Source of the DNA: Stenotrophomonas sp. 57
GTDB taxonomy: Bacteria; Pseudomonadota; Gammaproteobacteria; Xanthomonadales; Xanthomonadaceae
Assembly (NCBI RefSeq): GCF_030291075.1
Contig: NZ_CP127407.1
Coordinates: 4,214,001 to 4,278,000 of the forward strand
DNA: 64,000 bases
Direction of reading: 5' to 3'
Every line of letters begins with the position of its first letter. Within the stretch, counting starts at the first letter, position 1. A model generated the notes under the pieces. It did not search any database. It was not told the DNA's origin and was given only the letters and a program-made list of their open reading frames with translations. This document shows positions 1 through 64,000 of the stretch, one piece after another. A program made the translations under genes and the position numbers.

Positions 1-1679
1 GCCAGCTCGGTCTGCATGCGCAGTTCCAGGATACGGGTGTAGCCGTAGAAGTAGCTGCCCGCCTGACCCGGCATGCGCACCATGTAGCGGTCCAGCTCCT
101 GGGTGGCCATCGCCTTGGACAGGCCGACCTGCTCCATCAGCACGCGCTCGCCGTTGGCACGGTCGGTCAGGCCGAGGTTGAGCATCGGGTCGAGCATGGC
201 GCGCGCGGCTCGCAGCAGGCGGAACTGCAGCGCGATCATCTGCCCGTCCAGCGGCTCGTACGGCACCATCTCGGCTTCGGCATACAGCGCCCAGCCTTCC
301 ACGTTCACCGAATTGAACGCGAACATGGTGCGCGCCAGCGACACGCCGCGCTCGACCATGGCGGTGAACTGCAGCTCGTGGCCGGGGCGGCCTTCATGCG
401 CGCTCAGCGTCCACGCCGCCGCGCCGAAGTTGAAATCGTCGTACTGCGCGCCCGGGCCGGCGGCCGGGTTGCCCAGCGGCAGCACGAAGGTGCCCTGCTG
501 CCCGGTGTTGTTGACCAGCGGCGCCGGCAGGAAGTGCGGGGCCGGGCTGGCCGCGCTCTCGGCCGCCGAGCCCAGGCGCATCTGCATGGCGCGCTTGGGC
601 ACGTCGACGATGGCGTGCTCGCGGATCAGCGGATCGATCGCATCGATCACCTTGCGGTAGTGGCCTTCCAGCTGGTCGTCGGCGATCTTGTCGGCCTTCA
701 GCGCGCGGATCACCGCCACCGGGTCGCTCGGGTCGGCCACCTTCAGGCCCTTGTCCTTCACCACCAGCGGCGCCAGCTGTTGCATCGCCGAGCGGGTTTC
801 CATGAACTCCAGCTGCGCGCGCTGCATCAGCAGCTTCGGGTCGATGTCGATACCGACCTGCTTGAGCTGGTAGGCGTACAGCGGCGCCGGAAGGCGTGCA
901 TCGGCACGTGCCTTCGGCAGCACGGTCGTGCGCGTCCAGGCGGCGTAGTCCTTCATCTGCCCGGCCAGCGTCTTCATCGCCTCATCGGCGCCGGCGATCT
1001 GGTACTTCTTCAGCAGCGACTCGATGCCGGTGATGTAGGTCTCGACGTTGTCCAGCGACTGCTGCACTTCGATCTTCGTCGGCTGCAGCAGGCTGCTGTC
1101 CTTGAGCCGCTCTTCGTAGCGCTGGCGGGCCAGCGTGGTGAAGGCGGTGCCGCCCGGCTGCAGGCCGGCATAGGCCTTGAGGCGATCGATCGCCTTGGCG
1201 CGGCGCTCGGCCGGCACCTGGTCGGATAGCAGCAGGTTCAGGCCACTGAATACGGTCTGCGGCGCGTCGCTCCACGGCAGCAGGTACTTCTCGTTGAGCT
1301 CGCTGCCTTCAATGTTCTGGTTGGCGGCGTGGATCATGATCTCCAGGTCCTGGCGGACGTTGGGATCCTTCTCGGTCGCCAGCTTCGCCTTCAGTTCGTC
1401 GCGGGCCTTGGCCATCGCCGCGCGGTAGCGCTTGCCGTTGTCCGGGCCGAGATCGGCCACCTTGTCGTCGTAGCCGGGCACGCCGAAGAAGCCGGTTTCT
1501 TCCGGCTGGAACGGGCCCTGGGCATCGAGCAGGATCTGCGCCAGCGCATTGCTGCGGGCGACCCAGGCCGGGCTGGCCGGGGTGACGGCCTTGGCGGCGG
1601 GTGCGGCCAGCGCCGGCGGTGCGGACAGCAGCGGGGCGGCGCTCAGCGCCAGGGCAACGGCCAACGCAATCGGCTTCAT
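1..1679 (-). CDS. DUF885 family exported protein (C-terminus cut by window edge)
   Basis: A minus-strand frame is open from an ATG at 1679 to the left edge, giving 559 visible residues. It starts with a typical signal peptide (basic n-region, Ala/Leu core, AxA-type cleavage near residue 25), so the product is probably periplasmic or lipid-free secreted. The motif HEGRPGH at about residues 428-434 is the HExxxxH-type signature of the DUF885 family, whose members are putative zinc-dependent peptidases. The substrate is unknown. The long open frames on the opposite strand here are GC-driven shadows. The C-terminus lies outside the window, so total length cannot be compared with the family. Confidence 0.88.
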   Translation of the reverse strand, partial: MKPIALAVALALSAAPLLSAPPALAAPAAKAVTPASPAWVARSNALAQILLDAQGPFQPEETGFFGVPGYDDKVADLGPDNGKRYRAAMAKARDELKAKLATEKDPNVRQDLEIMIHAANQNIEGSELNEKYLLPWSDAPQTVFSGLNLLLSDQVPAERRAKAIDRLKAYAGLQPGGTAFTTLARQRYEERLKDSSLLQPTKIEVQQSLDNVETYITGIESLLKKYQIAGADEAMKTLAGQMKDYAAWTRTTVLPKARADARLPAPLYAYQLKQVGIDIDPKLLMQRAQLEFMETRSAMQQLAPLVVKDKGLKVADPSDPVAVIRALKADKIADDQLEGHYRKVIDAIDPLIREHAIVDVPKRAMQMRLGSAAESAASPAPHFLPAPLVNNTGQQGTFVLPLGNPAAGPGAQYDDFNFGAAAWTLSAHEGRPGHELQFTAMVERGVSLARTMFAFNSVNVEGWALYAEAEMVPYEPLDGQMIALQFRLLRAARAMLDPMLNLGLTDRANGERVLMEQVGLSKAMATQELDRYMVRMPGQAGSYFYGYTRILELRMQTEL

Positions 1680-1794
1680 GGTGCACTCCAGGACAGGGTT
1701 GACCGCACCCTACGCGCTCACAGCGATGGCGACAATCGGCGGGAAGTCATGGCGACCGGGTAGTGCGGACGGGCTCCGCGAAAACCTGGGGGGT

Positions 1795-1881
1795 GTGGAG
1801 TCGACTGTCAGTCGACCATCGCGCGCAGCGCGGGATTTCTGCTATCTGATCGAAGAGCAGTCGACTAACAGTCGACTCTAC
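1795..1881. repeat. Inverted pair of SMAG-type palindromes (GTCGAC subtype)
   Basis: Two copies of a palindrome built on GTCGACT-GT-AGTCGAC face each other at 1795-1816 and 1859-1881. The outer end of the right copy reads GTAG on the minus strand, the hallmark of SMAG repeats. They occupy the gap between the DUF885 gene start and the end of the Coa1-like gene. Paired copies can fold into one long hairpin and may end transcription or stabilise mRNA 3' ends. Confidence 0.75.
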
Positions 1882-1903
1882 CCCGTCGCCTTGCCCTCGG
1901 AGG

Positions 1904-2419
1904 TCACAACGCGGCGGCCAGCGGGCATTCGCCGCGATCGCGGCACGCCTGCAGCGCGCATTCGTGCGCAGCCTCATCGTCATCCAGCGCGGTCAGGTCG
2001 AAAGTCTGCTTGTCCTCGGCCAGCACGTACATCACCGGGTAATCCCAGACGTCGTCACTGCGGGTGCCCTTCACGAACAAGCGGCCGCGTGCATGCGGGC
2101 CCTCCAGCGCCACGGTCAGGCCGACGTCGCGCTGGCCGTTGATCGCGGTCTGCATGCTGCCCAGCGGCATCGATTCGGCATGCAGTGGTTCGCCGAACGC
2201 TTCCACCAGTTCGATGCTGCAGCCGGCGCGGCGCAGTGCTTCACGCATCGGCGGGCTCTCGCGCGCCGCCTCGCTCCAGCGCAGCACGCTCCAGGCCACC
2301 ACGCCCCCTGCCCCACCCAGCACCAGCACCACTGTCAGCGGCATCGCCCAGCGCCAGTGGCGGCGCCACCAACCGGTGGACGGCGGATCGTGGCTGGGGA
2401 TCGGCGGTGGCAGGGTCAT
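1904..2419 (-). CDS. Single-pass membrane protein, Coa1-like
   Basis: The product is 171 residues. A Pro-rich cytoplasmic N-terminus is followed by a basic Trp/Arg stretch and one membrane helix at about residues 25-45, leaving a periplasmic domain of about 125 residues. The pattern of that domain (small residues after the helix, LG-P and G-repeat spacing, then a beta-rich VKG segment) resembles the cytochrome oxidase assembly protein 1 (Coa1) family. This is a fold-level impression, not a firm assignment. The gene lies 25 bases downstream of the DPP IV gene on the same strand and could share its transcript. The C-terminus carries three Cys that could form a disulfide. Function is not known. 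Confidence 0.75.
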   Translation of the reverse strand: MTLPPPIPSHDPPSTGWWRRHWRWAMPLTVVLVLGGAGGVVAWSVLRWSEAARESPPMREALRRAGCSIELVEAFGEPLHAESMPLGSMQTAINGQRDVGLTVALEGPHARGRLFVKGTRSDDVWDYPVMYVLAEDKQTFDLTALDDDEAAHECALQACRDRGECPLAAAL

Positions 2420-2444
2420 CGGCGGGCTCCTTCCCGGCAGAGGA

Positions 2445-4825
<2,381 letters not shown>

Positions 4826-4832
4826 CGGGCGG

Positions 4833-5522
4833 TCAGCGGTTCCCGAACAGGTGCTTGCGCTCTTCGTCGCTCAGCGGCTTGCCGGCATTCGGGTTCACCT
4901 GCTGGCGCAGGGCATAGGCGCGCTGCGTGGCCGGGCGTGCGGCAATCGCTTCATGCCAGCGCTTGAGGTTCGGGAACGCGGTGAAATCCACCGGCAGCTT
5001 GTCGTAGGCGCCGATCCACGGGTAGCTGGCCATGTCGGCGATGGTGTAGTCGTCGCCGGCGAGGAACGCGGTCTGGGCCAGGCGCTTGTCCATCACCCCG
5101 TGCAGGCGGCGCACTTCGCTGTCGTAGCGCTCGATCGCGTACGGGATCTTCTCCGGTGCGTACACGTTGAAGTGGCCCATCTGGCCGCTCATCGGGCCCA
5201 GGCCAGCCATCTGCCAGAACAGCCATTCCAGCGTGGTCACACGGCCGCGCGGGTCACTGGGCAGGAACCGGCCGGTCTTCTCGGCCAGGTACAGCAGGAT
5301 GGCGCCGGATTCGAACACGCTCTGCGGGGCGCCGCCATCGGCCGGGGCCTGGTCGACAATGGCCGGCATCTTGTTGTTGGGCGAGATGGCGAGGAATTCC
5401 GGCTTGAACTGGTCGCCCGAACCGATGTTGACCGGGTGGATGCGGTACTCCAGGCCGGTTTCCTCCAGCAGCAGGGTCACTTTGTGGCCGTTCGGGGTAG
5501 GCCAGTAATACAGGTCGATCAT
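4833..5522 (-). CDS. Glutathione S-transferase, Nu-class (YfcG/YghU-like)
   Basis: The 229-residue product starts at the ATG at 5522. Upstream in-frame codons are dropped because MIDLYYWPTPNGHKV is the family's exact N-terminus. The TPNGHK motif is the glutathione-binding loop of Nu-class GSTs, which act as disulfide-bond reductases with two bound glutathiones rather than as classical transferases. The thioredoxin-like domain covers about residues 1-88 (with the SPNNKMPAI cis-Pro and ESGAI glutathione contacts) and the helical domain about 95-205. It is cytosolic. The gene faces the UPF0114 gene across a 110-base divergent region. Confidence 0.93.
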   Translation of the reverse strand: MIDLYYWPTPNGHKVTLLLEETGLEYRIHPVNIGSGDQFKPEFLAISPNNKMPAIVDQAPADGGAPQSVFESGAILLYLAEKTGRFLPSDPRGRVTTLEWLFWQMAGLGPMSGQMGHFNVYAPEKIPYAIERYDSEVRRLHGVMDKRLAQTAFLAGDDYTIADMASYPWIGAYDKLPVDFTAFPNLKRWHEAIAARPATQRAYALRQQVNPNAGKPLSDEERKHLFGNR

Positions 5523-5632
5523 GGCGTCGGCTCGGGGTGCGGAAAGGAACCTGAAGTCTAGTGCGTGAGTTGGGTTGGCACCGTCATGGCGGGCCGGTAA
5601 CCTCGCGGCTCCCCCGAAACGCACTGTCCTGC

Positions 5633-6274
5633 ATGAGCCACAGTCCCCGCCCCCTGTCCCCGCTGTCCTCGCTGATCTTCGCCTCGCGCTGGCTGCAGCT
5701 TCCGCTGTACCTGGGCTTGATCCTTGCCCAGTGCGTCTACGTGTTCCTGTTCGGCAAGGAACTGTGGCACCTGCTGTCCCATTCGGTGTCGATGGGCGAA
5801 CAGCAGATCATGCTGATCGTGCTGGGCCTGATCGACGTGGTGATGATCTCCAACCTGCTGGTGATGGTGATCGTCGGCGGCTACGAGACCTTCGTCTCGC
5901 GCCTGCGCCTGGAAGGCCACCCGGACCAGCCGGAATGGCTGAGCCACGTCAACGCGAGCGTGCTGAAGGTGAAGCTGGCGATGGCGATCATCGGCATCTC
6001 CTCGATCCACCTGTTGAAGACCTTCATTGCCACCAGCGCGCTGAAGGGACTGCCACTGTGCAAGCCGGAACAATGGGCAGCGGCAGTGTCGTCGGCGTCG
6101 ACCAGTTTCTACAACGCTGGCGTCGATACCTGCACGACCATGACCCAGGAAGGCGTGCTGTGGCAGACCATCATCCACTGCGTGTTCATCCTGTCGGCGA
6201 TCGGCATCGCCTGGACCGACAAGCTGATGTCCAACGGCCACAGCAAGCCGCACGACAAGTCGCACGACCACTGA
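5633..6274 (+). CDS. UPF0114 (YqhA-like) inner-membrane protein
   Basis: The ORF opens 72 bases earlier, but the ATG at 5633 gives the 213-residue family-length product. Four hydrophobic helices are visible at about residues 15-40, 52-78, 112-134 and 178-200. The C-terminus is His/Lys/Asp-rich ([11 protein letters not shown]) and might bind metal. UPF0114 proteins are conserved membrane proteins of unknown function. A strong hairpin follows 35 bases downstream, so it is probably monocistronic. Confidence 0.9.
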
Positions 6275-6309
6275 TGTCGTTGCCAGCAGCGGCATGACGC
6301 CGTTGCCCG

Positions 6310-6347
6310 TCCCGGCCACCGCCCCTTGTACGCGGCGGTGGCCGGGA
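6310..6347. terminator. Strong hairpin after the UPF0114 gene
   Basis: A perfect 14-bp stem (TCCCGGCCACCGCC at 6310-6323 with its complement at 6334-6347) encloses a 10-base loop. It lies 35 bases past the UPF0114 stop. No T-run follows, so it may end transcription weakly or act as an mRNA 3' end. Confidence 0.6.
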
Positions 6348-6474
6348 TGCTAGATTGCACCCTCGCCGTTGCCGGCGGTGGCGTCGGGAAACGTCACCCT
6401 GCCGCGCCCGGACTGCAGGTCCCGGCCATGCGTATCAATGATTTACGTCACGTCGTCTTCTAGAGGGGAGCAGG

Positions 6475-7479
6475 ATGTCGCACGTTTCAACGATCACCGC
6501 CGCGCGCCGGTGGCTGCCGGTTGCCCTGGCACTGGCACTGGCCGCCTGCTCGGGCAAGGAAGAACCCGCGGCACCCGCTGCCGCCACCGCGCCTGCCGCC
6601 ACGGCGCCCGCCGCACCGGTGGTCGCTGCCAAGGTGCAGTCGATGGGCACCGAGCAGCTGCGCGAGTCGGCCAGCCAGGCGCTGCGCGAGAACCGCATGT
6701 ACGCACCGGCCGGCGACAACGCCATCGAGTACTACCTCGCCCTGCGTGACAAGACCCCGGACGACGCCTCGGTGAAGAGCGCGCTGACTGACCTGCTGCC
6801 CTATACCCTGATCGCCGCCGAACAGCACCTGGGCCGCGAGGACTACACCGAAGCGCAGCGCCTCGTGGCACTGATCGAGAAGGTGGACGCCTCTGCGCCA
6901 GCGTTGCCGCGCCTGAAGGACGGCCTGGCCAAGGGCGTGCAGAACGCGGCCAAGCGCACCGAGGCTGAAGCCGAAAAGGCGAAGAAGGACGCCGAGGACC
7001 GCAGCAAGCAGCAGACCGAGCAGCAACGCCTGACCGAGCAGCGCGCAAAGGAAGCCGACGCCGCCAAGCAGATTGCCGCCCAGCAGGATGCCGCGCGCCG
7101 CGACAGCGAGCGCCAGGAAGCCGAGCGCCAGGCCGCCGCCCGCCGCGAGGCCGAGCAGAAGCAGCAGCAGGCGGCCGCCCAGCAGGCCAGCGCGGCGCGC
7201 CAGGCCGCAGCTTCGGCCGCGCCCACCCTGCGTCCGGTCAGCACCCCGGCGCCGCGCTATCCGGGCGAAGCCCTGCGTTCGGGCACCTCCGGTGAAGTGC
7301 TGGTGGAGATCACCGTTGGCACCGACGGCTCGGTGGTGAACGCCCGCGTGCTGCGCGCAACGCCGAGCCGCGTGTTCGACCGTGAAGCCCTGAATGCCGT
7401 GAAGCGTTGGCGCTTCGAGCCCGTCAGCGCGCCGGTGACCACCCGCCGCACCCTGGTGTTCGCGCCGGGCAACGGCTGA
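6475..7479 (+). CDS. Lipoprotein with TolA-like coiled coil and TonB C-terminal domain
   Basis: The 334-residue protein starts at ATG 6475 behind a GAGGGGAGC-type ribosome site. It has a lipoprotein signal with lipobox LAAC (Cys25), so it should be lipid-anchored rather than a standard TonB with an N-terminal inner-membrane helix. An Ala/Pro linker follows, then a helical region (about 55-145), a long Ala/Glu/Gln/Arg-rich coiled coil (about 150-245) and a TonB_C domain (about 250-330, with PxYPxEA, GEVLVEITVGTDGSV and RWRFEP). The domain normally contacts TonB boxes of outer-membrane receptors. No exbB or exbD is nearby. It may span the periplasm as an accessory energy transducer or structural link. 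Confidence 0.9.
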   Translation: MSHVSTITAARRWLPVALALALAACSGKEEPAAPAAATAPAATAPAAPVVAAKVQSMGTEQLRESASQALRENRMYAPAGDNAIEYYLALRDKTPDDASVKSALTDLLPYTLIAAEQHLGREDYTEAQRLVALIEKVDASAPALPRLKDGLAKGVQNAAKRTEAEAEKAKKDAEDRSKQQTEQQRLTEQRAKEADAAKQIAAQQDAARRDSERQEAERQAAARREAEQKQQQAAAQQASAARQAAASAAPTLRPVSTPAPRYPGEALRSGTSGEVLVEITVGTDGSVVNARVLRATPSRVFDREALNAVKRWRFEPVSAPVTTRRTLVFAPGNG

Positions 7480-7490
7480 GGCACGCCGTG

Positions 7491-7513
7491 GTAGCGCCGG
7501 GCCTGGCCCGGCG
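7491..7513 (+). repeat. SMAG repeat
   Basis: GTAG followed by CGCCGGGCC-T-GGCCCGGCG is a 9-bp palindrome. It lies just past the TonB-like gene and next to a second hairpin. Confidence 0.8.
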
Positions 7514-7522
7514 ACGCTCGAT

Positions 7523-7547
7523 CAAGGCCCGGCATGTCCGGGCCTTG
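7523..7547. terminator. Convergent-gene hairpin
   Basis: A perfect 10-bp stem, CAAGGCCCGG with CCGGGCCTTG and a CATGT loop, lies between the converging TonB-like gene and the 84-residue gene. It probably terminates transcription from both sides, although the T-runs are short. Confidence 0.65.
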
Positions 7548-7553
7548 TGCGTT

Positions 7554-7808
7554 TCAGGCTGCCGCGTCGATCAGCCGCTGCAGTGCCGGATCGCGCGCTG
7601 TCAGCACTTGGAACAGGCCCAGCGCATGCAGGCCCGGCAGCAGCGCACGCAGATCCGCTTCGGCAGTGGCGCGCGCGGCCGGATCGCCGGCAGGATCCTG
7701 CCAGTCGCGGACGCTGACGAGGAACGCCCCGACACTGCCCTTGCGCACGGTCACGCCGTTCACCTGGACGTCGTTCTGATGGTCGGGGAGGATGTCGTGT
7801 GGCTGCAT
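7554..7808 (-). CDS. Small conserved hypothetical protein
   Basis: The 84-residue soluble protein starts at the ATG at 7808. Upstream in-frame sequence is rejected because it would run through the divergent promoter and into the araC-type gene. It is acidic to neutral with no signal peptide or membrane helix. The N-terminal half looks beta-rich (VQVNGVTVRKGSVGAFLVSV) and the C-terminal half helical. I do not recognise the family. The gene is divergent from the AraC regulator across 71 bases and is the likeliest target of that regulator. Confidence 0.75.
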   Translation of the reverse strand: MQPHDILPDHQNDVQVNGVTVRKGSVGAFLVSVRDWQDPAGDPAARATAEADLRALLPGLHALGLFQVLTARDPALQRLIDAAA

Positions 7809-7873
7809 GGAGGATGCTCCTGTGGGATCGGAGCCCAGTGTGGCGCGCGCCAGCTGGCGTTTCTGCCGTATAA

Positions 7874-7892
7874 CTGCCAATGAATATGGCAG
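7874..7892. promoter_or_regulatory. Inverted repeat over the araC-type start codon
   Basis: CTGCCA and TGGCAG arms are separated by seven bases and straddle the ATG of the AraC-type gene. A further CTGCC lies at 7863-7867. The placement would suit autorepression or control of the divergent 84-residue gene. This is inferred from symmetry and position only. Confidence 0.4.
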
Positions 7893-8671
7893 ATAAGACA
7901 CTTCCTGCGTTGATCGACCCCGCTCTGGCGGACGCCGGCGATGGTCCCGCGGTGCTGTCGTCGCAACTGCGCGCGTCCGGTCGGCGCCGCACAGCACGCC
8001 ACCGGCATGTGCGCGGCCAGCTGCTGGGTGCCCACCACGGCGTGCTGCGCATCGAAGCGGGGGATCTGCAGTGGCTGCTTCCTGCCGGGCACGTCGCATG
8101 GATACCGCCCTTGATGCCCCACGCACTGGTGGAGGCAGAGGAGTTCGATGGCTGGAGCCTGTACTTCAGCACTGCGGCCTGCGTGGAACTGCCAGCGACG
8201 CCCCGTATTTTCCAGCCCAGTGTGCTGCTGCAGGCCGCGACGGCTCGTGCACTGCGATGGCCCCATCGGGTGCTGGAGGCTGCGCAGGAGCGCCTGGCCG
8301 GCGTGATCGCCGATGAGATCACCGCCAGCACGCCGCTTCCGCTCGCTCTGCCGCAGCCGCGCGACCGACGCCTGCGCCGGATCGCCGCCGCCCTGGCACG
8401 CGCCCCGCGCGACAGCCGCAGCATCGACGACTGGGCCGCCAGCAGCGGTCTGTCCAGCCGCAGCCTCGCCCGCCACTGGCTGGCCGAAACCGGCATGACG
8501 CTGGGCCAATGGCGGCAACGACTGCGCGTGCTGCTGGCGCTGCCGCGCCTGCTGTCCGGCGAGCCGGTGATCAGCGTCGCGCTGTCGATGGGGTACAACA
8601 CGCCCAGCGCCTTCATCGCCGTGTTCAAGCGCGAGATGGGCGTGACGCCTGCGCGGTATGGGGAGGGGTGA
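7880..8671 (+). CDS. AraC-family transcriptional regulator with cupin sensor
   Basis: The 263-residue protein has an N-terminal AraC-type cupin domain (about 20-130, with RHRHVRGQLLGAHHGVL and a WIPPLMPH segment) and a C-terminal double HTH domain (about 165-260, ending with the family signature ISVALSMGYNTPSAFIAVFKREMGVTPARY). The layout resembles the NimR/YeaM subgroup, whose members often control a divergent neighbour. The start is ATG 7880 or the in-frame ATG at 7886. An inverted repeat overlaps the start. The effector is unknown. Confidence 0.92.
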   Translation: MNMADKTLPALIDPALADAGDGPAVLSSQLRASGRRRTARHRHVRGQLLGAHHGVLRIEAGDLQWLLPAGHVAWIPPLMPHALVEAEEFDGWSLYFSTAACVELPATPRIFQPSVLLQAATARALRWPHRVLEAAQERLAGVIADEITASTPLPLALPQPRDRRLRRIAAALARAPRDSRSIDDWAASSGLSSRSLARHWLAETGMTLGQWRQRLRVLLALPRLLSGEPVISVALSMGYNTPSAFIAVFKREMGVTPARYGEG

Positions 8672-8762
8672 GGTGTCCAACGCTCCGGCTGTCTGCACGT
8701 GCGATGGGCGCCGGTGATCGCCCAGCGTTGCGCCGCTTGGCAGGCAACGCAGTCCTGGAAAC

Positions 8763-8791
8763 AACGAGGCCCGGGAAGACCGGGCCTCGTT
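8763..8791. terminator. Bidirectional terminator-type hairpin
   Basis: A perfect 12-bp stem, AACGAGGCCCGG with CCGGGCCTCGTT and a GAAGA loop, lies between the converging AraC regulator and natB. The A and T ends of the stem give short A/T runs for either direction. Confidence 0.7.
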
Positions 8792-8800
8792 CGACATCCG

Positions 8801-8822
8801 CCGGGTAGGGCCCGGCGCTACC
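8801..8822 (-). repeat. SMAG repeat
   Basis: Read on the minus strand, GTAGCGCCGGGCCCTACCCGG matches the GTAG plus CGCCGGGCC subtype seen at 7491. It lies seven bases past the natB stop codon. Confidence 0.75.
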
Positions 8823-8828
8823 AGGCCT

Positions 8829-10013
8829 TCAGCCGGAGATCGCCAGGCGTTCGTTGTGGTACCGGCGCACGGCGGCGAACCACAGCACAGCGGCCAGGCC
8901 AAGGCTGGCGCCGAGGTAGATCGCCCACACCGAGGGGGTGATGGTCTCGTGGCGGATCACCTTCAGCAACATCTGGTTCTGCGACAGGAACGGCACTGCG
9001 TACTGCCACAGCTGGCTCTTCACCGGGTAGGCAATCAGCGCATAGCCCGGCAGCATCGGCAGCAGCATCAGCCAGGTCATGTGGCTCTGCGCTTCCTTCA
9101 TGCTCTTGGCCGCTGCGGCCAGGAACGTCAGCAGCGAGGTGCCGATCAGCAGCATCGGCAACATCACCAGCAGCATCTGCACCATGGCGACGATGTTCAT
9201 GTTGAGCTGGCGGCCGATATTGCCCGGTGCAATCTGCGCGCTCACCTTGAACGCGGCCAGGGTCAACAGCAGCGAGGCGAAGCCAACCATGCAGGCGGCG
9301 GCGATCTTGCCGCTGACAATGGCGCTGCGCGATCCCGGCGTGGCCAGCAGCGGCTCCAGCGACTGACGCTCACGCTCGCCGGCGGTGGTGTCCATCACCA
9401 GGTAGGCGCCGCCGAGGAACGAGGTGAGGGTCAGCAGGATCGGCAGCAGCGCCGACAGCATCAGGCCACGCTTGGCTTCGGCACTGGCCATGTCCTGGCT
9501 GGCCACGTCCAGCGGCCGCGCAACCTGGGCATCAATGCCCCGTGCCATCAGCCGCAGCGCTCCCACCTGCCCGTTGTAGGTGGCCAACGCCGCCTGCAGG
9601 CGCGCGGTGGGTACCTCGGCGGCACGCCGCGTGCTGTCGCGGATCACCTCTACCAGCGCCGGCTTGCCATCGGCCCAGTCCTTGCCGAAGTCCGGGCTGA
9701 TGCGCAGCGCCACGTCGATGTCCTGCGAGCGGATGGCCTCGGCCAGATCCTTCGGCGCCGCAGCGACATTCAGGCCCTGCGCGGCCAGGAAGCGCACCAG
9801 GTTCGGCGCGTGCTCGGCACCGATGGTGGGAATCTGCAACGGCTGCTCGATCTGCGTGCGCACGCGGCTTTCGGACAGCTTGCCCATGCCAAGGATCAAC
9901 AGCGGGTACAGCAGCGGCCCGAACAGCAGGGTCAGGGCCAGCGTGCGGCGATCGCGCGACAGGTCACGCAACTCCTTGCGCATCACCGTCATCAGGGTCG
10001 ACATCATGCTCAT
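8829..10013 (-). CDS. natB: ABC-2 type permease, NatB-like
   Basis: This 394-residue permease is the membrane partner of the adjacent ATPase. One helix near residues 25-45 is followed by a large extracytoplasmic domain (about 50-200), then five or six helices (about 205-390), the usual NatB/YhaP layout. NatAB systems in Bacillus export sodium; the substrate here is unknown. Its ATG overlaps the natA stop codon by four bases (ATGA), so translation is coupled. A strong hairpin and a SMAG repeat follow. Confidence 0.9.
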   Translation of the reverse strand: MSMMSTLMTVMRKELRDLSRDRRTLALTLLFGPLLYPLLILGMGKLSESRVRTQIEQPLQIPTIGAEHAPNLVRFLAAQGLNVAAAPKDLAEAIRSQDIDVALRISPDFGKDWADGKPALVEVIRDSTRRAAEVPTARLQAALATYNGQVGALRLMARGIDAQVARPLDVASQDMASAEAKRGLMLSALLPILLTLTSFLGGAYLVMDTTAGERERQSLEPLLATPGSRSAIVSGKIAAACMVGFASLLLTLAAFKVSAQIAPGNIGRQLNMNIVAMVQMLLVMLPMLLIGTSLLTFLAAAAKSMKEAQSHMTWLMLLPMLPGYALIAYPVKSQLWQYAVPFLSQNQMLLKVIRHETITPSVWAIYLGASLGLAAVLWFAAVRRYHNERLAISG

Positions 10014-10756
10014 GCGTGCAGGCCCTCTTCGCTGCCGATCAGTTTCACGAACGCATCCTCCAGATTGGTTTCACCGGACTGCGCGCGCAGTTCATCGGCG
10101 CTGCCGGCGGCCATCACCGTGCCCTTGGCAATGATCACGATGTGGTCGCACAGCGCCCCCACCTCCTGCATGATGTGGCTGGACAGGATCACGCAGCGGC
10201 CTTCTTCGCGCAGCCCCAGCAGGAACCGGCGCAGCGCGCGGGTGGTCATCACGTCCAGGCCGTTGGTAGGTTCGTCGAGGATGACGTTGCGCGGGTCGTG
10301 CACCAGTGCACGGGCGATGGCGGTCTTGGTGCGCTGGCCCTGCGAGAAGCCATCGGTCTGGCGATCGAGGATGTCGCCCATGTCCAGTGCATGCGACAGC
10401 ACTTCGATGCGCTCGCGGATGTGCTGGGCCGAGAGGCCATGCAGTTCGCCGAAGTAGGCGATGTTCTCGCGTGCGGTGAGGCGCTTGTACACGCCGCGCG
10501 CATCGGGCAGCACCCCCAGGTGGCGGCGGACGTCCACCGGATTGCGTGCCGCATCGATGCCATCGACGCTGATGCTGCCCTGGTCGGGCGTCATCAGCGT
10601 GTACAGCATGCGCATGGTGGTGGTCTTGCCGGCACCGTTGGGGCCCAGCAGGCCGGTGATCTGGCCATCGGCGGCGCGGAAGCCGACGTTGGCCACGGCC
10701 TGGATGCGGCCGGTGCGGGTATCGAAGGCCTTGTGCAGGTTGTCGGCGACGATCAT
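10010..10756 (-). CDS. natA: ABC transporter ATPase, NatA-like
   Basis: This 248-residue ATPase has Walker A GPNGAGKTTT (about 38-47), a degenerate signature SQGQR, Walker B VILDEPTNGLD and the H-loop in SSHIMQ. I prefer the ATG at 10756 over the one at 10765: it gives a four-base ATGA overlap with the upstream hydrolase stop, matching the natA/natB junction, and the protein then begins at the normal MIVADNLHKAF. The three genes form a tightly coupled operon. Confidence 0.93.
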   Translation of the reverse strand: MIVADNLHKAFDTRTGRIQAVANVGFRAADGQITGLLGPNGAGKTTTMRMLYTLMTPDQGSISVDGIDAARNPVDVRRHLGVLPDARGVYKRLTARENIAYFGELHGLSAQHIRERIEVLSHALDMGDILDRQTDGFSQGQRTKTAIARALVHDPRNVILDEPTNGLDVMTTRALRRFLLGLREEGRCVILSSHIMQEVGALCDHIVIIAKGTVMAAGSADELRAQSGETNLEDAFVKLIGSEEGLHA

Positions 10757-12276
10757 GGAGTCCATCCGTTGAACGAGGTGAACGCCGGCACGTAGCTCAG
10801 CGTGTCCAGGCAGCTGGCATCGAGCGCCTTGGCCTGGGTGGTGTCGATGAACTGGCCGAGCAGGCGCGGCATGCAGCCGGCGTTGAGCGTGCCGTGGCCC
10901 TGCCCGCGGGCAACCAGCGCTCGGCCGTTGGGCAGGCCCTTCAGTACCTGCTCGGCGTAGCGCGGCGGGGTGACCGGGTCCAGTTCACCGGAGAGCAGCA
11001 GCGCCGGTACGTCACTGCGCAGCGGCACGGCATTGGCGGCTGGTGCCGGCCGGTGCGGCCATGCCGGGCAGGCGGCGAAGAAGGAACTTGCCACGTCGTT
11101 GCCGAACAGGCGCTCGGGATCCTCGGCCGGCGCATGGTAGCGCGGCGCATCCTCGCTGCAGATCACCGACCAATGCATGCCGCGGTTGATCTGGAAGTCC
11201 ATGCTGCGGTTCGCACCACGCGCCAGCGAGGCGAGCGGCGCGTAGCGGCCGTGCGCGGCTTCATCAAGGACCAGCGGCAGCAATGAGGCGTACTGGGGCA
11301 CGTAGGAAAACGCAAAAGCCAGGCCCACCACGCTGTCCGGTGTCAGCACATCTTCCCGGGTGTCGTAGGTGCCGGGATCGCGATACTCGACCGAAACCGG
11401 TGCACGGCGCAGGGTCTCGACCACGCTGCGCAGCTGCGCACGGGTATCGGTCGGGAAGCGCTTGCTGCATGCAGCGTCCTTGCGGCACTGCGCCGACTGC
11501 AGGGCGATCGCGTTTTCGAACGTCCTGGCGAAATCGCCGCCCACCACCAGCTCATTCGGCACCACGCCATCGATGACAATGCTGCGGGTGTGCTGTGGAT
11601 AGGTACCCGCATAGCGCTGGGCCACGCGGGTGCCGTAGGACGCACCGATCAGATTGATCCGGTCAACACCCAAGGCCTGGCGGACTGCGTCCAGATCAGC
11701 AATGGCTTCGCTGGTGGTGTAGAAACGTGCGTCCGCACGCCCCTGCAGGGAAGCCGCGCATCGCTGGGCATAGTCGCGCAGCGAGGCCTCGGAGGGCGCT
11801 TCGTTTTCGTCCAGCTGCAATTCCTTGCCGTCGGCGCCCAGGCAGCTGAGCGGGTTGGAGCCGCCGGTGCCGCGCTGGTCGATCAGGAACACGTCGCGTT
11901 GCTTGCGCACCTGGCGCAGGGCGCTATCGACGATGACGGCCACCTCGCTGGCGGCCTGGCCGGGGCCGCCGGCCAGGAAGAACACCGGATCGGGCTGGCT
12001 GCTGCCGTCGCCGGATTCCAGCCAGGCGATGCGCAGGCCGATGCTGCGGCCTTCGGGATGGGCGCGATCCTCCGGCACCTGCAGGGTGGCGCACTGGGCT
12101 TCCACGTTGGCGCTGGCGCCGACGGTGGACAAGGTGCAGGGCTGGAAGCCGATCGTGCCGAAGCGGCGGTTGGGCGCGTCGGTGCTGCCCTTCGCGTCGA
12201 CAGACGACGTTTGGCTGCAACCGGCAAGCATCAGGCTGGCCAGCATTCCGGCCAGCGCGAGGTGGTGTCTTTGCAT
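10753..12276 (-). CDS. TAP-like alpha/beta-hydrolase lipoprotein (S33 family)
   Basis: The 507-residue protein starts at ATG 12276, where a lipoprotein signal begins (lipobox LAGC, Cys20); the long in-frame extension upstream is Arg-rich and unlikely. Motifs are the oxyanion-hole AGGPG (about 102-106), the nucleophile elbow GASYG (Ser213), and a C-terminal TAP-like domain with GELDPVTP (acid) and GQGHGT (base). Relatives are tripeptidyl or prolyl aminopeptidases. It is likely anchored in the cell envelope. It is the first gene of an operon with natAB, which suggests that the ABC exporter and this hydrolase act on a common stress or peptide. Confidence 0.92.
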   Translation of the reverse strand: MQRHHLALAGMLASLMLAGCSQTSSVDAKGSTDAPNRRFGTIGFQPCTLSTVGASANVEAQCATLQVPEDRAHPEGRSIGLRIAWLESGDGSSQPDPVFFLAGGPGQAASEVAVIVDSALRQVRKQRDVFLIDQRGTGGSNPLSCLGADGKELQLDENEAPSEASLRDYAQRCAASLQGRADARFYTTSEAIADLDAVRQALGVDRINLIGASYGTRVAQRYAGTYPQHTRSIVIDGVVPNELVVGGDFARTFENAIALQSAQCRKDAACSKRFPTDTRAQLRSVVETLRRAPVSVEYRDPGTYDTREDVLTPDSVVGLAFAFSYVPQYASLLPLVLDEAAHGRYAPLASLARGANRSMDFQINRGMHWSVICSEDAPRYHAPAEDPERLFGNDVASSFFAACPAWPHRPAPAANAVPLRSDVPALLLSGELDPVTPPRYAEQVLKGLPNGRALVARGQGHGTLNAGCMPRLLGQFIDTTQAKALDASCLDTLSYVPAFTSFNGWTP

Positions 12277-12394
12277 CGTGCGTGTTTCCCCTGGAGGACG
12301 TTCCTGCCGACCACGACGGGCTGCCGCGGAAGATGTGACCCAACTTACACGGGCAGCGCGTCGGCGGCGATGGGCAGAGGCGGATTCCCGGCCG

Positions 12395-13546
12395 CTACGG
12401 CGCAGGCCAGGCGATCGCGGCCTCCGCCTTGGCCCGGTACAGCGCCGCATCGGCCGCCGCCAGCAGCGTGGACAGGTCGCCTTGGCCTTCGTCCATGGCG
12501 AGGCCGATGCTGGCGGTGACCGTCACCGGTCCGGTGGCCAGGCGCGCCGGGCACCGCTGCAGAGCGGCACGGATCGCTTCGGCCCCTGCCATTGCGTCGT
12601 CCTGCCTGCTGCCGGCCAGCACCAGCACGAACTCCTCACCGCCGTAACGGCCCAGCAGGGCGTCGTGGCCCGGTGCACAGCGCTGCAGCACCGCTGCGAA
12701 ATGGCGCAGTACCTCGTCACCGGCCAGATGGCCCCAGCGGTCATTGATCTGCTTGAAGTGATCGACATCCACCAGCAGCAGCGCCAGTGGCCGCCCTTGT
12801 CGACGCAGGTTCTGCAGACGCACCTGGCCATCGGCCAGCACGGCACCGCGGTTGAGCAGGCCGGTCAGACCGTCGGTGCGCGCCGCATGCCGCAGGTCGA
12901 CCAGCATCCGCTCGACCAGCAGCAGCACCATCGCGAAGCAGCGCGCCAGTTCCAGCATCACTCCGGCGATATAGGTGGCGAACATCGGCGAACCGGTGCG
13001 CATGATGTCCTCGCCGGCATCCGGGGCCACCGGCAGGAACAGGCGCACGGCATACAGGGTGGCTTCGGCCAGGAACACCGCCGCGGCCAGCCGGCAACTG
13101 GTGCGTTGCTGGGCCGGGGCATGGCGCAGCAGCAGCCATGCAATCCAGCCATCGACAACCAGCGCGAACACGCTGAATACCTGCAGGCGCATGCCAAGGT
13201 TCGGCCACAGCACCAGGAAGGCGAAGATGCAGGCCATGAACGCGGCCGTCATCAACAACGGCCGCCACGGCGGCAACGGCTGCTCCAGGTGCAGCGCCAC
13301 GCCGCGCAGCATCATCAGCGCGCAGCCGGCCATCGCTGCATTGCCGGCCAGCACGGCCGGCACCAGTGGCAGATAGGGGCGCAGCGCCAGCAGGGTCACG
13401 CCCAGGGTCAGCAGCCACAGGCTGGCGGTCCACTGGCGCAGCACCGGCTGACCGCGCAGCACGACCAGCAGCAGCGAGAACCCCACGGCAATGCCGATGC
13501 AGAGCAGGAAGCCAAGCACGGTGATGGTGCGGAAATCCAGGGACAT
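12395..13546 (-). CDS. Membrane diguanylate cyclase (GGDEF)
   Basis: The 383-residue protein has about six membrane helices in residues 5-215, then a GGDEF domain (about 222-380). It should make cyclic di-GMP from GTP. The active site reads GGEEF (302-306), a functional variant, and the VDVDHFKQIND metal-binding segment is intact. The allosteric inhibition site RxxD, expected five residues before GGEEF, is not conserved (APGHDALLGR), so feedback inhibition may be absent. No EAL domain is present. It lies 118 bases upstream of the hydrolase-natAB operon on the same strand. Confidence 0.93.
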   Translation of the reverse strand: MSLDFRTITVLGFLLCIGIAVGFSLLLVVLRGQPVLRQWTASLWLLTLGVTLLALRPYLPLVPAVLAGNAAMAGCALMMLRGVALHLEQPLPPWRPLLMTAAFMACIFAFLVLWPNLGMRLQVFSVFALVVDGWIAWLLLRHAPAQQRTSCRLAAAVFLAEATLYAVRLFLPVAPDAGEDIMRTGSPMFATYIAGVMLELARCFAMVLLLVERMLVDLRHAARTDGLTGLLNRGAVLADGQVRLQNLRRQGRPLALLLVDVDHFKQINDRWGHLAGDEVLRHFAAVLQRCAPGHDALLGRYGGEEFVLVLAGSRQDDAMAGAEAIRAALQRCPARLATGPVTVTASIGLAMDEGQGDLSTLLAAADAALYRAKAEAAIAWPAP

Positions 13547-13700
13547 GCAGCGCTCGTCGGCCGGGGCGGCGCGCGCATCTTAGCGCCTTGCAGCGCGATT
13601 CCCGTGGTGTTCCCCGGCTTGAGGGGGATGCCGGGTCTGAAAACGGCGAGCAGGACGACCGGCGCATGCGCAGAATCCGCGCACAACCCAGGAGACGCCC

Positions 13701-14186
13701 ATGCACGCGTGGTACCTCGGTGGCATCGACCACCGCCCCTTCCTGCCCCTGTTCGAGATGAGTGACAACGCGCTGGCGGCACTGGGAATCCAGCGCCGCT
13801 GGGCAGGCGATTCGGGAGGACACCCTTGCCGGATCAGCCTGAGCGATGCTCCCTGCGGCAGCGAACTGCTCCTGCTGTCCCATGTGCACCTGCCGTTGCA
13901 CTCGCCCTATCGCGCCTCCGGCCCGATCTTCGTGCAGCGCGGCGTGACCCGTTGCGTACTGCCCGCCGGGGAAGTGCCGCCTTATGTGCAGCGCCGCATG
14001 ATTTCGTTGCGTGCCTACGACCGCGCAGCGCTGATGCGCAGTGCGCAGGTCTGCGCCGGCTCCGAGGTTGCCACCCAGCTGGACACGATCTTCGCCGATC
14101 CAGCGGTGGCCTTCGTCCAGCTGCACAACGCAGCGCATGGCTGCTTCTCATGCCAGGCAGATCGGGTCGGCATCAACGCCACGTAG
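13701..14186 (+). CDS. DUF1203 family protein
   Basis: The 161-residue soluble protein starts at ATG 13701 with GGAG nine bases upstream. Family marks include an N-terminal I-x-G segment, the C-x-L..D-x-P-x-G stretch (CRISLSDAPCGSELLLLSH), the PYRASGPIFVQ motif and RMISLRAYD. DUF1203 proteins are widespread and of unknown role. It has five Cys and several His, which might allow metal binding. The gene is divergent from the diguanylate cyclase. Confidence 0.88.
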   Translation: MHAWYLGGIDHRPFLPLFEMSDNALAALGIQRRWAGDSGGHPCRISLSDAPCGSELLLLSHVHLPLHSPYRASGPIFVQRGVTRCVLPAGEVPPYVQRRMISLRAYDRAALMRSAQVCAGSEVATQLDTIFADPAVAFVQLHNAAHGCFSCQADRVGINAT

Positions 14187-14419
14187 CGCCACCTCCATGA
14201 CGTGATCGATGGCACGCCGATCGCGTGACCGCTGGCGCATCCGTTCAGCACCGCGTGAAGCCTGCGGGAAAGGCTTCACATGCACAGTCACGGATCGGCA
14301 TTTCCAGGGTTCCGCCGCCCGCACCACGACTCGATACTCGCGGTGGTGCCGCCGCAAGTCCGCCGCGCAGCGCAACGCCTGCGGTCACCGTTCCCTTTCG
14401 ACGACCACAAGGATGCGCC

Positions 14420-15586
14420 ATGTCATTCCGAACCACACCGTTGCTGCTGACCACCGCGTTCGCCGCAGCAGGCCTCGGCCTGGCCGGCACTGCAGCCGCC
14501 CACGGCACCATGACCACGCCGGTCAGCCGTGTCTATGCCTGCTTCCAGGGCAATCCCGAGAACCCGACCAACCCGGCCTGTGCCGCCGCCAAGGCGATCG
14601 GCGGCTCGCAGGCGTTCTACGACTGGAATGGCATCAACCAGGCCAACGCCAATGGCAACCACCAGGCGGTGGTGCCCGATGGCAAGCTGTGCAGCGGCAA
14701 CAACCCGACCTTCCGCGGCCTGGACGTGGACCGCAGCGACTGGCAGACCACGCCGATCCAGCCTGATGCCAATGGCAGATTCACCTTCGTGTTCAAGGCC
14801 ACCGCGCCGCATGCCACGCGCGACTGGCGCTTCTTCGTCACCCGCGAAGGCTGGCAGCCGGGCAGCCCCTTGCGCTGGGCCGACCTGCAGGAATTCTGCA
14901 CGCTGGGCAATACGCCGCTGTCGGCCGATGGCACCTACAAGCTGCAGTGCACGTTGCCGCAGCGCAGCGGCCAGCACGTGATCTACAACACCTGGCAGCG
15001 CTCGGATTCGACCGAAGCGTTCTACACCTGCATGGACGTGCGCTTCCAGGGCGGCGGCACCACGCCAGCGCCGCAATGGCAGGATGCCGGCCCGGTCACT
15101 GCGCGCGGTGAGCTGCCGGTCGGCACGACGCTGGCGCTGCGCGTGTTCAACGCCAACGGCAACGATGTCGAGCGCGTGGAGGCCACCCTGGCCAGCGGCC
15201 AGACAGCCCCGGCACAGTGGCCGCTGGTGCTGGCACGCAAGGTCAATGCCGATGCACAGCATGCGCGGCTGGGTGTGCTCAGCAACGGCGTGATCACGCC
15301 CACCGCATCGGCCACCGCCAACCGTGTGTACCTGAAGGACGGCAACCGCTTCCAGCTCGACACCAAGGTGCCGGGCCCGGGCACGCCGTCGCCGGGCGGT
15401 GATTTCGACCATGTGTACCCGGCCGGTCTTGGCAGCTATACGCCCGGCCAGACCGTGGTGAAGGGCACCGACGGCAAGCTGTACGCCTGCCGTCCCTTCC
15501 CGGAAGGCGCCTGGTGCAACGTCAATGCAGAGGCCTACCGTCCTGGCACCGGCGCTACCTGGCGGGATGCCTGGATCGCGTACTGA
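14420..15586 (+). CDS. AA10 lytic polysaccharide monooxygenase, copy 1
   Basis: The 388-residue secreted enzyme starts at ATG 14420, where the signal peptide begins. Cleavage after TAAA leaves His28 as the mature N-terminus, one half of the copper histidine brace; His131 (APHATRDW) is the second. The AA10 domain spans about 28-212, followed by a GbpA-like module (about 220-325) and a C-terminal CBM5/12-like domain (about 335-388) rich in Trp and Tyr. The family oxidises crystalline chitin or cellulose; the bacterial tri-modular form is usually chitin-active. A close paralogue lies 181 bases downstream. GGATG before the start may serve as the ribosome site. Confidence 0.95.
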   Translation: MSFRTTPLLLTTAFAAAGLGLAGTAAAHGTMTTPVSRVYACFQGNPENPTNPACAAAKAIGGSQAFYDWNGINQANANGNHQAVVPDGKLCSGNNPTFRGLDVDRSDWQTTPIQPDANGRFTFVFKATAPHATRDWRFFVTREGWQPGSPLRWADLQEFCTLGNTPLSADGTYKLQCTLPQRSGQHVIYNTWQRSDSTEAFYTCMDVRFQGGGTTPAPQWQDAGPVTARGELPVGTTLALRVFNANGNDVERVEATLASGQTAPAQWPLVLARKVNADAQHARLGVLSNGVITPTASATANRVYLKDGNRFQLDTKVPGPGTPSPGGDFDHVYPAGLGSYTPGQTVVKGTDGKLYACRPFPEGAWCNVNAEAYRPGTGATWRDAWIAY

Positions 15587-15598
15587 GACCGGGTGCAA

Positions 15599-15622
15599 GG
15601 AACGGTGGCAGAGCACCGTTCC
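15599..15622 (+). terminator. Hairpin between the two LPMO genes
   Basis: A perfect 9-bp stem (GGAACGGTG with CACCGTTCC, loop GCAGAG) starts 12 bases after the first LPMO stop. No T-run follows. It probably separates the two transcripts or protects the first mRNA. Confidence 0.55.
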
Positions 15623-15767
15623 CTGCAAAGTGTGAGATGCGCTGGCAGGCGAGTGTGAAGTCACTCCCACGCCACACAACGCAACGCGTTTTTCAAAGTA
15701 ATCCGATGGATACCGGCAGCCGGGATGCCGAGACTTCGCGGGGTTCCACCACCCAAAGGAAATCTCA

Positions 15768-16931
15768 ATGCATCTTTCCCAGCGGGCCGTCCTCGCGCTG
15801 TCCGTGATCGCCGGCGTAGCCGCTTCAGGCAGCGCGTTCGCCCACGGCACCCTGTCCAAGCCCTCCAGCCGCGTCTATTCCTGCTACCAGGGAAATCCTG
15901 AAAACCCGACCAATCCGGCCTGCGCCGCCGCCAAACACGTCGGGGGTGCGCAGCCGTTCTATGACTGGGCCGGCGTCAACCAGGCCAACGCCAACGGCAA
16001 CCATCAAGCGGTGGTTCCAGATGGAGAGTTGTGCAGCGGCGGCAACAGCAAGTACCGCGGCCTCGATCTGAACCGCAGTGACTGGCCGACCTCGCCGATC
16101 CGCGCCGATTCGCATGGGCGTTACACCTTCGAGTTCAAGGCGCCGGCCCCGCATGCCACCCGCGAGTGGAAGTTCTACGTCACCCGCGACGGTTGGCAGC
16201 CGGGCAGCCCGTTGCGCTGGGCCGACCTGGAAGCGTTCTGCACGCTGGGCAACGTGCCGGTTTCCGGCGACGTCTACAAGCTGGATTGCCCGCTGCCCAA
16301 GCGTAGCGGCCAACACGTCATCTACAACACCTGGCAGCGCTCGGATTCCGGTGAAGCGTTCTATACCTGCGCGGACGTGCGCTTCGAGGGGGGCGGTGGC
16401 GTGACCCCACCGCCGCAGTGGCAGGATGCAGGCCCGGTCACGGCTCGCGGTGCGCTGGACGTGGGCACCACCGTGACCCTGCGCGTCTTCAACGACCAGG
16501 GCAACGACTTGGAACGCCCGGAGATCACCTTGGCCGCAGGTCAGACCGCTGCGAACCAGTGGCCGCTGGCGCTGGCCCGCAAGGTCAACGCCAGCGCACA
16601 GCATGCCCGCGTGGGTGTGTTGAAGAATGGCGTGATCACGCCGGTGGCATCGGCTACCGAGAACCGCGTGTACCTGACACCGGGCCACCTGTTCCAGCTC
16701 GATACCCGGGTGCCGGATCCGGATCCGGTCGATCCGCCGCCCGGCGACTACGACTTCGTGTACCCGGCCGGTCTCGGCAGCTACATCCCCGGCCAGACCG
16801 TCGTGAAGGGCACCGACGGCAAGCTGTACGCATGCCGCCCGTTCCCGGAAGGCGCCTGGTGCAACATCAATGCCGAGGCCTACCGTCCGGGCACCGGTTC
16901 TGCGTGGCGGGATGCCTGGATCGCATACTGA
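15768..16931 (+). CDS. AA10 lytic polysaccharide monooxygenase, copy 2
   Basis: This 387-residue paralogue has the same three-module layout as its upstream neighbour. Signal cleavage after SAFA exposes His26; the second copper ligand is His129. The AA10 domain covers about 26-212, the GbpA-like module about 218-325 and the CBM5/12-like domain about 335-387. The last 50 residues are almost identical to copy 1, including PAGLGSY and KGTDGKLYACRPFPEGAWC, which points to recent duplication or gene conversion. The linker is more acidic and Pro-rich. AAAGGA lies 9 bases upstream of the ATG. Confidence 0.95.
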   Translation: MHLSQRAVLALSVIAGVAASGSAFAHGTLSKPSSRVYSCYQGNPENPTNPACAAAKHVGGAQPFYDWAGVNQANANGNHQAVVPDGELCSGGNSKYRGLDLNRSDWPTSPIRADSHGRYTFEFKAPAPHATREWKFYVTRDGWQPGSPLRWADLEAFCTLGNVPVSGDVYKLDCPLPKRSGQHVIYNTWQRSDSGEAFYTCADVRFEGGGGVTPPPQWQDAGPVTARGALDVGTTVTLRVFNDQGNDLERPEITLAAGQTAANQWPLALARKVNASAQHARVGVLKNGVITPVASATENRVYLTPGHLFQLDTRVPDPDPVDPPPGDYDFVYPAGLGSYIPGQTVVKGTDGKLYACRPFPEGAWCNINAEAYRPGTGSAWRDAWIAY

Positions 16932-16941
16932 GGCAGGCTAC

Positions 16942-16964
16942 GGGGGCGGCATGAGGCCGCCTCC
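16942..16964. terminator. Hairpin between convergent LPMO2 and reductase genes
   Basis: GGGGGCGGC pairs with GCCGCCTCC (9 bp, one G-T) around an ATGAG loop. It lies ten bases past the LPMO2 stop and probably terminates that transcript. Confidence 0.6.
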
Positions 16965-16977
16965 GGTTCATCAGGAG

Positions 16978-17002
16978 GTTGCCGGCCAGCGGCCGGCACC
17001 AC
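16978..17002 (-). repeat. SMAG-like repeat (degenerate head)
   Basis: On the minus strand it reads GGTGGTGCCGGCC-GCT-GGCCGGCA. The palindrome core matches the copies at 19638 and 29569, but the head is GTGG instead of GTAG. It lies just past the ferredoxin reductase stop. Confidence 0.6.
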
Positions 17003-17008
17003 CCTGGC

Positions 17009-17758
17009 CTACTTGCTGCTGACGTACTTCTCGCGGCGGATCTGCGGGTTGCCCAGGCCAGCCGCCTTGAGCAGCTCGGCGCAGGCATCGACCATGTCCG
17101 GGTTGCCGCACAGGTAGGCGATGTCGGTGGCCGGGTCCGGCGTGAAGGCGGCCAACGCCTGCTGCACGTAGCCATGCTGCACGTCCGGGTGAGCATCGGC
17201 CGGCAGTTCCCGCGACAGGCATGGAACATAACGGAAGTTCGGGTGCTTTTCGGCGAAGCTGTAGAAATCTCCGCTGTACAGCAGCTCTCCCGGGCTGCGC
17301 GCGCCCTGCAGCAGCACGATCTGTACGCCGCGCTCGGCCATGGCCGTTTCCAGCAGCGGCAGCATCGAGCGGTACGGGGTGACGCCGGTGCCGGTGGCGA
17401 TCAGCAGGTAGCGGGCGTTGTGGTCGCCTGGGTTCAGGCAGAATCGGCCGTACGGGCCGGACGCGCTGACCTGGCTGCCCTGCTCCAGTGCCTCGAACAG
17501 GGCCGTGGCGGCGCCACCGGGCACGAAACTGACCGCGATGTCCACCGCCTCGCCTGGGCCCAGCGCGTGGTCGTGGATGGTCGCCAGCGAGTAGCTGCGC
17601 TTGGTTTCGGTGCCGTCGGCGTAGCTGAAATGGACCTGGATGAACTGGCCGGGCTGGAAGTCCAGCGGCTGTCCATCGTCACGCACGAACTGGTAGTGGC
17701 CGACGGTCGGGGCCAGCATGCGGCAGCCGACCAGCTTGAGGGGGAATTGAACAGGCAC
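17009..17758 (-). CDS. fpr: Ferredoxin-NADP(+) reductase
   Basis: The 249-residue flavoprotein should pass electrons between NADPH and ferredoxin or flavodoxin in the cytosol. The FAD-binding barrel (about 1-100) has the RSYS isoalloxazine motif and PGQF; the NADP domain (about 105-249) has GTGVTPYRSM and YLCGNPDMV. The C-terminus REKYVSSK extends past the flavin as in the Azotobacter-type subclass. Known roles of the family are Fe-S cluster supply and oxidative stress. The gene is divergent from the YadGH exporter across 85 bases. Confidence 0.93.
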   Translation of the reverse strand: MPVQFPLKLVGCRMLAPTVGHYQFVRDDGQPLDFQPGQFIQVHFSYADGTETKRSYSLATIHDHALGPGEAVDIAVSFVPGGAATALFEALEQGSQVSASGPYGRFCLNPGDHNARYLLIATGTGVTPYRSMLPLLETAMAERGVQIVLLQGARSPGELLYSGDFYSFAEKHPNFRYVPCLSRELPADAHPDVQHGYVQQALAAFTPDPATDIAYLCGNPDMVDACAELLKAAGLGNPQIRREKYVSSK

Positions 17759-17804
17759 GACTTTTCGGGACAGTGTGTAGCCGGGGCAAGCCCTCGGGGT
17801 CTTC

Positions 17805-17810
17805 TATAAT
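17805..17810 (+). promoter_or_regulatory. Consensus -10 box before the YadG-like gene
   Basis: TATAAT stands out in this GC-rich gap 34 bases before the ATG of the ABC ATPase gene. No convincing -35 box is seen at the right distance, so the call rests on the -10 alone. Confidence 0.4.
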
Positions 17811-17843
17811 AGCCCCTCCCCGCCCCCTCTCCAGCGCCAGCCC

Positions 17844-18808
<965 letters not shown>

Positions 18809-18812
<4 letters not shown>

Positions 18813-19600
18813 GCACCACCGAGCTGACCGACGGCCAGCGCAACCGCGTCGCGCTGATGACCATCGTGCGCCGCGAAGTCGCCCGCATCATGCGCATCTG
18901 GGGCCAGACCCTGGTACCGCCGGCGATCACCATGACCCTTTACTTCCTGATCTTCGGCAACCTGATCGGGTCGCGCGTGGGTGACATGGGCGGCTACAGC
19001 TACATGCAGTTCATCGTACCGGGGCTGGTGATGATGAGCGTGATCCAGAACAGCTACGGCAACATCAGTTCCTCGTTCTTCGGTGCCAAGTTCGGCCGCC
19101 ACGTGGAAGAGCTGCTGGTCAGCCCGATGCCGAACTGGGTGATCCTGTGGGGCTACGTGGCCGGCGCCGTGCTGCGCGGCCTGATGGTGGGCGTGATCGT
19201 GCTGATCATCGCGATGTTCTTCACCCCGGTGCGCATTCCGCATCCGCTGGTGATGCTGACCACGGTGATCCTGGGCGCGACGATCTTCTCGCTGGCCGGT
19301 TTCATCAACGCGGTGTATGCGAAGAAATTCGACGACGTGGCGATCGTGCCGACCTTCATCCTGACCCCGCTGACCTACCTGGGCGGCGTGTTCTATTCGG
19401 TGAAGCTGCTGCCGGGCTGGGCCGAAGCGGCCACGCATGCGAACCCGATCTTCTACATGGTCAATGCGTTCCGCTATGGCCTGCTGGGCAGCAGCGATGT
19501 GCCGCTGCCGGTGGCGTACGGCCTGATGATCGGCTTTGTGGTGGTGCTGACGGCGCTGGCGCTGTGGCTGCTGCGCCGCGGTGTCGGCATGCGCAGCTGA
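18809..19600 (+). CDS. ABC-2 type permease, YadH-like
   Basis: The 263-residue permease has six hydrophobic segments and the ABC-2 motifs SFFGAKFGRHVEELLVSPM and TPLTYLGGVFYSV. It is the inner-membrane half of the exporter and starts within the stop codon region of the ATPase gene (ATGA), so translation is coupled. A hairpin begins eight bases after the stop. Confidence 0.94.
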
Positions 19601-19607
19601 GTTTTGC

Positions 19608-19630
19608 GTGCAGGGCCTGCGGCCCTGCAC
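19608..19630 (+). terminator. Hairpin after the YadH-like gene
   Basis: A 10-bp stem (GTGCAGGGCC with GGCCCTGCAC) with a TGC loop lies right after the permease stop. A TTTT precedes rather than follows it, so termination strength is uncertain. Confidence 0.55.
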
Positions 19631-19637
19631 CCGCTGA

Positions 19638-19661
19638 GTAGTGCCGGCCGCTGGCCGCCGA
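19638..19661 (+). repeat. SMAG repeat
   Basis: GTAGTGCCGGCCGCTGGCCG, then CCGAC: a slightly decayed copy of the TGCCGGCC subtype found intact at 29569. Confidence 0.7.
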
Positions 19662-19691
19662 CAGCCAAGGCGGAAGCAGCATGAGTTGGGC

Positions 19692-19789
19692 GGGACGGTG
19701 TGGGGATGCAGGACACGCCGTAAACCCGTCCGTGGGGGCTCAATGGCGCCATCCATGGCGCCAACGGTCCTGCATCCCCACACCGTCCC
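19692..19789. repeat. 98-bp cruciform-type inverted repeat
   Basis: Two perfect 23-base arms (19692-19714 and 19767-19789, beginning GGGACGGTGTGGGG) enclose 52 bases. Within these lies a second perfect palindrome, TGGCGCCA-TCCA-TGGCGCCA (19744-19763). The whole could fold as a long stem with a side hairpin. It occupies part of a 320-base gap between the ABC exporter and the unknown gene and contains no ORF of note. It is unlike SMAG in sequence and size. Confidence 0.8.
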
Positions 19790-19813
19790 ACCCCTGATAG
19801 TTTCCTTCCGTCG

Positions 19814-19892
19814 GTAGGTGTCGACCTTGGCCGGCACGATGGATCCACGCCACGCGTGGATGAAGCGTCCCAAGCCGATGCTCGGCTCTTTT
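19814..19892. repeat. SMAG copy followed by two small hairpins
   Basis: A decayed SMAG (GTAGGTGTCGACC to GGCAC, 19814-19837) is followed by ATCCACG-CGTGGAT (19843-19861) and AGCCGA-TGC-TCGGCT with CTTTT after it (19873-19892). The last has a terminator-like form on the plus strand. With the inverted repeat upstream this accounts for nearly all of the gap 19601-19920. Confidence 0.6.
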
Positions 19893-19920
19893 CGTTCGGG
19901 ATTGCGGCTAGGCTGTGGCG

Positions 19921-20679
19921 ATGAAGATCACTTCCATTCCGTTGGACAAGGCCGTGTCGGACGGTCCCATCGATGCCTTCAGCCATGTGGTGCTGGGCGA
20001 TTCGCCCACGTTGGATGAGGTGCTGGATTGCCTGGCGTCGCTGCATGTGGCCAATCCCCGCCATCGCTATCTGTGCACGCTCGACGATGTCGGTCAGTGC
20101 CGTTACACCAGCATGCACGCGTCCGACGACGAGCGCATCGCACTTTATGAGGACGAAGAGCCGGCGACCCCCGAAGATGCGTTGGCGGCACGTGAGCGGT
20201 TGCTGGCGCATGTCGTCGCGCAGCTCGAACATTCCTCTCATCGGCTGGAATGGACCACCCTGCCGGGTACCTTGCTGTGCAATGACGCAGACATCGAGGC
20301 GCTGGTCACGGCCAATGCCGCACCCGACCTCATCGTCGACGAAGCCGTCTGCGTACAGCAGGTGCCGGTGGACCGCGACGACCTGCTGATTGCCGCCCTG
20401 CCCAACGGCTACTTCAGCGCGGACTGGGACATCTTCCAGAACCATGCCCTGATACGGCACCTGCAGAAGCGCTACGACTACCGCCTGTTCGGACTCGGCG
20501 CATCGTGGCTCGGCTTCCAGCGCAACCGCTCGCCATCGCCAGCAGAGGCGAACGCGTTGGTGGCGGACCTGCAGCGCGTCTATGCCGCAGGAACGGACAA
20601 TGCCTGGTCACAACTGGCTGCGACGCTGGCCACCCGAACCACGCTTCTATTGGGATACACCGAAGACTTCAGCGAGTAG
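19921..20679 (+). CDS. Hypothetical protein, family not recognised
   Basis: The frame has steady GC3 codon use and gives 252 residues from ATG 19921; a GTG at 19915 is an alternative. No signal peptide or membrane helix is seen. The protein is acidic. A helical middle (about 80-105) precedes an Asp-rich segment (VPVDRDDLLIAALPNGYFSADWDIFQNHAL) and a YDYRLFGLGASWLGFQR stretch that could be a nucleotide or ligand site. The style suggests a DUF of the immunity or SMI1-neighbour kind, but I cannot assign it. It stands alone between repeat-rich gaps. Confidence 0.75.
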   Translation: MKITSIPLDKAVSDGPIDAFSHVVLGDSPTLDEVLDCLASLHVANPRHRYLCTLDDVGQCRYTSMHASDDERIALYEDEEPATPEDALAARERLLAHVVAQLEHSSHRLEWTTLPGTLLCNDADIEALVTANAAPDLIVDEAVCVQQVPVDRDDLLIAALPNGYFSADWDIFQNHALIRHLQKRYDYRLFGLGASWLGFQRNRSPSPAEANALVADLQRVYAAGTDNAWSQLAATLATRTTLLLGYTEDFSE

Positions 20680-20875
20680 CTGCCCTGAGCACCGCTCCAC
20701 TCGAGCGAGCGCAGCGAGCGACCTGCTTCCGCTCTTGATCCGGTTCCCGTGGTGGCCGCGCCCGGCGAACCCCGATGAACAGTGCTTTCCGCGAACCACC
20801 ACGAGGGGCTCAGCCGCCCGCTGCAATCTCCGGCACAATCGCAGTTCTGATTCCCCCAGAAACGGTGAACGTGCA

Positions 20876-21814
20876 ATGCGCATCCTGATCCTCGGCGCCG
20901 GCGGTACCGGCGGTTACTTCGGTGGTCGCCTGGCCCAGGCCGGCGTGGACGTGACCTTCCTCGTGCGCCCCGCCCGCGCAGCGCAGCTGGACCGCGATGG
21001 CCTGGTCATCCGCAGCCCGATCGGCGATGCCTGCTTCCCGGTGCAGCACGTGACCGCCGAGGCACTGCCCGCGCTCGCCGCGCAGAAGCCGTTCGATCTG
21101 GTCATTCTCAGCTGCAAGGCCTACGACCTGGACAGTTCGATCGATGCGATCGCCGCGACCGTGGGTGAGAACACCACCGTGCTGCCCATCCTCAACGGCC
21201 TGCATCACTACAACGCGCTGGATGCGCGCTTCGGCCGCGAGGCGGTGATGGGCGGCCTGTGCTTCATCAGCGCCACCAAGGCCGCCGACGGCGCCGTGCT
21301 GCACCTGGGCAAGCCGGCCAAGCTCACCTTTGGCGAGCGCGATGGCGGCGCGATTTCCCCGCGCGTGCGCGCCTTCGCTGCCGCCTGCTCACAGGCCAAT
21401 CTTGATCACCTTGCCAGCGAGCACATCGGCCAGGAGCAATGGATCAAGTACACCTTCCTGACCGCGCTGGCCGCAGCCACCTGCCTGCTGCGTGCGGACA
21501 TCGGCACCATTGTCGCCACCGATGATGGCCAGGCCATCGTGCGCGGCCTGTACGACGAATGCCTGGCCGTGGCCGAAGCGGCCGGTGAACCGATTCCTGA
21601 CAGCGCGCAGGACACCGCGCGCGGCACCTTGACCCAGGCCGGATCTGCGCTGAAGGCGTCGATGCTGCGCGATCTGGAGGCCGGTCAGCAGGTGGAAGCC
21701 GAGCAGATCGTCGGCGACATGCTGGCGCGTGCGCGCAAGGCCGACCAGGAAGGCCTGTTGCTGCAGGTCGCCTACAGCAGCCTGCAGGCCTACCAGGCCC
21801 AGCGCGTCGCGTGA
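20876..21814 (+). CDS. panE: 2-dehydropantoate 2-reductase (ketopantoate reductase)
   Basis: This 312-residue enzyme should reduce ketopantoate to pantoate with NADPH for CoA synthesis. I start at ATG 20876, where the Rossmann motif begins at once (MRILILGAGGTGGYFGG). Other marks are the LSCKAYD segment, ILNGLHHYN, and the C-terminal ApbA domain with the catalytic Lys likely in QWIKYTF. Paralogues of this family often act on other 2-keto acids, so the substrate is moderately sure. Its TGA overlaps the GTG of the next gene. Confidence 0.88.
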   Translation: MRILILGAGGTGGYFGGRLAQAGVDVTFLVRPARAAQLDRDGLVIRSPIGDACFPVQHVTAEALPALAAQKPFDLVILSCKAYDLDSSIDAIAATVGENTTVLPILNGLHHYNALDARFGREAVMGGLCFISATKAADGAVLHLGKPAKLTFGERDGGAISPRVRAFAAACSQANLDHLASEHIGQEQWIKYTFLTALAAATCLLRADIGTIVATDDGQAIVRGLYDECLAVAEAAGEPIPDSAQDTARGTLTQAGSALKASMLRDLEAGQQVEAEQIVGDMLARARKADQEGLLLQVAYSSLQAYQAQRVA

Positions 21815-22737
21815 GCCTCGCGCTGCAGGCTGGCGCACTGCCGGCGCGGGTGCTGATCCTCGGCCTGGGCTGGAGTGGCCGCGTGTTGGCCGCGCAGCTG
21901 CGGGCGCGCGGCGTGCAGGTTACTGGGACGGTGCGCGATCCGGCAGCGGCGCCCGATGACGGTCTTCGTCGGTATCGGTTGCAGGCCGACACCGCGCCTT
22001 CGCCCGATCTGCTCGAGGAGATCGCACACGCCGAGGCCGTGCTGTGCAGCGTGCCGCCCGATGCCGAGGGCGACCCTGCCTTGCGGCGGCTGCTGCCCGC
22101 GCTGTTGGCCAGCCCGGCCCTGCGCTGGGTCGGCTATCTGTCGTCCACATCGGTGTATGACGACCGCGCTGGCGGTTGGATCGACGAAACCAGCGCCGCA
22201 GATGCCACCGGGGCCGTCGGTGTGCAGCGCCTGCTCGCGGAAGCCCAGTGGCGTGCACTGGCCCGGCAACGCGGCATCGCCTCGGCGGTGTTCCGCCTTC
22301 CGGGTCTCTATGGGCCGGGGCGCAATGCGCTGCTGCAGCTGTCGCAGGGCCGCGCACGCCATGTGGTTCGCCCCGGCCTGGTGTTCAACCGCCTGCATGT
22401 GCAGGATCTTGCCGTGGTCATCATCGCCGCGCTGCAGCGACCCACGGCGCAAGGGTTGTACCTGCCCAGCGACGACGAGCCGGCACCGCCGCAGCACGTG
22501 CTGGCCTTCGCCGCACAGCTGGGTGGGTTTGCGATGCCACCGGCCGTGGCCTGGGATGACCCGGCACTGAGCCCGGCGCTGCGGCGCTTCTACGCGAGCA
22601 ACAAGCGCATCAACAGCCGGGGCACGCGTGAAGCACTGGGGTGGGCACCGCGGTTTCCGACGTATCGGGAAGGGCTGACGGATCTTGCCGCTTCGCTCGC
22701 CGGGCACGGCCCGGCGCTACCGGACAGCGCTTCGTAG
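21811..22737 (+). CDS. NAD(P)-dependent epimerase/dehydratase-like protein (YeeZ type)
   Basis: The 308-residue protein begins at a GTG overlapping the panE stop (GTGA). It has a Rossmann motif (LILGLGWSGRV) and an extended-SDR core with STSVYDD, RLPGLYGPGRN and HVQDLA. The usual YxxxK pair is not clear, so catalysis is uncertain. The tail is odd: codons for about the last 13 residues lie in a SMAG repeat, and the TAG stop is the TAG of a second SMAG's GTAG head. The ancestral C-terminus was probably replaced by repeat insertion. Confidence 0.88.
   Translation: MSLALQAGALPARVLILGLGWSGRVLAAQLRARGVQVTGTVRDPAAAPDDGLRRYRLQADTAPSPDLLEEIAHAEAVLCSVPPDAEGDPALRRLLPALLASPALRWVGYLSSTSVYDDRAGGWIDETSAADATGAVGVQRLLAEAQWRALARQRGIASAVFRLPGLYGPGRNALLQLSQGRARHVVRPGLVFNRLHVQDLAVVIIAALQRPTAQGLYLPSDDEPAPPQHVLAFAAQLGGFAMPPAVAWDDPALSPALRRFYASNKRINSRGTREALGWAPRFPTYREGLTDLAASLAGHGPALPDSAS
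22699..22720 (-). repeat. SMAG repeat inside the epimerase coding tail
   Basis: On the minus strand it reads GTAGCGCCGGGCC-G-TGCCCGGC, the same subtype as at 7491. It is translated as part of LAGHGPALP near the end of the epimerase-like protein. Confidence 0.75.
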
Positions 22738-22814
22738 AGCCGAGCCCATGCTCGGCTGCTCTCCCGGTATCCGTCGCGCTGCGTGCGATGAGCCGAGCAT
22801 GGGCTCGGCTCTAC
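22734..22814. repeat. Head-to-head SMAG pair with conserved spacer
   Basis: GTAGAGCCGAGCCCATGCTCGGCT (22734-22757) faces its inverse at 22791-22814. The spacer TCCGTCGCGCTGCGTGCGATG is shared with the element at 27485-27547. The pair separates two convergent genes and can fold into a long stem, so it probably acts as a two-way terminator. The left copy supplies the epimerase stop codon. Confidence 0.85.
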
Positions 22815-22817
22815 GGA

Positions 22818-23621
22818 TCAACCCACGTCGGGCAGGCGGAAGAACGTGCGCGCGGCCGCCGTGGCATTGGCCGCGGTCACCGCAACGTCCTCGCCACGAT
22901 CACGTGCCAGCTCTTCCACGATGTGCGACAGGAACATCGGTTCGTTGCGGCGGTCCTTCGGCATCGGTTTCAGCGTGCGCGGCAGCAGGTACGGCGCGTC
23001 GGTCTCGATCATCAGTCGATCGGCGGGGATGTTCTTCACCAGTTCTCGCAGGTGCGCGCCACGGCGCTCATCACACAGCCAGCCGGTGATGCCGATGTAC
23101 CAGTCCTGGTCCAGGTAGTCGAACAGTTCGTCGCGTTCACCGGTGAAGCAATGCACCACCGCGGGGCCGATACGACCTTCGAAGTTCTTCATCTGCGCCA
23201 TGAAATCGGCATGTGCGTCGCGCTGGTGCAGGAACAGCGGCTTTCCATTCTCCGCGGCCAGCTGCAGCTGGCGCTCGAACGCGCGGTGCTGGGCCGGGCG
23301 CGGCGAGAAATCACGGAAGTAGTCCAGCCCGCACTCACCCACCGCCACCACTTCCGGGTGAGCGTGCAGCGCGCGCATCTCGGCATCGCATTCGTCGGTG
23401 TATTCCACCGCATGATGCGGGTGCACGCCGGCGGTGGCATACAGGAAGCCCGGATGCTGCTGCGCCAGCTGCAGGGCCAGCGGCGAGTGCTCGCGGCTGG
23501 CGCCGGTGATGACCATCTGCGCCACGCCGGCCTGGCGCGCGCGGTCCAGCACGGCGTCACGGTCGCGGTCGAAGGAATCGTGGGTCAGGTTGGCGCCGAT
23601 ATCGATCAGGTGCATGGTCAT
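22818..23621 (-). CDS. tatD: TatD family metal-dependent DNase
   Basis: The 267-residue TIM-barrel hydrolase carries the family metal ligands: an N-terminal DIGANLTHDSF (with N and T in place of HxH as in TatD proper), GVHPHH, VGECGLDYFRD, LHQRDAH, VHCFTGE and IETDAPYL. It should act as a 3'-5' exonuclease on DNA or RNA. The start is the ATG at 23621 or at 23615; neither has a strong ribosome site. It is divergent from hrpB across about 60 bases and convergent with the epimerase gene. Confidence 0.93.
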   Translation of the reverse strand: MTMHLIDIGANLTHDSFDRDRDAVLDRARQAGVAQMVITGASREHSPLALQLAQQHPGFLYATAGVHPHHAVEYTDECDAEMRALHAHPEVVAVGECGLDYFRDFSPRPAQHRAFERQLQLAAENGKPLFLHQRDAHADFMAQMKNFEGRIGPAVVHCFTGERDELFDYLDQDWYIGITGWLCDERRGAHLRELVKNIPADRLMIETDAPYLLPRTLKPMPKDRRNEPMFLSHIVEELARDRGEDVAVTAANATAAARTFFRLPDVG

Positions 23622-23682
23622 CGCGTGGGAAAAGTGCCCGCGCATTGTACCTGCGCCCGCCGTGGCCCCTTATCCTTTGCAC

Positions 23683-26187
23683 ATGAACGCCCCGCTCTTC
23701 CCGATTTCCCCGTTGCTGCCGCAGATCCAGCAGCACCTGGCCGCGCAGCCGCGGCTGGTGCTGGAAGCCCCGCCCGGCGCCGGCAAGACCACCCAGGTGC
23801 CGCTGGCGCTGCTCGATGCACCGTGGCTGCAGGGCCGGAAGATCATCCTGCTGGAGCCGCGCCGGGTGGCCGCACGCAGCGCGGCGCTGTTCATGGCGCG
23901 GCAGCTGGGCGAAGAGGTGGGCGGCACCGTCGGCTACCGCATCCGTTTCGAGAACAAGGTTTCGTCGCGCACGCGGATCGAGGTGGTCACCGAAGGCATC
24001 CTGACCCGCATGCTGCAGGACGACCCGATGCTGGAAGAGGTCGGCGCGATCCTGTTCGACGAATTCCACGAGCGCCATCTCAGCGGTGACCTCGGCCTGG
24101 CGCTGGCGCTGGACGTGCAGGCACAGCTGCGCGATGACCTGCGTCTGGTGGTGATGTCCGCCACGCTGGATGGCGAGCGCTTGGCACGCTTCCTCGATGC
24201 GCCGCGACTGAGCAGCGAGGGCCGCAGCTACCCGGTGGCGATCAGCCATTTCCCGGCGCGCCGCGATGAGTCGCTGGAGCTGCAGGTACGCCGCGCGGTG
24301 CAGCAGGCGCTGGCCGAACACCCCGGCGACCTGCTGGTGTTCCTGCCCGGCCAACGAGAGATCGCGCGCGTGCAGGCGGGATTGCAGGACGCGCTGGACA
24401 GCAGCATCGAAGTGCTGGCCCTGCATGGTGAGCTGCCGGTGGAACAGCAGGCACGCGTGCTGCAGGCAGCCAGCGATGGCCGCCGCCGCGTGGTGCTGGC
24501 CACCAACGTGGCCGAGTCCTCGGTGACCCTGCCCGGCGTGCGCGTGGTGATCGACAGCGGCCAGGCGCGCGAACCGCGCTACGACCCCAACAGCGGCTTC
24601 ACCCGGCTGGACGTGGTGGCCATCGCGCAGGCCTCGGCCGACCAGCGTGCCGGCCGTGCCGGACGCGTGGCCGAAGGCGTAGCCTGGCGCCTGTGGCCGC
24701 AGTCGCAGCGGCTGGAACCGCAGCGCCGCGCCGAGATCGACCAGGTGGAACTGGCCGGACTGGCACTGGAACTGGCTGCCTGGGGCAGCAGCGACCTGCG
24801 CTTCCTCGACCCGCCGCCGACCGGCCCGATGGGCGCGGCGCGCGAGCTGCTGCAACGCCTGGGTGCGCTGTCGGACTCGGGCGCGATCACCGCGCTCGGC
24901 CGGCGCGTGCTGGCGCTGGGTACGCACCCGCGCATGGCGGCGATGCTGCTGGCCGCGCCGGATGCACACGCGCAGGCACTGGCGGCGGATCTGGCCGCGC
25001 TCCTTGAAGCGCGCGATCCGCTGCGCCAGGGCGGTGACGCCTTGGCTGCGCGCTGGCGGGCACTGGCGGCGTTCCGTAATGGGCGTGCACCCGGCGACGC
25101 CAATCGCAGCGGGCTGGCTGCCATCGATGCCGCCGCCAAGCAGTGGCGCCGACGCCTGCGCTGTGACGCCTCGCCGCCCGCCAGCGTCGAGGCACACCAG
25201 CTCGGTGACCTGCTCGCACATGCATTCCCTGATCGGATCGGTTTCCAGCATCCCAGCGATCCATTGCGCTACCTGCTGGCCAATGGTCGCAGCGCGCGCC
25301 TGCACGAACTGAGCGACCTGCGTGGCGAACCGTGGCTCGTGGCCAGCGAGCTTCGCTTTGAGTCACGCGATGCGCTGCTGCTGCGTGCCGCACCGGTGGA
25401 CGAAGGCCAGCTGCGCAAGGCGTGGCCGGAGCGCTTCGTCACCGAAGATGTGGTCCGCTGGGAAAGCGAGCGCCGCGCCCTGGTGGCCCTGCGCGAGACC
25501 CGTTTCGACCGCATCGTGCTGGACAGCCGCTCGGCCGGCCGGGTCGATCCGCAGCACGCCGCGCAGGCGCTGACTGACGCGGTGGCCGAGCTCGGCCTGC
25601 AGGCGCTGCCATGGACCGAAGGCCTGCGCCAGTGGCAGGCACGGGTGGAATCACTGCGGCGCTGGATGCCGGAGCTGGACCTGCCCGATTGCAGCGACGA
25701 CGCTCTGCTGGCCACGCGCGCGCAGTGGCTGCAACCTGCGTTCGCCGGCAAGAGCCGCCTGGATGCGTTGGAGGAGTCCAGCTTCGGCGAAGCGCTGAAG
25801 TCGCCGCTGGAGTGGTCGCAGCGGCAGCTGGTCGAGCGCCATGCGCCGACCCGCATCACCGTACCTTCAGGCTTGGAACGGCCGATCACCTACGCGTTGG
25901 ACAGCGAAAGTGGCGAGCCGTTGCCGCCGGTGCTGGCGGTGAAGCTGCAGGAACTGTTCGGCCTGGCTGATACGCCGCGCATCGCCGATGGGCGCGTGCC
26001 GCTGACCCTGCACCTGCTGTCGCCCGGTGGCCGGCCGCTGCAGGTCACCCAGGACCTGCGCAACTTCTGGGAAAACACCTACGCCGAAGTGAAAAAGGAG
26101 ATGAAGGGCCGCTACCCGCGCCATCCGTGGCCGGATGACCCGTGGACGGCCACGGCCACGCACCGGGCCAAGCCACGCGGGACCTGA
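23683..26187 (+). CDS. hrpB: ATP-dependent helicase HrpB
   Basis: This 834-residue DExH-box helicase starts at ATG 23683 (MNAPLFPISPLLPQIQQHL), the usual HrpB N-terminus; the longer open frame upstream overlaps tatD. It has Walker A GAGKTT (about 33), motif II DEFH in ILFDEFHERHLSGDLG, the SAT motif, and motif VI with QRAGRAGR. The C-terminal HrpB domain ends with KGRYPRHPWPDDP. It is a DEAH/RHA-type helicase and is unrelated to type III secretion HrpB. Its exact role in bacteria is poorly known; RNA metabolism is assumed. Confidence 0.95.
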   Translation: MNAPLFPISPLLPQIQQHLAAQPRLVLEAPPGAGKTTQVPLALLDAPWLQGRKIILLEPRRVAARSAALFMARQLGEEVGGTVGYRIRFENKVSSRTRIEVVTEGILTRMLQDDPMLEEVGAILFDEFHERHLSGDLGLALALDVQAQLRDDLRLVVMSATLDGERLARFLDAPRLSSEGRSYPVAISHFPARRDESLELQVRRAVQQALAEHPGDLLVFLPGQREIARVQAGLQDALDSSIEVLALHGELPVEQQARVLQAASDGRRRVVLATNVAESSVTLPGVRVVIDSGQAREPRYDPNSGFTRLDVVAIAQASADQRAGRAGRVAEGVAWRLWPQSQRLEPQRRAEIDQVELAGLALELAAWGSSDLRFLDPPPTGPMGAARELLQRLGALSDSGAITALGRRVLALGTHPRMAAMLLAAPDAHAQALAADLAALLEARDPLRQGGDALAARWRALAAFRNGRAPGDANRSGLAAIDAAAKQWRRRLRCDASPPASVEAHQLGDLLAHAFPDRIGFQHPSDPLRYLLANGRSARLHELSDLRGEPWLVASELRFESRDALLLRAAPVDEGQLRKAWPERFVTEDVVRWESERRALVALRETRFDRIVLDSRSAGRVDPQHAAQALTDAVAELGLQALPWTEGLRQWQARVESLRRWMPELDLPDCSDDALLATRAQWLQPAFAGKSRLDALEESSFGEALKSPLEWSQRQLVERHAPTRITVPSGLERPITYALDSESGEPLPPVLAVKLQELFGLADTPRIADGRVPLTLHLLSPGGRPLQVTQDLRNFWENTYAEVKKEMKGRYPRHPWPDDPWTATATHRAKPRGT

Positions 26188-26331
26188 CCGGCCCTGCCGG
26201 CACCACCGGTTGCGGACCCTGCCTGATCCTGAATGGCTGCGGTAAAGTCACGCTACGTGCGGCGTCGACTGACATACCGTTTACGGGCAACACGCGACAC
26301 TGGACTTCGACCCGAGGCAAAGGACCCCCGC

Positions 26332-26706
26332 ATGAGCAAGCTGACCGTAATCACCGACCGCGCTCTGGAGCGCGCCCTGGAGCTGGCCCACACCGCCGGC
26401 GATGGCCTGAAGAGCGCCGGTGGCAGCCTGCGCAACGCGGACTGGATCAAGACCGGCGCCGCCCTCGGCGCAGTGAAGACCGGCGGCAAGGTCGCCACCA
26501 AGTTCGCCCGCCGCAATCCGGCCGTGACCATTGCCGCGGCTGCCGTCGGCGTCGGCCTGCTCGGCTATGCGCTGTACCGCAAGCAGCAGAAGAAGAAGGC
26601 TGCCAATGGCCACGTGGTGAATGGGCAGGCGCAGCGCATCAATGCACGTGACCGCCGCAACGCCACGGTCGTGGACGAACACAGCGATATCGGCAGCGAC
26701 GCCTGA
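26332..26706 (+). CDS. Small single-helix membrane protein
   Basis: The 124-residue product starts at ATG 26332, eight bases after GCAAAGGA. Residues 1-55 are helical and basic; one membrane helix lies at about 62-82 (PAVTIAAAAVGVGLLGYALY), followed by a Lys-rich KQQKKKA stop-transfer and a polar tail. The shape recalls YqjD/DUF883-type ribosome or cell-envelope stress proteins, but no clear sequence match is claimed. It is separated from hrpB by 144 bases and ends before a terminator. Confidence 0.78.
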   Translation: MSKLTVITDRALERALELAHTAGDGLKSAGGSLRNADWIKTGAALGAVKTGGKVATKFARRNPAVTIAAAAVGVGLLGYALYRKQQKKKAANGHVVNGQAQRINARDRRNATVVDEHSDIGSDA

Positions 26707-26716
26707 GTTGCCGGGT

Positions 26717-26752
26717 GGGTCGGATCCCTTCCGCAGGAAGGGCTCTGACCCC
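26717..26752. repeat. Palindromic repeat, GGGGTCAGA type (copy 2, inverted)
   Basis: GGGTCGGATCCCTTCC-GCA-GGAAGGGCTCTGACCCC matches the elements at 4787 and 44051, here with two mismatches between the arms. It lies just past the small membrane protein gene. Confidence 0.8.
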
Positions 26753-26764
26753 AACAGCCTGTGA

Positions 26765-26797
26765 GGGCCGGACGCCACAAGGCCTCCGGCCCTTTCT
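26765..26797 (+). terminator. Rho-independent terminator
   Basis: AGGGCCGGA pairs with TCCGGCCCT, with an inner GCC/GGC extension, followed by TTCTGTTT. It serves the plus-strand small membrane gene and faces the convergent rluE gene. Confidence 0.7.
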
Positions 26798-26800
26798 GTT

Positions 26801-27370
26801 TCAGCCAATCTGCCGCCACTGTCCCGGCTGCAGATCGTCCAGCCGGTACGGCCCCATCGACACGCGCACCAGGCGCAGCGTCGGCAGGTTCACCGCCGCT
26901 GTCATCCGTCGCACCTGGCGGTTGCGGCCCTCGCGGATGGTGATCGCCAGCCAGCTATCGGGCACGGTCTTGCGGAAGCGTACCGGCGGATCGCGCGTCC
27001 ACAGCGACGGCGCCGGATCGAGGCGCTCGATCTTCGCCGGCAGCGTCGGCCCGTCGTTGAGCACCACGCCGTCGCGCAGCTGTTGCAGCTGCTCATCGCT
27101 GGGCGTGCCTTCGACCTGCACCCAGTAGGTCTTGTCGGCCTTGTGCCTGGGATCGGTCAACCTGTGCGCCAGCGTACCGTTGTCGGTCAGCAGCAGCAGG
27201 CCCTCGCTGTCATGGTCGAGCCGGCCAGCGGCGTAAACACGCGGCGGCAGGCCGAACCCGGCCAGGGTCGGCCGCGGCGGCATGCTGCGGTCGGTGAACT
27301 GGCAGAGCACGTTGAAGGGCTTGTTGAAGGCGATCAGCATTGCGGGCACGGCGGGCGGCGGATGAGGCAT
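26801..27370 (-). CDS. rluE: 23S rRNA pseudouridine synthase RluE-like
   Basis: The 189-residue RsuA-family enzyme lacks an S4 domain, as expected for RluE, which modifies U2457 of 23S rRNA in E. coli. The catalytic Asp lies in GRLDHDSEGLLLLTDNG. Other marks are FNKPFNVLCQFTD and the REGRNRQVRRMTAA motif. I choose the ATG at 27370, which has GAGG twelve bases upstream, over the ATG at 27340, which has none. Confidence 0.9.
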   Translation of the reverse strand: MPHPPPAVPAMLIAFNKPFNVLCQFTDRSMPPRPTLAGFGLPPRVYAAGRLDHDSEGLLLLTDNGTLAHRLTDPRHKADKTYWVQVEGTPSDEQLQQLRDGVVLNDGPTLPAKIERLDPAPSLWTRDPPVRFRKTVPDSWLAITIREGRNRQVRRMTAAVNLPTLRLVRVSMGPYRLDDLQPGQWRQIG

Positions 27371-27484
27371 TGTCCCACGCCTCGCGCCAGGCAACTGTAG
27401 AACCGGAGGCAGCGGCAGGAGCCGCCGCCAACGTCGCGTGCGACGGTCCGAAGGGTGCCGGTCAGGACGGCCGGCATTGCCCAC

Positions 27485-27547
27485 GCTCGGCTGCTGTTGT
27501 GCTCCGTCGCGCTGCGCGCGATGAGCCGAGCATCGGCTCGGCTCTAC
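27485..27547. repeat. SMAG pair with conserved spacer (left copy truncated)
   Basis: The right copy (27524-27547, minus orientation) is complete, ending GGCTCTAC. On the left only GCTCGGCTGCT remains. The spacer TCCGTCGCGCTGCGCGCGATG matches the one at 22734-22814, showing that the pair moves or is kept as a unit. Confidence 0.75.
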
Positions 27548-27581
27548 AGGGCAATCCGCGCTGGCAATACGGCGTCCCGGT

Positions 27582-28439
27582 TTACGGCTTGATGAAGCGC
27601 AAGGTCATGCGATCGCTCTCGCCGATCGCCTGGTACTTCGCATCGTCGGCCTTGTCGTGCTGGTTGGTCGGCGGCAGCGTCCACACGCCGTTCGGGTGGT
27701 CCTTGGTGTCCCGCGGGTTGGCGTTGACCTCGCTGCGCGCATCCAGCTTGAAACCAGCCGCCTCGGCCATCGCGATCACCTGCTGCTGGCCGACATAGCC
27801 GGTGTCATCGTCGTCGGCTACATCGGCCTTGGCGCGATGCTCGACCACGCCCAGCACGCCGCCCGGCTTGAGCACGTTGAAGAAGCCCTGGAACATGCCC
27901 TGCGCCTGGCCGGCCTTGCGCCAGTTGTGCACGTTGCGGAAGGTCAGCACCACGTCGGCTGAATTGGCCGGGCCGAACACCGGCTTGGCCGGATCGTAGG
28001 CGACCACGGCAGTCTTGCCGAACTGCGCCGGTGCGTCGGCGTACTTCTTTTCCAGGCTGTCGCGGCTGCGCTGCTGGTAGTCACGGCCGCGGCCTTCGGG
28101 TACGGCCATCGGGTCGACCACGGCGGCGACGTAATGACCCTTGTCATGCAGCAGCGGCGCCAGGATCTCCGAGTACCAGCCGTTGCCGGGGGTGATCTCG
28201 ATGACGGTCTTTTCCGGAGCCACCCTGAAGAACGACAGCGTCTGCGCCGGATGACGGAAGCCATCGCGCTTGACGTTGTTGGCATCGCGGGTGGGCGCCT
28301 TCACCGCCGCGTCGATGGCCGGCGAGACCTCGATCTTCGCCGGCGCGACCGTGGCCGGTGCGGCGAACGCGGGAACAGCAGCAAGCAGGGCCGAAGCAAG
28401 CAGCAGTCGGCAACCACGCAGGGACGAAGCAGGCATCAT
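27582..28439 (-). CDS. Exported methyltransferase-like protein (COG4798 type)
   Basis: The 285-residue protein starts at ATG 28439 or 28436 (adjacent ATGs, GGAG eight bases upstream). A signal peptide covers about residues 1-26 (LLLASALLAAVPAFA). The rest has the Rossmann-like methyltransferase pattern: IEITPGNGWYSEILAPLL in place of motif I, ADVVLTFRNVHNW, and VLKPGGVLGVVEH. Families like this are annotated as predicted methyltransferases, yet export would place it away from cytosolic SAM. Either the substrate is unusual or the fold has been reused. It is divergent from the aldo/keto reductase. Confidence 0.85.
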   Translation of the reverse strand: MMPASSLRGCRLLLASALLAAVPAFAAPATVAPAKIEVSPAIDAAVKAPTRDANNVKRDGFRHPAQTLSFFRVAPEKTVIEITPGNGWYSEILAPLLHDKGHYVAAVVDPMAVPEGRGRDYQQRSRDSLEKKYADAPAQFGKTAVVAYDPAKPVFGPANSADVVLTFRNVHNWRKAGQAQGMFQGFFNVLKPGGVLGVVEHRAKADVADDDDTGYVGQQQVIAMAEAAGFKLDARSEVNANPRDTKDHPNGVWTLPPTNQHDKADDAKYQAIGESDRMTLRFIKP

Positions 28440-28608
28440 CGGGACGACTCCAGCGGAAGATGCGGCGAGACTAGCAGCCACGGCGTCCCAGGTGTTCACA
28501 AAACGTTAGCGGCGTGCGCGCCGCGGAACACTGTTTTGTGGTCGTCGCCGCAGCACGGTCACACATCGCGTTCTATTCTGGAGCACTTCCCCCAAGGAGT
28601 CCGTGCCC

Positions 28609-29565
28609 ATGACGGCAACCCGCGAACTGGGCCGTTCCGGCCTGCATGTACGTCCGCTCGCCTTCGGTGGCAACGTGTTCGGCTGGAGCGCCGATGAGAA
28701 GGCCAGCTTCGCCCTGCTCGATGCCTTCGTCGACGCCGGTTTCAATCTGGTCGACACCGCCGATGTGTACTCGGCCTGGGTGCCGGGCAACGTCGGCGGC
28801 GAATCGGAAACACTGATCGGCAAGTGGTTCGCGCGCAGCGGCAAGCGTGACAAGGTGGTGCTGGCGACCAAGGTGGCCAAGTGGGCCGAACGCCCCGGCC
28901 TGACCCCGGACAACATCACTGCGGCGGTCGAGGATTCGCTGCGCCGCCTGCAGACCGACGTGATCGATCTGTACCAGGCCCACGAGGATGACGAGTCGAC
29001 GCCGCTGGAAGCCACGCTGGCTGCGTTCGGCCGCCTCATCGAAGCCGGCAAGGTACGTGCGATCGGTGCCTCCAACTACAGCGCCACGCGCCTGGCCGAT
29101 GCGCTGAAGGTGTCCACCGACTACAAGCTGCCGCGTTACGAAACCCTGCAGCCGGAGTACAACCTGTATGACCGCGCCGGCTACGAAAAGGAACTGGAAC
29201 CGCTGGTGCAGCGCGAGCAGATCGGCGTGATCGGCTACTACGCGCTGGCCAGTGGCTTCCTCAGCGGCAAGTACCGCACGCCGGCCGATGCAGCCAAGAG
29301 CCCGGCGCGTGGCGAGAACGTAGTGAAGCGCTATCTGAACCCGCGCGGCCTGCGCATCCTGCAGGCGCTGGATGACGTGGCCAGCAAGCACGGCGCCAGC
29401 GCCGCACAGATCGCGCTGGCGTGGCAGATCGCGCGGCCGTCGATCACTGCGCCGATCGTCAGCGCCACCAGCGTCGAACAGCTGCACGATCTGCTGGCAG
29501 CGGCCAACCTGTCGTTGAGCGTGCAGGACGTCGCGCAGCTGGATGCCGCCAGCGCGGAAGCCTGA
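28609..29565 (+). CDS. Aldo/keto reductase
   Basis: The 318-residue TIM-barrel enzyme reduces carbonyls with NADPH. I start at ATG 28609 because AAGGAG lies nine bases upstream; the GTG at 28603 would be only three bases from it. The catalytic tetrad is visible: Asp in DTADVYS, Tyr in the same motif, Lys in ATKVAKW and His in LYQAHEDD. The SVDQAxxN-type C-terminal cofactor loop is present (SATSVEQLHDLLAAA). It belongs to the YajO/Tas-like group; the physiological substrate is unknown. A SMAG repeat starts four bases after the stop. Confidence 0.93.
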   Translation: MTATRELGRSGLHVRPLAFGGNVFGWSADEKASFALLDAFVDAGFNLVDTADVYSAWVPGNVGGESETLIGKWFARSGKRDKVVLATKVAKWAERPGLTPDNITAAVEDSLRRLQTDVIDLYQAHEDDESTPLEATLAAFGRLIEAGKVRAIGASNYSATRLADALKVSTDYKLPRYETLQPEYNLYDRAGYEKELEPLVQREQIGVIGYYALASGFLSGKYRTPADAAKSPARGENVVKRYLNPRGLRILQALDDVASKHGASAAQIALAWQIARPSITAPIVSATSVEQLHDLLAAANLSLSVQDVAQLDAASAEA

Positions 29566-29568
29566 GTT

Positions 29569-29591
29569 GTAGTGCCGGCCGCTGGCCGGCA
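29569..29591 (+). repeat. SMAG repeat
   Basis: GTAGTGCCGGCC-GCT-GGCCGGCA is a clean palindrome directly after the aldo/keto reductase stop. It opens the 1.07-kb non-coding stretch 29566-30636. Confidence 0.8.
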
Positions 29592-29614
29592 TTGCACAAC
29601 AGCGAAGAAAATAA

Positions 29615-29643
29615 TTGAACAAAATGGTTGCGCGCGACTAAAT
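29615..29643 (+). promoter_or_regulatory. Sigma-70-like promoter in an AT-rich patch
   Basis: TTGAAC (29615-29620) and CTAAAT (29638-29643) are 17 bases apart, in a patch clearly richer in A and T than its surroundings. It would start a transcript of about 230 bases ending at the terminator at 29840-29877. Confidence 0.5.
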
Positions 29644-29691
29644 CGTGGTTTATCGTGCGCACCTCGTTTCAACGACCACTGGAAAACTCCC

Positions 29692-29793
29692 TTGAACGCG
29701 CATTCCGTCGCCACCGCCAAACTACTGCCATGCCTGCGCATGGACGTGCTGGCGCGCGCGTTCGGCAAGGAAGACCAGCTGACAACGGCCTGA
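29692..29793 (+). CDS. Possible small protein (33 residues, TTG start)
   Basis: From TTG 29692 the frame reads NAHSVATAKLLPCLR then MDVLARAFGKEDQLTTA and stops at 29793. Third codon positions are mostly G or C, as in real genes here. GGAAA lies ahead of the TTG but is weak. An internal ATG would give 17 residues. It lies between the promoter at 29615 and the hairpins at 29805-29877, so it could be a leader peptide or a short protein; it may also be part of a small RNA. No known family was recognised. Confidence 0.3.
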   Translation: MNAHSVATAKLLPCLRMDVLARAFGKEDQLTTA

Positions 29794-29804
29794 TACCCGT
29801 CCTG

Positions 29805-29877
29805 CGGAGATCGGCCACCCCGATCTCCGAGGCCTGACGACGCCCTCGGAACGCACGTCCCGGGGGCGTTTTCGTTT
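29805..29877 (+). terminator. Double hairpin ending in a rho-independent terminator
   Basis: The first hairpin is a perfect 10-bp stem, CGGAGATCGG with CCGATCTCCG (29805-29829). The second pairs ACGCCCTCGG with CCGGGGGCGT (29840-29869) and is followed by TTTTCGTTT. The pair could act as an attenuator or simply end a small transcript. Confidence 0.7.
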
Positions 29878-29898
29878 GCGTCGGCACAAGGACCCACG

Positions 29899-29940
29899 AT
29901 GCCAGAACTGCACCCCGCGCGGCAACCCGCCGCTCACTGA
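29899..29940 (+). CDS. Possible 13-residue leader peptide
   Basis: An ATG six bases after AAGGA opens MPELHPARQPAAH and a TGA. The ribosome site is better than most nearby, but so short a frame can arise by chance. It lies between the terminator and the structured RNA region. Confidence 0.2.
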   Translation: MPELHPARQPAAH

Positions 29941-29980
29941 CCCAGGTTTCTTCGCCGCACCGGAGGATTTTCTCCGCGTG

Positions 29981-30111
29981 CATGGCAACGCCTGGACATT
30001 ATCTGCATCGCACCCAAACATTATCGCTCGCCGATAATGTCGGTGGCCTGCACCTTCGATTCTCCAACGGTCCCGTTTCCACCACGGGCTGGTGCGCGCG
30101 GCGTTGCCGTG
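29981..30111 (+). ncRNA. Multi-branched structured RNA candidate
   Basis: The ends pair over 12 bp: CATGGCAACGCC (29981-29992) with GGCGTTGCCGTG (30100-30111), one G-U. Inside lies a second helix, CGCACC (30009-30014) with GGTGCG (30091-30096). This encloses a 9-bp hairpin ACATTATCG-CTCGC-CGATAATGT (30018-30040), a small GGTG/CACC hairpin (30042-30054), a TTCGATT sequence identical to the T-loops downstream, and CCCGT/ACGGG (30072-30088). The helices nest without conflict. This was found by eye; no covariation was tested. Confidence 0.5.
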
Positions 30112-30150
30112 GCGTATGCCGGAGGTCGCGGACATGCCATCGCCTGGATC

Positions 30151-30208
30151 GCCTGCTGGAGGCAGGCACCGGTTCGCCGGTACGCGGTTCGATTCCGCGC
30201 GGTCCCCA
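30151..30208 (+). ncRNA. Class II tRNA-like 3' half (Ser-GGA-like)
   Basis: In order: an anticodon-type arm GCCTG-CTGGAGG-CAGGC with U33 and anticodon GGA (Ser); an extra arm ACCGG-TTCG-CCGGT typical of class II tRNAs; a T-arm CGCGG-TTCGATT-CCGCG; then CGGTCC and CCA (30206-30208). No matching acceptor 5' strand or clear D-arm is found upstream. It is thus a tRNA mimic or a decayed tRNA-Ser fragment. The CCA abuts the next tRNA-like module. Confidence 0.55.
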
Positions 30209-30283
30209 ACTGGATAGCTCAGCTTGGTCAGAGCAACGGATCCGTAATCCGTCTGTCGTGGGTTCGATTCCCACTCCAAACCA
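30209..30283 (+). ncRNA. tRNA-like module (Thr-CGT-like, broken acceptor stem)
   Basis: It has a D-arm GCTC-AGCTTGGTCA-GAGC, an anticodon arm ACGGA-TCCGTAA-TCCGT, a variable loop CTGTC, a T-arm GTGGG-TTCGATT-CCCAC, then TCCAAA and CCA (30281-30283). The 5' strand preceding the D-arm (ACTGGATA) pairs over only four bases (TGGA/TCCA). Position 33 is C rather than the universal U, and acceptor geometry is two pairs short. It would be scored as tRNA-Thr if functional. It may be a tRNA mimic of the Y-RNA kind or a pseudogene. Confidence 0.55.
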
Positions 30284-30568
30284 CATGACCTGTCACGTCA
30301 TGACTTGAAGCAACACCCGGGGCGCAAGCCCCAGCGGCCATCGTCGCCGGTCCTGCGAACGCCTTCGGGCGTTACAGGAAGGGCAACGGACCGCACGCCG
30401 GGCCTCGGCCTGTCACCACTACCTGCCCCACGCTGTGCCGGCGCTGTCTGCCTGCAGCGATGGCCGCAAGGGTGATGACGCACCGCAGGCTCCGCGCGTG
30501 GACCGTCCACCGATGGCCGCCCTCTTCCGCCGGCTGCGCGTGGTGTGCAACCGGCCTTGCCACGACCT
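30284..30568 (+). other. Structured 5' region between tRNA-like modules and the slipin gene
   Basis: Hairpins seen are CATGAC/GTCATG (30284-30302), GGGGC-GCAA-GCCCC (30319-30332) and AACGCC-TTCG-GGCGTT (30358-30373), the last extended by TCCTG/CAGGA. Two of these use stable tetraloops. From 30394 to 30568 I see no ORF, repeat or promoter I can support. Confidence 0.45.
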
Positions 30569-30608
30569 GTTCGACCCGGGTCATGGAATTCATTCCATCG
30601 GGTCGAAC
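30569..30608. promoter_or_regulatory. Long inverted repeat just before the slipin ribosome site
   Basis: GTTCGACCCG plus ATGGAAT (30569-30578, 30583-30589) mirrors ATTCCAT plus CGGGTCGAAC (30592-30608), with a four-base bulge GGTC on the left side. The 16-bp core ATGGAATTCATTCCAT is a perfect palindrome. It ends 15 bases before AAGGAG. It could be an operator or an mRNA structure. Confidence 0.5.
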
Positions 30609-30636
30609 CACCAGAGCCATACAAGGAGAGACTCCC

Positions 30637-31761
30637 ATGTTCTGGACCATCAAGGTCGTGATCGGCGACGGCGAGCGCGGCCTGGTGTATCGCAACCGTC
30701 GTTTCCAGCAGATCCTGCTGCCGGGTGTGCACCGCCTGTCGCTGCTCGGCGGCCGCCCGCACGTGGACATCCACAACGCATCGAAGGGCGCGGCCTACAC
30801 CGGCAGCGACCAGGACAGCCTGATCGAAGCGCTGGGCGCGACGCTGGACACGCACTTCGTGCTGGCCAACGTCGGCGCCGGCGAGGTCGGCCTGCTGCTG
30901 CGCAACGGCCGCATCGACGAGGTGCTGCCGCCGGGCAGCCGCCGTCTGTACTGGCGTGGTTCGGTCGACACCCAGGTGCGCGTGCTGGCACTGGGTGACG
31001 AGCCGTACGTGCCGGTGGACGTGCAGCAGCGCCTGGGCCAGCTGGGCGTGCTGCCGCGTGTGGCGGTGATCAGCACCGTGCCGAGCGATTCGGTCGGCCT
31101 GCTGTTCATCGACGGTACGCTGCGGCAGACGCTGGATGCCGGTCTGCACGCGTTCTGGAACTTCAACGGCAACGTGTCGGTGGAGCGTGTGGAGCTGCGT
31201 GCACGGTCTCTGGACGTGTCCGGCCAGGAACTGCTGAGCCGCGACAAGGTGACCCTGCGGGTGAACCTGGCCGCGACCGTGCAGGTGGTCGACCCGGTGC
31301 GTGCACACCGCACGCTCAGCAATGCCGATGAGTTCATCTATCGGCAGCTGCAGTTCGGCCTGCGCCAGGCGATCGCCGCTCGCAGCCTGGACGAACTGCT
31401 GGGTGACAAGGCCGCGCTGGACGGCGAGATTGCCGCCCACGTGCAGGGCGCGATCGAGGGCCACGGTGTAAGCCTGCTCGGCGTCGGCATCAAGGACGTG
31501 ATCCTGCCGGGCGAGATGAAGGAGATCCTCAACGGCGTGGTGCTGGCCGAGAAGCAGGCCCAGGCCAGCGTGATCCGTCGCCGCGAGGAGGCCAACGCAA
31601 CGCGTTCGCAGCTCAACACCGCAAAGCTGATCGAGGACAACCCGGTGCTGATGCGCTTGAAGGAGCTGGAGGCGCTGGAGAAGGTCACCGAGAAGATCGA
31701 CAAGCTCACCGTGTTCGGCGGCCTGGATGGCGTGCTGAAGCAGCTGGTGACGATCAGGTAG
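30637..31761 (+). CDS. Slipin/SPFH-domain protein lacking a membrane helix
   Basis: The 374-residue protein starts at ATG 30637, eight bases after AAGGAG. The C-terminal two thirds (about 180-374) are an SPFH/band-7 domain of the slipin type (VSVERVELRARSLDVSGQELLSRDKVTLRVNL; LDELLGDKAALDGEIAAHV), followed by a helical tail. Unlike classical slipins there is no N-terminal membrane helix. Instead a motif G-x-x-G-L-x-x-x-x-x-x-x-x-x-L-x-x-G occurs three times (about 12-34, 83-105, 151-173). Slipins scaffold membrane or protein assemblies. The rtcB gene follows after 56 bases, and pairing of SPFH proteins with RtcB is seen in other bacteria. Confidence 0.92.
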   Translation: MFWTIKVVIGDGERGLVYRNRRFQQILLPGVHRLSLLGGRPHVDIHNASKGAAYTGSDQDSLIEALGATLDTHFVLANVGAGEVGLLLRNGRIDEVLPPGSRRLYWRGSVDTQVRVLALGDEPYVPVDVQQRLGQLGVLPRVAVISTVPSDSVGLLFIDGTLRQTLDAGLHAFWNFNGNVSVERVELRARSLDVSGQELLSRDKVTLRVNLAATVQVVDPVRAHRTLSNADEFIYRQLQFGLRQAIAARSLDELLGDKAALDGEIAAHVQGAIEGHGVSLLGVGIKDVILPGEMKEILNGVVLAEKQAQASVIRRREEANATRSQLNTAKLIEDNPVLMRLKELEALEKVTEKIDKLTVFGGLDGVLKQLVTIR

Positions 31762-31768
31762 GGGGTAG

Positions 31769-31792
31769 CGGCGGCGCAGGGACGCGCCGCCG
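31769..31792 (+). other. Intercistronic hairpin between slipin and rtcB
   Basis: CGGCGGCGC pairs with GCGCCGCCG over an AGGGAC loop. It is preceded by GTAG, so it may be a diverged SMAG copy. It could tune relative expression of the two genes. Confidence 0.5.
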
Positions 31793-31817
31793 GCCCATCA
31801 AGGACTTCAACAAGACA

Positions 31818-33038
<1,221 letters not shown>

Positions 33039-33041
33039 TGG

Positions 33042-33071
33042 AACGGTGCCGGCCAAGGCCGGCACCCACCG
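33042..33071. repeat. SMAG-like palindrome between convergent genes
   Basis: GGTGCCGGCC-AA-GGCCGGCACC is followed by CACC; on the minus strand it begins GTGGG. It separates rtcB from the convergent reductase gene and may serve as a terminator. Confidence 0.65.
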
Positions 33072-33079
33072 GAACACGT

Positions 33080-33985
33080 TCAGCGCGCCACGCTGTCTTC
33101 AGTCACCAGCGCGTGGTGCACGCCGATGCCCGCACGCACGCCCTCGGCAGCAGCCAGGGTGATGTTGCCAACCGTGGTTGCATCGCCGGCGGCGTACACG
33201 TTCGGCAGCGAGGTCTGCTTCATCGCATCGACCTCGATCAGCACGCCCAGCGGGCTTTCCACCAGGGTGCAGCCCAGCTGCTGCACCAGCGGCGTCGCCA
33301 TCGTCTGCGTGGCCGGCACGAACAGCGCGCGTTGCGCGATGCGGCGGCCATCAGCCAACTCCACTTCCAGCCAGGTCGGCTGTTCGCCCTGCACGCCCAC
33401 CACCGGCGCGGTCTCGATCTGCACGCCGCGCTGCTGCATGGCGGCCCGCTCCTCATCGGTGATCGGCAGGCCCTGGCTGAAGAAGGTGACATTTCCCCAA
33501 TCGGCGAACAGCGGCGCCTTGCTGGCGGACATCGGGTGCCCACCAAGCAGACCGATTGCGCCACCACCCACTTCGTAGCCATGGCAGTAGGGACAATGCA
33601 GCACGGTGTTGCCCCAGCGCTCGGCCAGCCCCGGCAGCTCCGGCAGCTGGTCGGTGATACCACTGGCCAGCAGCAGCTTGCGAGCAGCCAGCACCTGGCC
33701 GTCAGCGGTGTGCACTTCGACGCCTGCGGCGGTGGCGGATGCCTGCACGGCCTCGGCGTGCAGCCAGCGTACGCTGGGGTAGTCCAGCAGTTGCTGGCGC
33801 GCGGTCTTCAGCAGCTCGGCGCCACTGGTGCCATCCAGCCCCAGCACGCCATGCGAATGGCTGGCGAAGCGGTTGCGCGGCAATCCGGCGTCGATGACCG
33901 TGACCGGGCGGCGGGCACGGGCCAGGATCAGTCCGGCGGCGATGCCGGCATAGCTGCCGCCGACGATGAGCACATCAGGATTCAT
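33080..33985 (-). CDS. Thioredoxin-reductase-like flavoprotein
   Basis: The 301-residue protein starts at ATG 33985. It has the FAD motif VGGSYAGIAAG, the redox pair Cys131-x-x-Cys134 (HCPYCHGYE) and the C-terminal AAGDATT FAD motif. The pyridine nucleotide loop (GLLGGHPMSA) departs from the usual GGGxSA, so NADPH use may be weak or altered. Its start overlaps the upstream Rrf2 gene by 11 bases, so both are cotranslated and the enzyme is probably controlled by that regulator. Role: likely reduction of a thiol partner or redox stress defence. Confidence 0.92.
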   Translation of the reverse strand: MNPDVLIVGGSYAGIAAGLILARARRPVTVIDAGLPRNRFASHSHGVLGLDGTSGAELLKTARQQLLDYPSVRWLHAEAVQASATAAGVEVHTADGQVLAARKLLLASGITDQLPELPGLAERWGNTVLHCPYCHGYEVGGGAIGLLGGHPMSASKAPLFADWGNVTFFSQGLPITDEERAAMQQRGVQIETAPVVGVQGEQPTWLEVELADGRRIAQRALFVPATQTMATPLVQQLGCTLVESPLGVLIEVDAMKQTSLPNVYAAGDATTVGNITLAAAEGVRAGIGVHHALVTEDSVAR

Positions 33986-34430
33986 GGTGACCTTCCAGCG
34001 AGCGGTGATGGGCGAGATGACGGGCGAAGTCGGCGCCGAGTTGATCCAGCGTGGTCGCCTGCAGGCGCGCTTCCAGCACCCGCTGCGCCTCGCGCGCGCC
34101 CTCCAGCAGGGCGTTGTTGACCAGCTGCTGGATGGGGCAGCCCTGGCCGGCATTCCGCGTGCCGACCTGCACCAGCGCAGGCGCCCCGACGGCCAGATAG
34201 ATGTCGTGCAGGGTGATCGTGGCGGCATCGCGTGCCAGCTGGCTGCCACCGCCATGGCCACGCGTGCTGTTCACCAACCCGGCCTTGTGCATCTGCGCCA
34301 GCAGGCGGCGGATCACCACCGGATGGGTCGGCAGGCACGCGGCCAGCTGTTCGGAGGTGCGCGGGCCCGGCTGGCCAACCAGGTGGGCCATCACGTGCAG
34401 CGCATCGGAGAGGGGGTTCGCTGATTTCAT
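33975..34430 (-). CDS. Rrf2-family transcriptional regulator
   Basis: The 151-residue winged-helix protein has the Rrf2 N-terminus (LSDALHVMAHL), recognition region (THPVVIRRLLAQMHKAGLVNSTRGHGGGSQLARD) and LHDIYLAVG. The three clustered Cys that bind an Fe-S cluster in IscR/NsrR are missing; only Cys32 and Cys98 are present, as in the YwnA-like thiol-sensing branch. A near-perfect inverted repeat overlaps its start codon, so autoregulation is likely. It leads a two-gene operon with the flavoprotein. Confidence 0.92.
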   Translation of the reverse strand: MKSANPLSDALHVMAHLVGQPGPRTSEQLAACLPTHPVVIRRLLAQMHKAGLVNSTRGHGGGSQLARDAATITLHDIYLAVGAPALVQVGTRNAGQGCPIQQLVNNALLEGAREAQRVLEARLQATTLDQLGADFARHLAHHRSLEGHHES

Positions 34431-34449
34431 GTAACTACCATAGTTACAT
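34429..34449. promoter_or_regulatory. Probable Rrf2 operator over the start codon
   Basis: ATGTAACTA-CCA-TAGTTACAT is a perfect 9-bp inverted repeat with a three-base centre. The left half contains the start codon of the Rrf2 gene on the opposite strand. Its AT-rich dyad form is that of known Rrf2-family sites. Confidence 0.7.
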
Positions 34450-34486
34450 TTAAATCACCTGTCGAGGGTCTGCTTTCGTTCCATAT

Positions 34487-34500
34487 GGACACATATGTCC
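34487..34500. promoter_or_regulatory. Short palindrome in the rrf2-chemoreceptor divergent region
   Basis: GGACA-CATA-TGTCC lies in an AT-rich patch (CATATG repeats) 115 bases before the chemoreceptor ATG. It could be an operator or part of a promoter; no -35/-10 pair is clear. Confidence 0.3.
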
Positions 34501-34614
34501 TATTAAATGTTTCCTTCACATCGCTAAATGAAACGGGAATGTGATTCACGTCGCACTTCAGAGCGGAGTGGCGCGGGCCGATACCGAATCGCCCCTTCCC
34601 GAGAGTCCTTCCAC

Positions 34615-36735
34615 ATGAATGCGTCTGTCCGTGCACCGCGCCTGCAGTCCAAGCTGCTTGGTGCGGTCTCCGTTGGCTTGGCCGTGGTCCTGTTGTGCGC
34701 CCTCGCCGGCCTGGCCACCGCCTGGTTGAAACTGTCCACCGAGGTTCCGCCCGAAGTTGCGCACAGCCGCGATGCAGAACGCCTGCAGCGCGAGTTCCGC
34801 GGCCAGGTGCAGGAATGGAAGAACGTGCTGCTGCGCGGCCACGACGATGCCCTGCGCCAGCGCCATCTGGATGCCTTCGACAGCGAGGGCCGTCTGGTCG
34901 AGCAGCTGGCCAAGGGCCTGGTGACCAGCCCGGACGCGCGCACGCGTGAACTCGCAAAGGCCTTCATCGGCCTGCACGCGCAGTTGCAGAAGGACTATCA
35001 CGCTGCCCTGCAGGCATTTGCAGAGGCCGGCTACGACCCCGCCGCCGGCGACAACCTCGTGCGCGGCAAGGATCGCCCGGTGGCGACGGCACTGGATGCG
35101 CTGAGCACGCACGCCACGCAGGTGGCCGAAGCGGCGGTGGCCGCGCGTTCTCAGCAGGCACGGCAGACGTTGTTGCTGTGCGCGGCGCTGACCGTGCTGG
35201 CCGCGGCGCTGCTGCTGATGGGCCTGGCCTGGTGGCTGCGGCGTGCCGTGGTGCAGCCGGTGCTGGCAGTGGAAGCCGCCGCCCGTGCGGTGGCCGCCGG
35301 TGATCTGCAGCATGTGGTGCAGGTGCGCAGCCGCGACGAGATCGGTCGCCTCGCGCAGGCCATGCAGGCGGTGCAGTCGACACTGCGCGGCGTGCTGGAT
35401 GCACAGGCCGCGATGGCGCAGGCGCATGAGGCCGGCACCATCAGCCACCGCATGGACGCCAGCGCCTTCCCCGGCGCCTTCGGCACCATGGTGGCCGACA
35501 GCAACACGCTGGTGGATGCGCACATCCAGGTGAAGATGCGCGCGATCGCGATCATGGGGCGTTACGCCGTCGGTGACCTCAGCCAGGACATGGAACGCCT
35601 GCCCGGCGAAAAGGCCGTGATCACCAATGCGTTGGATACCGCCAAGGCCAATCTCGGCATGATCAACGGCGAGATCCGCCGCCTGGCCGAAGCCGCCGCC
35701 GCCGGCGACTTCAGCCAGCGTGGCGACAGCGCGCGCTTCGAGCATGACTTCCGCGCGATGGTCGACGGCCTGAACCGCCTGATGCAGGCCACCGAGCTGA
35801 ACCTGGGCGAGGTTTCCAGCATGCTGCGCGCGATTGCCGACGGCCGTCTGGGCGCGCGCATGCACGGTGATTTCCAGGGCGTGTTCGCGCGCATCGCCGG
35901 TGACGCCAACACCACCGCCGCGCAGCTGGCGACCATCGTCACCGACATCAAGCACGCCTCCGGCAACATCCACACCGCCGCCGCAGAGATCGCCGCCGGC
36001 AACAATGACCTGTCGCGCCGCACCGAACAGCAGGCCGCCAACCTGGAAGAAACCGCTGCCTCGATGGAGGAACTGACCTCCACCGTGCGCCAGAACGCCG
36101 AACACGCACGCCAGGCCAACCAGCTCGCGATCGGCGCGCATACGGTCGCCTCGCACGGCGGCAGCGTGGTCGGCCAGGTGGTGGCGACGATGGGTGCGAT
36201 CGAGACCTCGTCGCGGCAGATCGCCGAGATCATCAGCGTGATCGACGGCATCGCCTTCCAGACCAACATCCTGGCGTTGAACGCCGCAGTGGAAGCCGCA
36301 CGCGCGGGCGAGCAGGGTCGCGGCTTTGCGGTGGTGGCCAGCGAAGTGCGCACGCTGGCGCAGCGCTCGGCCGCCGCCGCCAAGGAGATCAAGGCACTGA
36401 TCGAGGCCTCGGTGGAACAGGTCGGCCACGGCGCGCAGCGCGTGCGCGAGGCGGGCGACACCATGGCCGAGATCGTGGCGTCGGTGCAGCGCGTGACCGA
36501 CATCATGGTCGAGATTTCCGCGGCCTCGCAGGAACAGAGCGCTGGCATCGAGCAGGTCAGCCAGACGGTGATCCAGATGGATGGCACCACCCAGCAGAAT
36601 GCCGCGTTGGTGGAGGAGGCCAGTGCCGCCGCGCGCAGCCTGGAACAGCAGGCGAACCGGCTGATCGATGCGGTGGATGTGTTCGATCTGTCGACCGCCG
36701 CCGCAGCGAAGGATGCGCTGGCGCGCGCAGCCTGA
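34615..36735 (+). CDS. Methyl-accepting chemotaxis protein with poly-HAMP array
   Basis: The 706-residue receptor starts at ATG 34615; an earlier in-frame start gives a polar, Arg-rich extension and is less likely. Helix TM1 is at about 15-40, a periplasmic four-helix-type sensor at about 40-180, TM2 at about 181-207. Several HAMP-like units follow, marked by [33 protein letters not shown] and ADGRLGARM (about 215-440). The signalling domain has the conserved hairpin tip ([20 protein letters not shown]) and methylation-type helices. The C-terminus lacks an NWETF-type CheR tether. No che genes are near. Confidence 0.94.
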
Positions 36736-36745
36736 TCCTTTGCAG

Positions 36746-36819
36746 GCAGCCGAGCGCGGGCTCGGCTCTACACCGGGCCGTCAATCGTTCCGGGCTCTGT
36801 AGAGCCGAGCCTGCGCTGG
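36746..36819. repeat. Inverted SMAG pair
   Basis: A minus-orientation copy (36746-36769, ending GGCTCTAC) and a plus-orientation copy (36797-36819, starting GTAGAGCCGAGCC) lie tail to tail between the converging chemoreceptor and LysR genes. Unlike the pairs at 22734 and 27485, the GTAG heads face inward. Confidence 0.8.
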
Positions 36820-36826
36820 GCGCACA

Positions 36827-37729
36827 TCAACGCAGGTAATCGCTCTGCGCCATTGCTTCACCCAGGTAGTCCAGGAACGAACTGATCCGCGCCGAAACGG
36901 CGGTGTTGCGGTAGTACACCGCATGGATCGGCTGGTACACGTCCAGCGTCTGCGCAGACAGCACCGGCACCAGCGTGCCGGCGGCGCGGTCGCGGTCGGT
37001 CACAAAGTCGGACAGGCAGGTGATGCCCACGCCTTCCACTGCCAGCCGGCGCAGCGTCTCGCCGCTGGACACCGCGATGTCCGGGTGCACCCGCAGCAGG
37101 CCATCGGCATCGCCCGGCAGTGGCCAGTGATTCAATGATTCCGGTTCGTTGAAGCTGAGCAGCGTGTGCTGGCCCAGCGCCGCCACGCTGGCCGGTTCGC
37201 CATGTGCGGCCAGATAGGCCGGGCTGGCCACCAGACGCAGCCGGCAGCGGCCCAACGGCCGCGCATGCAGGGTGGAATCGGCCAGCGGCCCGATCCGGAT
37301 CGCCAGGTCGGTGCGCCGTTCCAGCAGGTCGATGTAGCGCTCGGAGCTGTTCAACTCCAGCTGCACTTCCGGATAGCGCGCACGATAGCCGGCGACCAGC
37401 GGCGCGATCACATGCAGCACGAACGGCATCGCCGCATCCACGCGCAGGCGTCCGGCCGGGCGCTCGCGGCGGGCGGCCATCTGTTCCTCGGCCGATTCCA
37501 CCGCGTCGATGATCGCCCGGGCATGGCGCAGGTAAGCTTCGCCCTCGGCGGTCAGGTGCAGGCGGCGCGTGGTGCGGGTCAGCAGGGTGGTGCCCAGCTT
37601 GTCCTCCAGCCGCCCCAGCGCACGGCTGACGCCGGAGGGCGTCTGCCCCAGCTGCTCGGCCGCGGCGCTGATCGAACCGCTGTCGATCACCGTCAGGAAC
37701 GCCTGCATTTCATCGAGGGTGGTTTTCAT
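36827..37729 (-). CDS. LysR-family transcriptional regulator
   Basis: The 300-residue regulator starts at ATG 37729. The HTH lies at about 3-60 (FLTVIDSGSISAAAEQLGQTPSGVSRALGRLEDKLG) and the effector-binding domain at about 90-295. It resembles the DsdC/PecT-unrelated CrgA-like subgroup (RRERPAGRLRVDAAMPF). It is divergent from an MFS exporter gene across 105 bases, the usual place for its target. The effector is unknown. Confidence 0.93.
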   Translation of the reverse strand: MKTTLDEMQAFLTVIDSGSISAAAEQLGQTPSGVSRALGRLEDKLGTTLLTRTTRRLHLTAEGEAYLRHARAIIDAVESAEEQMAARRERPAGRLRVDAAMPFVLHVIAPLVAGYRARYPEVQLELNSSERYIDLLERRTDLAIRIGPLADSTLHARPLGRCRLRLVASPAYLAAHGEPASVAALGQHTLLSFNEPESLNHWPLPGDADGLLRVHPDIAVSSGETLRRLAVEGVGITCLSDFVTDRDRAAGTLVPVLSAQTLDVYQPIHAVYYRNTAVSARISSFLDYLGEAMAQSDYLR

Positions 37730-37834
37730 GCCGCCATTATTGACCACGCGGCAAGAGTGATTGGCGTGAAGATGGGTTTTTAGGCAAAGGTGGACCGCGC
37801 ACACTGCGCGCCTTCCTTCCCTCTGGAGCCTGCC

Positions 37835-39049
37835 ATGATCCGTGGCATTCCCCTTGCCCTGCTGGCCCTGACCCTCGGTGCCTTCGCCATCGGCACCACC
37901 GAGTTCGTCATCGTCGGCCTGATTCCGACCATCGCCGCCGACCTGCAGGTCAGCCTGCCCTCGGCCGGGCTGCTGGTGTCGCTGTACGCGCTGGGTGTAG
38001 CGATCGGCGCGCCGGTGCTGACCGCGCTGACCGGCCGCGTGCCGCGCAAGACCCTGCTGGTGGCGCTGATGGTGCTGTTCACCGTCGGCAACGTCATCGC
38101 CTTCCTGGCGCCGGGCTACACGTCGCTGATCGCCGCGCGCATCCTCACCGGCCTGGCACATGGCGTGTTCTTCTCGATCGGCTCGATCATCGCCACCGCG
38201 GTGGTGCCGAAGGAGAAGGCAGCCAGTGCCATCGCCATCATGTTCACCGGCCTGACCGTAGCGCTGGTGACTGGCGTGCCGCTGGGCACCTTCATCGGCC
38301 AGCACCTGGGCTGGCGCGCCACCTTCCTGGCCGTGGCCGGGCTCGGTGTGATCGCACTGCTGGGCGCGCTGCTGTTCGTGCCGCGCAGCGTGCCGCAGAG
38401 CGCCCCGTCCAGCTTCCGCCAGCAGATGGCGGTGCTCGCCCAGCCGCGCCTGTTGCTGGTCTATGCGATGACCACGCTGGGTTATGGCGGCACCTTCCTG
38501 GCGTTCACCTACCTGGCGCCCATCCTGCAGGACGTCACCGGTTTCTCGGCCAACGCGGTCAGCCTGGTGCTGCTGGTGTACGGCGTATCGGTGGCGATCG
38601 GCAACCTGTGGGGCGGGCGCCTGGCCGACCGCATGGGCCCGGTGCCCGCGCTCAAGCGTATCTTCGCGCTGCTGGCCATCGTGCTGTTCGCGCTCACCTT
38701 CACCGCCTGGAACGCCTGGCTGATGCTGCTGACCGTGCTGGCGCTGGGCGCCGTGGCATTCGGCAACGTGCCCGGCCTGCAGGTCTATGTGGTCAAGCAG
38801 GCGCAGCGCTATGCACCGCAGGCCACCGACGTGGCCTCGGGCCTGAACATTGCCGCCTTCAACATCGGCATCGCGCTGGGCGCCTCGCTGGGCGGCCTGG
38901 TGGTGGAGCACGTCGGCCTGATGCACACGCCGTGGCTCGGCGCGCTGGTGGTACTGGGCGCCTATGCGCTGACCGTGCTCAGCGGCCGCCTGGACCGTCG
39001 TGATGGCATCGAGGATCGTGCCGACGGCATCGCCGTGGCCGCGCACTGA
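37835..39049 (+). CDS. MFS drug/sugar efflux transporter (AraJ/YdeA-like, DHA1)
   Basis: The 404-residue protein starts at ATG 37835 with GGAG six bases upstream. It has twelve membrane helices and the DHA1 marks: [21 protein letters not shown] in helix 1, GRVPRK in the loop 2-3 motif A, and [11 protein letters not shown] in helix 4. Members of this AraJ-like group export arabinose, purine nucleosides or drugs. Control by the divergent LysR gene is likely. Confidence 0.93.
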
Positions 39050-39135
39050 TCCATGCAATGCAGCGTTGCCGGCATGCATACGGCACCTGTCCTACCCTCT
39101 TTCCCTTGCAACTCCCTCCCCCCTTGGAGCTTTCC

Positions 39136-39945
39136 ATGACTGTTCCCGCCTTTGGCCTTGGTACCTTCCGCCTGAAAGACCAGACCGTGATCGACTCGGT
39201 GCGCAATGCACTGGATGTCGGCTACCGCGCCGTCGATACCGCGCAGATCTATGGCAACGAAGCCGAAGTCGGCCAGGCCATCGCCGAGTCCGGCGTGCCG
39301 CGTGATGATCTGTACCTCACCACCAAGGTGTGGATCTCCGAGTTCAAGCACGATGCGCTGCTGGCCAGCCTGCGTACCAGCCTCGAAAAGCTGCGCACCG
39401 ACCGCGTCGACCTGGCACTGATCCATTGGCCCTCGCCGAACGACAAGGTCGACGTGCCGATGGAGGAGTACCTGCCGGCGCTGGCCGAAGCCAAGGCGCA
39501 GGGGCTGACCAGGGCGATCGGTATCTCCAACTTCACCATCGCCCAGACCCGCAAGGCGATCGAGATCCTCGGCGCCGATGCGATCGCCACCAACCAGATC
39601 GAGATCCATCCGTACCTGCAGAACCGCCTGCTGGTGAAGTTCCTGCAGGACAACGGCATCCACATCACCGCCTACATGAGCCTGGCGTATGGCGAGGTGA
39701 TCAAGGACCCGGTGATCCAGGCCATTGCCGGCCGCCACCAGGCGACGCCCGCGCAGATCGCACTGGCCTGGGCCCTGCAGCAGGGTTACTCGGTCATTCC
39801 GTCTTCGACCAAGCGCGAGAACCTGGCCAGCAACCTGGACGCGGCCGCGATCCGGCTGACCGACGAGGACATGGCGCAGATCGCCAAGCTGGATCGGGGG
39901 CACCGCCTGGCCAATCCGGAAGGCATTGCGCCGGCCTGGGATTGA
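39136..39945 (+). CDS. dkgB: Aldo/keto reductase, DkgB-like
   Basis: The 269-residue enzyme starts at ATG 39136, six bases after GGAG. It opens with the DkgB sequence [18 protein letters not shown]. The tetrad is Asp and Tyr in DTAQIYGNE, Lys in TTKVWI, and His in ALIHWP. The C-terminal [14 protein letters not shown] binds NADPH. E. coli DkgB reduces 2,5-diketogluconate and methylglyoxal. It lies 86 bases after the MFS gene and could be cotranscribed with it. Confidence 0.92.
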
Positions 39946-39973
39946 TGGCGACCGCGGTTGCGGAACCGAATCG

Positions 39974-40048
39974 GTAGGTGCCGACCTGCGTCGGCACTGA
40001 CCTGTGATTGATCGTTGAAACAGCGTGCCGACCCAGGTCGGCACCTAC
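39974..40048. repeat. Head-out SMAG pair (GTAGGTGCCGACC subtype)
   Basis: GTAGGTGCCGACC-TGC-GTCGGCAC (39974-39997) is mirrored at 40025-40048. The pair fills the gap between the converging dkgB-like and hydrolase genes and can fold into one long stem. Confidence 0.85.
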
Positions 40049-40051
40049 CGT

Positions 40052-40759
40052 TCACTCCGTGCCCTGCAGCAACCACCCACGCATCGCTGCACTGACTTCT
40101 TCAGGCTTCTCCATCGGCGCCAGGTGCCCGCAATCGAGCACCACCACCAGCTGCGAATGCGGCACCAACGCATGCATTTCCTCGCTCACCGCCAGCGGCG
40201 TGATGCGGTCGTTGGCACCGCACACGATCAGCAGCGGATCGCGGTAGCCCGCCAGCACGTCATGGCCGTCGCGCCGCTCCAGCGCACTCTGGCGCAGGAA
40301 TACCTCCGCCCCCAGGCGGGCGGTCATGTCGCGCACGCGCTGCACCAGCACGTAGTCGTCCAGCCGCGAGGCGTCGATGTAGCTGCGCATCAGCGCATCG
40401 CCGAAGCCGTGGAACCTGCCCGGCAGGCGCACGCTGGCGCGTTGGCTGCGGCGCTGCTCGGCGCGCTCCGGTGAGTCGGCGTGGATCGAGGTGTCAACCA
40501 GCGCCAACTGCACTACGCGCTCCGGAGCGATGCGCAGGATCTGCTGGGCGACGAAGCCACCCAGCGAGAAGCCGGCCAGCGCAAAGCGCTCCGGTGCCTG
40601 TGCCAGCACATCCTCGGCCACTGCCTGCAGGGTCTCGCCACGGGTCTGGTCACCCACGGTGCAATCGGCAATGTCGGCCAGGTCTGCCAACTGCGCGCGC
40701 CACAGCTCGGCATCGTTGAGCAGGCCAGGCAGCAGCAACAGGGGGATACGGTCGGTCAT
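40052..40759 (-). CDS. Alpha/beta-hydrolase
   Basis: The 235-residue protein starts at ATG 40759 (MTDRIPLLLLPGLLND); the upstream in-frame GTG adds a polar tail. The nucleophile elbow is GFSLGG, the acid lies in GANDRITP and the base in DCGHLAPME. The helical cap is short. It is cytosolic. The fold suits esterases and small-ester or lactone hydrolases; the substrate cannot be told. Confidence 0.9.
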   Translation of the reverse strand: MTDRIPLLLLPGLLNDAELWRAQLADLADIADCTVGDQTRGETLQAVAEDVLAQAPERFALAGFSLGGFVAQQILRIAPERVVQLALVDTSIHADSPERAEQRRSQRASVRLPGRFHGFGDALMRSYIDASRLDDYVLVQRVRDMTARLGAEVFLRQSALERRDGHDVLAGYRDPLLIVCGANDRITPLAVSEEMHALVPHSQLVVVLDCGHLAPMEKPEEVSAAMRGWLLQGTE

Positions 40760-40816
40760 GGGGATATTGTCGCGCCGGCGGGGTGACGGCACCATGCCGC
40801 AACGGGTGATTGCACT

Positions 40817-40842
40817 GTAGAGTCGAGCAAGCTCGACTCTAC
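40817..40842. repeat. Perfect SMAG palindrome (GTAGAGTCGAGC subtype)
   Basis: Two 12-base arms (GTAGAGTCGAGC and its complement) meet across AA, so both ends carry GTAG. It lies 15 bases before the ybjQ-like ATG, inside the leader of that gene. Confidence 0.85.
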
Positions 40843-40857
40843 GACACGGACGCGACC

Positions 40858-41238
40858 ATGGCAGACCCCTACAACAGCAGCCCCACGTCCCCGCCCGCGC
40901 TGCGTTTCGACGATGCGCTGGTCACCACCGCCTTCGAGCTGCCCGGCCATCGCGTGGTGCGCAACCTCGGCGTGGTACGCGGCATCACCGTGCGCTCGCG
41001 CTCGATCGTCGGCAATTTCCTCGGCGGCATCCAGACCCTGTTCGGCGGCAACATCACCATCTACACCGAACTGTGCGAACAGGCGCGCGAGGAAACCTAC
41101 CGCGACATGGTCAAGCACGCGCGACAGTTGGGCGCCAACGCGATCATCGGCATGCGCTACGACGCCACCGATGTAATGACCGGGCTGACCGAGGTGCTGT
41201 GCTATGGCACGGCAGTGGTGGTGGAGCCGGTGCGCTGA
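40858..41238 (+). CDS. YbjQ-family protein (UPF0145)
   Basis: The 126-residue cytosolic protein carries the family pattern [18 protein letters not shown], then [17 protein letters not shown] and [12 protein letters not shown]. The family forms pentamers and has been called a heavy-metal-binding domain, though metal use is not proven. The start ATG at 40858 gives the family N-terminus after a short Pro/Ser-rich lead. Confidence 0.92.
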
Positions 41239-41242
41239 TGCT

Positions 41243-41303
41243 GTAGAGCCGAGCCCATGCTCGGCTCAGGCGCAGGGGCAGCCGAGCGTGGGCTCGGCTC
41301 TAC
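41243..41303. repeat. SMAG pair; right copy supplies the patZ stop codon
   Basis: The plus copy (41243-41266) and the minus copy (41280-41303) both carry AGCCGAGC cores, with GTAG heads facing outward. The CTAC at 41300-41303 is GTAG on the minus strand, and its TAG is the stop codon of the acetyltransferase gene. Confidence 0.85.
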
Positions 41304-44020
41304 ATAGGCGTTTGGGGCACCTCAACCTGCTGCACCGGCAGGGTCACCATCATCACCGTCGGGTCGTCCGGGTCGAGTTTCGTCCTGAACCCCAGGCTCT
41401 GGCACATCGCCAGCATGGTGCTGTTCTCGCGCAGCACCTGGCCTTCGACCACGTCCAGGCCCAGCCACTTGGCGTACTCGATCATGATCGCCATCAACCG
41501 CCAGCCGATGCCGTGGCCCTTCAGGTCCGAGCGGATCAGGATGCCGTACTCGCCGCGGTGGTAATCGGCATCGGCGTGCAGGCGTACCGCACCGAGCATC
41601 TCGCCACTGCGCGGTTCGATCGCCACCAGTGCGATCGAGCGCGCATAGTCCAGCTGGGTCAGGCGCGCGATGAATTCGTGGCTGAAGTGCTTCACCGACT
41701 GGAAGAAGCGCAGCCGCAGGTCCTCGTCGCTGACACGGGCGAAGAACGCACGGAACAGTGCATCGTCTTCCGGACGCACCGGGCGCACGAACGCGCGTCC
41801 GCCATCGGACAGTTCGATGGTGCGCTCCCACTCCTTGGGATACGGGAACACCGAGAAGCGCGGATGGCCACGGCCCTTGTGCAGGATACGCGACGGCGCC
41901 ACCGCCACGCGTGCGTCGAGGGCAAGAATGCCCTTGCTGTCGACCAGCAGCGGGTTGATGTCCAGCGTGCGCACTTCGGGAATGTCTGCGGCCAGTTGTG
42001 CCAGCTTCACCAGCGCCAGGGCCAGTGCGCGTTCGTCGGCTGCAGGCACATCGCCGTAGGCCTTGAGGATGCGCGAGGCACGGGTCTGCCCGATCAGCTC
42101 ATGGGCCAGGCGCAGATCCAGCGGTGGCAATGCCAGTGCCTTGTCGTTGATCACTTCCACGGCCGTACCGCCGCGACCGACCACAATGACCGGGCCGAAG
42201 GTCGCGTCATCGGCAATGCCGACGATCAGCTCACGTGCCTTCGGTCGGATGATGGTCGGCTGCACCAGCAGGCCATCGATGCGCGCGTCCGGCCGTAGCT
42301 GGCGCGCACGCGAGAGGATTGCGTTGGCGGCGCTCTGCACTGCCGGCAGCGTCGTCAGGTTCAGGCGCACGCCATCGACTTCCGACTTGTGCGGAATGTC
42401 CGGTGACAGGATCTTCAGCGCCACACTGGCGCCACGCTCCAGCAGCGGCTGCGCCAGGTCCATCGCCTCGTGCGCATCGCGCGCGTGCATCACCGGCGCC
42501 GACGGAATGCCGTAGGCCTTCAGCAGCTCATGCGTGGCCAGCGGGTCCAGCCAATGCTGGCCGTTGGCCAGCGCGGCATCGACCAGCGTGCGTGCGGCCG
42601 CCGCGTCGACACTGAAGTCCTGCGGCAGGCTGGGAGGCGTCTCCATCAGCGCGTTCTGCGCCTCGCGGTAGCGCACCAGATGCTGGAAGCCGCGCACCGC
42701 TTCAGCCTCGGTCGGATAGGTCGGCACCCGTGCTGCGTTGAGCGTGGCGGTGGCCTGGTCATCGTTGCCCAGCCAGACTGCGAACACCGGCTTGTCGCGG
42801 TGATGGCGCGGGCGCAGGCCGAGCGTGCGGGTCAGCGCCTGCGCAGCGTCTGCGGACGAGGTGAAGGCGGTGGGCACGTTGACCACCATCACCGCGTCGT
42901 TCTCGTTGTCGGCCAGCAGCGCTTCGATGGCGGCGGCATAGCGCTCACCATCGGCGTCGACCACGATGTCGACCGGATTGCTGCGCGACCAGCCCTGCGG
43001 CAGTACGGCGTCGAGCTTTTCGACCGTGCTGTCGGACAGGTTGGCCAGCGTGCCACGCAATGCGATCAGCTGGTCCACGGCAAGGCGACCGACGCCGCCG
43101 CCGTTGCTGAGAATCGCCAGGCGGCGGCCCGGGAAGGTGCCCAACCGCCCCAGCGATTCGGCAGCGGTGAACAGTTCATCCAGCGCACCCACGCGCAGCA
43201 GTCCGGCACGGTTGAACGCGGCGCCGTACACGTCGTCGGCGCGGGCCAGTGCCTGCACATGGGTATCGCGGCTGCCCGGCTGCACGCGCTCGGCGCGGCC
43301 GGACTTCACCACCACCACCGGTTTGGCGCGCGCGGCGGCACGGGCGGCCGACATGAACTTGCGCGCGTCCTTGATCTGCTCGACATACAGCAGGATGGCG
43401 CGGGTGCGGTAGTCGGTGGCGAAGTAGTCGAGCAGGTCGCCAAAGTCGACGTCCATCGTGTCGCCCAGCGACACCACGGCGGAGAAGCCGACCGAGCGCG
43501 CTACACCCCACTCCACCAGCGCGGCGGCAATGGCCGAGGATTCGGAGATCAGGGCGAGGTCGCCAGCCTGCGGGAAGTGCGCGGCGATGCTCGCGTTGAG
43601 CCGTGCATGCGGTGCGATCACGCCCAGGCAGTGCGGGCCGAGGATGCGCAGGCCATGCTTGCGCGCCACCGCCTCGACCTGTGCAGACAACGAGCCCGGG
43701 CCCTCGCCCAGGTGCGCGGTAAGGATGATCGCGGCCTGCACGCCGCGTTCGGCGGCGGTGCGCACCACCTGCGGCACGATCGCCGCCGGTGCGGTGATGA
43801 CCACCAGGTCCGGTACCCAGTCCAGATCCTTCAACCGCTTGATCGTGCGGATGCCATCGATCTCGGCATGCCGCGGGTTGATCCACGCCACCTTGCCCGG
43901 GAAGCCGGTGCCGCGCAGGTTGCGCATCACCGCGCGGCCGGCCGAACGCTCACGCGGGCTGCCGCCGATCACCGCGACCGACTGCGGACGGAACACAGAC
44001 TGCAGGTGGTAGGTGCTCAT
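41300..44020 (-). CDS. patZ: Protein lysine acetyltransferase, Pat/PatZ (YfiQ) type
   Basis: The 906-residue protein starts at ATG 44020 (MSTYHLQSVFRPQSVAVIGG). An NDP-forming acyl-CoA synthetase-like part (CoA-binding about 8-130, ligase domains to about 460, ATP-grasp about 480-700) is followed by a GNAT domain (about 735-890, with the acetyl-CoA loop RSDLKGHGIGWRLM). In E. coli and Salmonella this enzyme acetylates acetyl-CoA synthetase and other metabolic enzymes; the synthetase half acts as a sensor. Domain order matches the enterobacterial type. The stop codon lies in a SMAG repeat. Confidence 0.94.
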   Translation of the reverse strand: MSTYHLQSVFRPQSVAVIGGSPRERSAGRAVMRNLRGTGFPGKVAWINPRHAEIDGIRTIKRLKDLDWVPDLVVITAPAAIVPQVVRTAAERGVQAAIILTAHLGEGPGSLSAQVEAVARKHGLRILGPHCLGVIAPHARLNASIAAHFPQAGDLALISESSAIAAALVEWGVARSVGFSAVVSLGDTMDVDFGDLLDYFATDYRTRAILLYVEQIKDARKFMSAARAAARAKPVVVVKSGRAERVQPGSRDTHVQALARADDVYGAAFNRAGLLRVGALDELFTAAESLGRLGTFPGRRLAILSNGGGVGRLAVDQLIALRGTLANLSDSTVEKLDAVLPQGWSRSNPVDIVVDADGERYAAAIEALLADNENDAVMVVNVPTAFTSSADAAQALTRTLGLRPRHHRDKPVFAVWLGNDDQATATLNAARVPTYPTEAEAVRGFQHLVRYREAQNALMETPPSLPQDFSVDAAAARTLVDAALANGQHWLDPLATHELLKAYGIPSAPVMHARDAHEAMDLAQPLLERGASVALKILSPDIPHKSEVDGVRLNLTTLPAVQSAANAILSRARQLRPDARIDGLLVQPTIIRPKARELIVGIADDATFGPVIVVGRGGTAVEVINDKALALPPLDLRLAHELIGQTRASRILKAYGDVPAADERALALALVKLAQLAADIPEVRTLDINPLLVDSKGILALDARVAVAPSRILHKGRGHPRFSVFPYPKEWERTIELSDGGRAFVRPVRPEDDALFRAFFARVSDEDLRLRFFQSVKHFSHEFIARLTQLDYARSIALVAIEPRSGEMLGAVRLHADADYHRGEYGILIRSDLKGHGIGWRLMAIMIEYAKWLGLDVVEGQVLRENSTMLAMCQSLGFRTKLDPDDPTVMMVTLPVQQVEVPQTPM

Positions 44021-44050
44021 GCGCCTACGGTAACCAAATTCCAGGGCGAT

Positions 44051-44089
44051 GGGGTCAGATCCCTTTCCTCGGGAAAGGGATCTGACCCC
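44051..44089. repeat. Perfect 18-bp-arm palindrome, GGGGTCAGA type (copy 3)
   Basis: Arms at 44051-44068 (GGGGTCAGATCCCTTTCC) and 44072-44089 are exact complements across TCG. It lies between mgtE and patZ on the shared strand and is the best conserved of the three copies. Confidence 0.85.
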
Positions 44090-44105
44090 CGAGTGACCGT
44101 GGCGC

Positions 44106-44129
44106 GTGCCCGCCAAGGTGGGCACCTAC
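44106..44129 (-). repeat. SMAG repeat
   Basis: On the minus strand: GTAGGTGCCCACC-TTG-GCGGGCAC. It is nine bases past the mgtE stop, next to the GGGGTCAGA palindrome. Confidence 0.75.
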
Positions 44130-44137
44130 CAGAGCAG

Positions 44138-45508
44138 TTACAGCAGAGTGCCGTGCAGGATCATCGCGGCGATGCTGAAGTAGATCACCAGCCCGGTCAC
44201 GTCCACCAGCGTAGCGACGAACGGGGCCGAGGCGCTGGCGGGGTCGAAGCCGAGGCGCTTGAGGATGAACGGCAGCATCGAGCCGGACAGCGAGCCGAAG
44301 GTGACGATGCCGACCAGTGCCGCGCCAATGGTGATCGCCAGCAGGATCCAGTGCTCGCCGTAGTCATGCAGGCCGCCCAGCTGCCAGATCACGATGCGCA
44401 CGATCGCCAGGCAGCCGAGGATGGCACCCAGCACCATGCCGGTCGGAATCTCGCGGATGGCCACCTTCCACCAGTCGCGCAGGCGCAGTTCGCGCAGCGC
44501 CAGGCTGCGGATCAGCAGCGAGGTGGCCTGTGAACCGGAGTTGCCGCCTGAACTCATGATCAGCGGAATGAACAGGGTCAGCACCACCGCGCGTGCCAGT
44601 TCGTCCTCGTAGTGCTGCATCGCGCTGGCGGTCAGCATCTCACCCAGGAACAGCACGCTCAGCCAGCCGGCGCGCTTGCGCAGCATCTCGAAGAAGCCGA
44701 TCTGCATGTACGGCTTGTCCAGCGCTTCCATGCCGCCGAACTTGTGCGCGTCCTCGGTGGATTCCTCGATCAGCGCATCCAGTACGTCATCGACGGTGAC
44801 GATGCCAAGCATCTGCTGCTGCGCATCGACCACCGGGATCGCCAGCAGGTCGTGGCGACGGATCAGCCGGGCCACTTCTTCCTGGTCCATCAGCGCGTCC
44901 ACCGTCACCGGCGGGTTGACCTGGGCCACGTCCAGGATCGACTCCTCCGGCAGGCCGGTGATCAGCCGGCGCATGGTCACCACCTGCTGCAGCTGCTGGC
45001 TGGTCGGGTCCAGCACGTAGATCGCGTACACCGTCTCGCGGGTTCGCTCGACCTGGCGGATGTGCTGCAGGGTCTGCGCAACGGTCCAGCTGGCGGGCAC
45101 GGCCACGTACTCGGTGGTCATCAGCGCACCGGCGGTGTTCGGCGGGTAGCTGAGCAGCTTCTGGATGGCCTGGCGGGCATCGGTACCGAGCAGCGGGATC
45201 AGCCGTGCGCGTTCTTCTTCGTCCAGTTCGTGGACGATGTCGGTGGCCCGGTCATCGGCCATCAGCCCGAGCAGTGCGGCGGCGCGGGCCGGCGGCAATG
45301 CGGCCACCAGCTCGCCGCTGCGGTGCAGCTCCGGCGCTTCCAGCATCTTCACCGCACGCGGCAACGGCAGCGCAGCCAGCGTTTCCGCGGCGCGGCCCAG
45401 TTCCAGCGTGTTGAGGAATTCCACCGCATCGGCGGTGTTGTAGTTCGCCAGCGGCGCGGCCAGGGCGGCGGCATCGGCCACCGGGCGCAGCAATTGCTTC
45501 TGGTTCAT
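44138..45508 (-). CDS. mgtE: Magnesium transporter MgtE
   Basis: The 456-residue channel starts at ATG 45508; the far longer open frame upstream crosses the divergent region and is rejected. The layout is an MgtE N domain (about 15-130), two CBS domains (about 135-260) and five membrane helices (about 290-455) with the pore signature SSGGNSGSQATSLLIRSLAL. The family carries Mg(II) inward and is gated by Mg(II) bound to the CBS domains. A 9-bp helix in the leader could hide the ribosome site. Confidence 0.95.
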   Translation of the reverse strand: MNQKQLLRPVADAAALAAPLANYNTADAVEFLNTLELGRAAETLAALPLPRAVKMLEAPELHRSGELVAALPPARAAALLGLMADDRATDIVHELDEEERARLIPLLGTDARQAIQKLLSYPPNTAGALMTTEYVAVPASWTVAQTLQHIRQVERTRETVYAIYVLDPTSQQLQQVVTMRRLITGLPEESILDVAQVNPPVTVDALMDQEEVARLIRRHDLLAIPVVDAQQQMLGIVTVDDVLDALIEESTEDAHKFGGMEALDKPYMQIGFFEMLRKRAGWLSVLFLGEMLTASAMQHYEDELARAVVLTLFIPLIMSSGGNSGSQATSLLIRSLALRELRLRDWWKVAIREIPTGMVLGAILGCLAIVRIVIWQLGGLHDYGEHWILLAITIGAALVGIVTFGSLSGSMLPFILKRLGFDPASASAPFVATLVDVTGLVIYFSIAAMILHGTLL

Positions 45509-45510
45509 CG

Positions 45511-45560
45511 GGTTTGCCTTGTGGGGGTGCGACCTCGCGCAACGCCAACGCAGGCAAACC
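45511..45560 (-). promoter_or_regulatory. Leader hairpin over the mgtE ribosome binding site
   Basis: On the minus strand GGTTTGCCT-type bases at 45560-45552 pair with AGGCAAACC at 45519-45511, two bases before the ATG. The right arm contains the only AGG near the start. An inner TGCG/CGCA stem fits inside. This would block translation initiation when folded. Confidence 0.5.
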
Positions 45561-45853
45561 GTCCCGATGTCAGGCGGTGGCCATCGCTGGCGTCGAACGA
45601 GGTCGACTTCTACTGTCGCTGGACATGGGTTGGGGACTCCGGGATGCGTGTGCTGGCGGACGCGCCGCCAGCGGCGGGCAGTCTGGACCCGTGGACCATG
45701 CAGGTCAACCCGGTCCCGCCGCGGCAGCGCCCTGCCCCGCAGGTTGTTCTCGTGCGTACACAGACCGGCGCGCATAATGGCGCGGTGGTGTTCGCCACGC
45801 TTTCTCCACCCGAACGGACGCACAGCGGGCTCCCCCGATGACCAGGTATTCCC
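45561..45853. other. Divergent region between mgtE and the Kef-type antiporter gene
   Basis: The stretch completes a 345-base gap. It holds one strong hairpin, GCTGGCGG-ACGCG-CCGCCAGC (45652-45672), and a CATAAT box at 45773-45778 that may be the -10 of the antiporter promoter (no clear -35). Open frames here are short and overlap both promoters. No known riboswitch class was recognised. Confidence 0.4.
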
Positions 45854-47632
45854 ATGCATAGCGGTGGTCTGGAACTGGCCCTGGTGCTGCTGCTGGCGGC
45901 GGTCATCGCCGTGCCGGTGTTCAAGAAATTCGGCTTCGGCGCGGTACTGGGCTATCTGGCGGCCGGCGTGGTGCTGGGCCCGGACGGGCTGGGATTCGTG
46001 CAGGACGCCGACCGCATCCTCGGCGCCGCCGAGATCGGCGTGGTGATGCTGCTGTTCGTGATTGGCCTGGAGCTGTCGCCGGCACGCCTGAAGGTGATGC
46101 GGCGCTCGGTGTTCGGCGCCGGTGCGGCGCAGGTGGCGCTGTCCGGGCTGGTGCTGGGCGGCCTGCTGCTGCTCGACCACTTCCAGTGGAAGAGCGCGCT
46201 GGTGGTGGGCGTGGCGCTGGCACTGTCGTCCACGGCGGTCGGCCTGCAGCTGCTGTCCGAGCACAAGGCGATCAACAGTGACCACGGCCGGTTGGGCTTT
46301 GCCATCCTGCTGTTCCAGGACCTGATCGCGATTCCACTGCTGGCGGCCATTCCGCTGCTGGGCGGGGTGAAGAACGAGACCCTGCGCCTCGAGGATGCAA
46401 TGGTGGCGCTGGGCGCTCTGGCGCTGGTCATCCTGTGCGGGCGACCGGTGCTGCGCAAGGTGTTCAGCATCATCGCGCGCACCCGCAGCCCGGAAGTGTT
46501 CACCGCCACAGCACTGCTGGTGGTACTCGGCACCGCCTGGTTCATGCAGGAGGCCGGCCTCAGCCCCAGCCTGGGTGCGTTCCTGGCCGGTGTGCTGCTG
46601 TCGGATTCGGAGTTCCGGCACGAACTGGAAGCGCAGATCGAGCCGTTCAAGGGCCTGCTGCTGGGCCTGTTCTTCATCGCGGTGGGCATGGGCATCGACC
46701 TGGATCGCATTGCCGCCGAACCGTGGCTGATCGCGGCCGGCGTGGCGATCCTGCTGGTGGTCAAGTTCGGCCTGCTGTACGTGATCGGTCGCATTGCCCG
46801 GCTCAGTTCGCGGCAGTCGCTTCTGCTGGGCAGCGTGCTGTGGCTGGGCGGCGAATTCGCCTTCGTGGTGTTCAACGAAGCACAGCGCGCGCACCTGCTG
46901 GGTAACGCCAACCACGACCGGCTGGTGGCGATCGTCGGCCTGTCGATGGCGATCACGCCGCTGCTGATGATCGCGCTGCTGAAACTGCTCGGTCAGGAGA
47001 AAGCCGCTCCACGCGAGCCGGCCAACGCCGACAAGGTGGCACCGGACAACCGGCCGAAGGTACTGATCGCCGGCATGGGCCGCTTCGGCCAGGTGATTGC
47101 GCGCCTGCTGACCGCGCAGAAGGTGCCGTTCGTGGCGCTGGAGGCGAACCCGGATACCGTGGCCGACCTGCGCCGCTTCGGCAACCAGCTCTACTACGGC
47201 GACCCGACCCGGCCGGAGATGCTGCGCGCGGCCGGCGGCGAGCACATCGATGTGTTCGTGATCACCGTGGACGACCCGGAAACCAACCTGCGCGCGGTGC
47301 GCATGGTGCGCCGGCTGTACCCGGACGCGACGGTGCTGGCGCGTGCGCGCAACCGCCAGCATGCGTGGCGGTTGATGGACATGTCGGCCGAGCCGTTCCG
47401 GGAAGTGTTCGGCACCAGCCTGGAGATGAGCGGGCGCGTGCTGACTGCACTGGGCGTGGCGCCGAGCGTGGCCGAACGCCACGTGCAGCGTTTCCGCGAG
47501 CATGATGAGCAGCTGCTGCGCGACCAGTACCTGGTGTACGACGACGAGGCGGCGGTGATCCAGACCTCGCGTGATGCACGCAACGACCTGATGCACCTGT
47601 TCGAGGCCGACGCGGAAAGCGACGACACGTAG
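45854..47632 (+). CDS. Kef-type cation:proton antiporter with TrkA-N domain
   Basis: The 592-residue CPA2 antiporter has about 12 membrane helices (5-385), with the LLFVIGLELSP and LLFQDLIAIPLLA marks of the family. A Rossmann-type RCK/TrkA-N domain follows (about 415-535, VLIAGMGRFGQVIARLL). KefB/KefC export K+ and acidify the cytosol during electrophile stress, gated by glutathione adducts; the RCK glutathione pocket here is plausible but unproved. No ancillary KefF/KefG gene is adjacent. The TAG stop is part of a SMAG head. Confidence 0.94.
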   Translation: MHSGGLELALVLLLAAVIAVPVFKKFGFGAVLGYLAAGVVLGPDGLGFVQDADRILGAAEIGVVMLLFVIGLELSPARLKVMRRSVFGAGAAQVALSGLVLGGLLLLDHFQWKSALVVGVALALSSTAVGLQLLSEHKAINSDHGRLGFAILLFQDLIAIPLLAAIPLLGGVKNETLRLEDAMVALGALALVILCGRPVLRKVFSIIARTRSPEVFTATALLVVLGTAWFMQEAGLSPSLGAFLAGVLLSDSEFRHELEAQIEPFKGLLLGLFFIAVGMGIDLDRIAAEPWLIAAGVAILLVVKFGLLYVIGRIARLSSRQSLLLGSVLWLGGEFAFVVFNEAQRAHLLGNANHDRLVAIVGLSMAITPLLMIALLKLLGQEKAAPREPANADKVAPDNRPKVLIAGMGRFGQVIARLLTAQKVPFVALEANPDTVADLRRFGNQLYYGDPTRPEMLRAAGGEHIDVFVITVDDPETNLRAVRMVRRLYPDATVLARARNRQHAWRLMDMSAEPFREVFGTSLEMSGRVLTALGVAPSVAERHVQRFREHDEQLLRDQYLVYDDEAAVIQTSRDARNDLMHLFEADAESDDT

Positions 47633-47661
47633 GCGTGCCGACCCACGGTCGGCACCCACCG
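47629..47661 (+). repeat. SMAG-like repeat supplying the antiporter stop codon
   Basis: GTAGGC, then GTGCCGACC-CAC-GGTCGGCAC and CCACC. The TAG of the head terminates the antiporter gene. The palindrome separates it from the convergent ankyrin gene. Confidence 0.7.
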
Positions 47662-47717
47662 TGGGCAGCATCGGCCCCACCCGATCGATGGCGGCCGGCA
47701 CTACCCTCTTCCAGAAA

Positions 47718-50700
47718 TCAGCCGTTGTCGCGCAGGAACCGCGCCATCGACGAGACACCCGGCACGCGCGGTTCGAACTCGCCGGCCACGTCGATGAAGC
47801 CGCGCATCACCGCGATCTCGCGTGGGCTGCGGTTGAGGCTGTCGCGCACTTCCGGATCGGCACCGGCCCGCAGCAGGCGCTGCACCAGCAGGGGCAAGCC
47901 ATGCAACGCGGCCAGGTGCAGCGGGCCGAAGCCGCGCGGATCACGCACGTCCAGGCTGACGTCTTCGTCCAGCAGGCGTTCCACCGCGGCCATCACCACC
48001 TGCTCGTCGCAGGCGGTGCCCGGCTCGGCGCGTGCGCCCAGCAGCAGCAGCAGCGGCGTGACCGAACCAGCGGCGGCCTGGTCCGGTTCGGCACCGGCCA
48101 GCAACAGGGTGTCGAGCAGGGCCAGCAGGCGCGAACGGTCGCGGGCACTGAAGCCATACAGCGTGGCACAGTGCAGTGGGCCCAACTGCTGCGCGTCACC
48201 GGCGTGCACGTCGGCACCGGCGGTAAGCAGGCGCGCGACGATATCCGGCAGGCCCAGCGCCGAGGCCAGCATCAGCACGGTCACGCCGCCTGGCAGGCGG
48301 TGTTCCAGCTTGGCGCCGGCGTCGAGCAGGGCCGAGACGATATCCACCTGGCGCATGCTGACCGCCGCCGACAGCGGCGTAGCCCCACTGGCCGCCGCGT
48401 GCTGCGGATCAGCGCCGCGCGCCAGCAGCAGGTCGGTCACCGCCAGATGGCCACCACCGGCGGCGCGCAGCAGCGCGGTGCAGCCCTGCGCATCGACCGC
48501 ATCAACGGCGAAGCCCAGATCGATCAGGCGGCGCACTGCATCGACGTCACCGGCCATTGCAGCGGCCGGCAGATCGGCCTCGCGCAGGGTGCGGCGCGGC
48601 AACGGCCACACCCGCCAGTCCAGCCAGTCGGCCAGGTCGCGGCGGCCAATCGACAGCGCCACGCCCAGCGGCGTCTGGCCATCGGCGGCACGGGCTTCCG
48701 GCGAGGCACCGTGCTGCACCAGCAGCTTCAGCGCGGCTTCGCGGGCCAATGCGGTGGCCAGGTGCAATGCGGTCATGCCGTGGCTGTCACGCGCTTCGCG
48801 ATCAACACCGGCCTTCAGCAGGGCCTGCTGCAGGCGCAGCCAGCCCAGGCGCACCGCCAGCGACAGCGGCGGATCGCCGGCCGGCGAAGCTGCGAACGGA
48901 TCAGCGCCACGTTCCAGCAGTTCCAGCGCCAGCTGTTCCAGGCCACGGGCGGCCTGATCATGTTGCGCGCAGGCAGCGAGGAAGCGCGCAAGGCCACCCC
49001 GACCCGCTGGCGACAAGCCACGCTGCAACATCACCTGCAGCGCCGGCACCGCATCAACGCCGCGCGACAGCAGGGCGAACATCGGCGTGTCCGAGCAGGC
49101 GTCACGCACGTAGGGATCGGCACCGTGGGCCAGCAGCCAATCAACCGCGCGCGGCTCCAGCGCCAGCTCCGGGTCGAGCAGCAGGCCGCCCAGTTCTTCC
49201 GGCTGGCACAGCTTGGCCAGCGCGGCCATGCCTTCGGTATTGCCGAAGCCCAGCGCTTCGCGCAGCAGGGTCAGCGGCGGGCGGTCCGGCAGCAGGCCGC
49301 TGGCACTGGCGGTTTCGCCACGCTCGGCCAGGCCGTCACTGACCGCCGCCGGCAACGGGTAGGACGGGTCCAGCAGCGCAACGATCGCCCAGCGACCTGC
49401 TTCGGCGGCATAGTCCACCGCGCGACGGCCGGCCGGATCGGTGGCATCGGCAGCGATGCCCAGTTCCACCAGGCGCTTGATCAGCAACGGTGAGACATCG
49501 TCGGCCATCGCCGCCAACTGCACCGCGTTGCGACCCTCGCCGTCCACGGCAACCAGGTCCGGCTTGTGCGGCAGCAGGTGTTCGACCACCGCTGCGCGAC
49601 CGGCACGCGCGGCTTCCAGCCACGGCGTGCGACCGAGCGCATCGCGCGCTTCCAGATTGGCGCCGGCGGCGAGCAGCACGCCGATGATTTCCACATGTCC
49701 GGCCAGCGCCGCCTCATGCAGCGCGCTGCGGCGCTGGCGATCACGCGCGTCGGCGCGCGCCTTGTGCTTGAGCAGCAGCTGCACGCCCGCCGGATCGTCA
49801 TCTTCGGTGGCGGCGGCGGCCAGCAGCACCGGGGTACCCTCGGCCGGTTCGCTGCGCGCACCGCGTTCCAGCAGGAAGCGGGCCAGGCGCCAGTTGCCCA
49901 CCTGGCAGGCTACCGCCAGCGGCGACCAGCCATCGCGGTTCAGCGCGTCGACTTCGGCGGCGGCATCACGCAGCAGCGCGGCCACACCCGGGTCGGAACT
50001 GCGCGCGGCATGGTGCAGCGGCGTATTGCCATCGCTGTCGGTAGCACGCGAATCGGCACCGTTGGCGAGCAGGGTCATCACCGCTTCCGGGCGGCCATGC
50101 CAGCTGTCACGCGTGGCGGCCAGCAACGGCGTCATGCCGCGGTGCGGCGCGTTCACGTCAACGCCGCGGGCGATCAGTTCGCGCAGCAGGCGCAGGTCCG
50201 GCAGCACCGCGGCCAGCACCGCCAGGCTGCGCTGGTCACGCCAGTTCGGGTCGGGCAACGCATACGGATCGGCACCAGCCTGCAGCAGCTGCAGACCGCG
50301 GTCGATGCGACCCTGGCGGGCGGCTTCATACAGTGCCGGAGTCAGTTCCTGTGGCGCCATCGCCTCCAACGGCGCGGTTTCGGCCGCCGCGGCAAACAGC
50401 GGTTCGTGGTCGTTGCTGGTCGTGGCCAGCGGGCTGCTACGCAGCGAGACCAGCGGCGCAGGCGCGACCCGCTGCAACAGCAGGTGCAGTACCGGCGACA
50501 GCACCAGCACCGCAAGCACGGCCGGCCAGCGCGCACTTTCCGGCAGCAGGCCCGGCCAGGCCGGCAGCACCACCAGCGCCGCCAGCGCGACCACCAGCGC
50601 GGCCACAGCGAGGCCACGCCAGGCGGTCAGGTCACGCCCGGCCAGCGCGTGCCAATGCTGGGCCAGGCTGCCATCGAGGCGTTCAACGTCGTTCCACAAC

Positions 50701-51056
50701 GGCCAGGTGCGCCAAGCGGCGAGCAGGCCGGCACTGACCAGCACGCTCAGGCCCAGCACCGCCGCCAGGCTGCCACTGTCACGCAGCGCGGCCAGCGGCC
50801 AGGCCAGCAGCAGCGCCAACAGCAGCGGCGCGGCGGCCCACAGTGCCAGCAGTGCCGGCAGGTCCTGGCGGGCGACCACCTTCAGCGGCAGCAGCGCGCG
50901 GCTGCGGCGCCACCACGACACCCCCAGCGCGAACGCTGGCTGCGCCAGGGCAGCAAGGATGGCGCCCGGAACACCGCCCACGGCGGCGCCCAGCGCCAGT
51001 ACAGCGCCCACGGCAAAGGCGATCGACAGGGCCCGCGGACGGGAGGCGTCAGTCAT
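47718..51056 (-). CDS. Large membrane-anchored ankyrin-repeat protein
   Basis: The 1112-residue protein starts at ATG 51056. About five or six membrane helices lie in residues 8-185. The rest (about 225-1105) is an array of more than twenty ankyrin repeats with clear GxTPLHxA-type units ([41 protein letters not shown]), some diverged (about 560-760). No enzyme domain is seen. It should present a long cytosolic or periplasmic binding surface at the inner membrane. Its start overlaps the ycgL-like gene by eight bases. Ankyrin proteins of this size are uncommon in free-living bacteria; partners are unknown. Confidence 0.93.
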
Positions 51057-51309
51057 AGTGGCGCGGCATCAGGCTGGCCACCGACGGCGGCACCTGCAGG
51101 TAGAACCCGCGCTCGTTCATTTCACTGCGAACTTTGTCCGGGTCGGCCTGGGCCAGGCGGCGCTGGGCATCCAGGGCCACGTCCAGGACGAAAGTGAGCG
51201 TCCCCAGCGATTTGAGCAGCGGCGCAGGCAGCGCGCTGAAATCTTCGCGTCGGGGAACGTAGACGTAAGTGTCCGGCTTGAGTTGGCTTTTATAGACGTA
51301 GGCGTGCAT
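51049..51309 (-). CDS. YcgL-domain protein
   Basis: The 86-residue cytosolic protein begins [18 protein letters not shown], the YcgL family N-terminus, and has the PAPLLKSLG and [12 protein letters not shown] segments. The function of YcgL is unknown. It overlaps the ankyrin gene start by eight bases, so the two are translated together. Confidence 0.9.
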
Positions 51310-51473
51310 GTCCGCGGGACGATAACCCGGGAAGAGCCATGATTGTGTCGGAAAGCCGACACCGGGGAAAGCCGTCGGCCGACGATGACGGCGTGATCGG
51401 CGGCGTTTCAGCGGCGAGGTTCAGCAATGTGGCGGCGGCGTTCAGCCTCGCGCACGCTCTGCCGGCGGCAAGG

Positions 51474-52712
51474 TCAACTGCGCCAGCGGCGGAACAGCAG
51501 GGACGTGTTGATGCCACCGAACGCGAAGTTGTTGCTCATCACGTACTCGGCCTGGAGTTCGCGGCCCTGGCCGGTGATGAAGTCCAGCTGCCCGCAGCGC
51601 GGATCCACCTCCACCAGGTTCAGGGTCGGGGCAAACCAGCCGGCACGCATCATCTCGATGCTCACCCAGGCTTCGAATGCTCCGCAGGCGCCCAGCATAT
51701 GGCCGACGTAGCTCTTCAGCGAGCTGATCGGCATCCGCGGGCCGAACACCTGCGCCGTGGCCTGGGTTTCGGCGATGTCGCCGTGATCGGTCGCGGTCCC
51801 ATGCGCGTTGACGTAGTCGATCTGCGCCGCGTCCAGTCCGGCGTCTTCCAGCGCCAAACGCATGGCTTGGGCCATGGTGCCGGCACTGGGCTGGGTGACA
51901 TGCTGGCCGTCACTGTTGGTGCCGTAACCCACCACCTCGGCAAGGATCGTTGCGCCACGGGCCTGTGCGTGGCCCATTTCCTCCAGGATCAGGGTGCAGG
52001 CCCCCTCACCCAGCACCAGTCCATCACGGCCAGCATCGAAGGGACGTGGCGTCGACTGCGGTGCGTCATTCCGCACGCTGGTCGCGAACAGGGTGTCGAA
52101 CACGGCGGCGGCGGCGGCGTCCAGCTGCTCGGCGCCACCGGCCACCATCACCGTCTGCTTGCCACTGCGGATCGCCTCGTACGCCGCGCCAATACCCTGG
52201 CTGCCGGACGTACAGGCACTGGATGTGGTGTAGATGCGCCCGGACAGACCGAAGAACACGCCGATGTTGACCGGCGCAGTGTGGCTCATCATCTTCAGGT
52301 AGGTGGTGGCGCTGATGCCTTCGGTGGTGAACTCGTTGAGCATGCGGCCAAGTTCGCCGATGGCCTCATGGCTGCCGGAGGACGAGCCATAGGCCACCCC
52401 GGTGCGGCCGCTGCGCAGCACCGGATGGTCATGCAGCCCCGCTTCGTGCAGGGCGATCTCGGTGGCACGCACCGACATGATCGCCACCTTGCCCATCGAA
52501 CGGGTGCTTTTGCGGTTGTAGGTCGGCGGCAGCTCGAACGGCTGCGCCGGTGCGGCCAGCTTGGTGTTCAGCCCGGCGTAGACATCCCACTCGGGCATCA
52601 CGCGCACGGCGTTGCGGCCGCTGCGCAGGTGCGAATGGATGGTCGGCCAATCGTGGCCAAGGGGACTGATGGCCGCTGCACCGGTCACCACCACGCGGTG
52701 ATCGGCGGTCAT
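51474..52712 (-). CDS. Aryl polyene 3-ketoacyl-ACP synthase (ApeR-like)
   Basis: The 412-residue FabF-type ketosynthase has a complete Cys-His-His triad: Cys167 (TTSSACTSGSQG), His304 (NAHGTATDHGD) and His338 (SYVGHMLGACG). It should condense malonyl-ACP onto the growing aryl polyene chain. It is the last gene of the pigment cluster and starts one base inside the ketoreductase stop (TGATG). After the gene the sequence GTCGG-CCGAC and CGTCGGCCGACG hairpins at 51350-51385 may end the operon. In E. coli-type clusters the equivalent gene also closes the operon. Confidence 0.92.
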   Translation of the reverse strand: MTADHRVVVTGAAAISPLGHDWPTIHSHLRSGRNAVRVMPEWDVYAGLNTKLAAPAQPFELPPTYNRKSTRSMGKVAIMSVRATEIALHEAGLHDHPVLRSGRTGVAYGSSSGSHEAIGELGRMLNEFTTEGISATTYLKMMSHTAPVNIGVFFGLSGRIYTTSSACTSGSQGIGAAYEAIRSGKQTVMVAGGAEQLDAAAAAVFDTLFATSVRNDAPQSTPRPFDAGRDGLVLGEGACTLILEEMGHAQARGATILAEVVGYGTNSDGQHVTQPSAGTMAQAMRLALEDAGLDAAQIDYVNAHGTATDHGDIAETQATAQVFGPRMPISSLKSYVGHMLGACGAFEAWVSIEMMRAGWFAPTLNLVEVDPRCGQLDFITGQGRELQAEYVMSNNFAFGGINTSLLFRRWRS

Positions 52713-53443
52713 CAGAGCATGCCTCCGTTCACCGAAATCACCTGGCGGGTGATGTAGCCGGCAGGCTCGGACAGCAGGAAGGACACCGTCGCCGCTACTT
52801 CTTCCGGACGACCGACGCGGCCGGCAGGAATCAGTTTCAGCGCGTGCTCCACCACTTCATCGTTGAGCATCTCCGTCTCGATCAGGCCCGGCGCCACGCA
52901 GTTGACCGTGATCTGGCGGCTGGCCAGTTCCAGTGCCAGGGCCTTGGTCGCCCCGATGATGCCGGCCTTGGCTGCGCTGTAGTTCACCTGGCCACGGTTG
53001 CCGGCGATACCGGACACCGATGACAGGGTGACGATGCGGCCAGGCTTGCGCCGCCGCACCATCGGCATGATCAACGGATGCAGCACGTTGTAGAAGCCAT
53101 CCAGATTGGTGTGGATGACCTGGTCCCAATCCTCCGGCGACAACGCCGGGAACGCACCGTCGCGGGCGATACCCGCGTTGCAGACCACGCCGTAGCAGGC
53201 CCCGTGCGCATCCACGTCGGCTTCCAGCGCGGCCCGCGCGGCCTCACGGTCAGATACGTCGAAGGTGAGCACGCGTGCCTGCCTGCCCAGCGCCTGGATC
53301 TCGGCAACCACCGCCTGGGCTTCCTCCACGCGGCTGCGGCAATGCACCACCACGTCGAATCCATCCCGCGCAACGCGCAGCGCGATGGCGCGGCCGATCC
53401 CCCGGCTGGCACCCGTCACCAGCACGCATCGATTCCCAGTCAT
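52712..53443 (-). CDS. Aryl polyene 3-ketoacyl-ACP reductase (FabG-like, ApeQ)
   Basis: The 243-residue SDR starts at ATG 53443, with a four-base ATGA overlap to the dehydratase stop. It has the cofactor loop TGASRGIG (10-17), the NAG motif at 89-91, catalytic Ser142, Tyr155 and Lys159, and the FabG C-terminus ISVNGGML. It should reduce the 3-keto group during polyene extension, using NADPH. Confidence 0.93.
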   Translation of the reverse strand: MTGNRCVLVTGASRGIGRAIALRVARDGFDVVVHCRSRVEEAQAVVAEIQALGRQARVLTFDVSDREAARAALEADVDAHGACYGVVCNAGIARDGAFPALSPEDWDQVIHTNLDGFYNVLHPLIMPMVRRRKPGRIVTLSSVSGIAGNRGQVNYSAAKAGIIGATKALALELASRQITVNCVAPGLIETEMLNDEVVEHALKLIPAGRVGRPEEVAATVSFLLSEPAGYITRQVISVNGGML

Positions 53444-53895
53444 GCCTTTCCACTCTCCAGATAAGCCTTCGCGTCGGTCGGTTCGTACACCGACACGTTG
53501 GCAATCGCCCACTCTTCTTCGCCCGCCAGGATGCGGCAGGCGAACATCCCCAGCCCATTGTCGCCCAGCAGCTCGCGACGCGCCTGCACGCGCAGGCGGG
53601 TTCCGCTCGGGAAACCACTGCGCAGGCTGCTGTAGCGCCGACTGCCAAGCAGGAAGCCCAGCTGCGGCCCCGCGCCAGCCGCGCGCGCGCGACACCCCGA
53701 CCAGGCCGCAATGGCCTGCGCCATGTACTCGATGCCGATCCAGGCCGGCATTTCACCGTTCTCGATGAACAGACCCGCCCCGGGCACCACCAGTTCGGCC
53801 TCGATGCTGTCCTGGTCCCAGTGCAGCACCCGTTGCAACAGGCACATCTCCTGGCGATGCGGCACCACGTCTTCAATTGCGTAGAGAGGGTTCAT
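53440..53895 (-). CDS. Hotdog-fold 3-hydroxyacyl-ACP dehydratase (ApeP-like)
   Basis: The 151-residue protein starts at ATG 53895. A much longer open frame on this strand exists but is out of frame with the upstream KS and is rejected. The segment VVPHRQEMCLLQRVLHWD corresponds to the FabZ active-site His region, and MPAWIGIEYMAQAIAAWSGC to the central helix with Glu as catalytic acid. It should remove water to form the trans double bonds of the polyene. It overlaps both neighbours by four bases. Confidence 0.9.
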   Translation of the reverse strand: MNPLYAIEDVVPHRQEMCLLQRVLHWDQDSIEAELVVPGAGLFIENGEMPAWIGIEYMAQAIAAWSGCRARAAGAGPQLGFLLGSRRYSSLRSGFPSGTRLRVQARRELLGDNGLGMFACRILAGEEEWAIANVSVYEPTDAKAYLESGKA

Positions 53896-55076
53896 CGACG
53901 CTCCAGTGCCAGCACGGCATTGCTGCCGCCAAAGGCAAACGAGCTGCTCAGGATCCGCTGCAGCGGCTGCTCCAGCCGTGTACCCGGCGCCACCAGTGCC
54001 AGTTCCGGCAGTGCCTCGTCCACCGCGCCGTCCCACCAGTGCGGTGGGAGCTGCTGCAGTGGATTCTCGGCCAGCAGGATCCAGCACAATGCCGCCTCGA
54101 TCGCGCCCGAGGCGCCAAGCGCGTGCCCGGTGATCGGCTTGGTCGAACTGGCCGGAACACCGGTGCCGAGCACCGCCGAAACCGCCAGGCTTTCCATGGC
54201 ATCGTTGTGGCTGGTCGCGGTGCCATGCAGATTCACGTAGTCGACATCCGCGGCCGACCAGCCCGCCCGCTGCAGCGCCTGCTGCAGGGCGTCGATGGCG
54301 CCCTGGGCGTGCGGGTCGGGTGCGGACATGTGGTGGGCGTCGGAGGATTCCCCCCATCCCGCCAGCGCCACCGGGCCGGTGTCGCGGGTGAGCAGGAACA
54401 ACGCCGCGCCTTCCCCGATATTGATGCCGGACCGATGCTGCGAGAACGGATTGCAGCGCAGGTCGGACACCGACTCGAGCGCACTGAAACCGGCCACGGT
54501 GAAGCGGCAAAGCGAATCCGCGCCGCCGGCGATCACTGCGTCGACCACCCCGGCGCGCAGCAGGCGCGCCGCCGACATCAGTGCCTTGGCACTGGATGAA
54601 CACGCCGTGGACAAGGTCCATGCCGGGCCCTGCGCACCGCTGCGCAGACGCACGAACTGCGCGGCGGTGCCCATTTCCTGCTGCGCGTAATCGTAATCCG
54701 CCGGCCAACGCCCCTCCGTGGCATGGGTGCACATGGCCCGTTCGCCTTCGCCAATACCCGATGTACTGGTTCCCAGCACCACGGCCACGCGCTCGGCGCC
54801 ATAACGGGCGATCGCCGCGCCCACTGCAGGCGCGATCTGCGCCAGTGCGACCGCCAGCAGCGCGTTGTTGCGACCGCGCAGGCCCAGCGGCAGTTCCTCC
54901 AGCGACGGCAACGGCGTGCACACTTCGCCCAGCGCCAGGGTGCGCCCCGGCAACAGGCTGTCGTTGTTGCGGAGCCCGCCTGGCACCTCGGCGAACATCG
55001 TCTCCGCAACCGCCGCGCGGCCATCACCCAGCGCGCAGACGATGCCCAGATCATTGAGGAAGACGGCCGTGTCCAT
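53892..55076 (-). CDS. Aryl polyene 3-ketoacyl-ACP synthase (ApeO-like)
   Basis: The 394-residue ketosynthase has Cys159 (TLSTACSSSAKA), His284 (NLHGTATSHND) and His318 (ITGHALGASGA), so it is also an active-type KS and not a chain-length factor with a lost Cys. The start is ATG 55076 or 55079; both touch the lipoprotein stop. Two different KS proteins are normal in aryl polyene clusters and may work as a pair or at different chain stages. Confidence 0.9.
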   Translation of the reverse strand: MDTAVFLNDLGIVCALGDGRAAVAETMFAEVPGGLRNNDSLLPGRTLALGEVCTPLPSLEELPLGLRGRNNALLAVALAQIAPAVGAAIARYGAERVAVVLGTSTSGIGEGERAMCTHATEGRWPADYDYAQQEMGTAAQFVRLRSGAQGPAWTLSTACSSSAKALMSAARLLRAGVVDAVIAGGADSLCRFTVAGFSALESVSDLRCNPFSQHRSGINIGEGAALFLLTRDTGPVALAGWGESSDAHHMSAPDPHAQGAIDALQQALQRAGWSAADVDYVNLHGTATSHNDAMESLAVSAVLGTGVPASSTKPITGHALGASGAIEAALCWILLAENPLQQLPPHWWDGAVDEALPELALVAPGTRLEQPLQRILSSSFAFGGSNAVLALERR

Positions 55077-55633
55077 CATTCCTGTCCCGCCATATCGATC
55101 GATTCGATGCGCAGCGCGTAGCCTTCCGCACGATTGTCCAGCTGCAGGCTGCCATCCTCCAGGCGCTGCAGCTGCAGCCACGCCACGCCCGCACGCGACA
55201 AGGTGCGCAGGTGCCCGTCGTCAGCCACCTGCCAATCGGCCGGCAGCACGGCAGCGATCGCGGCCGTCGGCCACAACGCGAACTGCAGGTCATCCAGCAC
55301 CCGCTCCGCCCGGACCTGGGGCGGCAGCCACGACGCACGCTGCTGGGTCAGCTGTTGACCATCCCAGCGCAGGCGTACGCCGGTCTGGCCCATGGCCTGC
55401 ACCGCCAGTTGCACCTGCTGCGCATCGGCTTCCAGCAGGGCGTCGAGATCACGTTCGTGGCGCCCGAAGCGAAAATGCAGCTGCTGCTGCAGCGCCACGG
55501 GCGCCGGCAGGCTGGAAGGGGCCAGGCGCAGCGGCGGCAGCTCCACCTGCGGTCTCGACATGCGCCCAGCGCAGGCGGACAGCAGCACGCACAGCAGCAG
55601 AGCCGCAGTGCGGCGCACGATCAGCGCTGGCAC
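55076..55633 (-). CDS. DUF3261 lipoprotein (ApeN-like)
   Basis: The 185-residue lipoprotein starts at a GTG at 55633, with GGAGG four bases upstream; the frame is open further but codes for Pro/His-rich non-signal sequence. The lipobox is LSAC (about Cys21). DUF3261 lipoproteins sit in nearly every aryl polyene cluster beside the MMPL exporter and LolA-like gene and are thought to help lodge the pigment in the outer membrane. A 20-codon ORF (from ATG 55683) overlaps the start and could couple translation. Confidence 0.85.
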   Translation of the reverse strand: MPALIVRRTAALLLCVLLSACAGRMSRPQVELPPLRLAPSSLPAPVALQQQLHFRFGRHERDLDALLEADAQQVQLAVQAMGQTGVRLRWDGQQLTQQRASWLPPQVRAERVLDDLQFALWPTAAIAAVLPADWQVADDGHLRTLSRAGVAWLQLQRLEDGSLQLDNRAEGYALRIESIDMAGQE

Positions 55634-55775
55634 GTGGCCTCCGGCACACGTACGGGGCAACCGCTGTGGATGGAATGGTTCATGTGACGCCCTGCCGGCT
55701 ACGGGGTGAGGGGGTAGATGATGTTCTGGAACCGGTTGCCACGCCAGCGGCGTGGATGCCTGCGCGCGCTGCGAT

Positions 55776-58118
55776 TCAGGACGGTGGTAATGCATGGGGT
55801 GGTGGCCTGAACAACGGCGAGATCAGCCAGACCAGACCGATGCCGAACAGCAGGGTCAGGCCGAAGGCCCGCAGCGCCGGGGTCTGCGACAGCCCCAGCA
55901 GGCCGAACGACAGCCAGGTACTGGCCGCACCCACGCACACCGCCAACCAGGCACTGGCGTCGCCGCGGTGCTCGATCAGGAAGATGCCATAGTCGATGCC
56001 CATGCCCAGCAGCAGCATCAGCGCCAGCACGTTGAACAGCTGCAGCGGCTGGCCGAACAGGCCCAGCAGGCCCAGGGTCAGCGCACCGGCGATCAGGGTC
56101 GGCGCGAACACGCGCCAGGCCTGGCGGCGGTAGCGCAGCCACAGCGTGCCGAACACCAGCGCGATGCCGATCAGCAGCAGCCCACCCATCAGCTTGCGGT
56201 AATGGCCGAGCAGGTGTGAGAAGTCGGCGGTGCGGTCGACCCAGCGCACGCCGGGCAGGCCTTCGGCGGCCCCACGCAGGGTCGCCAGCGCGTCGGAGCG
56301 CGACAGATCATCGACCATCACCACGCTGATCATCTGCCCACCCACCTCGCCCACCCACAGGTGGCGGAACGGCTGCGATGCCGGCGACGCCAGGAACGCC
56401 TCGGCGGTCAGCGGCGATGCGGCAAATGCCGGGCGCGGCAGCGGTTCACCGACCGCCTCCGACACCGCCGACAGCACGCCCGGTTCCACCTTCGCGGTCA
56501 GTGCGGCATCCGCCTGCTGGCGCGCCGGCGACGGCAACCAGTCACTGATCGCACGGTATCCGCCGATGCGCTTGTCATTGGCCAGTACGCGCAGGCGCGA
56601 CGTCAATGCCTCTTCGCGCTGCAACACCTGGGCTGCATCACGGCCCTGCACCAGGTAGAACTGTGCCGGGCTGGGCATGCCCAGCAACTGGCTCAGGCGG
56701 ATCTGCTCGGCCATCAGCGCCGGCGGCGAGGACTGCAGGCTGCGCAGGTCGTCGTCGCTCTGAAGGCGTGCGATGCCGACCGCGGACAGCGCCAGCGCGG
56801 CCACCACGAAGATCGTTACAGGGCGACGTCCATGCAGGCGCGGGAAGCGCTCCAGGGTGTTGCCCAGCCACTGCGAGAAGCGGGTCCGGCGGATCTCGCC
56901 GCCATCGAGCCACGGGAACCAGAAGATCACCGTGAGGAAGGCGGCGGCCAGGCCGACCACCGAGAACAGCGCCATCTGCCGCAGTCCCGGGAACGGCGTC
57001 AGGCCAAGCGCCAGGTACGCCAGTGCGCTGGTCAGCAGGGCCAGCCACAGGCCGGGCAGCAGGTGCCTCAGCAGTTTCCAGCGGCGGTCAGCCGGTTCGG
57101 CCTGGCGCGATGCGAACCAGTGGATGCCATAGTCCTCGGCCACGCCCACCAGCGATGCACCGAACACCAGGGTCAACACGTGCACGTTGCCGAACACCAG
57201 CACGGTCACCGCCAGCGCCACGCCACAGCCGATCAGCAGCGACGTGGCCACCAGCAGGATCGGCCGCAGCGAACGGAACGCGAGCCACACCAGCAGCAGC
57301 ACGGCCGCCAGCGAGCCCCAGCCGATGGTGTTGATCTCCCGGTTGGCCTGCACCGCGGCCGCTTCGGCATGCAGCGGTACGCCCGCATGCAGGATCTCCA
57401 GATCGGGGGCGGCCCCCCTCGCCGCCTGCCCGGCACGCTCCAGCAGGCCATCCAGGTGGCGCTCGCCATCGAGCCTGAACGCAGAACCCGGAGTATCGAA
57501 CTGCAGGACCGCCCAATGCTTGCCTTCGGCGTCAAGCAGGCCATCGTCGCCCAGGCGCAGCCCGGAACCCTGTGCCTGCTGCTGCCACCACTGCGGCCAC
57601 AGCGACAGCGGGTCCTGCCGCCACTCGGTCAGGCGTGGGGCCCCCATCGGGCCGTACAGCGCAGCCAACGCCTGCTCGGCCAGCACACCGGGTTCAGCGT
57701 TCTGCAGCTGGTCGCGCTGGGCCGGCGTCAGCAGGCGGTCGCGGTACGGTGCGTAGAACGCGCGCGCCTCGTCGAACCAGCCCTCGATGGAACCACTGGG
57801 CACCAGCAACGCGTGGTCTGCGTCCTGGGCCATGGCACCGGCGAAAGCCGCCTGGGCGCGCTTGGCGGCAGCGCCGTCGCTGCTGCCGAGCAGCACCACC
57901 ACCTGCCGCGAGCTGCCATCGGCGATACGACGGGTGACATCGCTCAACAGGCGGTCGTGCGCGTCCTGCGGCAGCAGCGCCAGGATGTCGGTATCGATCC
58001 GCGATTGCTGGCTCCACAGGTGCCACTGCTGAACGCCCAGCGCCAGCAGCAGCACCAGCCAGGTGATGCCCAGCCAATGCCACCAGCGCCGCAAGCGCTC
58101 CGGCAGGTTCGACGCCAT
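55776..58118 (-). CDS. MMPL/RND-type pigment exporter (ApeM-like)
   Basis: The 780-residue protein starts at ATG 58118, preceded by TGAGG; a TTG twelve bases earlier lies inside the LolA-like gene. Two halves each have a periplasmic loop and about five or six helices, with the RND marks VAEDYGIHWF (first half) and GMGIDYGIFLIEH (second half). The family moves lipids and polyketides; here it should export the aryl polyene-lipid. It is followed by a gap of 142 bases before the lipoprotein start, the only large break in the operon. Confidence 0.92.
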   Translation of the reverse strand: MASNLPERLRRWWHWLGITWLVLLLALGVQQWHLWSQQSRIDTDILALLPQDAHDRLLSDVTRRIADGSSRQVVVLLGSSDGAAAKRAQAAFAGAMAQDADHALLVPSGSIEGWFDEARAFYAPYRDRLLTPAQRDQLQNAEPGVLAEQALAALYGPMGAPRLTEWRQDPLSLWPQWWQQQAQGSGLRLGDDGLLDAEGKHWAVLQFDTPGSAFRLDGERHLDGLLERAGQAARGAAPDLEILHAGVPLHAEAAAVQANREINTIGWGSLAAVLLLVWLAFRSLRPILLVATSLLIGCGVALAVTVLVFGNVHVLTLVFGASLVGVAEDYGIHWFASRQAEPADRRWKLLRHLLPGLWLALLTSALAYLALGLTPFPGLRQMALFSVVGLAAAFLTVIFWFPWLDGGEIRRTRFSQWLGNTLERFPRLHGRRPVTIFVVAALALSAVGIARLQSDDDLRSLQSSPPALMAEQIRLSQLLGMPSPAQFYLVQGRDAAQVLQREEALTSRLRVLANDKRIGGYRAISDWLPSPARQQADAALTAKVEPGVLSAVSEAVGEPLPRPAFAASPLTAEAFLASPASQPFRHLWVGEVGGQMISVVMVDDLSRSDALATLRGAAEGLPGVRWVDRTADFSHLLGHYRKLMGGLLLIGIALVFGTLWLRYRRQAWRVFAPTLIAGALTLGLLGLFGQPLQLFNVLALMLLLGMGIDYGIFLIEHRGDASAWLAVCVGAASTWLSFGLLGLSQTPALRAFGLTLLFGIGLVWLISPLFRPPPHALPPS

Positions 58119-58122
58119 GGCC

Positions 58123-58752
58123 TCAGTCAAAGCGGCGTGCCTCGTCAGCGTTGAGCGTCGCCGGCGCCTCGCTCAGTTCACTGAACCGGATCTGCGTGCG
58201 GTCCTTGTTGGCTTCGACGATCTCGACCTGGCGCACGTAACGGTCCCCCTGAAGCGTCAGCGACTCGAACGCCTTGGCCAGCATCGCCGACTTCGGCGTC
58301 AGCCGCAGCCGCCAGCCCTGCCCTTCGCGACTGGCGGCAACGCTGAACTGGCTGGACAGCGCCTGCACGTCACCCCTCATCAGCGCGAACATGATCGCGT
58401 TCACCGAACGCATCGCCGGCTGTTGCCGTGCGTCGAGTTCGACGCGGGTGCTGCCATCGCGCTGACGGCTGAGGATGCGGTCGGCGGTGACCACCACTTC
58501 GGAGGGGAACGGCTTGAGCGTGGTCCAGATCACGCCGTGCTGGCGCGCGACCACGAAGCGACCCTGCGAGCGCAGCGGGTTCTTGAAGCCGCTGACCTGC
58601 TTTTCCTGGGTGAACTGGCCACGCAGCACGTCCGGCCGCGCCACCGCCTGGGTGATCGCATCGGTGGCGGGGTCGGCCGCCTGCACCAGCGGTGCGGCGG
58701 CCAGCAGCAGCGCGCACAGCAGCGCGCGCGAAACCGTGATCAGGGCGTTCAT
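58123..58752 (-). CDS. LolA-like periplasmic carrier (ApeL-like)
   Basis: The 209-residue exported protein has a signal peptide (ALLCALLLAAAPLVQA) and the LolA-type fold pattern: LRGQFTQEKQVSGFKNPLRSQG, then WTTLKPFPSEVVVTAD. It should bind the lipidic pigment and pass it across the periplasm between the MMPL exporter and the outer membrane. Its ATG overlaps the thioesterase stop by four bases. Confidence 0.9.
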   Translation of the reverse strand: MNALITVSRALLCALLLAAAPLVQAADPATDAITQAVARPDVLRGQFTQEKQVSGFKNPLRSQGRFVVARQHGVIWTTLKPFPSEVVVTADRILSRQRDGSTRVELDARQQPAMRSVNAIMFALMRGDVQALSSQFSVAASREGQGWRLRLTPKSAMLAKAFESLTLQGDRYVRQVEIVEANKDRTQIRFSELSEAPATLNADEARRFD

Positions 58753-59180
58753 GGCGCAGGCACTCCCAGGCGTTCCCACAGCACCGGCGGGCACTGGTAC
58801 TGCATTTCCCTGCTGATCGCGTCCACCGCGACCTGGATGGTCATCGCACGGGTCAGCACCTGGCCACTGTGCGCGTCGAGGATTTCGTACTCGATCTTCA
58901 ACCGGTTCTCCCACTCGACGATCTTCGCGCGCACGCGCAGGGCCTGGTTGAACAGCAGCGGGCGCACGTACTTCACCCGTGCATCGACCACCGGCCACAG
59001 ATAACCCGATTCCAGCATCTGCGGGTAGTCGTAGTTGTAGCGACCCAGCAGCGCACAACGCGCGATCTCGAAGTACTTGAAGTAATGGCCATGCCAGACC
59101 ACGTTCATCGGGTCGCAGTCATGGAAGGCCGGGGCCAGTGCAACTTCGGCCACCCGTTCGATTGATTCATTCACCGGCAT
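58749..59180 (-). CDS. Hotdog-fold acyl thioesterase (4HBT, ApeK-like)
   Basis: The 143-residue protein starts at ATG 59180 inside the ammonia lyase gene (14-base overlap). The catalytic segment is FHDCDPMNVVWHGHYFKYFE, where the Asp of DPM is the 4HBT nucleophile. It may release the chain or edit wrongly loaded carrier proteins. Confidence 0.92.
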   Translation of the reverse strand: MPVNESIERVAEVALAPAFHDCDPMNVVWHGHYFKYFEIARCALLGRYNYDYPQMLESGYLWPVVDARVKYVRPLLFNQALRVRAKIVEWENRLKIEYEILDAHSGQVLTRAMTIQVAVDAISREMQYQCPPVLWERLGVPAP

Positions 59181-60717
59181 ACAGCTCCCAGCGTTGCGTG
59201 CGGATCTCCACCAGCAGTTCCCGCAGTTCGCGATCCAGCGCGCGGTCCTCTTCGACCAGGGCGATGCGCTGCCCCAGGTCGGCGTACATGTCGGCCAGAC
59301 AGCCATGCAGCTGCGCGTTCAGGCCAACCCGCTCGCGCAGCGCCAAGCCCTGGCGGGCGGCGATCAGCATGGCCGCCACCACCTGTTCCGTCAGCTCGAT
59401 CACGCGCAGGCAGTCGCGTGCGGCGATGGTGCCCATGCTGACCTTGTCCTGGTTGTGGCATTCGGTGGAGCGCGAGAAGACCGACGCCGGCAGGGTCTGC
59501 TTCAGCGCTTCGGCGGTCCATGCCGACACGCTGATCTGCAGCGCCTTCAGGCCATGGTTGATGGCCGCACGCGGGCCGGTAGCGGCCGACAGATTGGCCG
59601 GCAGGCCATGGCTGTAGCGGGCATCCACCACCAGCGCCAGCTGCCGATCGAGCAGATCGGCAACGTTGGCCACCGTGTTCTTCAGGGTGTCCATCGCCAG
59701 CGCGATGTGGCCTCCGTAGAAGTGGCCACCGTGCAGGATGCGCTCGCCATCGCCATCGATCAGCGGATTGTCGTTGGCGCTGTTCAATTCGGTTTCGATC
59801 AGTTGGCGCAGGAACGGCAGGCTGTCTTCCAGCACGCCGATCACATGCGGCGCGCAACGCAGCGAATAGCGGTCCTGCAGGCGCTGTTCATTGCGCGGCG
59901 GACGCTCGCTGTGCAGGTCGCCGCGCAGGCGTGCGGCAATGCGCATCTGGCCCGGGTGCGGCTTGGCCGCGAACAGGTCTTCATCGAAGTGGTGCGCATT
60001 GCCGTCACTGGCCAGCACGTTGAACGCGGTCAGGCGCGTGGCCATGCGTGCCAGGTAGTCGGCGCGCTGCCAGGCCAGACAGGCCAGGCCGGTCATCACC
60101 GCGGTGCCGTTCATGATCGCCAGGCCCTCCTTTGGCCGCAGCTTCAACGGCGCCATGCCGATCTTCGCCAGCACTTCGGCCGCTGGTTGCACGCGGTCCT
60201 CGTGCAGCACCTCGCGTTCGCCGCACAGCACCGCGGCCACGTAGGACAGCGGGGTCAGGTCGCCACTGGCACCGACCGAGCCTTCGGCCGGAATCATCGG
60301 CAGCACGTCGTGCTGCAGCAGCATGGCCAGCCCCTCCAGCAACGGCACGCTGACACCGGACATGCCACGCACCAGCGACGCCAGGCGAGCGGCCAGCACC
60401 GCGCGGGTCTCGACCGGGTCCAGGTAACGGCCCAGGCCGCAGCCATGGTAGGTGTAAAGATGGTGCGGAAGCTCGGCCACCAGCGCCGGCGGAATGTTCA
60501 CCGTGCACGAGTCGCCATAGCCGGTGGTCACGCCATAGATCACACCCTCGTCGCGCAGCAGGCGGTCGAGGAAATCGGCACCGCGCTGGATGTGCGCGCG
60601 GAACGCGGGAGCCTCGCTCAGTGCGGCTTGGCGCCGCCGCTGGCCCAGGGCAACCACATCTTCGATGGTCAACGGTGCATCGCCAAAGCGGCACACGGAT
60701 ACGGCGTCAGTCGTCAT
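59167..60717 (-). CDS. Aromatic amino acid ammonia lyase (HAL/TAL family)
   Basis: The 516-residue enzyme starts at ATG 60717. The MIO cofactor triad is Ala150-Ser151-Gly152 (SVGASGDLTPLSY), and the catalytic Tyr lies in YGVTTGYGDS. It should deaminate His, Tyr or Phe. The selectivity region reads HHL (85-87), which resembles tyrosine-specific lyases (His-Leu) rather than histidine lyases. No other hut gene is here, so a role in making an aromatic acid starter such as coumarate is more likely than His breakdown. Similar genes are known in xanthomonadin-type clusters. Confidence 0.92.
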   Translation of the reverse strand: MTTDAVSVCRFGDAPLTIEDVVALGQRRRQAALSEAPAFRAHIQRGADFLDRLLRDEGVIYGVTTGYGDSCTVNIPPALVAELPHHLYTYHGCGLGRYLDPVETRAVLAARLASLVRGMSGVSVPLLEGLAMLLQHDVLPMIPAEGSVGASGDLTPLSYVAAVLCGEREVLHEDRVQPAAEVLAKIGMAPLKLRPKEGLAIMNGTAVMTGLACLAWQRADYLARMATRLTAFNVLASDGNAHHFDEDLFAAKPHPGQMRIAARLRGDLHSERPPRNEQRLQDRYSLRCAPHVIGVLEDSLPFLRQLIETELNSANDNPLIDGDGERILHGGHFYGGHIALAMDTLKNTVANVADLLDRQLALVVDARYSHGLPANLSAATGPRAAINHGLKALQISVSAWTAEALKQTLPASVFSRSTECHNQDKVSMGTIAARDCLRVIELTEQVVAAMLIAARQGLALRERVGLNAQLHGCLADMYADLGQRIALVEEDRALDRELRELLVEIRTQRWELYAGE

Positions 60718-61648
60718 GCGAAGCCTGATCCCAGAAGGGAAAGAAATTGAACCAGTCCAGCGGCGACTGGATGACCTGGCGTTCCAGCCAACCCGCATAG
60801 CGCTGCACCTGCCCGGACAGCGCGGCATCACGCGAACCGCGTGGCAGCACGATGCGATCGGCGAACGGCTCGAACACGATCCGGTAACCTTCGCCCTCAT
60901 GCAGGCAGGACATGGTGTAGACCGAGCAGCCCAGTGCAGCGGCCAGCACATAGCCCCCAATCGGGAATGGTGCACGCTGCCCGAGGAATTCGGCACTGAT
61001 GCTGCGCCCGCCGCCGACCGGCGTACGGTCGCCGACAATGGCCACGAAACCGCCTGCGGCCACCTTGTCGGCCAGCATCATCGCCGTGGCAGGCCCCATC
61101 TCGGTGACCTGCACAAGCTCCACCGCCGCCAGCGGATCCAGCCGGCGCAGCAGGCGGTTGAAGCGCTGCGCATGCGCGGTATGCACCAGCACGGTGATGC
61201 GCAGGCCGGGGACCCGCTCGGCCAGCACCTGGCACAGTTCCAGGCAACCGATGTGCGCGGTGAGGATCAGCCCGCCTTCGCGCTGCGCGATCTTCTCCAG
61301 CACCGGGGTGCGATGCAGGTGGATGCGTTCGGGCGGATAGCGCCCGCCGATGCCGAGGATCTTGTCCAGCATCGTGTCGGCAAACGAAAAGAAGTGGCGC
61401 AGGCTGTCGCGGCGGGTTGGCGCGCGGCCCAGCACGCCGCTGTGGGCCTGCAGCCGCTGCAGATACTGCATCGAGGCCTCGCGGCCAACGCGGTTGCCCA
61501 GCCAATGGCAGGCCACCACCGGCCACACGCACATGCGGAATGGCCAGCGCCCGAACCAGCGGTGCACCCAGTACAGGACCAGCACGCCGGCCACCGAGGT
61601 GGATTCACCGATATCGGCCCAGTGCGGGGCACCCTGCGCGGTCGCCAT
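60707..61648 (-). CDS. LpxL-like lysophospholipid/pigment acyltransferase
   Basis: The 313-residue membrane-associated protein starts at ATG 61648, one base past the glycosyltransferase stop, and overlaps the lyase by 11 bases. Family marks are a hydrophobic N-terminal helix (about 18-42), LILTAHIGCLELCQ with the HxxxxE-type catalytic pair, and the VGDRTPVGGGRSI segment. In aryl polyene clusters it is thought to attach the polyene or a fatty chain to a lipid core. Confidence 0.9.
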   Translation of the reverse strand: MATAQGAPHWADIGESTSVAGVLVLYWVHRWFGRWPFRMCVWPVVACHWLGNRVGREASMQYLQRLQAHSGVLGRAPTRRDSLRHFFSFADTMLDKILGIGGRYPPERIHLHRTPVLEKIAQREGGLILTAHIGCLELCQVLAERVPGLRITVLVHTAHAQRFNRLLRRLDPLAAVELVQVTEMGPATAMMLADKVAAGGFVAIVGDRTPVGGGRSISAEFLGQRAPFPIGGYVLAAALGCSVYTMSCLHEGEGYRIVFEPFADRIVLPRGSRDAALSGQVQRYAGWLERQVIQSPLDWFNFFPFWDQASHDD

Positions 61649-61649
61649 T

Positions 61650-62420
61650 TCAGCGCTGCCCCTGCAGGCGGCGGCACAGCAGGCGCGGTGCGCGCCGGAG
61701 CATGCCGAAGAACAGGCGTGCGTGCATGCGGGTGATGCGCACGTTGTCGCGCCACATGTCAAAGTGCGACACGCCATCGGATGGATAGGTCACGCGTGTG
61801 GCCAGGTGCTCGACCGGAACCTGTCGCCAGTACAGGCGCACGATCACCTCGGTATCGAAATCCATGCGCCGGCCGATGGTCTCTTCGCCGATCAGGCGCA
61901 GAACCGGTGGCAGCGGGTACACGCGGAAGCCGCACATGGTGTCGCGCAGGTGCAGCGACAGCGTATTGATCCAGACCCAGATGTGGGTGGCGTAGCGCCC
62001 ATACAGGCGTGCCTTCGGTACGCTGGCATCGTAGGCCGGGATACCACAGATCACCGCATCCGGATGGGCACGCGATGCCTCGATGAAGCGCGGCAGGTCG
62101 CCGGTATCGTGCTGGCCGTCGGCATCGATCTGCAGCACGTGGCTGTAGCCACGCGCGTGGGCATCGGCAAACCCGGCCAGCATCGCCGCGCCCTTGCCCT
62201 GGTTGACGTCCAGGCGCAGCAGGTCGACACCCGGGCGCTGTGCCAGCGAACGCAGCACGGCCGCACACGCGTGATGTGAACCGTCGTCCACCAGCAGGCA
62301 CGGAAGGCCACAGCCCAGCACGCCGTCGACCACCGCTGCGATCGCATGTTCGTGGTCGTAGACAGGAATCACCACCAATGGCGCGAACGCGGCACCGGCA
62401 ATGGAGGGATCAATCCGCAT
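61650..62420 (-). CDS. Family 2 glycosyltransferase
   Basis: The 256-residue GT-A enzyme starts at ATG 62420. It has VVIPVYDHEHAI, the LLVDDGS motif and the DxD in QIDADGQHD, which bind the nucleotide-sugar and metal. DTMCGFRVYP is the acceptor-side loop. It overlaps the ligase gene by 11 bases. In E. coli-type clusters the GT and acyltransferase are fused in one protein (ApeJ); here they are separate. Confidence 0.92.
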   Translation of the reverse strand: MRIDPSIAGAAFAPLVVIPVYDHEHAIAAVVDGVLGCGLPCLLVDDGSHHACAAVLRSLAQRPGVDLLRLDVNQGKGAAMLAGFADAHARGYSHVLQIDADGQHDTGDLPRFIEASRAHPDAVICGIPAYDASVPKARLYGRYATHIWVWINTLSLHLRDTMCGFRVYPLPPVLRLIGEETIGRRMDFDTEVIVRLYWRQVPVEHLATRVTYPSDGVSHFDMWRDNVRITRMHARLFFGMLRRAPRLLCRRLQGQR

Positions 62421-64000
62421 CGGCGAACACCACTTTTCCACTGGAGTGCATCCCATGGCTGGAGGTATAGCGGAAACCCAGCACGCCGCGCGCGGCATCC
62501 CAGTCCAGCTGCAGCGTCAGCACGTCACCCGGCCGCGCCACATGCTGGAACTTCAGCGCGTCCATCCGCAGGAAACCTGCGGGCATCGCGAAGGCCTGGC
62601 GGCCGAAACGCACCGCCCAGTCCAGCTGGGCCACACCGGGCAGGATCGCGGCCTGCGGGAAGTGGCCCTGGAACGGCCGCAGCGACGGGTCGAGGGTCAT
62701 GCGCAATGTCGCGCTGGACGTATCGCGGTGATCCCACAGCGGTACCGGCATCAGCGGCTGGAACAATGCCACCAGCGCCGCCTGGGTGACCTTGCCCTGC
62801 GCATTGAGCGGCAGCGACTGGACCAGTCGCCAGCGACGTGGACGGGTCACTGCGTCATGGCTGTGGGCCAGCCGCGCGCCCAGGCGCTGGCCGAGTGCAC
62901 GCCGCGCCGCCTCACCGCCGTCCAGCAGCGCGGAATCTGCCGGCACCACCACCGCTGCAAGCTGCTCGCGCTGGCCCGGCAGCACCAGCACGCGTGCATC
63001 CTCCACTTCGGCATCGTCGCGCAGCGCGCGTTCCAGCGCATCCAGCGAAACGCGCCGCTCTTCGACCTTGACGATGCGATCGGTTCGGCCCAGCAGGCGG
63101 AAACAACCGTCGGCCAGCGCTTCGACGCGGTCCTGGGTGCGCCACCAGCCGGCGCTCTCCAGGTGCGGCGACGCCACCGCCAGGCATCCCTCATCGACCC
63201 GCCACTGCACGCCGGGCAGCGGCTGCCACGGCGGCAGGTCGGTTTCCCAGCGACGCCAAGCGATGCCACCGGTCTCGCTGCTGCCGTACACCTCGGTGGG
63301 AGCCACGCCCAACCACTGCCGCACCTGCCGCGCCGCGTCTTCAGGCAGCGGACCGCCGGAGGAAAACACCGCGCGCAAGCGGCCATGCAGGCTGGCCCAA
63401 TCCAACTGTTCCGGCAGGCGCTTGAGGTGGGCCGGGGTTGCCACCAGCACCGTATCGGTACCGGACAGCGCCGCCACCAGATCCTCATGGAAGAAGCGGC
63501 GCGGATGAATCAGGCGACCGGCGGCCAGCGGCCACAGCACCCGGAACAACAGGCCGTAGATGTGCTGGTGCGAAACCGTGCCATGGACCTCCGCACCTTC
63601 CAGCCATTCGCCGAACGCAGCCTGCAGCGCTTCAACCTCGCGCGCCAGCTGGTCCAGGCGCTTGCTGATGGCGCTGGGTTGGCCGGTGCTGCCGGAGGTG
63701 AACACACACAGTTCGCAGGTGCGCTCGTCCAGCATCCGCAACGCACCGTCCGCCACTTCATCCGCCGCCACCAGCGGGCGGTGGTCGGCGGAGACATCGC
63801 CCGCAAAGCCACTCACCCGTGGCTGCAGGGCCTGCAGCGTGGCCGGCAGGTTGTCGGCCGCCAGGAACACCCGCTTGCCGGCATGCCAGGCACCGTACAG
63901 CGCCGCGGCGAAGGCAACGGCATCGTCGAAGTACAGGGCCCAGTCGCGCCCCTCGGCAGCAGCAAAGGCCGCGCGCCACGCCAACACGCGCCGGTGGAAC
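62410..64000 (-). CDS. Acyl-AMP ligase fused to a hotdog dehydratase (N-terminus cut by window edge)
   Basis: About 530 residues are visible; the frame runs off the right edge (last codons FHRRVLAWRAAF). An ANL adenylation domain shows A3 (ELCVFTSGSTGQPSAISK), A5 (YGSSETGGIAWR), A7-A8 (RTDRIVKVEERRVSLDALE) and the A10 Lys in LPLNAQGKVTQ. Following it (about the last 110 residues) is an ApeI-like FabA/FabZ-type domain (LRPFQGHFPQAAILPGVAQLDW, with the catalytic His). It should load the aromatic starter onto a carrier protein and take part in dehydration. In E. coli these are two genes (apeH, apeI). Confidence 0.9.
   Translation of the reverse strand, partial: FHRRVLAWRAAFAAAEGRDWALYFDDAVAFAAALYGAWHAGKRVFLAADNLPATLQALQPRVSGFAGDVSADHRPLVAADEVADGALRMLDERTCELCVFTSGSTGQPSAISKRLDQLAREVEALQAAFGEWLEGAEVHGTVSHQHIYGLLFRVLWPLAAGRLIHPRRFFHEDLVAALSGTDTVLVATPAHLKRLPEQLDWASLHGRLRAVFSSGGPLPEDAARQVRQWLGVAPTEVYGSSETGGIAWRRWETDLPPWQPLPGVQWRVDEGCLAVASPHLESAGWWRTQDRVEALADGCFRLLGRTDRIVKVEERRVSLDALERALRDDAEVEDARVLVLPGQREQLAAVVVPADSALLDGGEAARRALGQRLGARLAHSHDAVTRPRRWRLVQSLPLNAQGKVTQAALVALFQPLMPVPLWDHRDTSSATLRMTLDPSLRPFQGHFPQAAILPGVAQLDWAVRFGRQAFAMPAGFLRMDALKFQHVARPGDVLTLQLDWDAARGVLGFRYTSSHGMHSSGKVVFADAD

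Follow-up and report, generated by a model that had tools for sequence, protein, structure and literature searches.

Twin tRNA-like modules with a replaceable anticodon loop ahead of slipin and rtcB in Stenotrophomonas: a candidate RNA component of an SPFH/RtcB repair system

Ahead of the slipin and rtcB genes of a Stenotrophomonas genome lie two tRNA-like modules that form a conserved, structured pair with tight spacing, co-occur with slipin and, in the second module, carry an anticodon loop that is replaced between close relatives. The reading tentatively preferred here, with a probability of roughly 0.4, is that the two modules are fused in one structured non-coding RNA, which would be the RNA component of an SPFH/RtcB repair system and would act as bait for nucleases. 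The window (the whole stretch of DNA analysed, 64,000 nt) belongs to a Stenotrophomonas-like genome of one contig (4,440,463 bases), and the nearest named relatives found are S. maltophilia. Slipin and rtcB in the window are an operon-like pair. The features are as follows.

30018..30040, no strand assigned: inverted repeat ACATTATCG-(5 nt)-CGATAATGT, 51 nt ahead of the 5' leader element
30091..30121, + strand: 31-nt leader element, a predicted hairpin with variable loop bases (fold and cross-locus comparison)
30146..30208, + strand: module A, tRNA-like (sequence and alignment with homologous first modules)
30146-30150/30201-30205, + strand: module A acceptor, 5 bp with one G-U, read by eye
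30151-30167, + strand: module A D-arm homologue
30168-30181, + strand: module A UUCG-capped arm, in the place of the anticodon arm
30183-30199, + strand: module A T-arm, followed by six bases and CCA at 30206-30208, read in the sequence
30211..30278, + strand: module B, tRNA-like (ARAGORN, Rfam, covariation, RNAalifold)
30211-30214/30275-30278, + strand: module B acceptor, 4 bp
30217-30234, + strand: module B D-arm
30236-30252, + strand: module B anticodon arm
30241..30247, + strand: module B variable anticodon loop TCCGTAA, with anticodon CGT at 30243-30245 and C33
30258-30274, + strand: module B T-arm, followed by six bases and CCA at 30281-30283, read in the sequence
30279..30636, + strand: remainder of the leader before slipin, including a GCAA-capped hairpin near 30318-30334
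30637..31761, + strand: slipin, an SPFH/Band-7 protein (PF01145, E 1.3e-33)
31818..33038, + strand: rtcB, RNA ligase (PF01139, E 9.3e-126)

The original prediction had placed two tRNA-like modules here, and their T-arms, six-base gaps and CCA sequences are all present, as are the CGT anticodon of the second and the C at its position 33. It had also held that neither module has a full acceptor stem; this stands, but short ones exist (5 bp in A, or 6 bp if G30151 pairs there instead of in the next arm, and 4 bp in B). The CCA ends are not conserved within Stenotrophomonas.

The element follows slipin closely. The window and seven congeners are nearly identical over the stretch that spans the leader element and both modules, and they diverge in the later intergenic sequence. 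The full element is present (E below 1e-80) in 31 of 91 Stenotrophomonas genomes, that of the window included, and in all 31 a slipin ORF lies directly downstream. Among 24 congeners, the seven with a full-length slipin are the same seven that carry the element; neither is found in the remaining 17. The weaker matches obtained within the genus mostly cover query positions 130-187 and appear to be host tRNA genes, given that module B and the host tRNA-Thr(CGT) share 79% identity over 58 nt. Slipin itself is matched at E 1e-60 or better in 79 of 247 family, 21 of 369 class and 23 of 398 phylum genomes, in samples that overlap. At E 1e-20 no slipin match was obtained from phage records; plasmid records gave nine at E 1e-40, seven of them on plasmids larger than 1 Mb. 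Of the 71 named loci whose flank is long enough, 43 have rtcB downstream of slipin on the same strand within the flank examined, and six of the other 28 have it upstream, again on the slipin strand. The tRNA-like element tracks slipin more closely than rtcB. Thus the earlier proposal of a tRNA-mimic RNA of the RtcB system is retained as a conserved mimic tied to an RNA-repair operon, with the emphasis shifted from rtcB to slipin.

The surrounding genes vary. In Citrobacter, rtcR, slipin and the RNA-repair nucleotidyltransferase RlaP occur together, an RNA-repair context; rtcR adjoins there and is not annotated beside the slipin-RlaP locus of E. coli PD23. Nine loci (L127, L146, L155, L158, L160, L162, L173, L174, L182) carry ORFs of about 250-310 codons between slipin and rtcB, which by eye fall into three sequence types. 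Downstream of slipin, an AAA ATPase (L177:5189-6304) and an Hsp70-like protein (L188:2738-4276) were seen in loci with no rtcB in the flank examined. No Ro/TROVE (rsr) protein was found among the proteins scanned, namely five neighbouring proteins of the window and a partial sample from relatives.

Conservation of the arms next to rtcB in relatives, whose absence would have told against the original prediction, is borne out by two methods. A custom parser that recognises the T-arm, anticodon arm and D-arm in the 900 nt ahead of slipin found a tRNA-like module in 162 of 182 loci; the control figures are 5 of 182 for the reverse complements and 1 of 182 for stretches from the slipin ORF. The score threshold of the parser was set by us and its score favours pairing, the 182 loci count some species twice (two collections were used), and 4 of the 20 misses have less than 400 nt of upstream sequence. 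Within 1400 nt, ARAGORN calls one or more tRNA-like genes on the strand of slipin in 66 of 83 loci and never on the opposite one; a few of these matches sit far upstream of slipin, where they may be ordinary tRNA genes. It finds nothing in 17 of the 83, including several Acidovorax-like and both enterobacterial loci. Twelve of 17 further loci, one of them repeating a genome used before, also have an ARAGORN match, and some of these loci come from another class of the phylum, presumably Alphaproteobacteria. Two loci are labelled as a cyanobacterium (L179) and a Bryobacterales member (L192); as both are metagenome bins, misbinning is possible.

The twin design recurs as well. A second T-arm lies within 30 nt upstream of 111 of 145 distinct last modules; for 104 of these 111 the gap between it and the module B acceptor measures 8-14 nt, with 11 the commonest value (51 cases). 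Sequence comparison argues that the twin modules are a conserved RNA pair and not a product of decay. At four loci (L069, L159, L188, L195), runs of further tRNA genes adjoin the element, recalling tRNA arrays (13 ARAGORN calls at L069).

Module B is the better defined of the two. ARAGORN calls it tRNA-Thr(CGT) at 30208-30282, and the Rfam tRNA model matches 30211-30278 with 48.1 bits (gathering score 29). In 106 modules, which are the 132 passing a filter minus near-identical ones, the inner four acceptor pairs form in 99, 101, 103 and 104 cases, whereas the outer three form in 25, 37 and 51, near chance. In a MAFFT alignment of 49 modules (that of the window and 48 of the 106), 91.3% of cells are paired against 68.1% after shuffling. 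This percentage leans upwards, since the parser that selected the rows rewards pairing, but such a selection does not account for the diversity of pair types. Covariation in the arms, which the original prediction had proposed as a check, is present: 17 of 21 pairs have substitutions on both sides with pairing maintained, doubly changed cells that still pair number 238 against 65.6 in shuffled alignments, and the covariation score is 0.610 against 0.155, with every slid control far lower. RNAalifold, given no structure, returns the cloverleaf with its 4-bp acceptor. These alignments indicate that selection has kept the module B fold, and argue against decay. The energy of a single-sequence fold of 30070-30345 is, against this, unremarkable, its stability not exceeding that of shuffles (z -0.15).

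Module A had been read as the 3' half of a class II tRNA with a GGA anticodon and a UUCG extra arm, and this assignment does not survive alignment with homologous first modules (14 rows, from Xanthomonas and other family members). The GGA loop (30156-30162) aligns with their D-loop and the UUCG arm with their anticodon arm, so module A in the window is probably without an anticodon. The class II reading is also contradicted within 31 loci, where the 3' part of the 7-nt loop varies and the GCCTG/CAGGC stem stays. RNAalifold on the 14 rows recovers the T-arm and parts of the middle arm but misses the D-arm and acceptor, and D-arm homology therefore rests on alignment and position. An acceptor helix of at least 6 bp is found in 66 of 113 first modules against 7 of 113 with shuffled 5' sequence, in a search set for longer modules that misses the Stenotrophomonas module A acceptor. 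ARAGORN makes no call for module A, and a match to Rfam mascRNA is sub-threshold (25.5 bits, gathering score 42.5); mascRNA identity was rejected and the match taken as a generic tRNA-like signal.

In contrast to the fold, the anticodon of module B is not stable. The 125 modules whose anticodon stem has 5 bp carry 39 different anticodons; 78 of these modules have U33 and 24 have A34, against 61/61 and 3/61 host tRNAs (ARAGORN genes). At the same locus in the 31 Stenotrophomonas genomes the anticodon is CTG (19), CGT (10), CCT (1) or GTG (1), with all ten anticodon-stem bases unchanged. The Xanthomonas set of 17 loci was reduced to 14 by leaving out L042 (identical to L041 here), L035 (flank) and L246 (partial slipin match), and to 12 by dropping two with a shorter loop; these 12 have seven anticodons, TGT (5), TCT (2), TCA, TCC, CCT, CGT and CTT. 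Exact matches to a host tRNA loop occur in 22 of the 125 modules against 11.4 expected (P 0.0005), ten of the 22 being Met(CAT); among 90 distinct loops, nine match against 6.4 expected (P 0.16). Host-like loops in module B do not appear clearly favoured.

Where two Stenotrophomonas genomes have slipins that are at least 97% identical, 34% of the cells at positions 34-36 differ, compared with 10% for fourfold sites of slipin and none in the stem; Xanthomonas at the same identity (three pairs) gives 33%, 8% and 3%. Such pairwise values are not independent of each other. In Xanthomonas the excess of loop change over fourfold sites is less than 2-fold in two of three slipin-identity bands. On a slipin tree of Stenotrophomonas, positions 34-36 take 19 steps (P 0.00035 against three random fourfold sites, 0.015 against intergenic sites), and in Xanthomonas they take eight (P 0.044 and 0.037, marginal), in tests that have few independent events, assume the slipin tree and would be inflated by recombination of whole loop alleles. 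In Stenotrophomonas the loop is mostly exchanged as one of two blocks, TCCGTAA or TCCTGAT, and D-loop types occur in new combinations with loop types (e.g., L008 and L271). Together these patterns indicate recombination, and the P values are therefore indicative only.

Burroughs and Aravind, in NAR in 2016, are said to have described SPFH/Band-7 RNA-repair modules with a cognate "novel tRNA-like molecule". The window element resembles the RNA attributed to them, having a tRNA-like fold and a Band-7 gene as its immediate neighbour among RNA-repair genes, and would be a variant of that SPFH/Band-7-associated RNA. In the literature searched, which included passages of PMC7824862 and PMC6514570 and did not include that 2016 article, no description was found of the twin design, the 4-bp acceptor or the anticodon replacement. 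PMC7790460 describes the Y RNAs YrlA and YrlB of rsr-yrl-rtcBA operons, which likewise place an RNA with a tRNA-like domain in an rtcB operon; Salmonella YrlA is suggested there to be a competitive inhibitor of an anticodon nuclease. Unlike them, the window element is partnered with slipin, has tandem modules and varies its anticodon. Rfam Y RNA has no match in 28000-34000, where only tRNA and the sub-threshold mascRNA appear up to E 1. Anabaena offers a further parallel: mutation of trcR derepresses a 26-tRNA operon together with rtcB and a slipin gene, and chloramphenicol induces them, which places all three under one repressor, TrcR, and under translation stress (PMC10272220). Two differences stand out: the 26 tRNA genes lie on a megaplasmid and are not a two-module leader, and rtcB (all3526) and slipin (alr0740) are listed as separate loci (PMC10272220).

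From the Anabaena and YrlA parallels, the substrate chemistry of RtcB and the loop replacement comes the model in which the variable loop of module B is, by analogy, probably a bait or sensor for anticodon-loop ribonucleases. The element would be carried in the leader of the slipin-rtcB operon as the RNA part of the SPFH/RtcB repair system; we infer its transcription with the operon, its cleavage, its sealing and a role at the membrane. Module A would fold as a cloverleaf with its anticodon arm capped by a tetraloop. Module B, whose 4-bp acceptor should exclude it from translation, would yet present a 7-nt anticodon loop and could serve as bait for toxins, contact-delivered effectors and defence nucleases that cut such loops. 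Cutting would leave 2',3'-cyclic phosphate and 5'-OH ends for RtcB to seal, and slipin might gather RNA and ligase, perhaps at the membrane. Because the bait would form part of the leader of the very operon that encodes the repair proteins, its cleavage and repair might in addition signal damage and tune operon expression. A shifting set of nuclease threats would account for a loop that is swapped on a scaffold that is kept. The fullest version is doubtful: that the anticodon of module B is swapped under diversifying nuclease pressure, is cut instead of real tRNAs and is resealed by the RtcB encoded downstream, so that the operon senses, absorbs and repairs an attack in one transcript. In animals RtcB splices XBP1 mRNA; were loops cut in both modules, it might process the leader in a similar way. 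A conserved RNA partner whose anticodon changes between sister species would link RNA repair to anticodon-nuclease warfare, and would bear on what bacterial RtcB naturally seals and on what SPFH proteins do in RNA repair.

A second reading accounts for the data nearly as well as bait or sensor, and is a serious possibility though short of an even chance. Y RNA bound by Ro provides its model: the twin module would be a structural platform or cofactor for slipin and/or RtcB, and the module B loop would contact nothing specific and drift or recombine. The strong conservation of the scaffold and distinct loops that are not clearly host-like are consistent with this. So is module A, whose middle arm has a 4-nt loop in 59 of 109 cases (the UUCG arm in the window), by a finder that slightly favours such loops; with a short capped arm so often replacing the anticodon loop, an anticodon is evidently not needed there. 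A drifting loop should, however, neither change faster than fourfold sites, as positions 34-36 do in Stenotrophomonas and marginally in Xanthomonas, nor be restricted in its bases, and A37 is found in 106 of the 125 modules, U36 in 74 and C36 in four.

It is also conceivable, if unlikely, that the leader is a regulator, in which slipin, RtcB or a tRNA-binding factor binds the tRNA-like leader and controls expression of its own mRNA. The thrS leader is a tRNA-like operator in an mRNA, with one anticodon-like loop for one synthetase. The window element resembles it in having a tRNA-like structure in an mRNA leader and differs in that its loop is replaced between species. Regulation would fit with modules that share the strand of slipin and keep a similar distance to it (module B to slipin, median 368 nt, IQR 343-407), and with the conserved leader element and inverted repeat upstream. 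The 31-nt leader element is found with at most five mismatches in 90 of 178 loci, and with none in 18, and the variants listed differ mainly in two or three loop bases. For the inverted repeat, a putative operator or hairpin, 53 of 83 distinct family loci have arms of 8-11 bp, against 0 of 83 after one shuffle each; 22 of the 24 inspected (every second locus) sit 50-52 nt ahead of the leader element, so that the position is largely kept, and the sequence differs between genera. Regulation leaves the anticodon replacement unexplained, and in ten tests the variable loop paired no more with the rest of the leader than expected by chance.

A sigma-70 consensus scan of 29570-30640 in the window found no promoter. 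A sigma-54 pattern ahead of the modules was found in 3 of 182 loci against 1 of 182 on the reverse strand, a weak negative, because the pattern is strict and misses even enterobacterial sites visible by eye. In E. coli and Citrobacter, what we take by eye to be a sigma-54-promoter-like sequence lies just ahead of the leader, and the element would therefore fall inside the transcript. The E. coli slipin leader region, found in 1620 of 5426 genomes at 80% cover or more, keeps a T-arm-like hairpin and has no recognisable cloverleaf. The enterobacterial slipin-RlaP loci L199, L200 and L202 share this pattern, with a strongly diverged leader that keeps the hairpin behind the sigma-54-like sequence.

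That the modules are ordinary, slightly divergent tRNA genes used in translation is very improbable, even though ARAGORN and Rfam accept module B as a tRNA. A standard tRNA has seven acceptor pairs; module B has four, its outer three pairs being near chance, which makes charging and decoding unlikely. Neither a 7-bp acceptor nor U33 together with a stable anticodon at the orthologous locus is found, A34 is frequent, the anticodon switches at one locus, and the host genome already has Thr(CGT), Gln(CTG) and Ser(GGA) tRNA genes. Decayed tRNA genes, the alternative offered in the original prediction, would account for the incomplete acceptor stems and are scarcely credible, as the module B anticodon stem is unchanged in 31 Stenotrophomonas genomes in which slipin fourfold sites differ by 10-19% on average across three identity bands, and stems show compensatory changes between families.

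The element also matters for annotation, as ARAGORN labels many such modules as ordinary tRNA genes, including odd ones for Phe(AAA), Thr(AGT) and a stop anticodon. Because tRNA-finding software passes module B as tRNA-Thr(CGT), it may be included among the genes in tRNA inventories of such genomes, as it is in the host listing of 65 matches. Some relatives have a longer acceptor, with seven contiguous pairs in, for instance, L060, L153 and L192.
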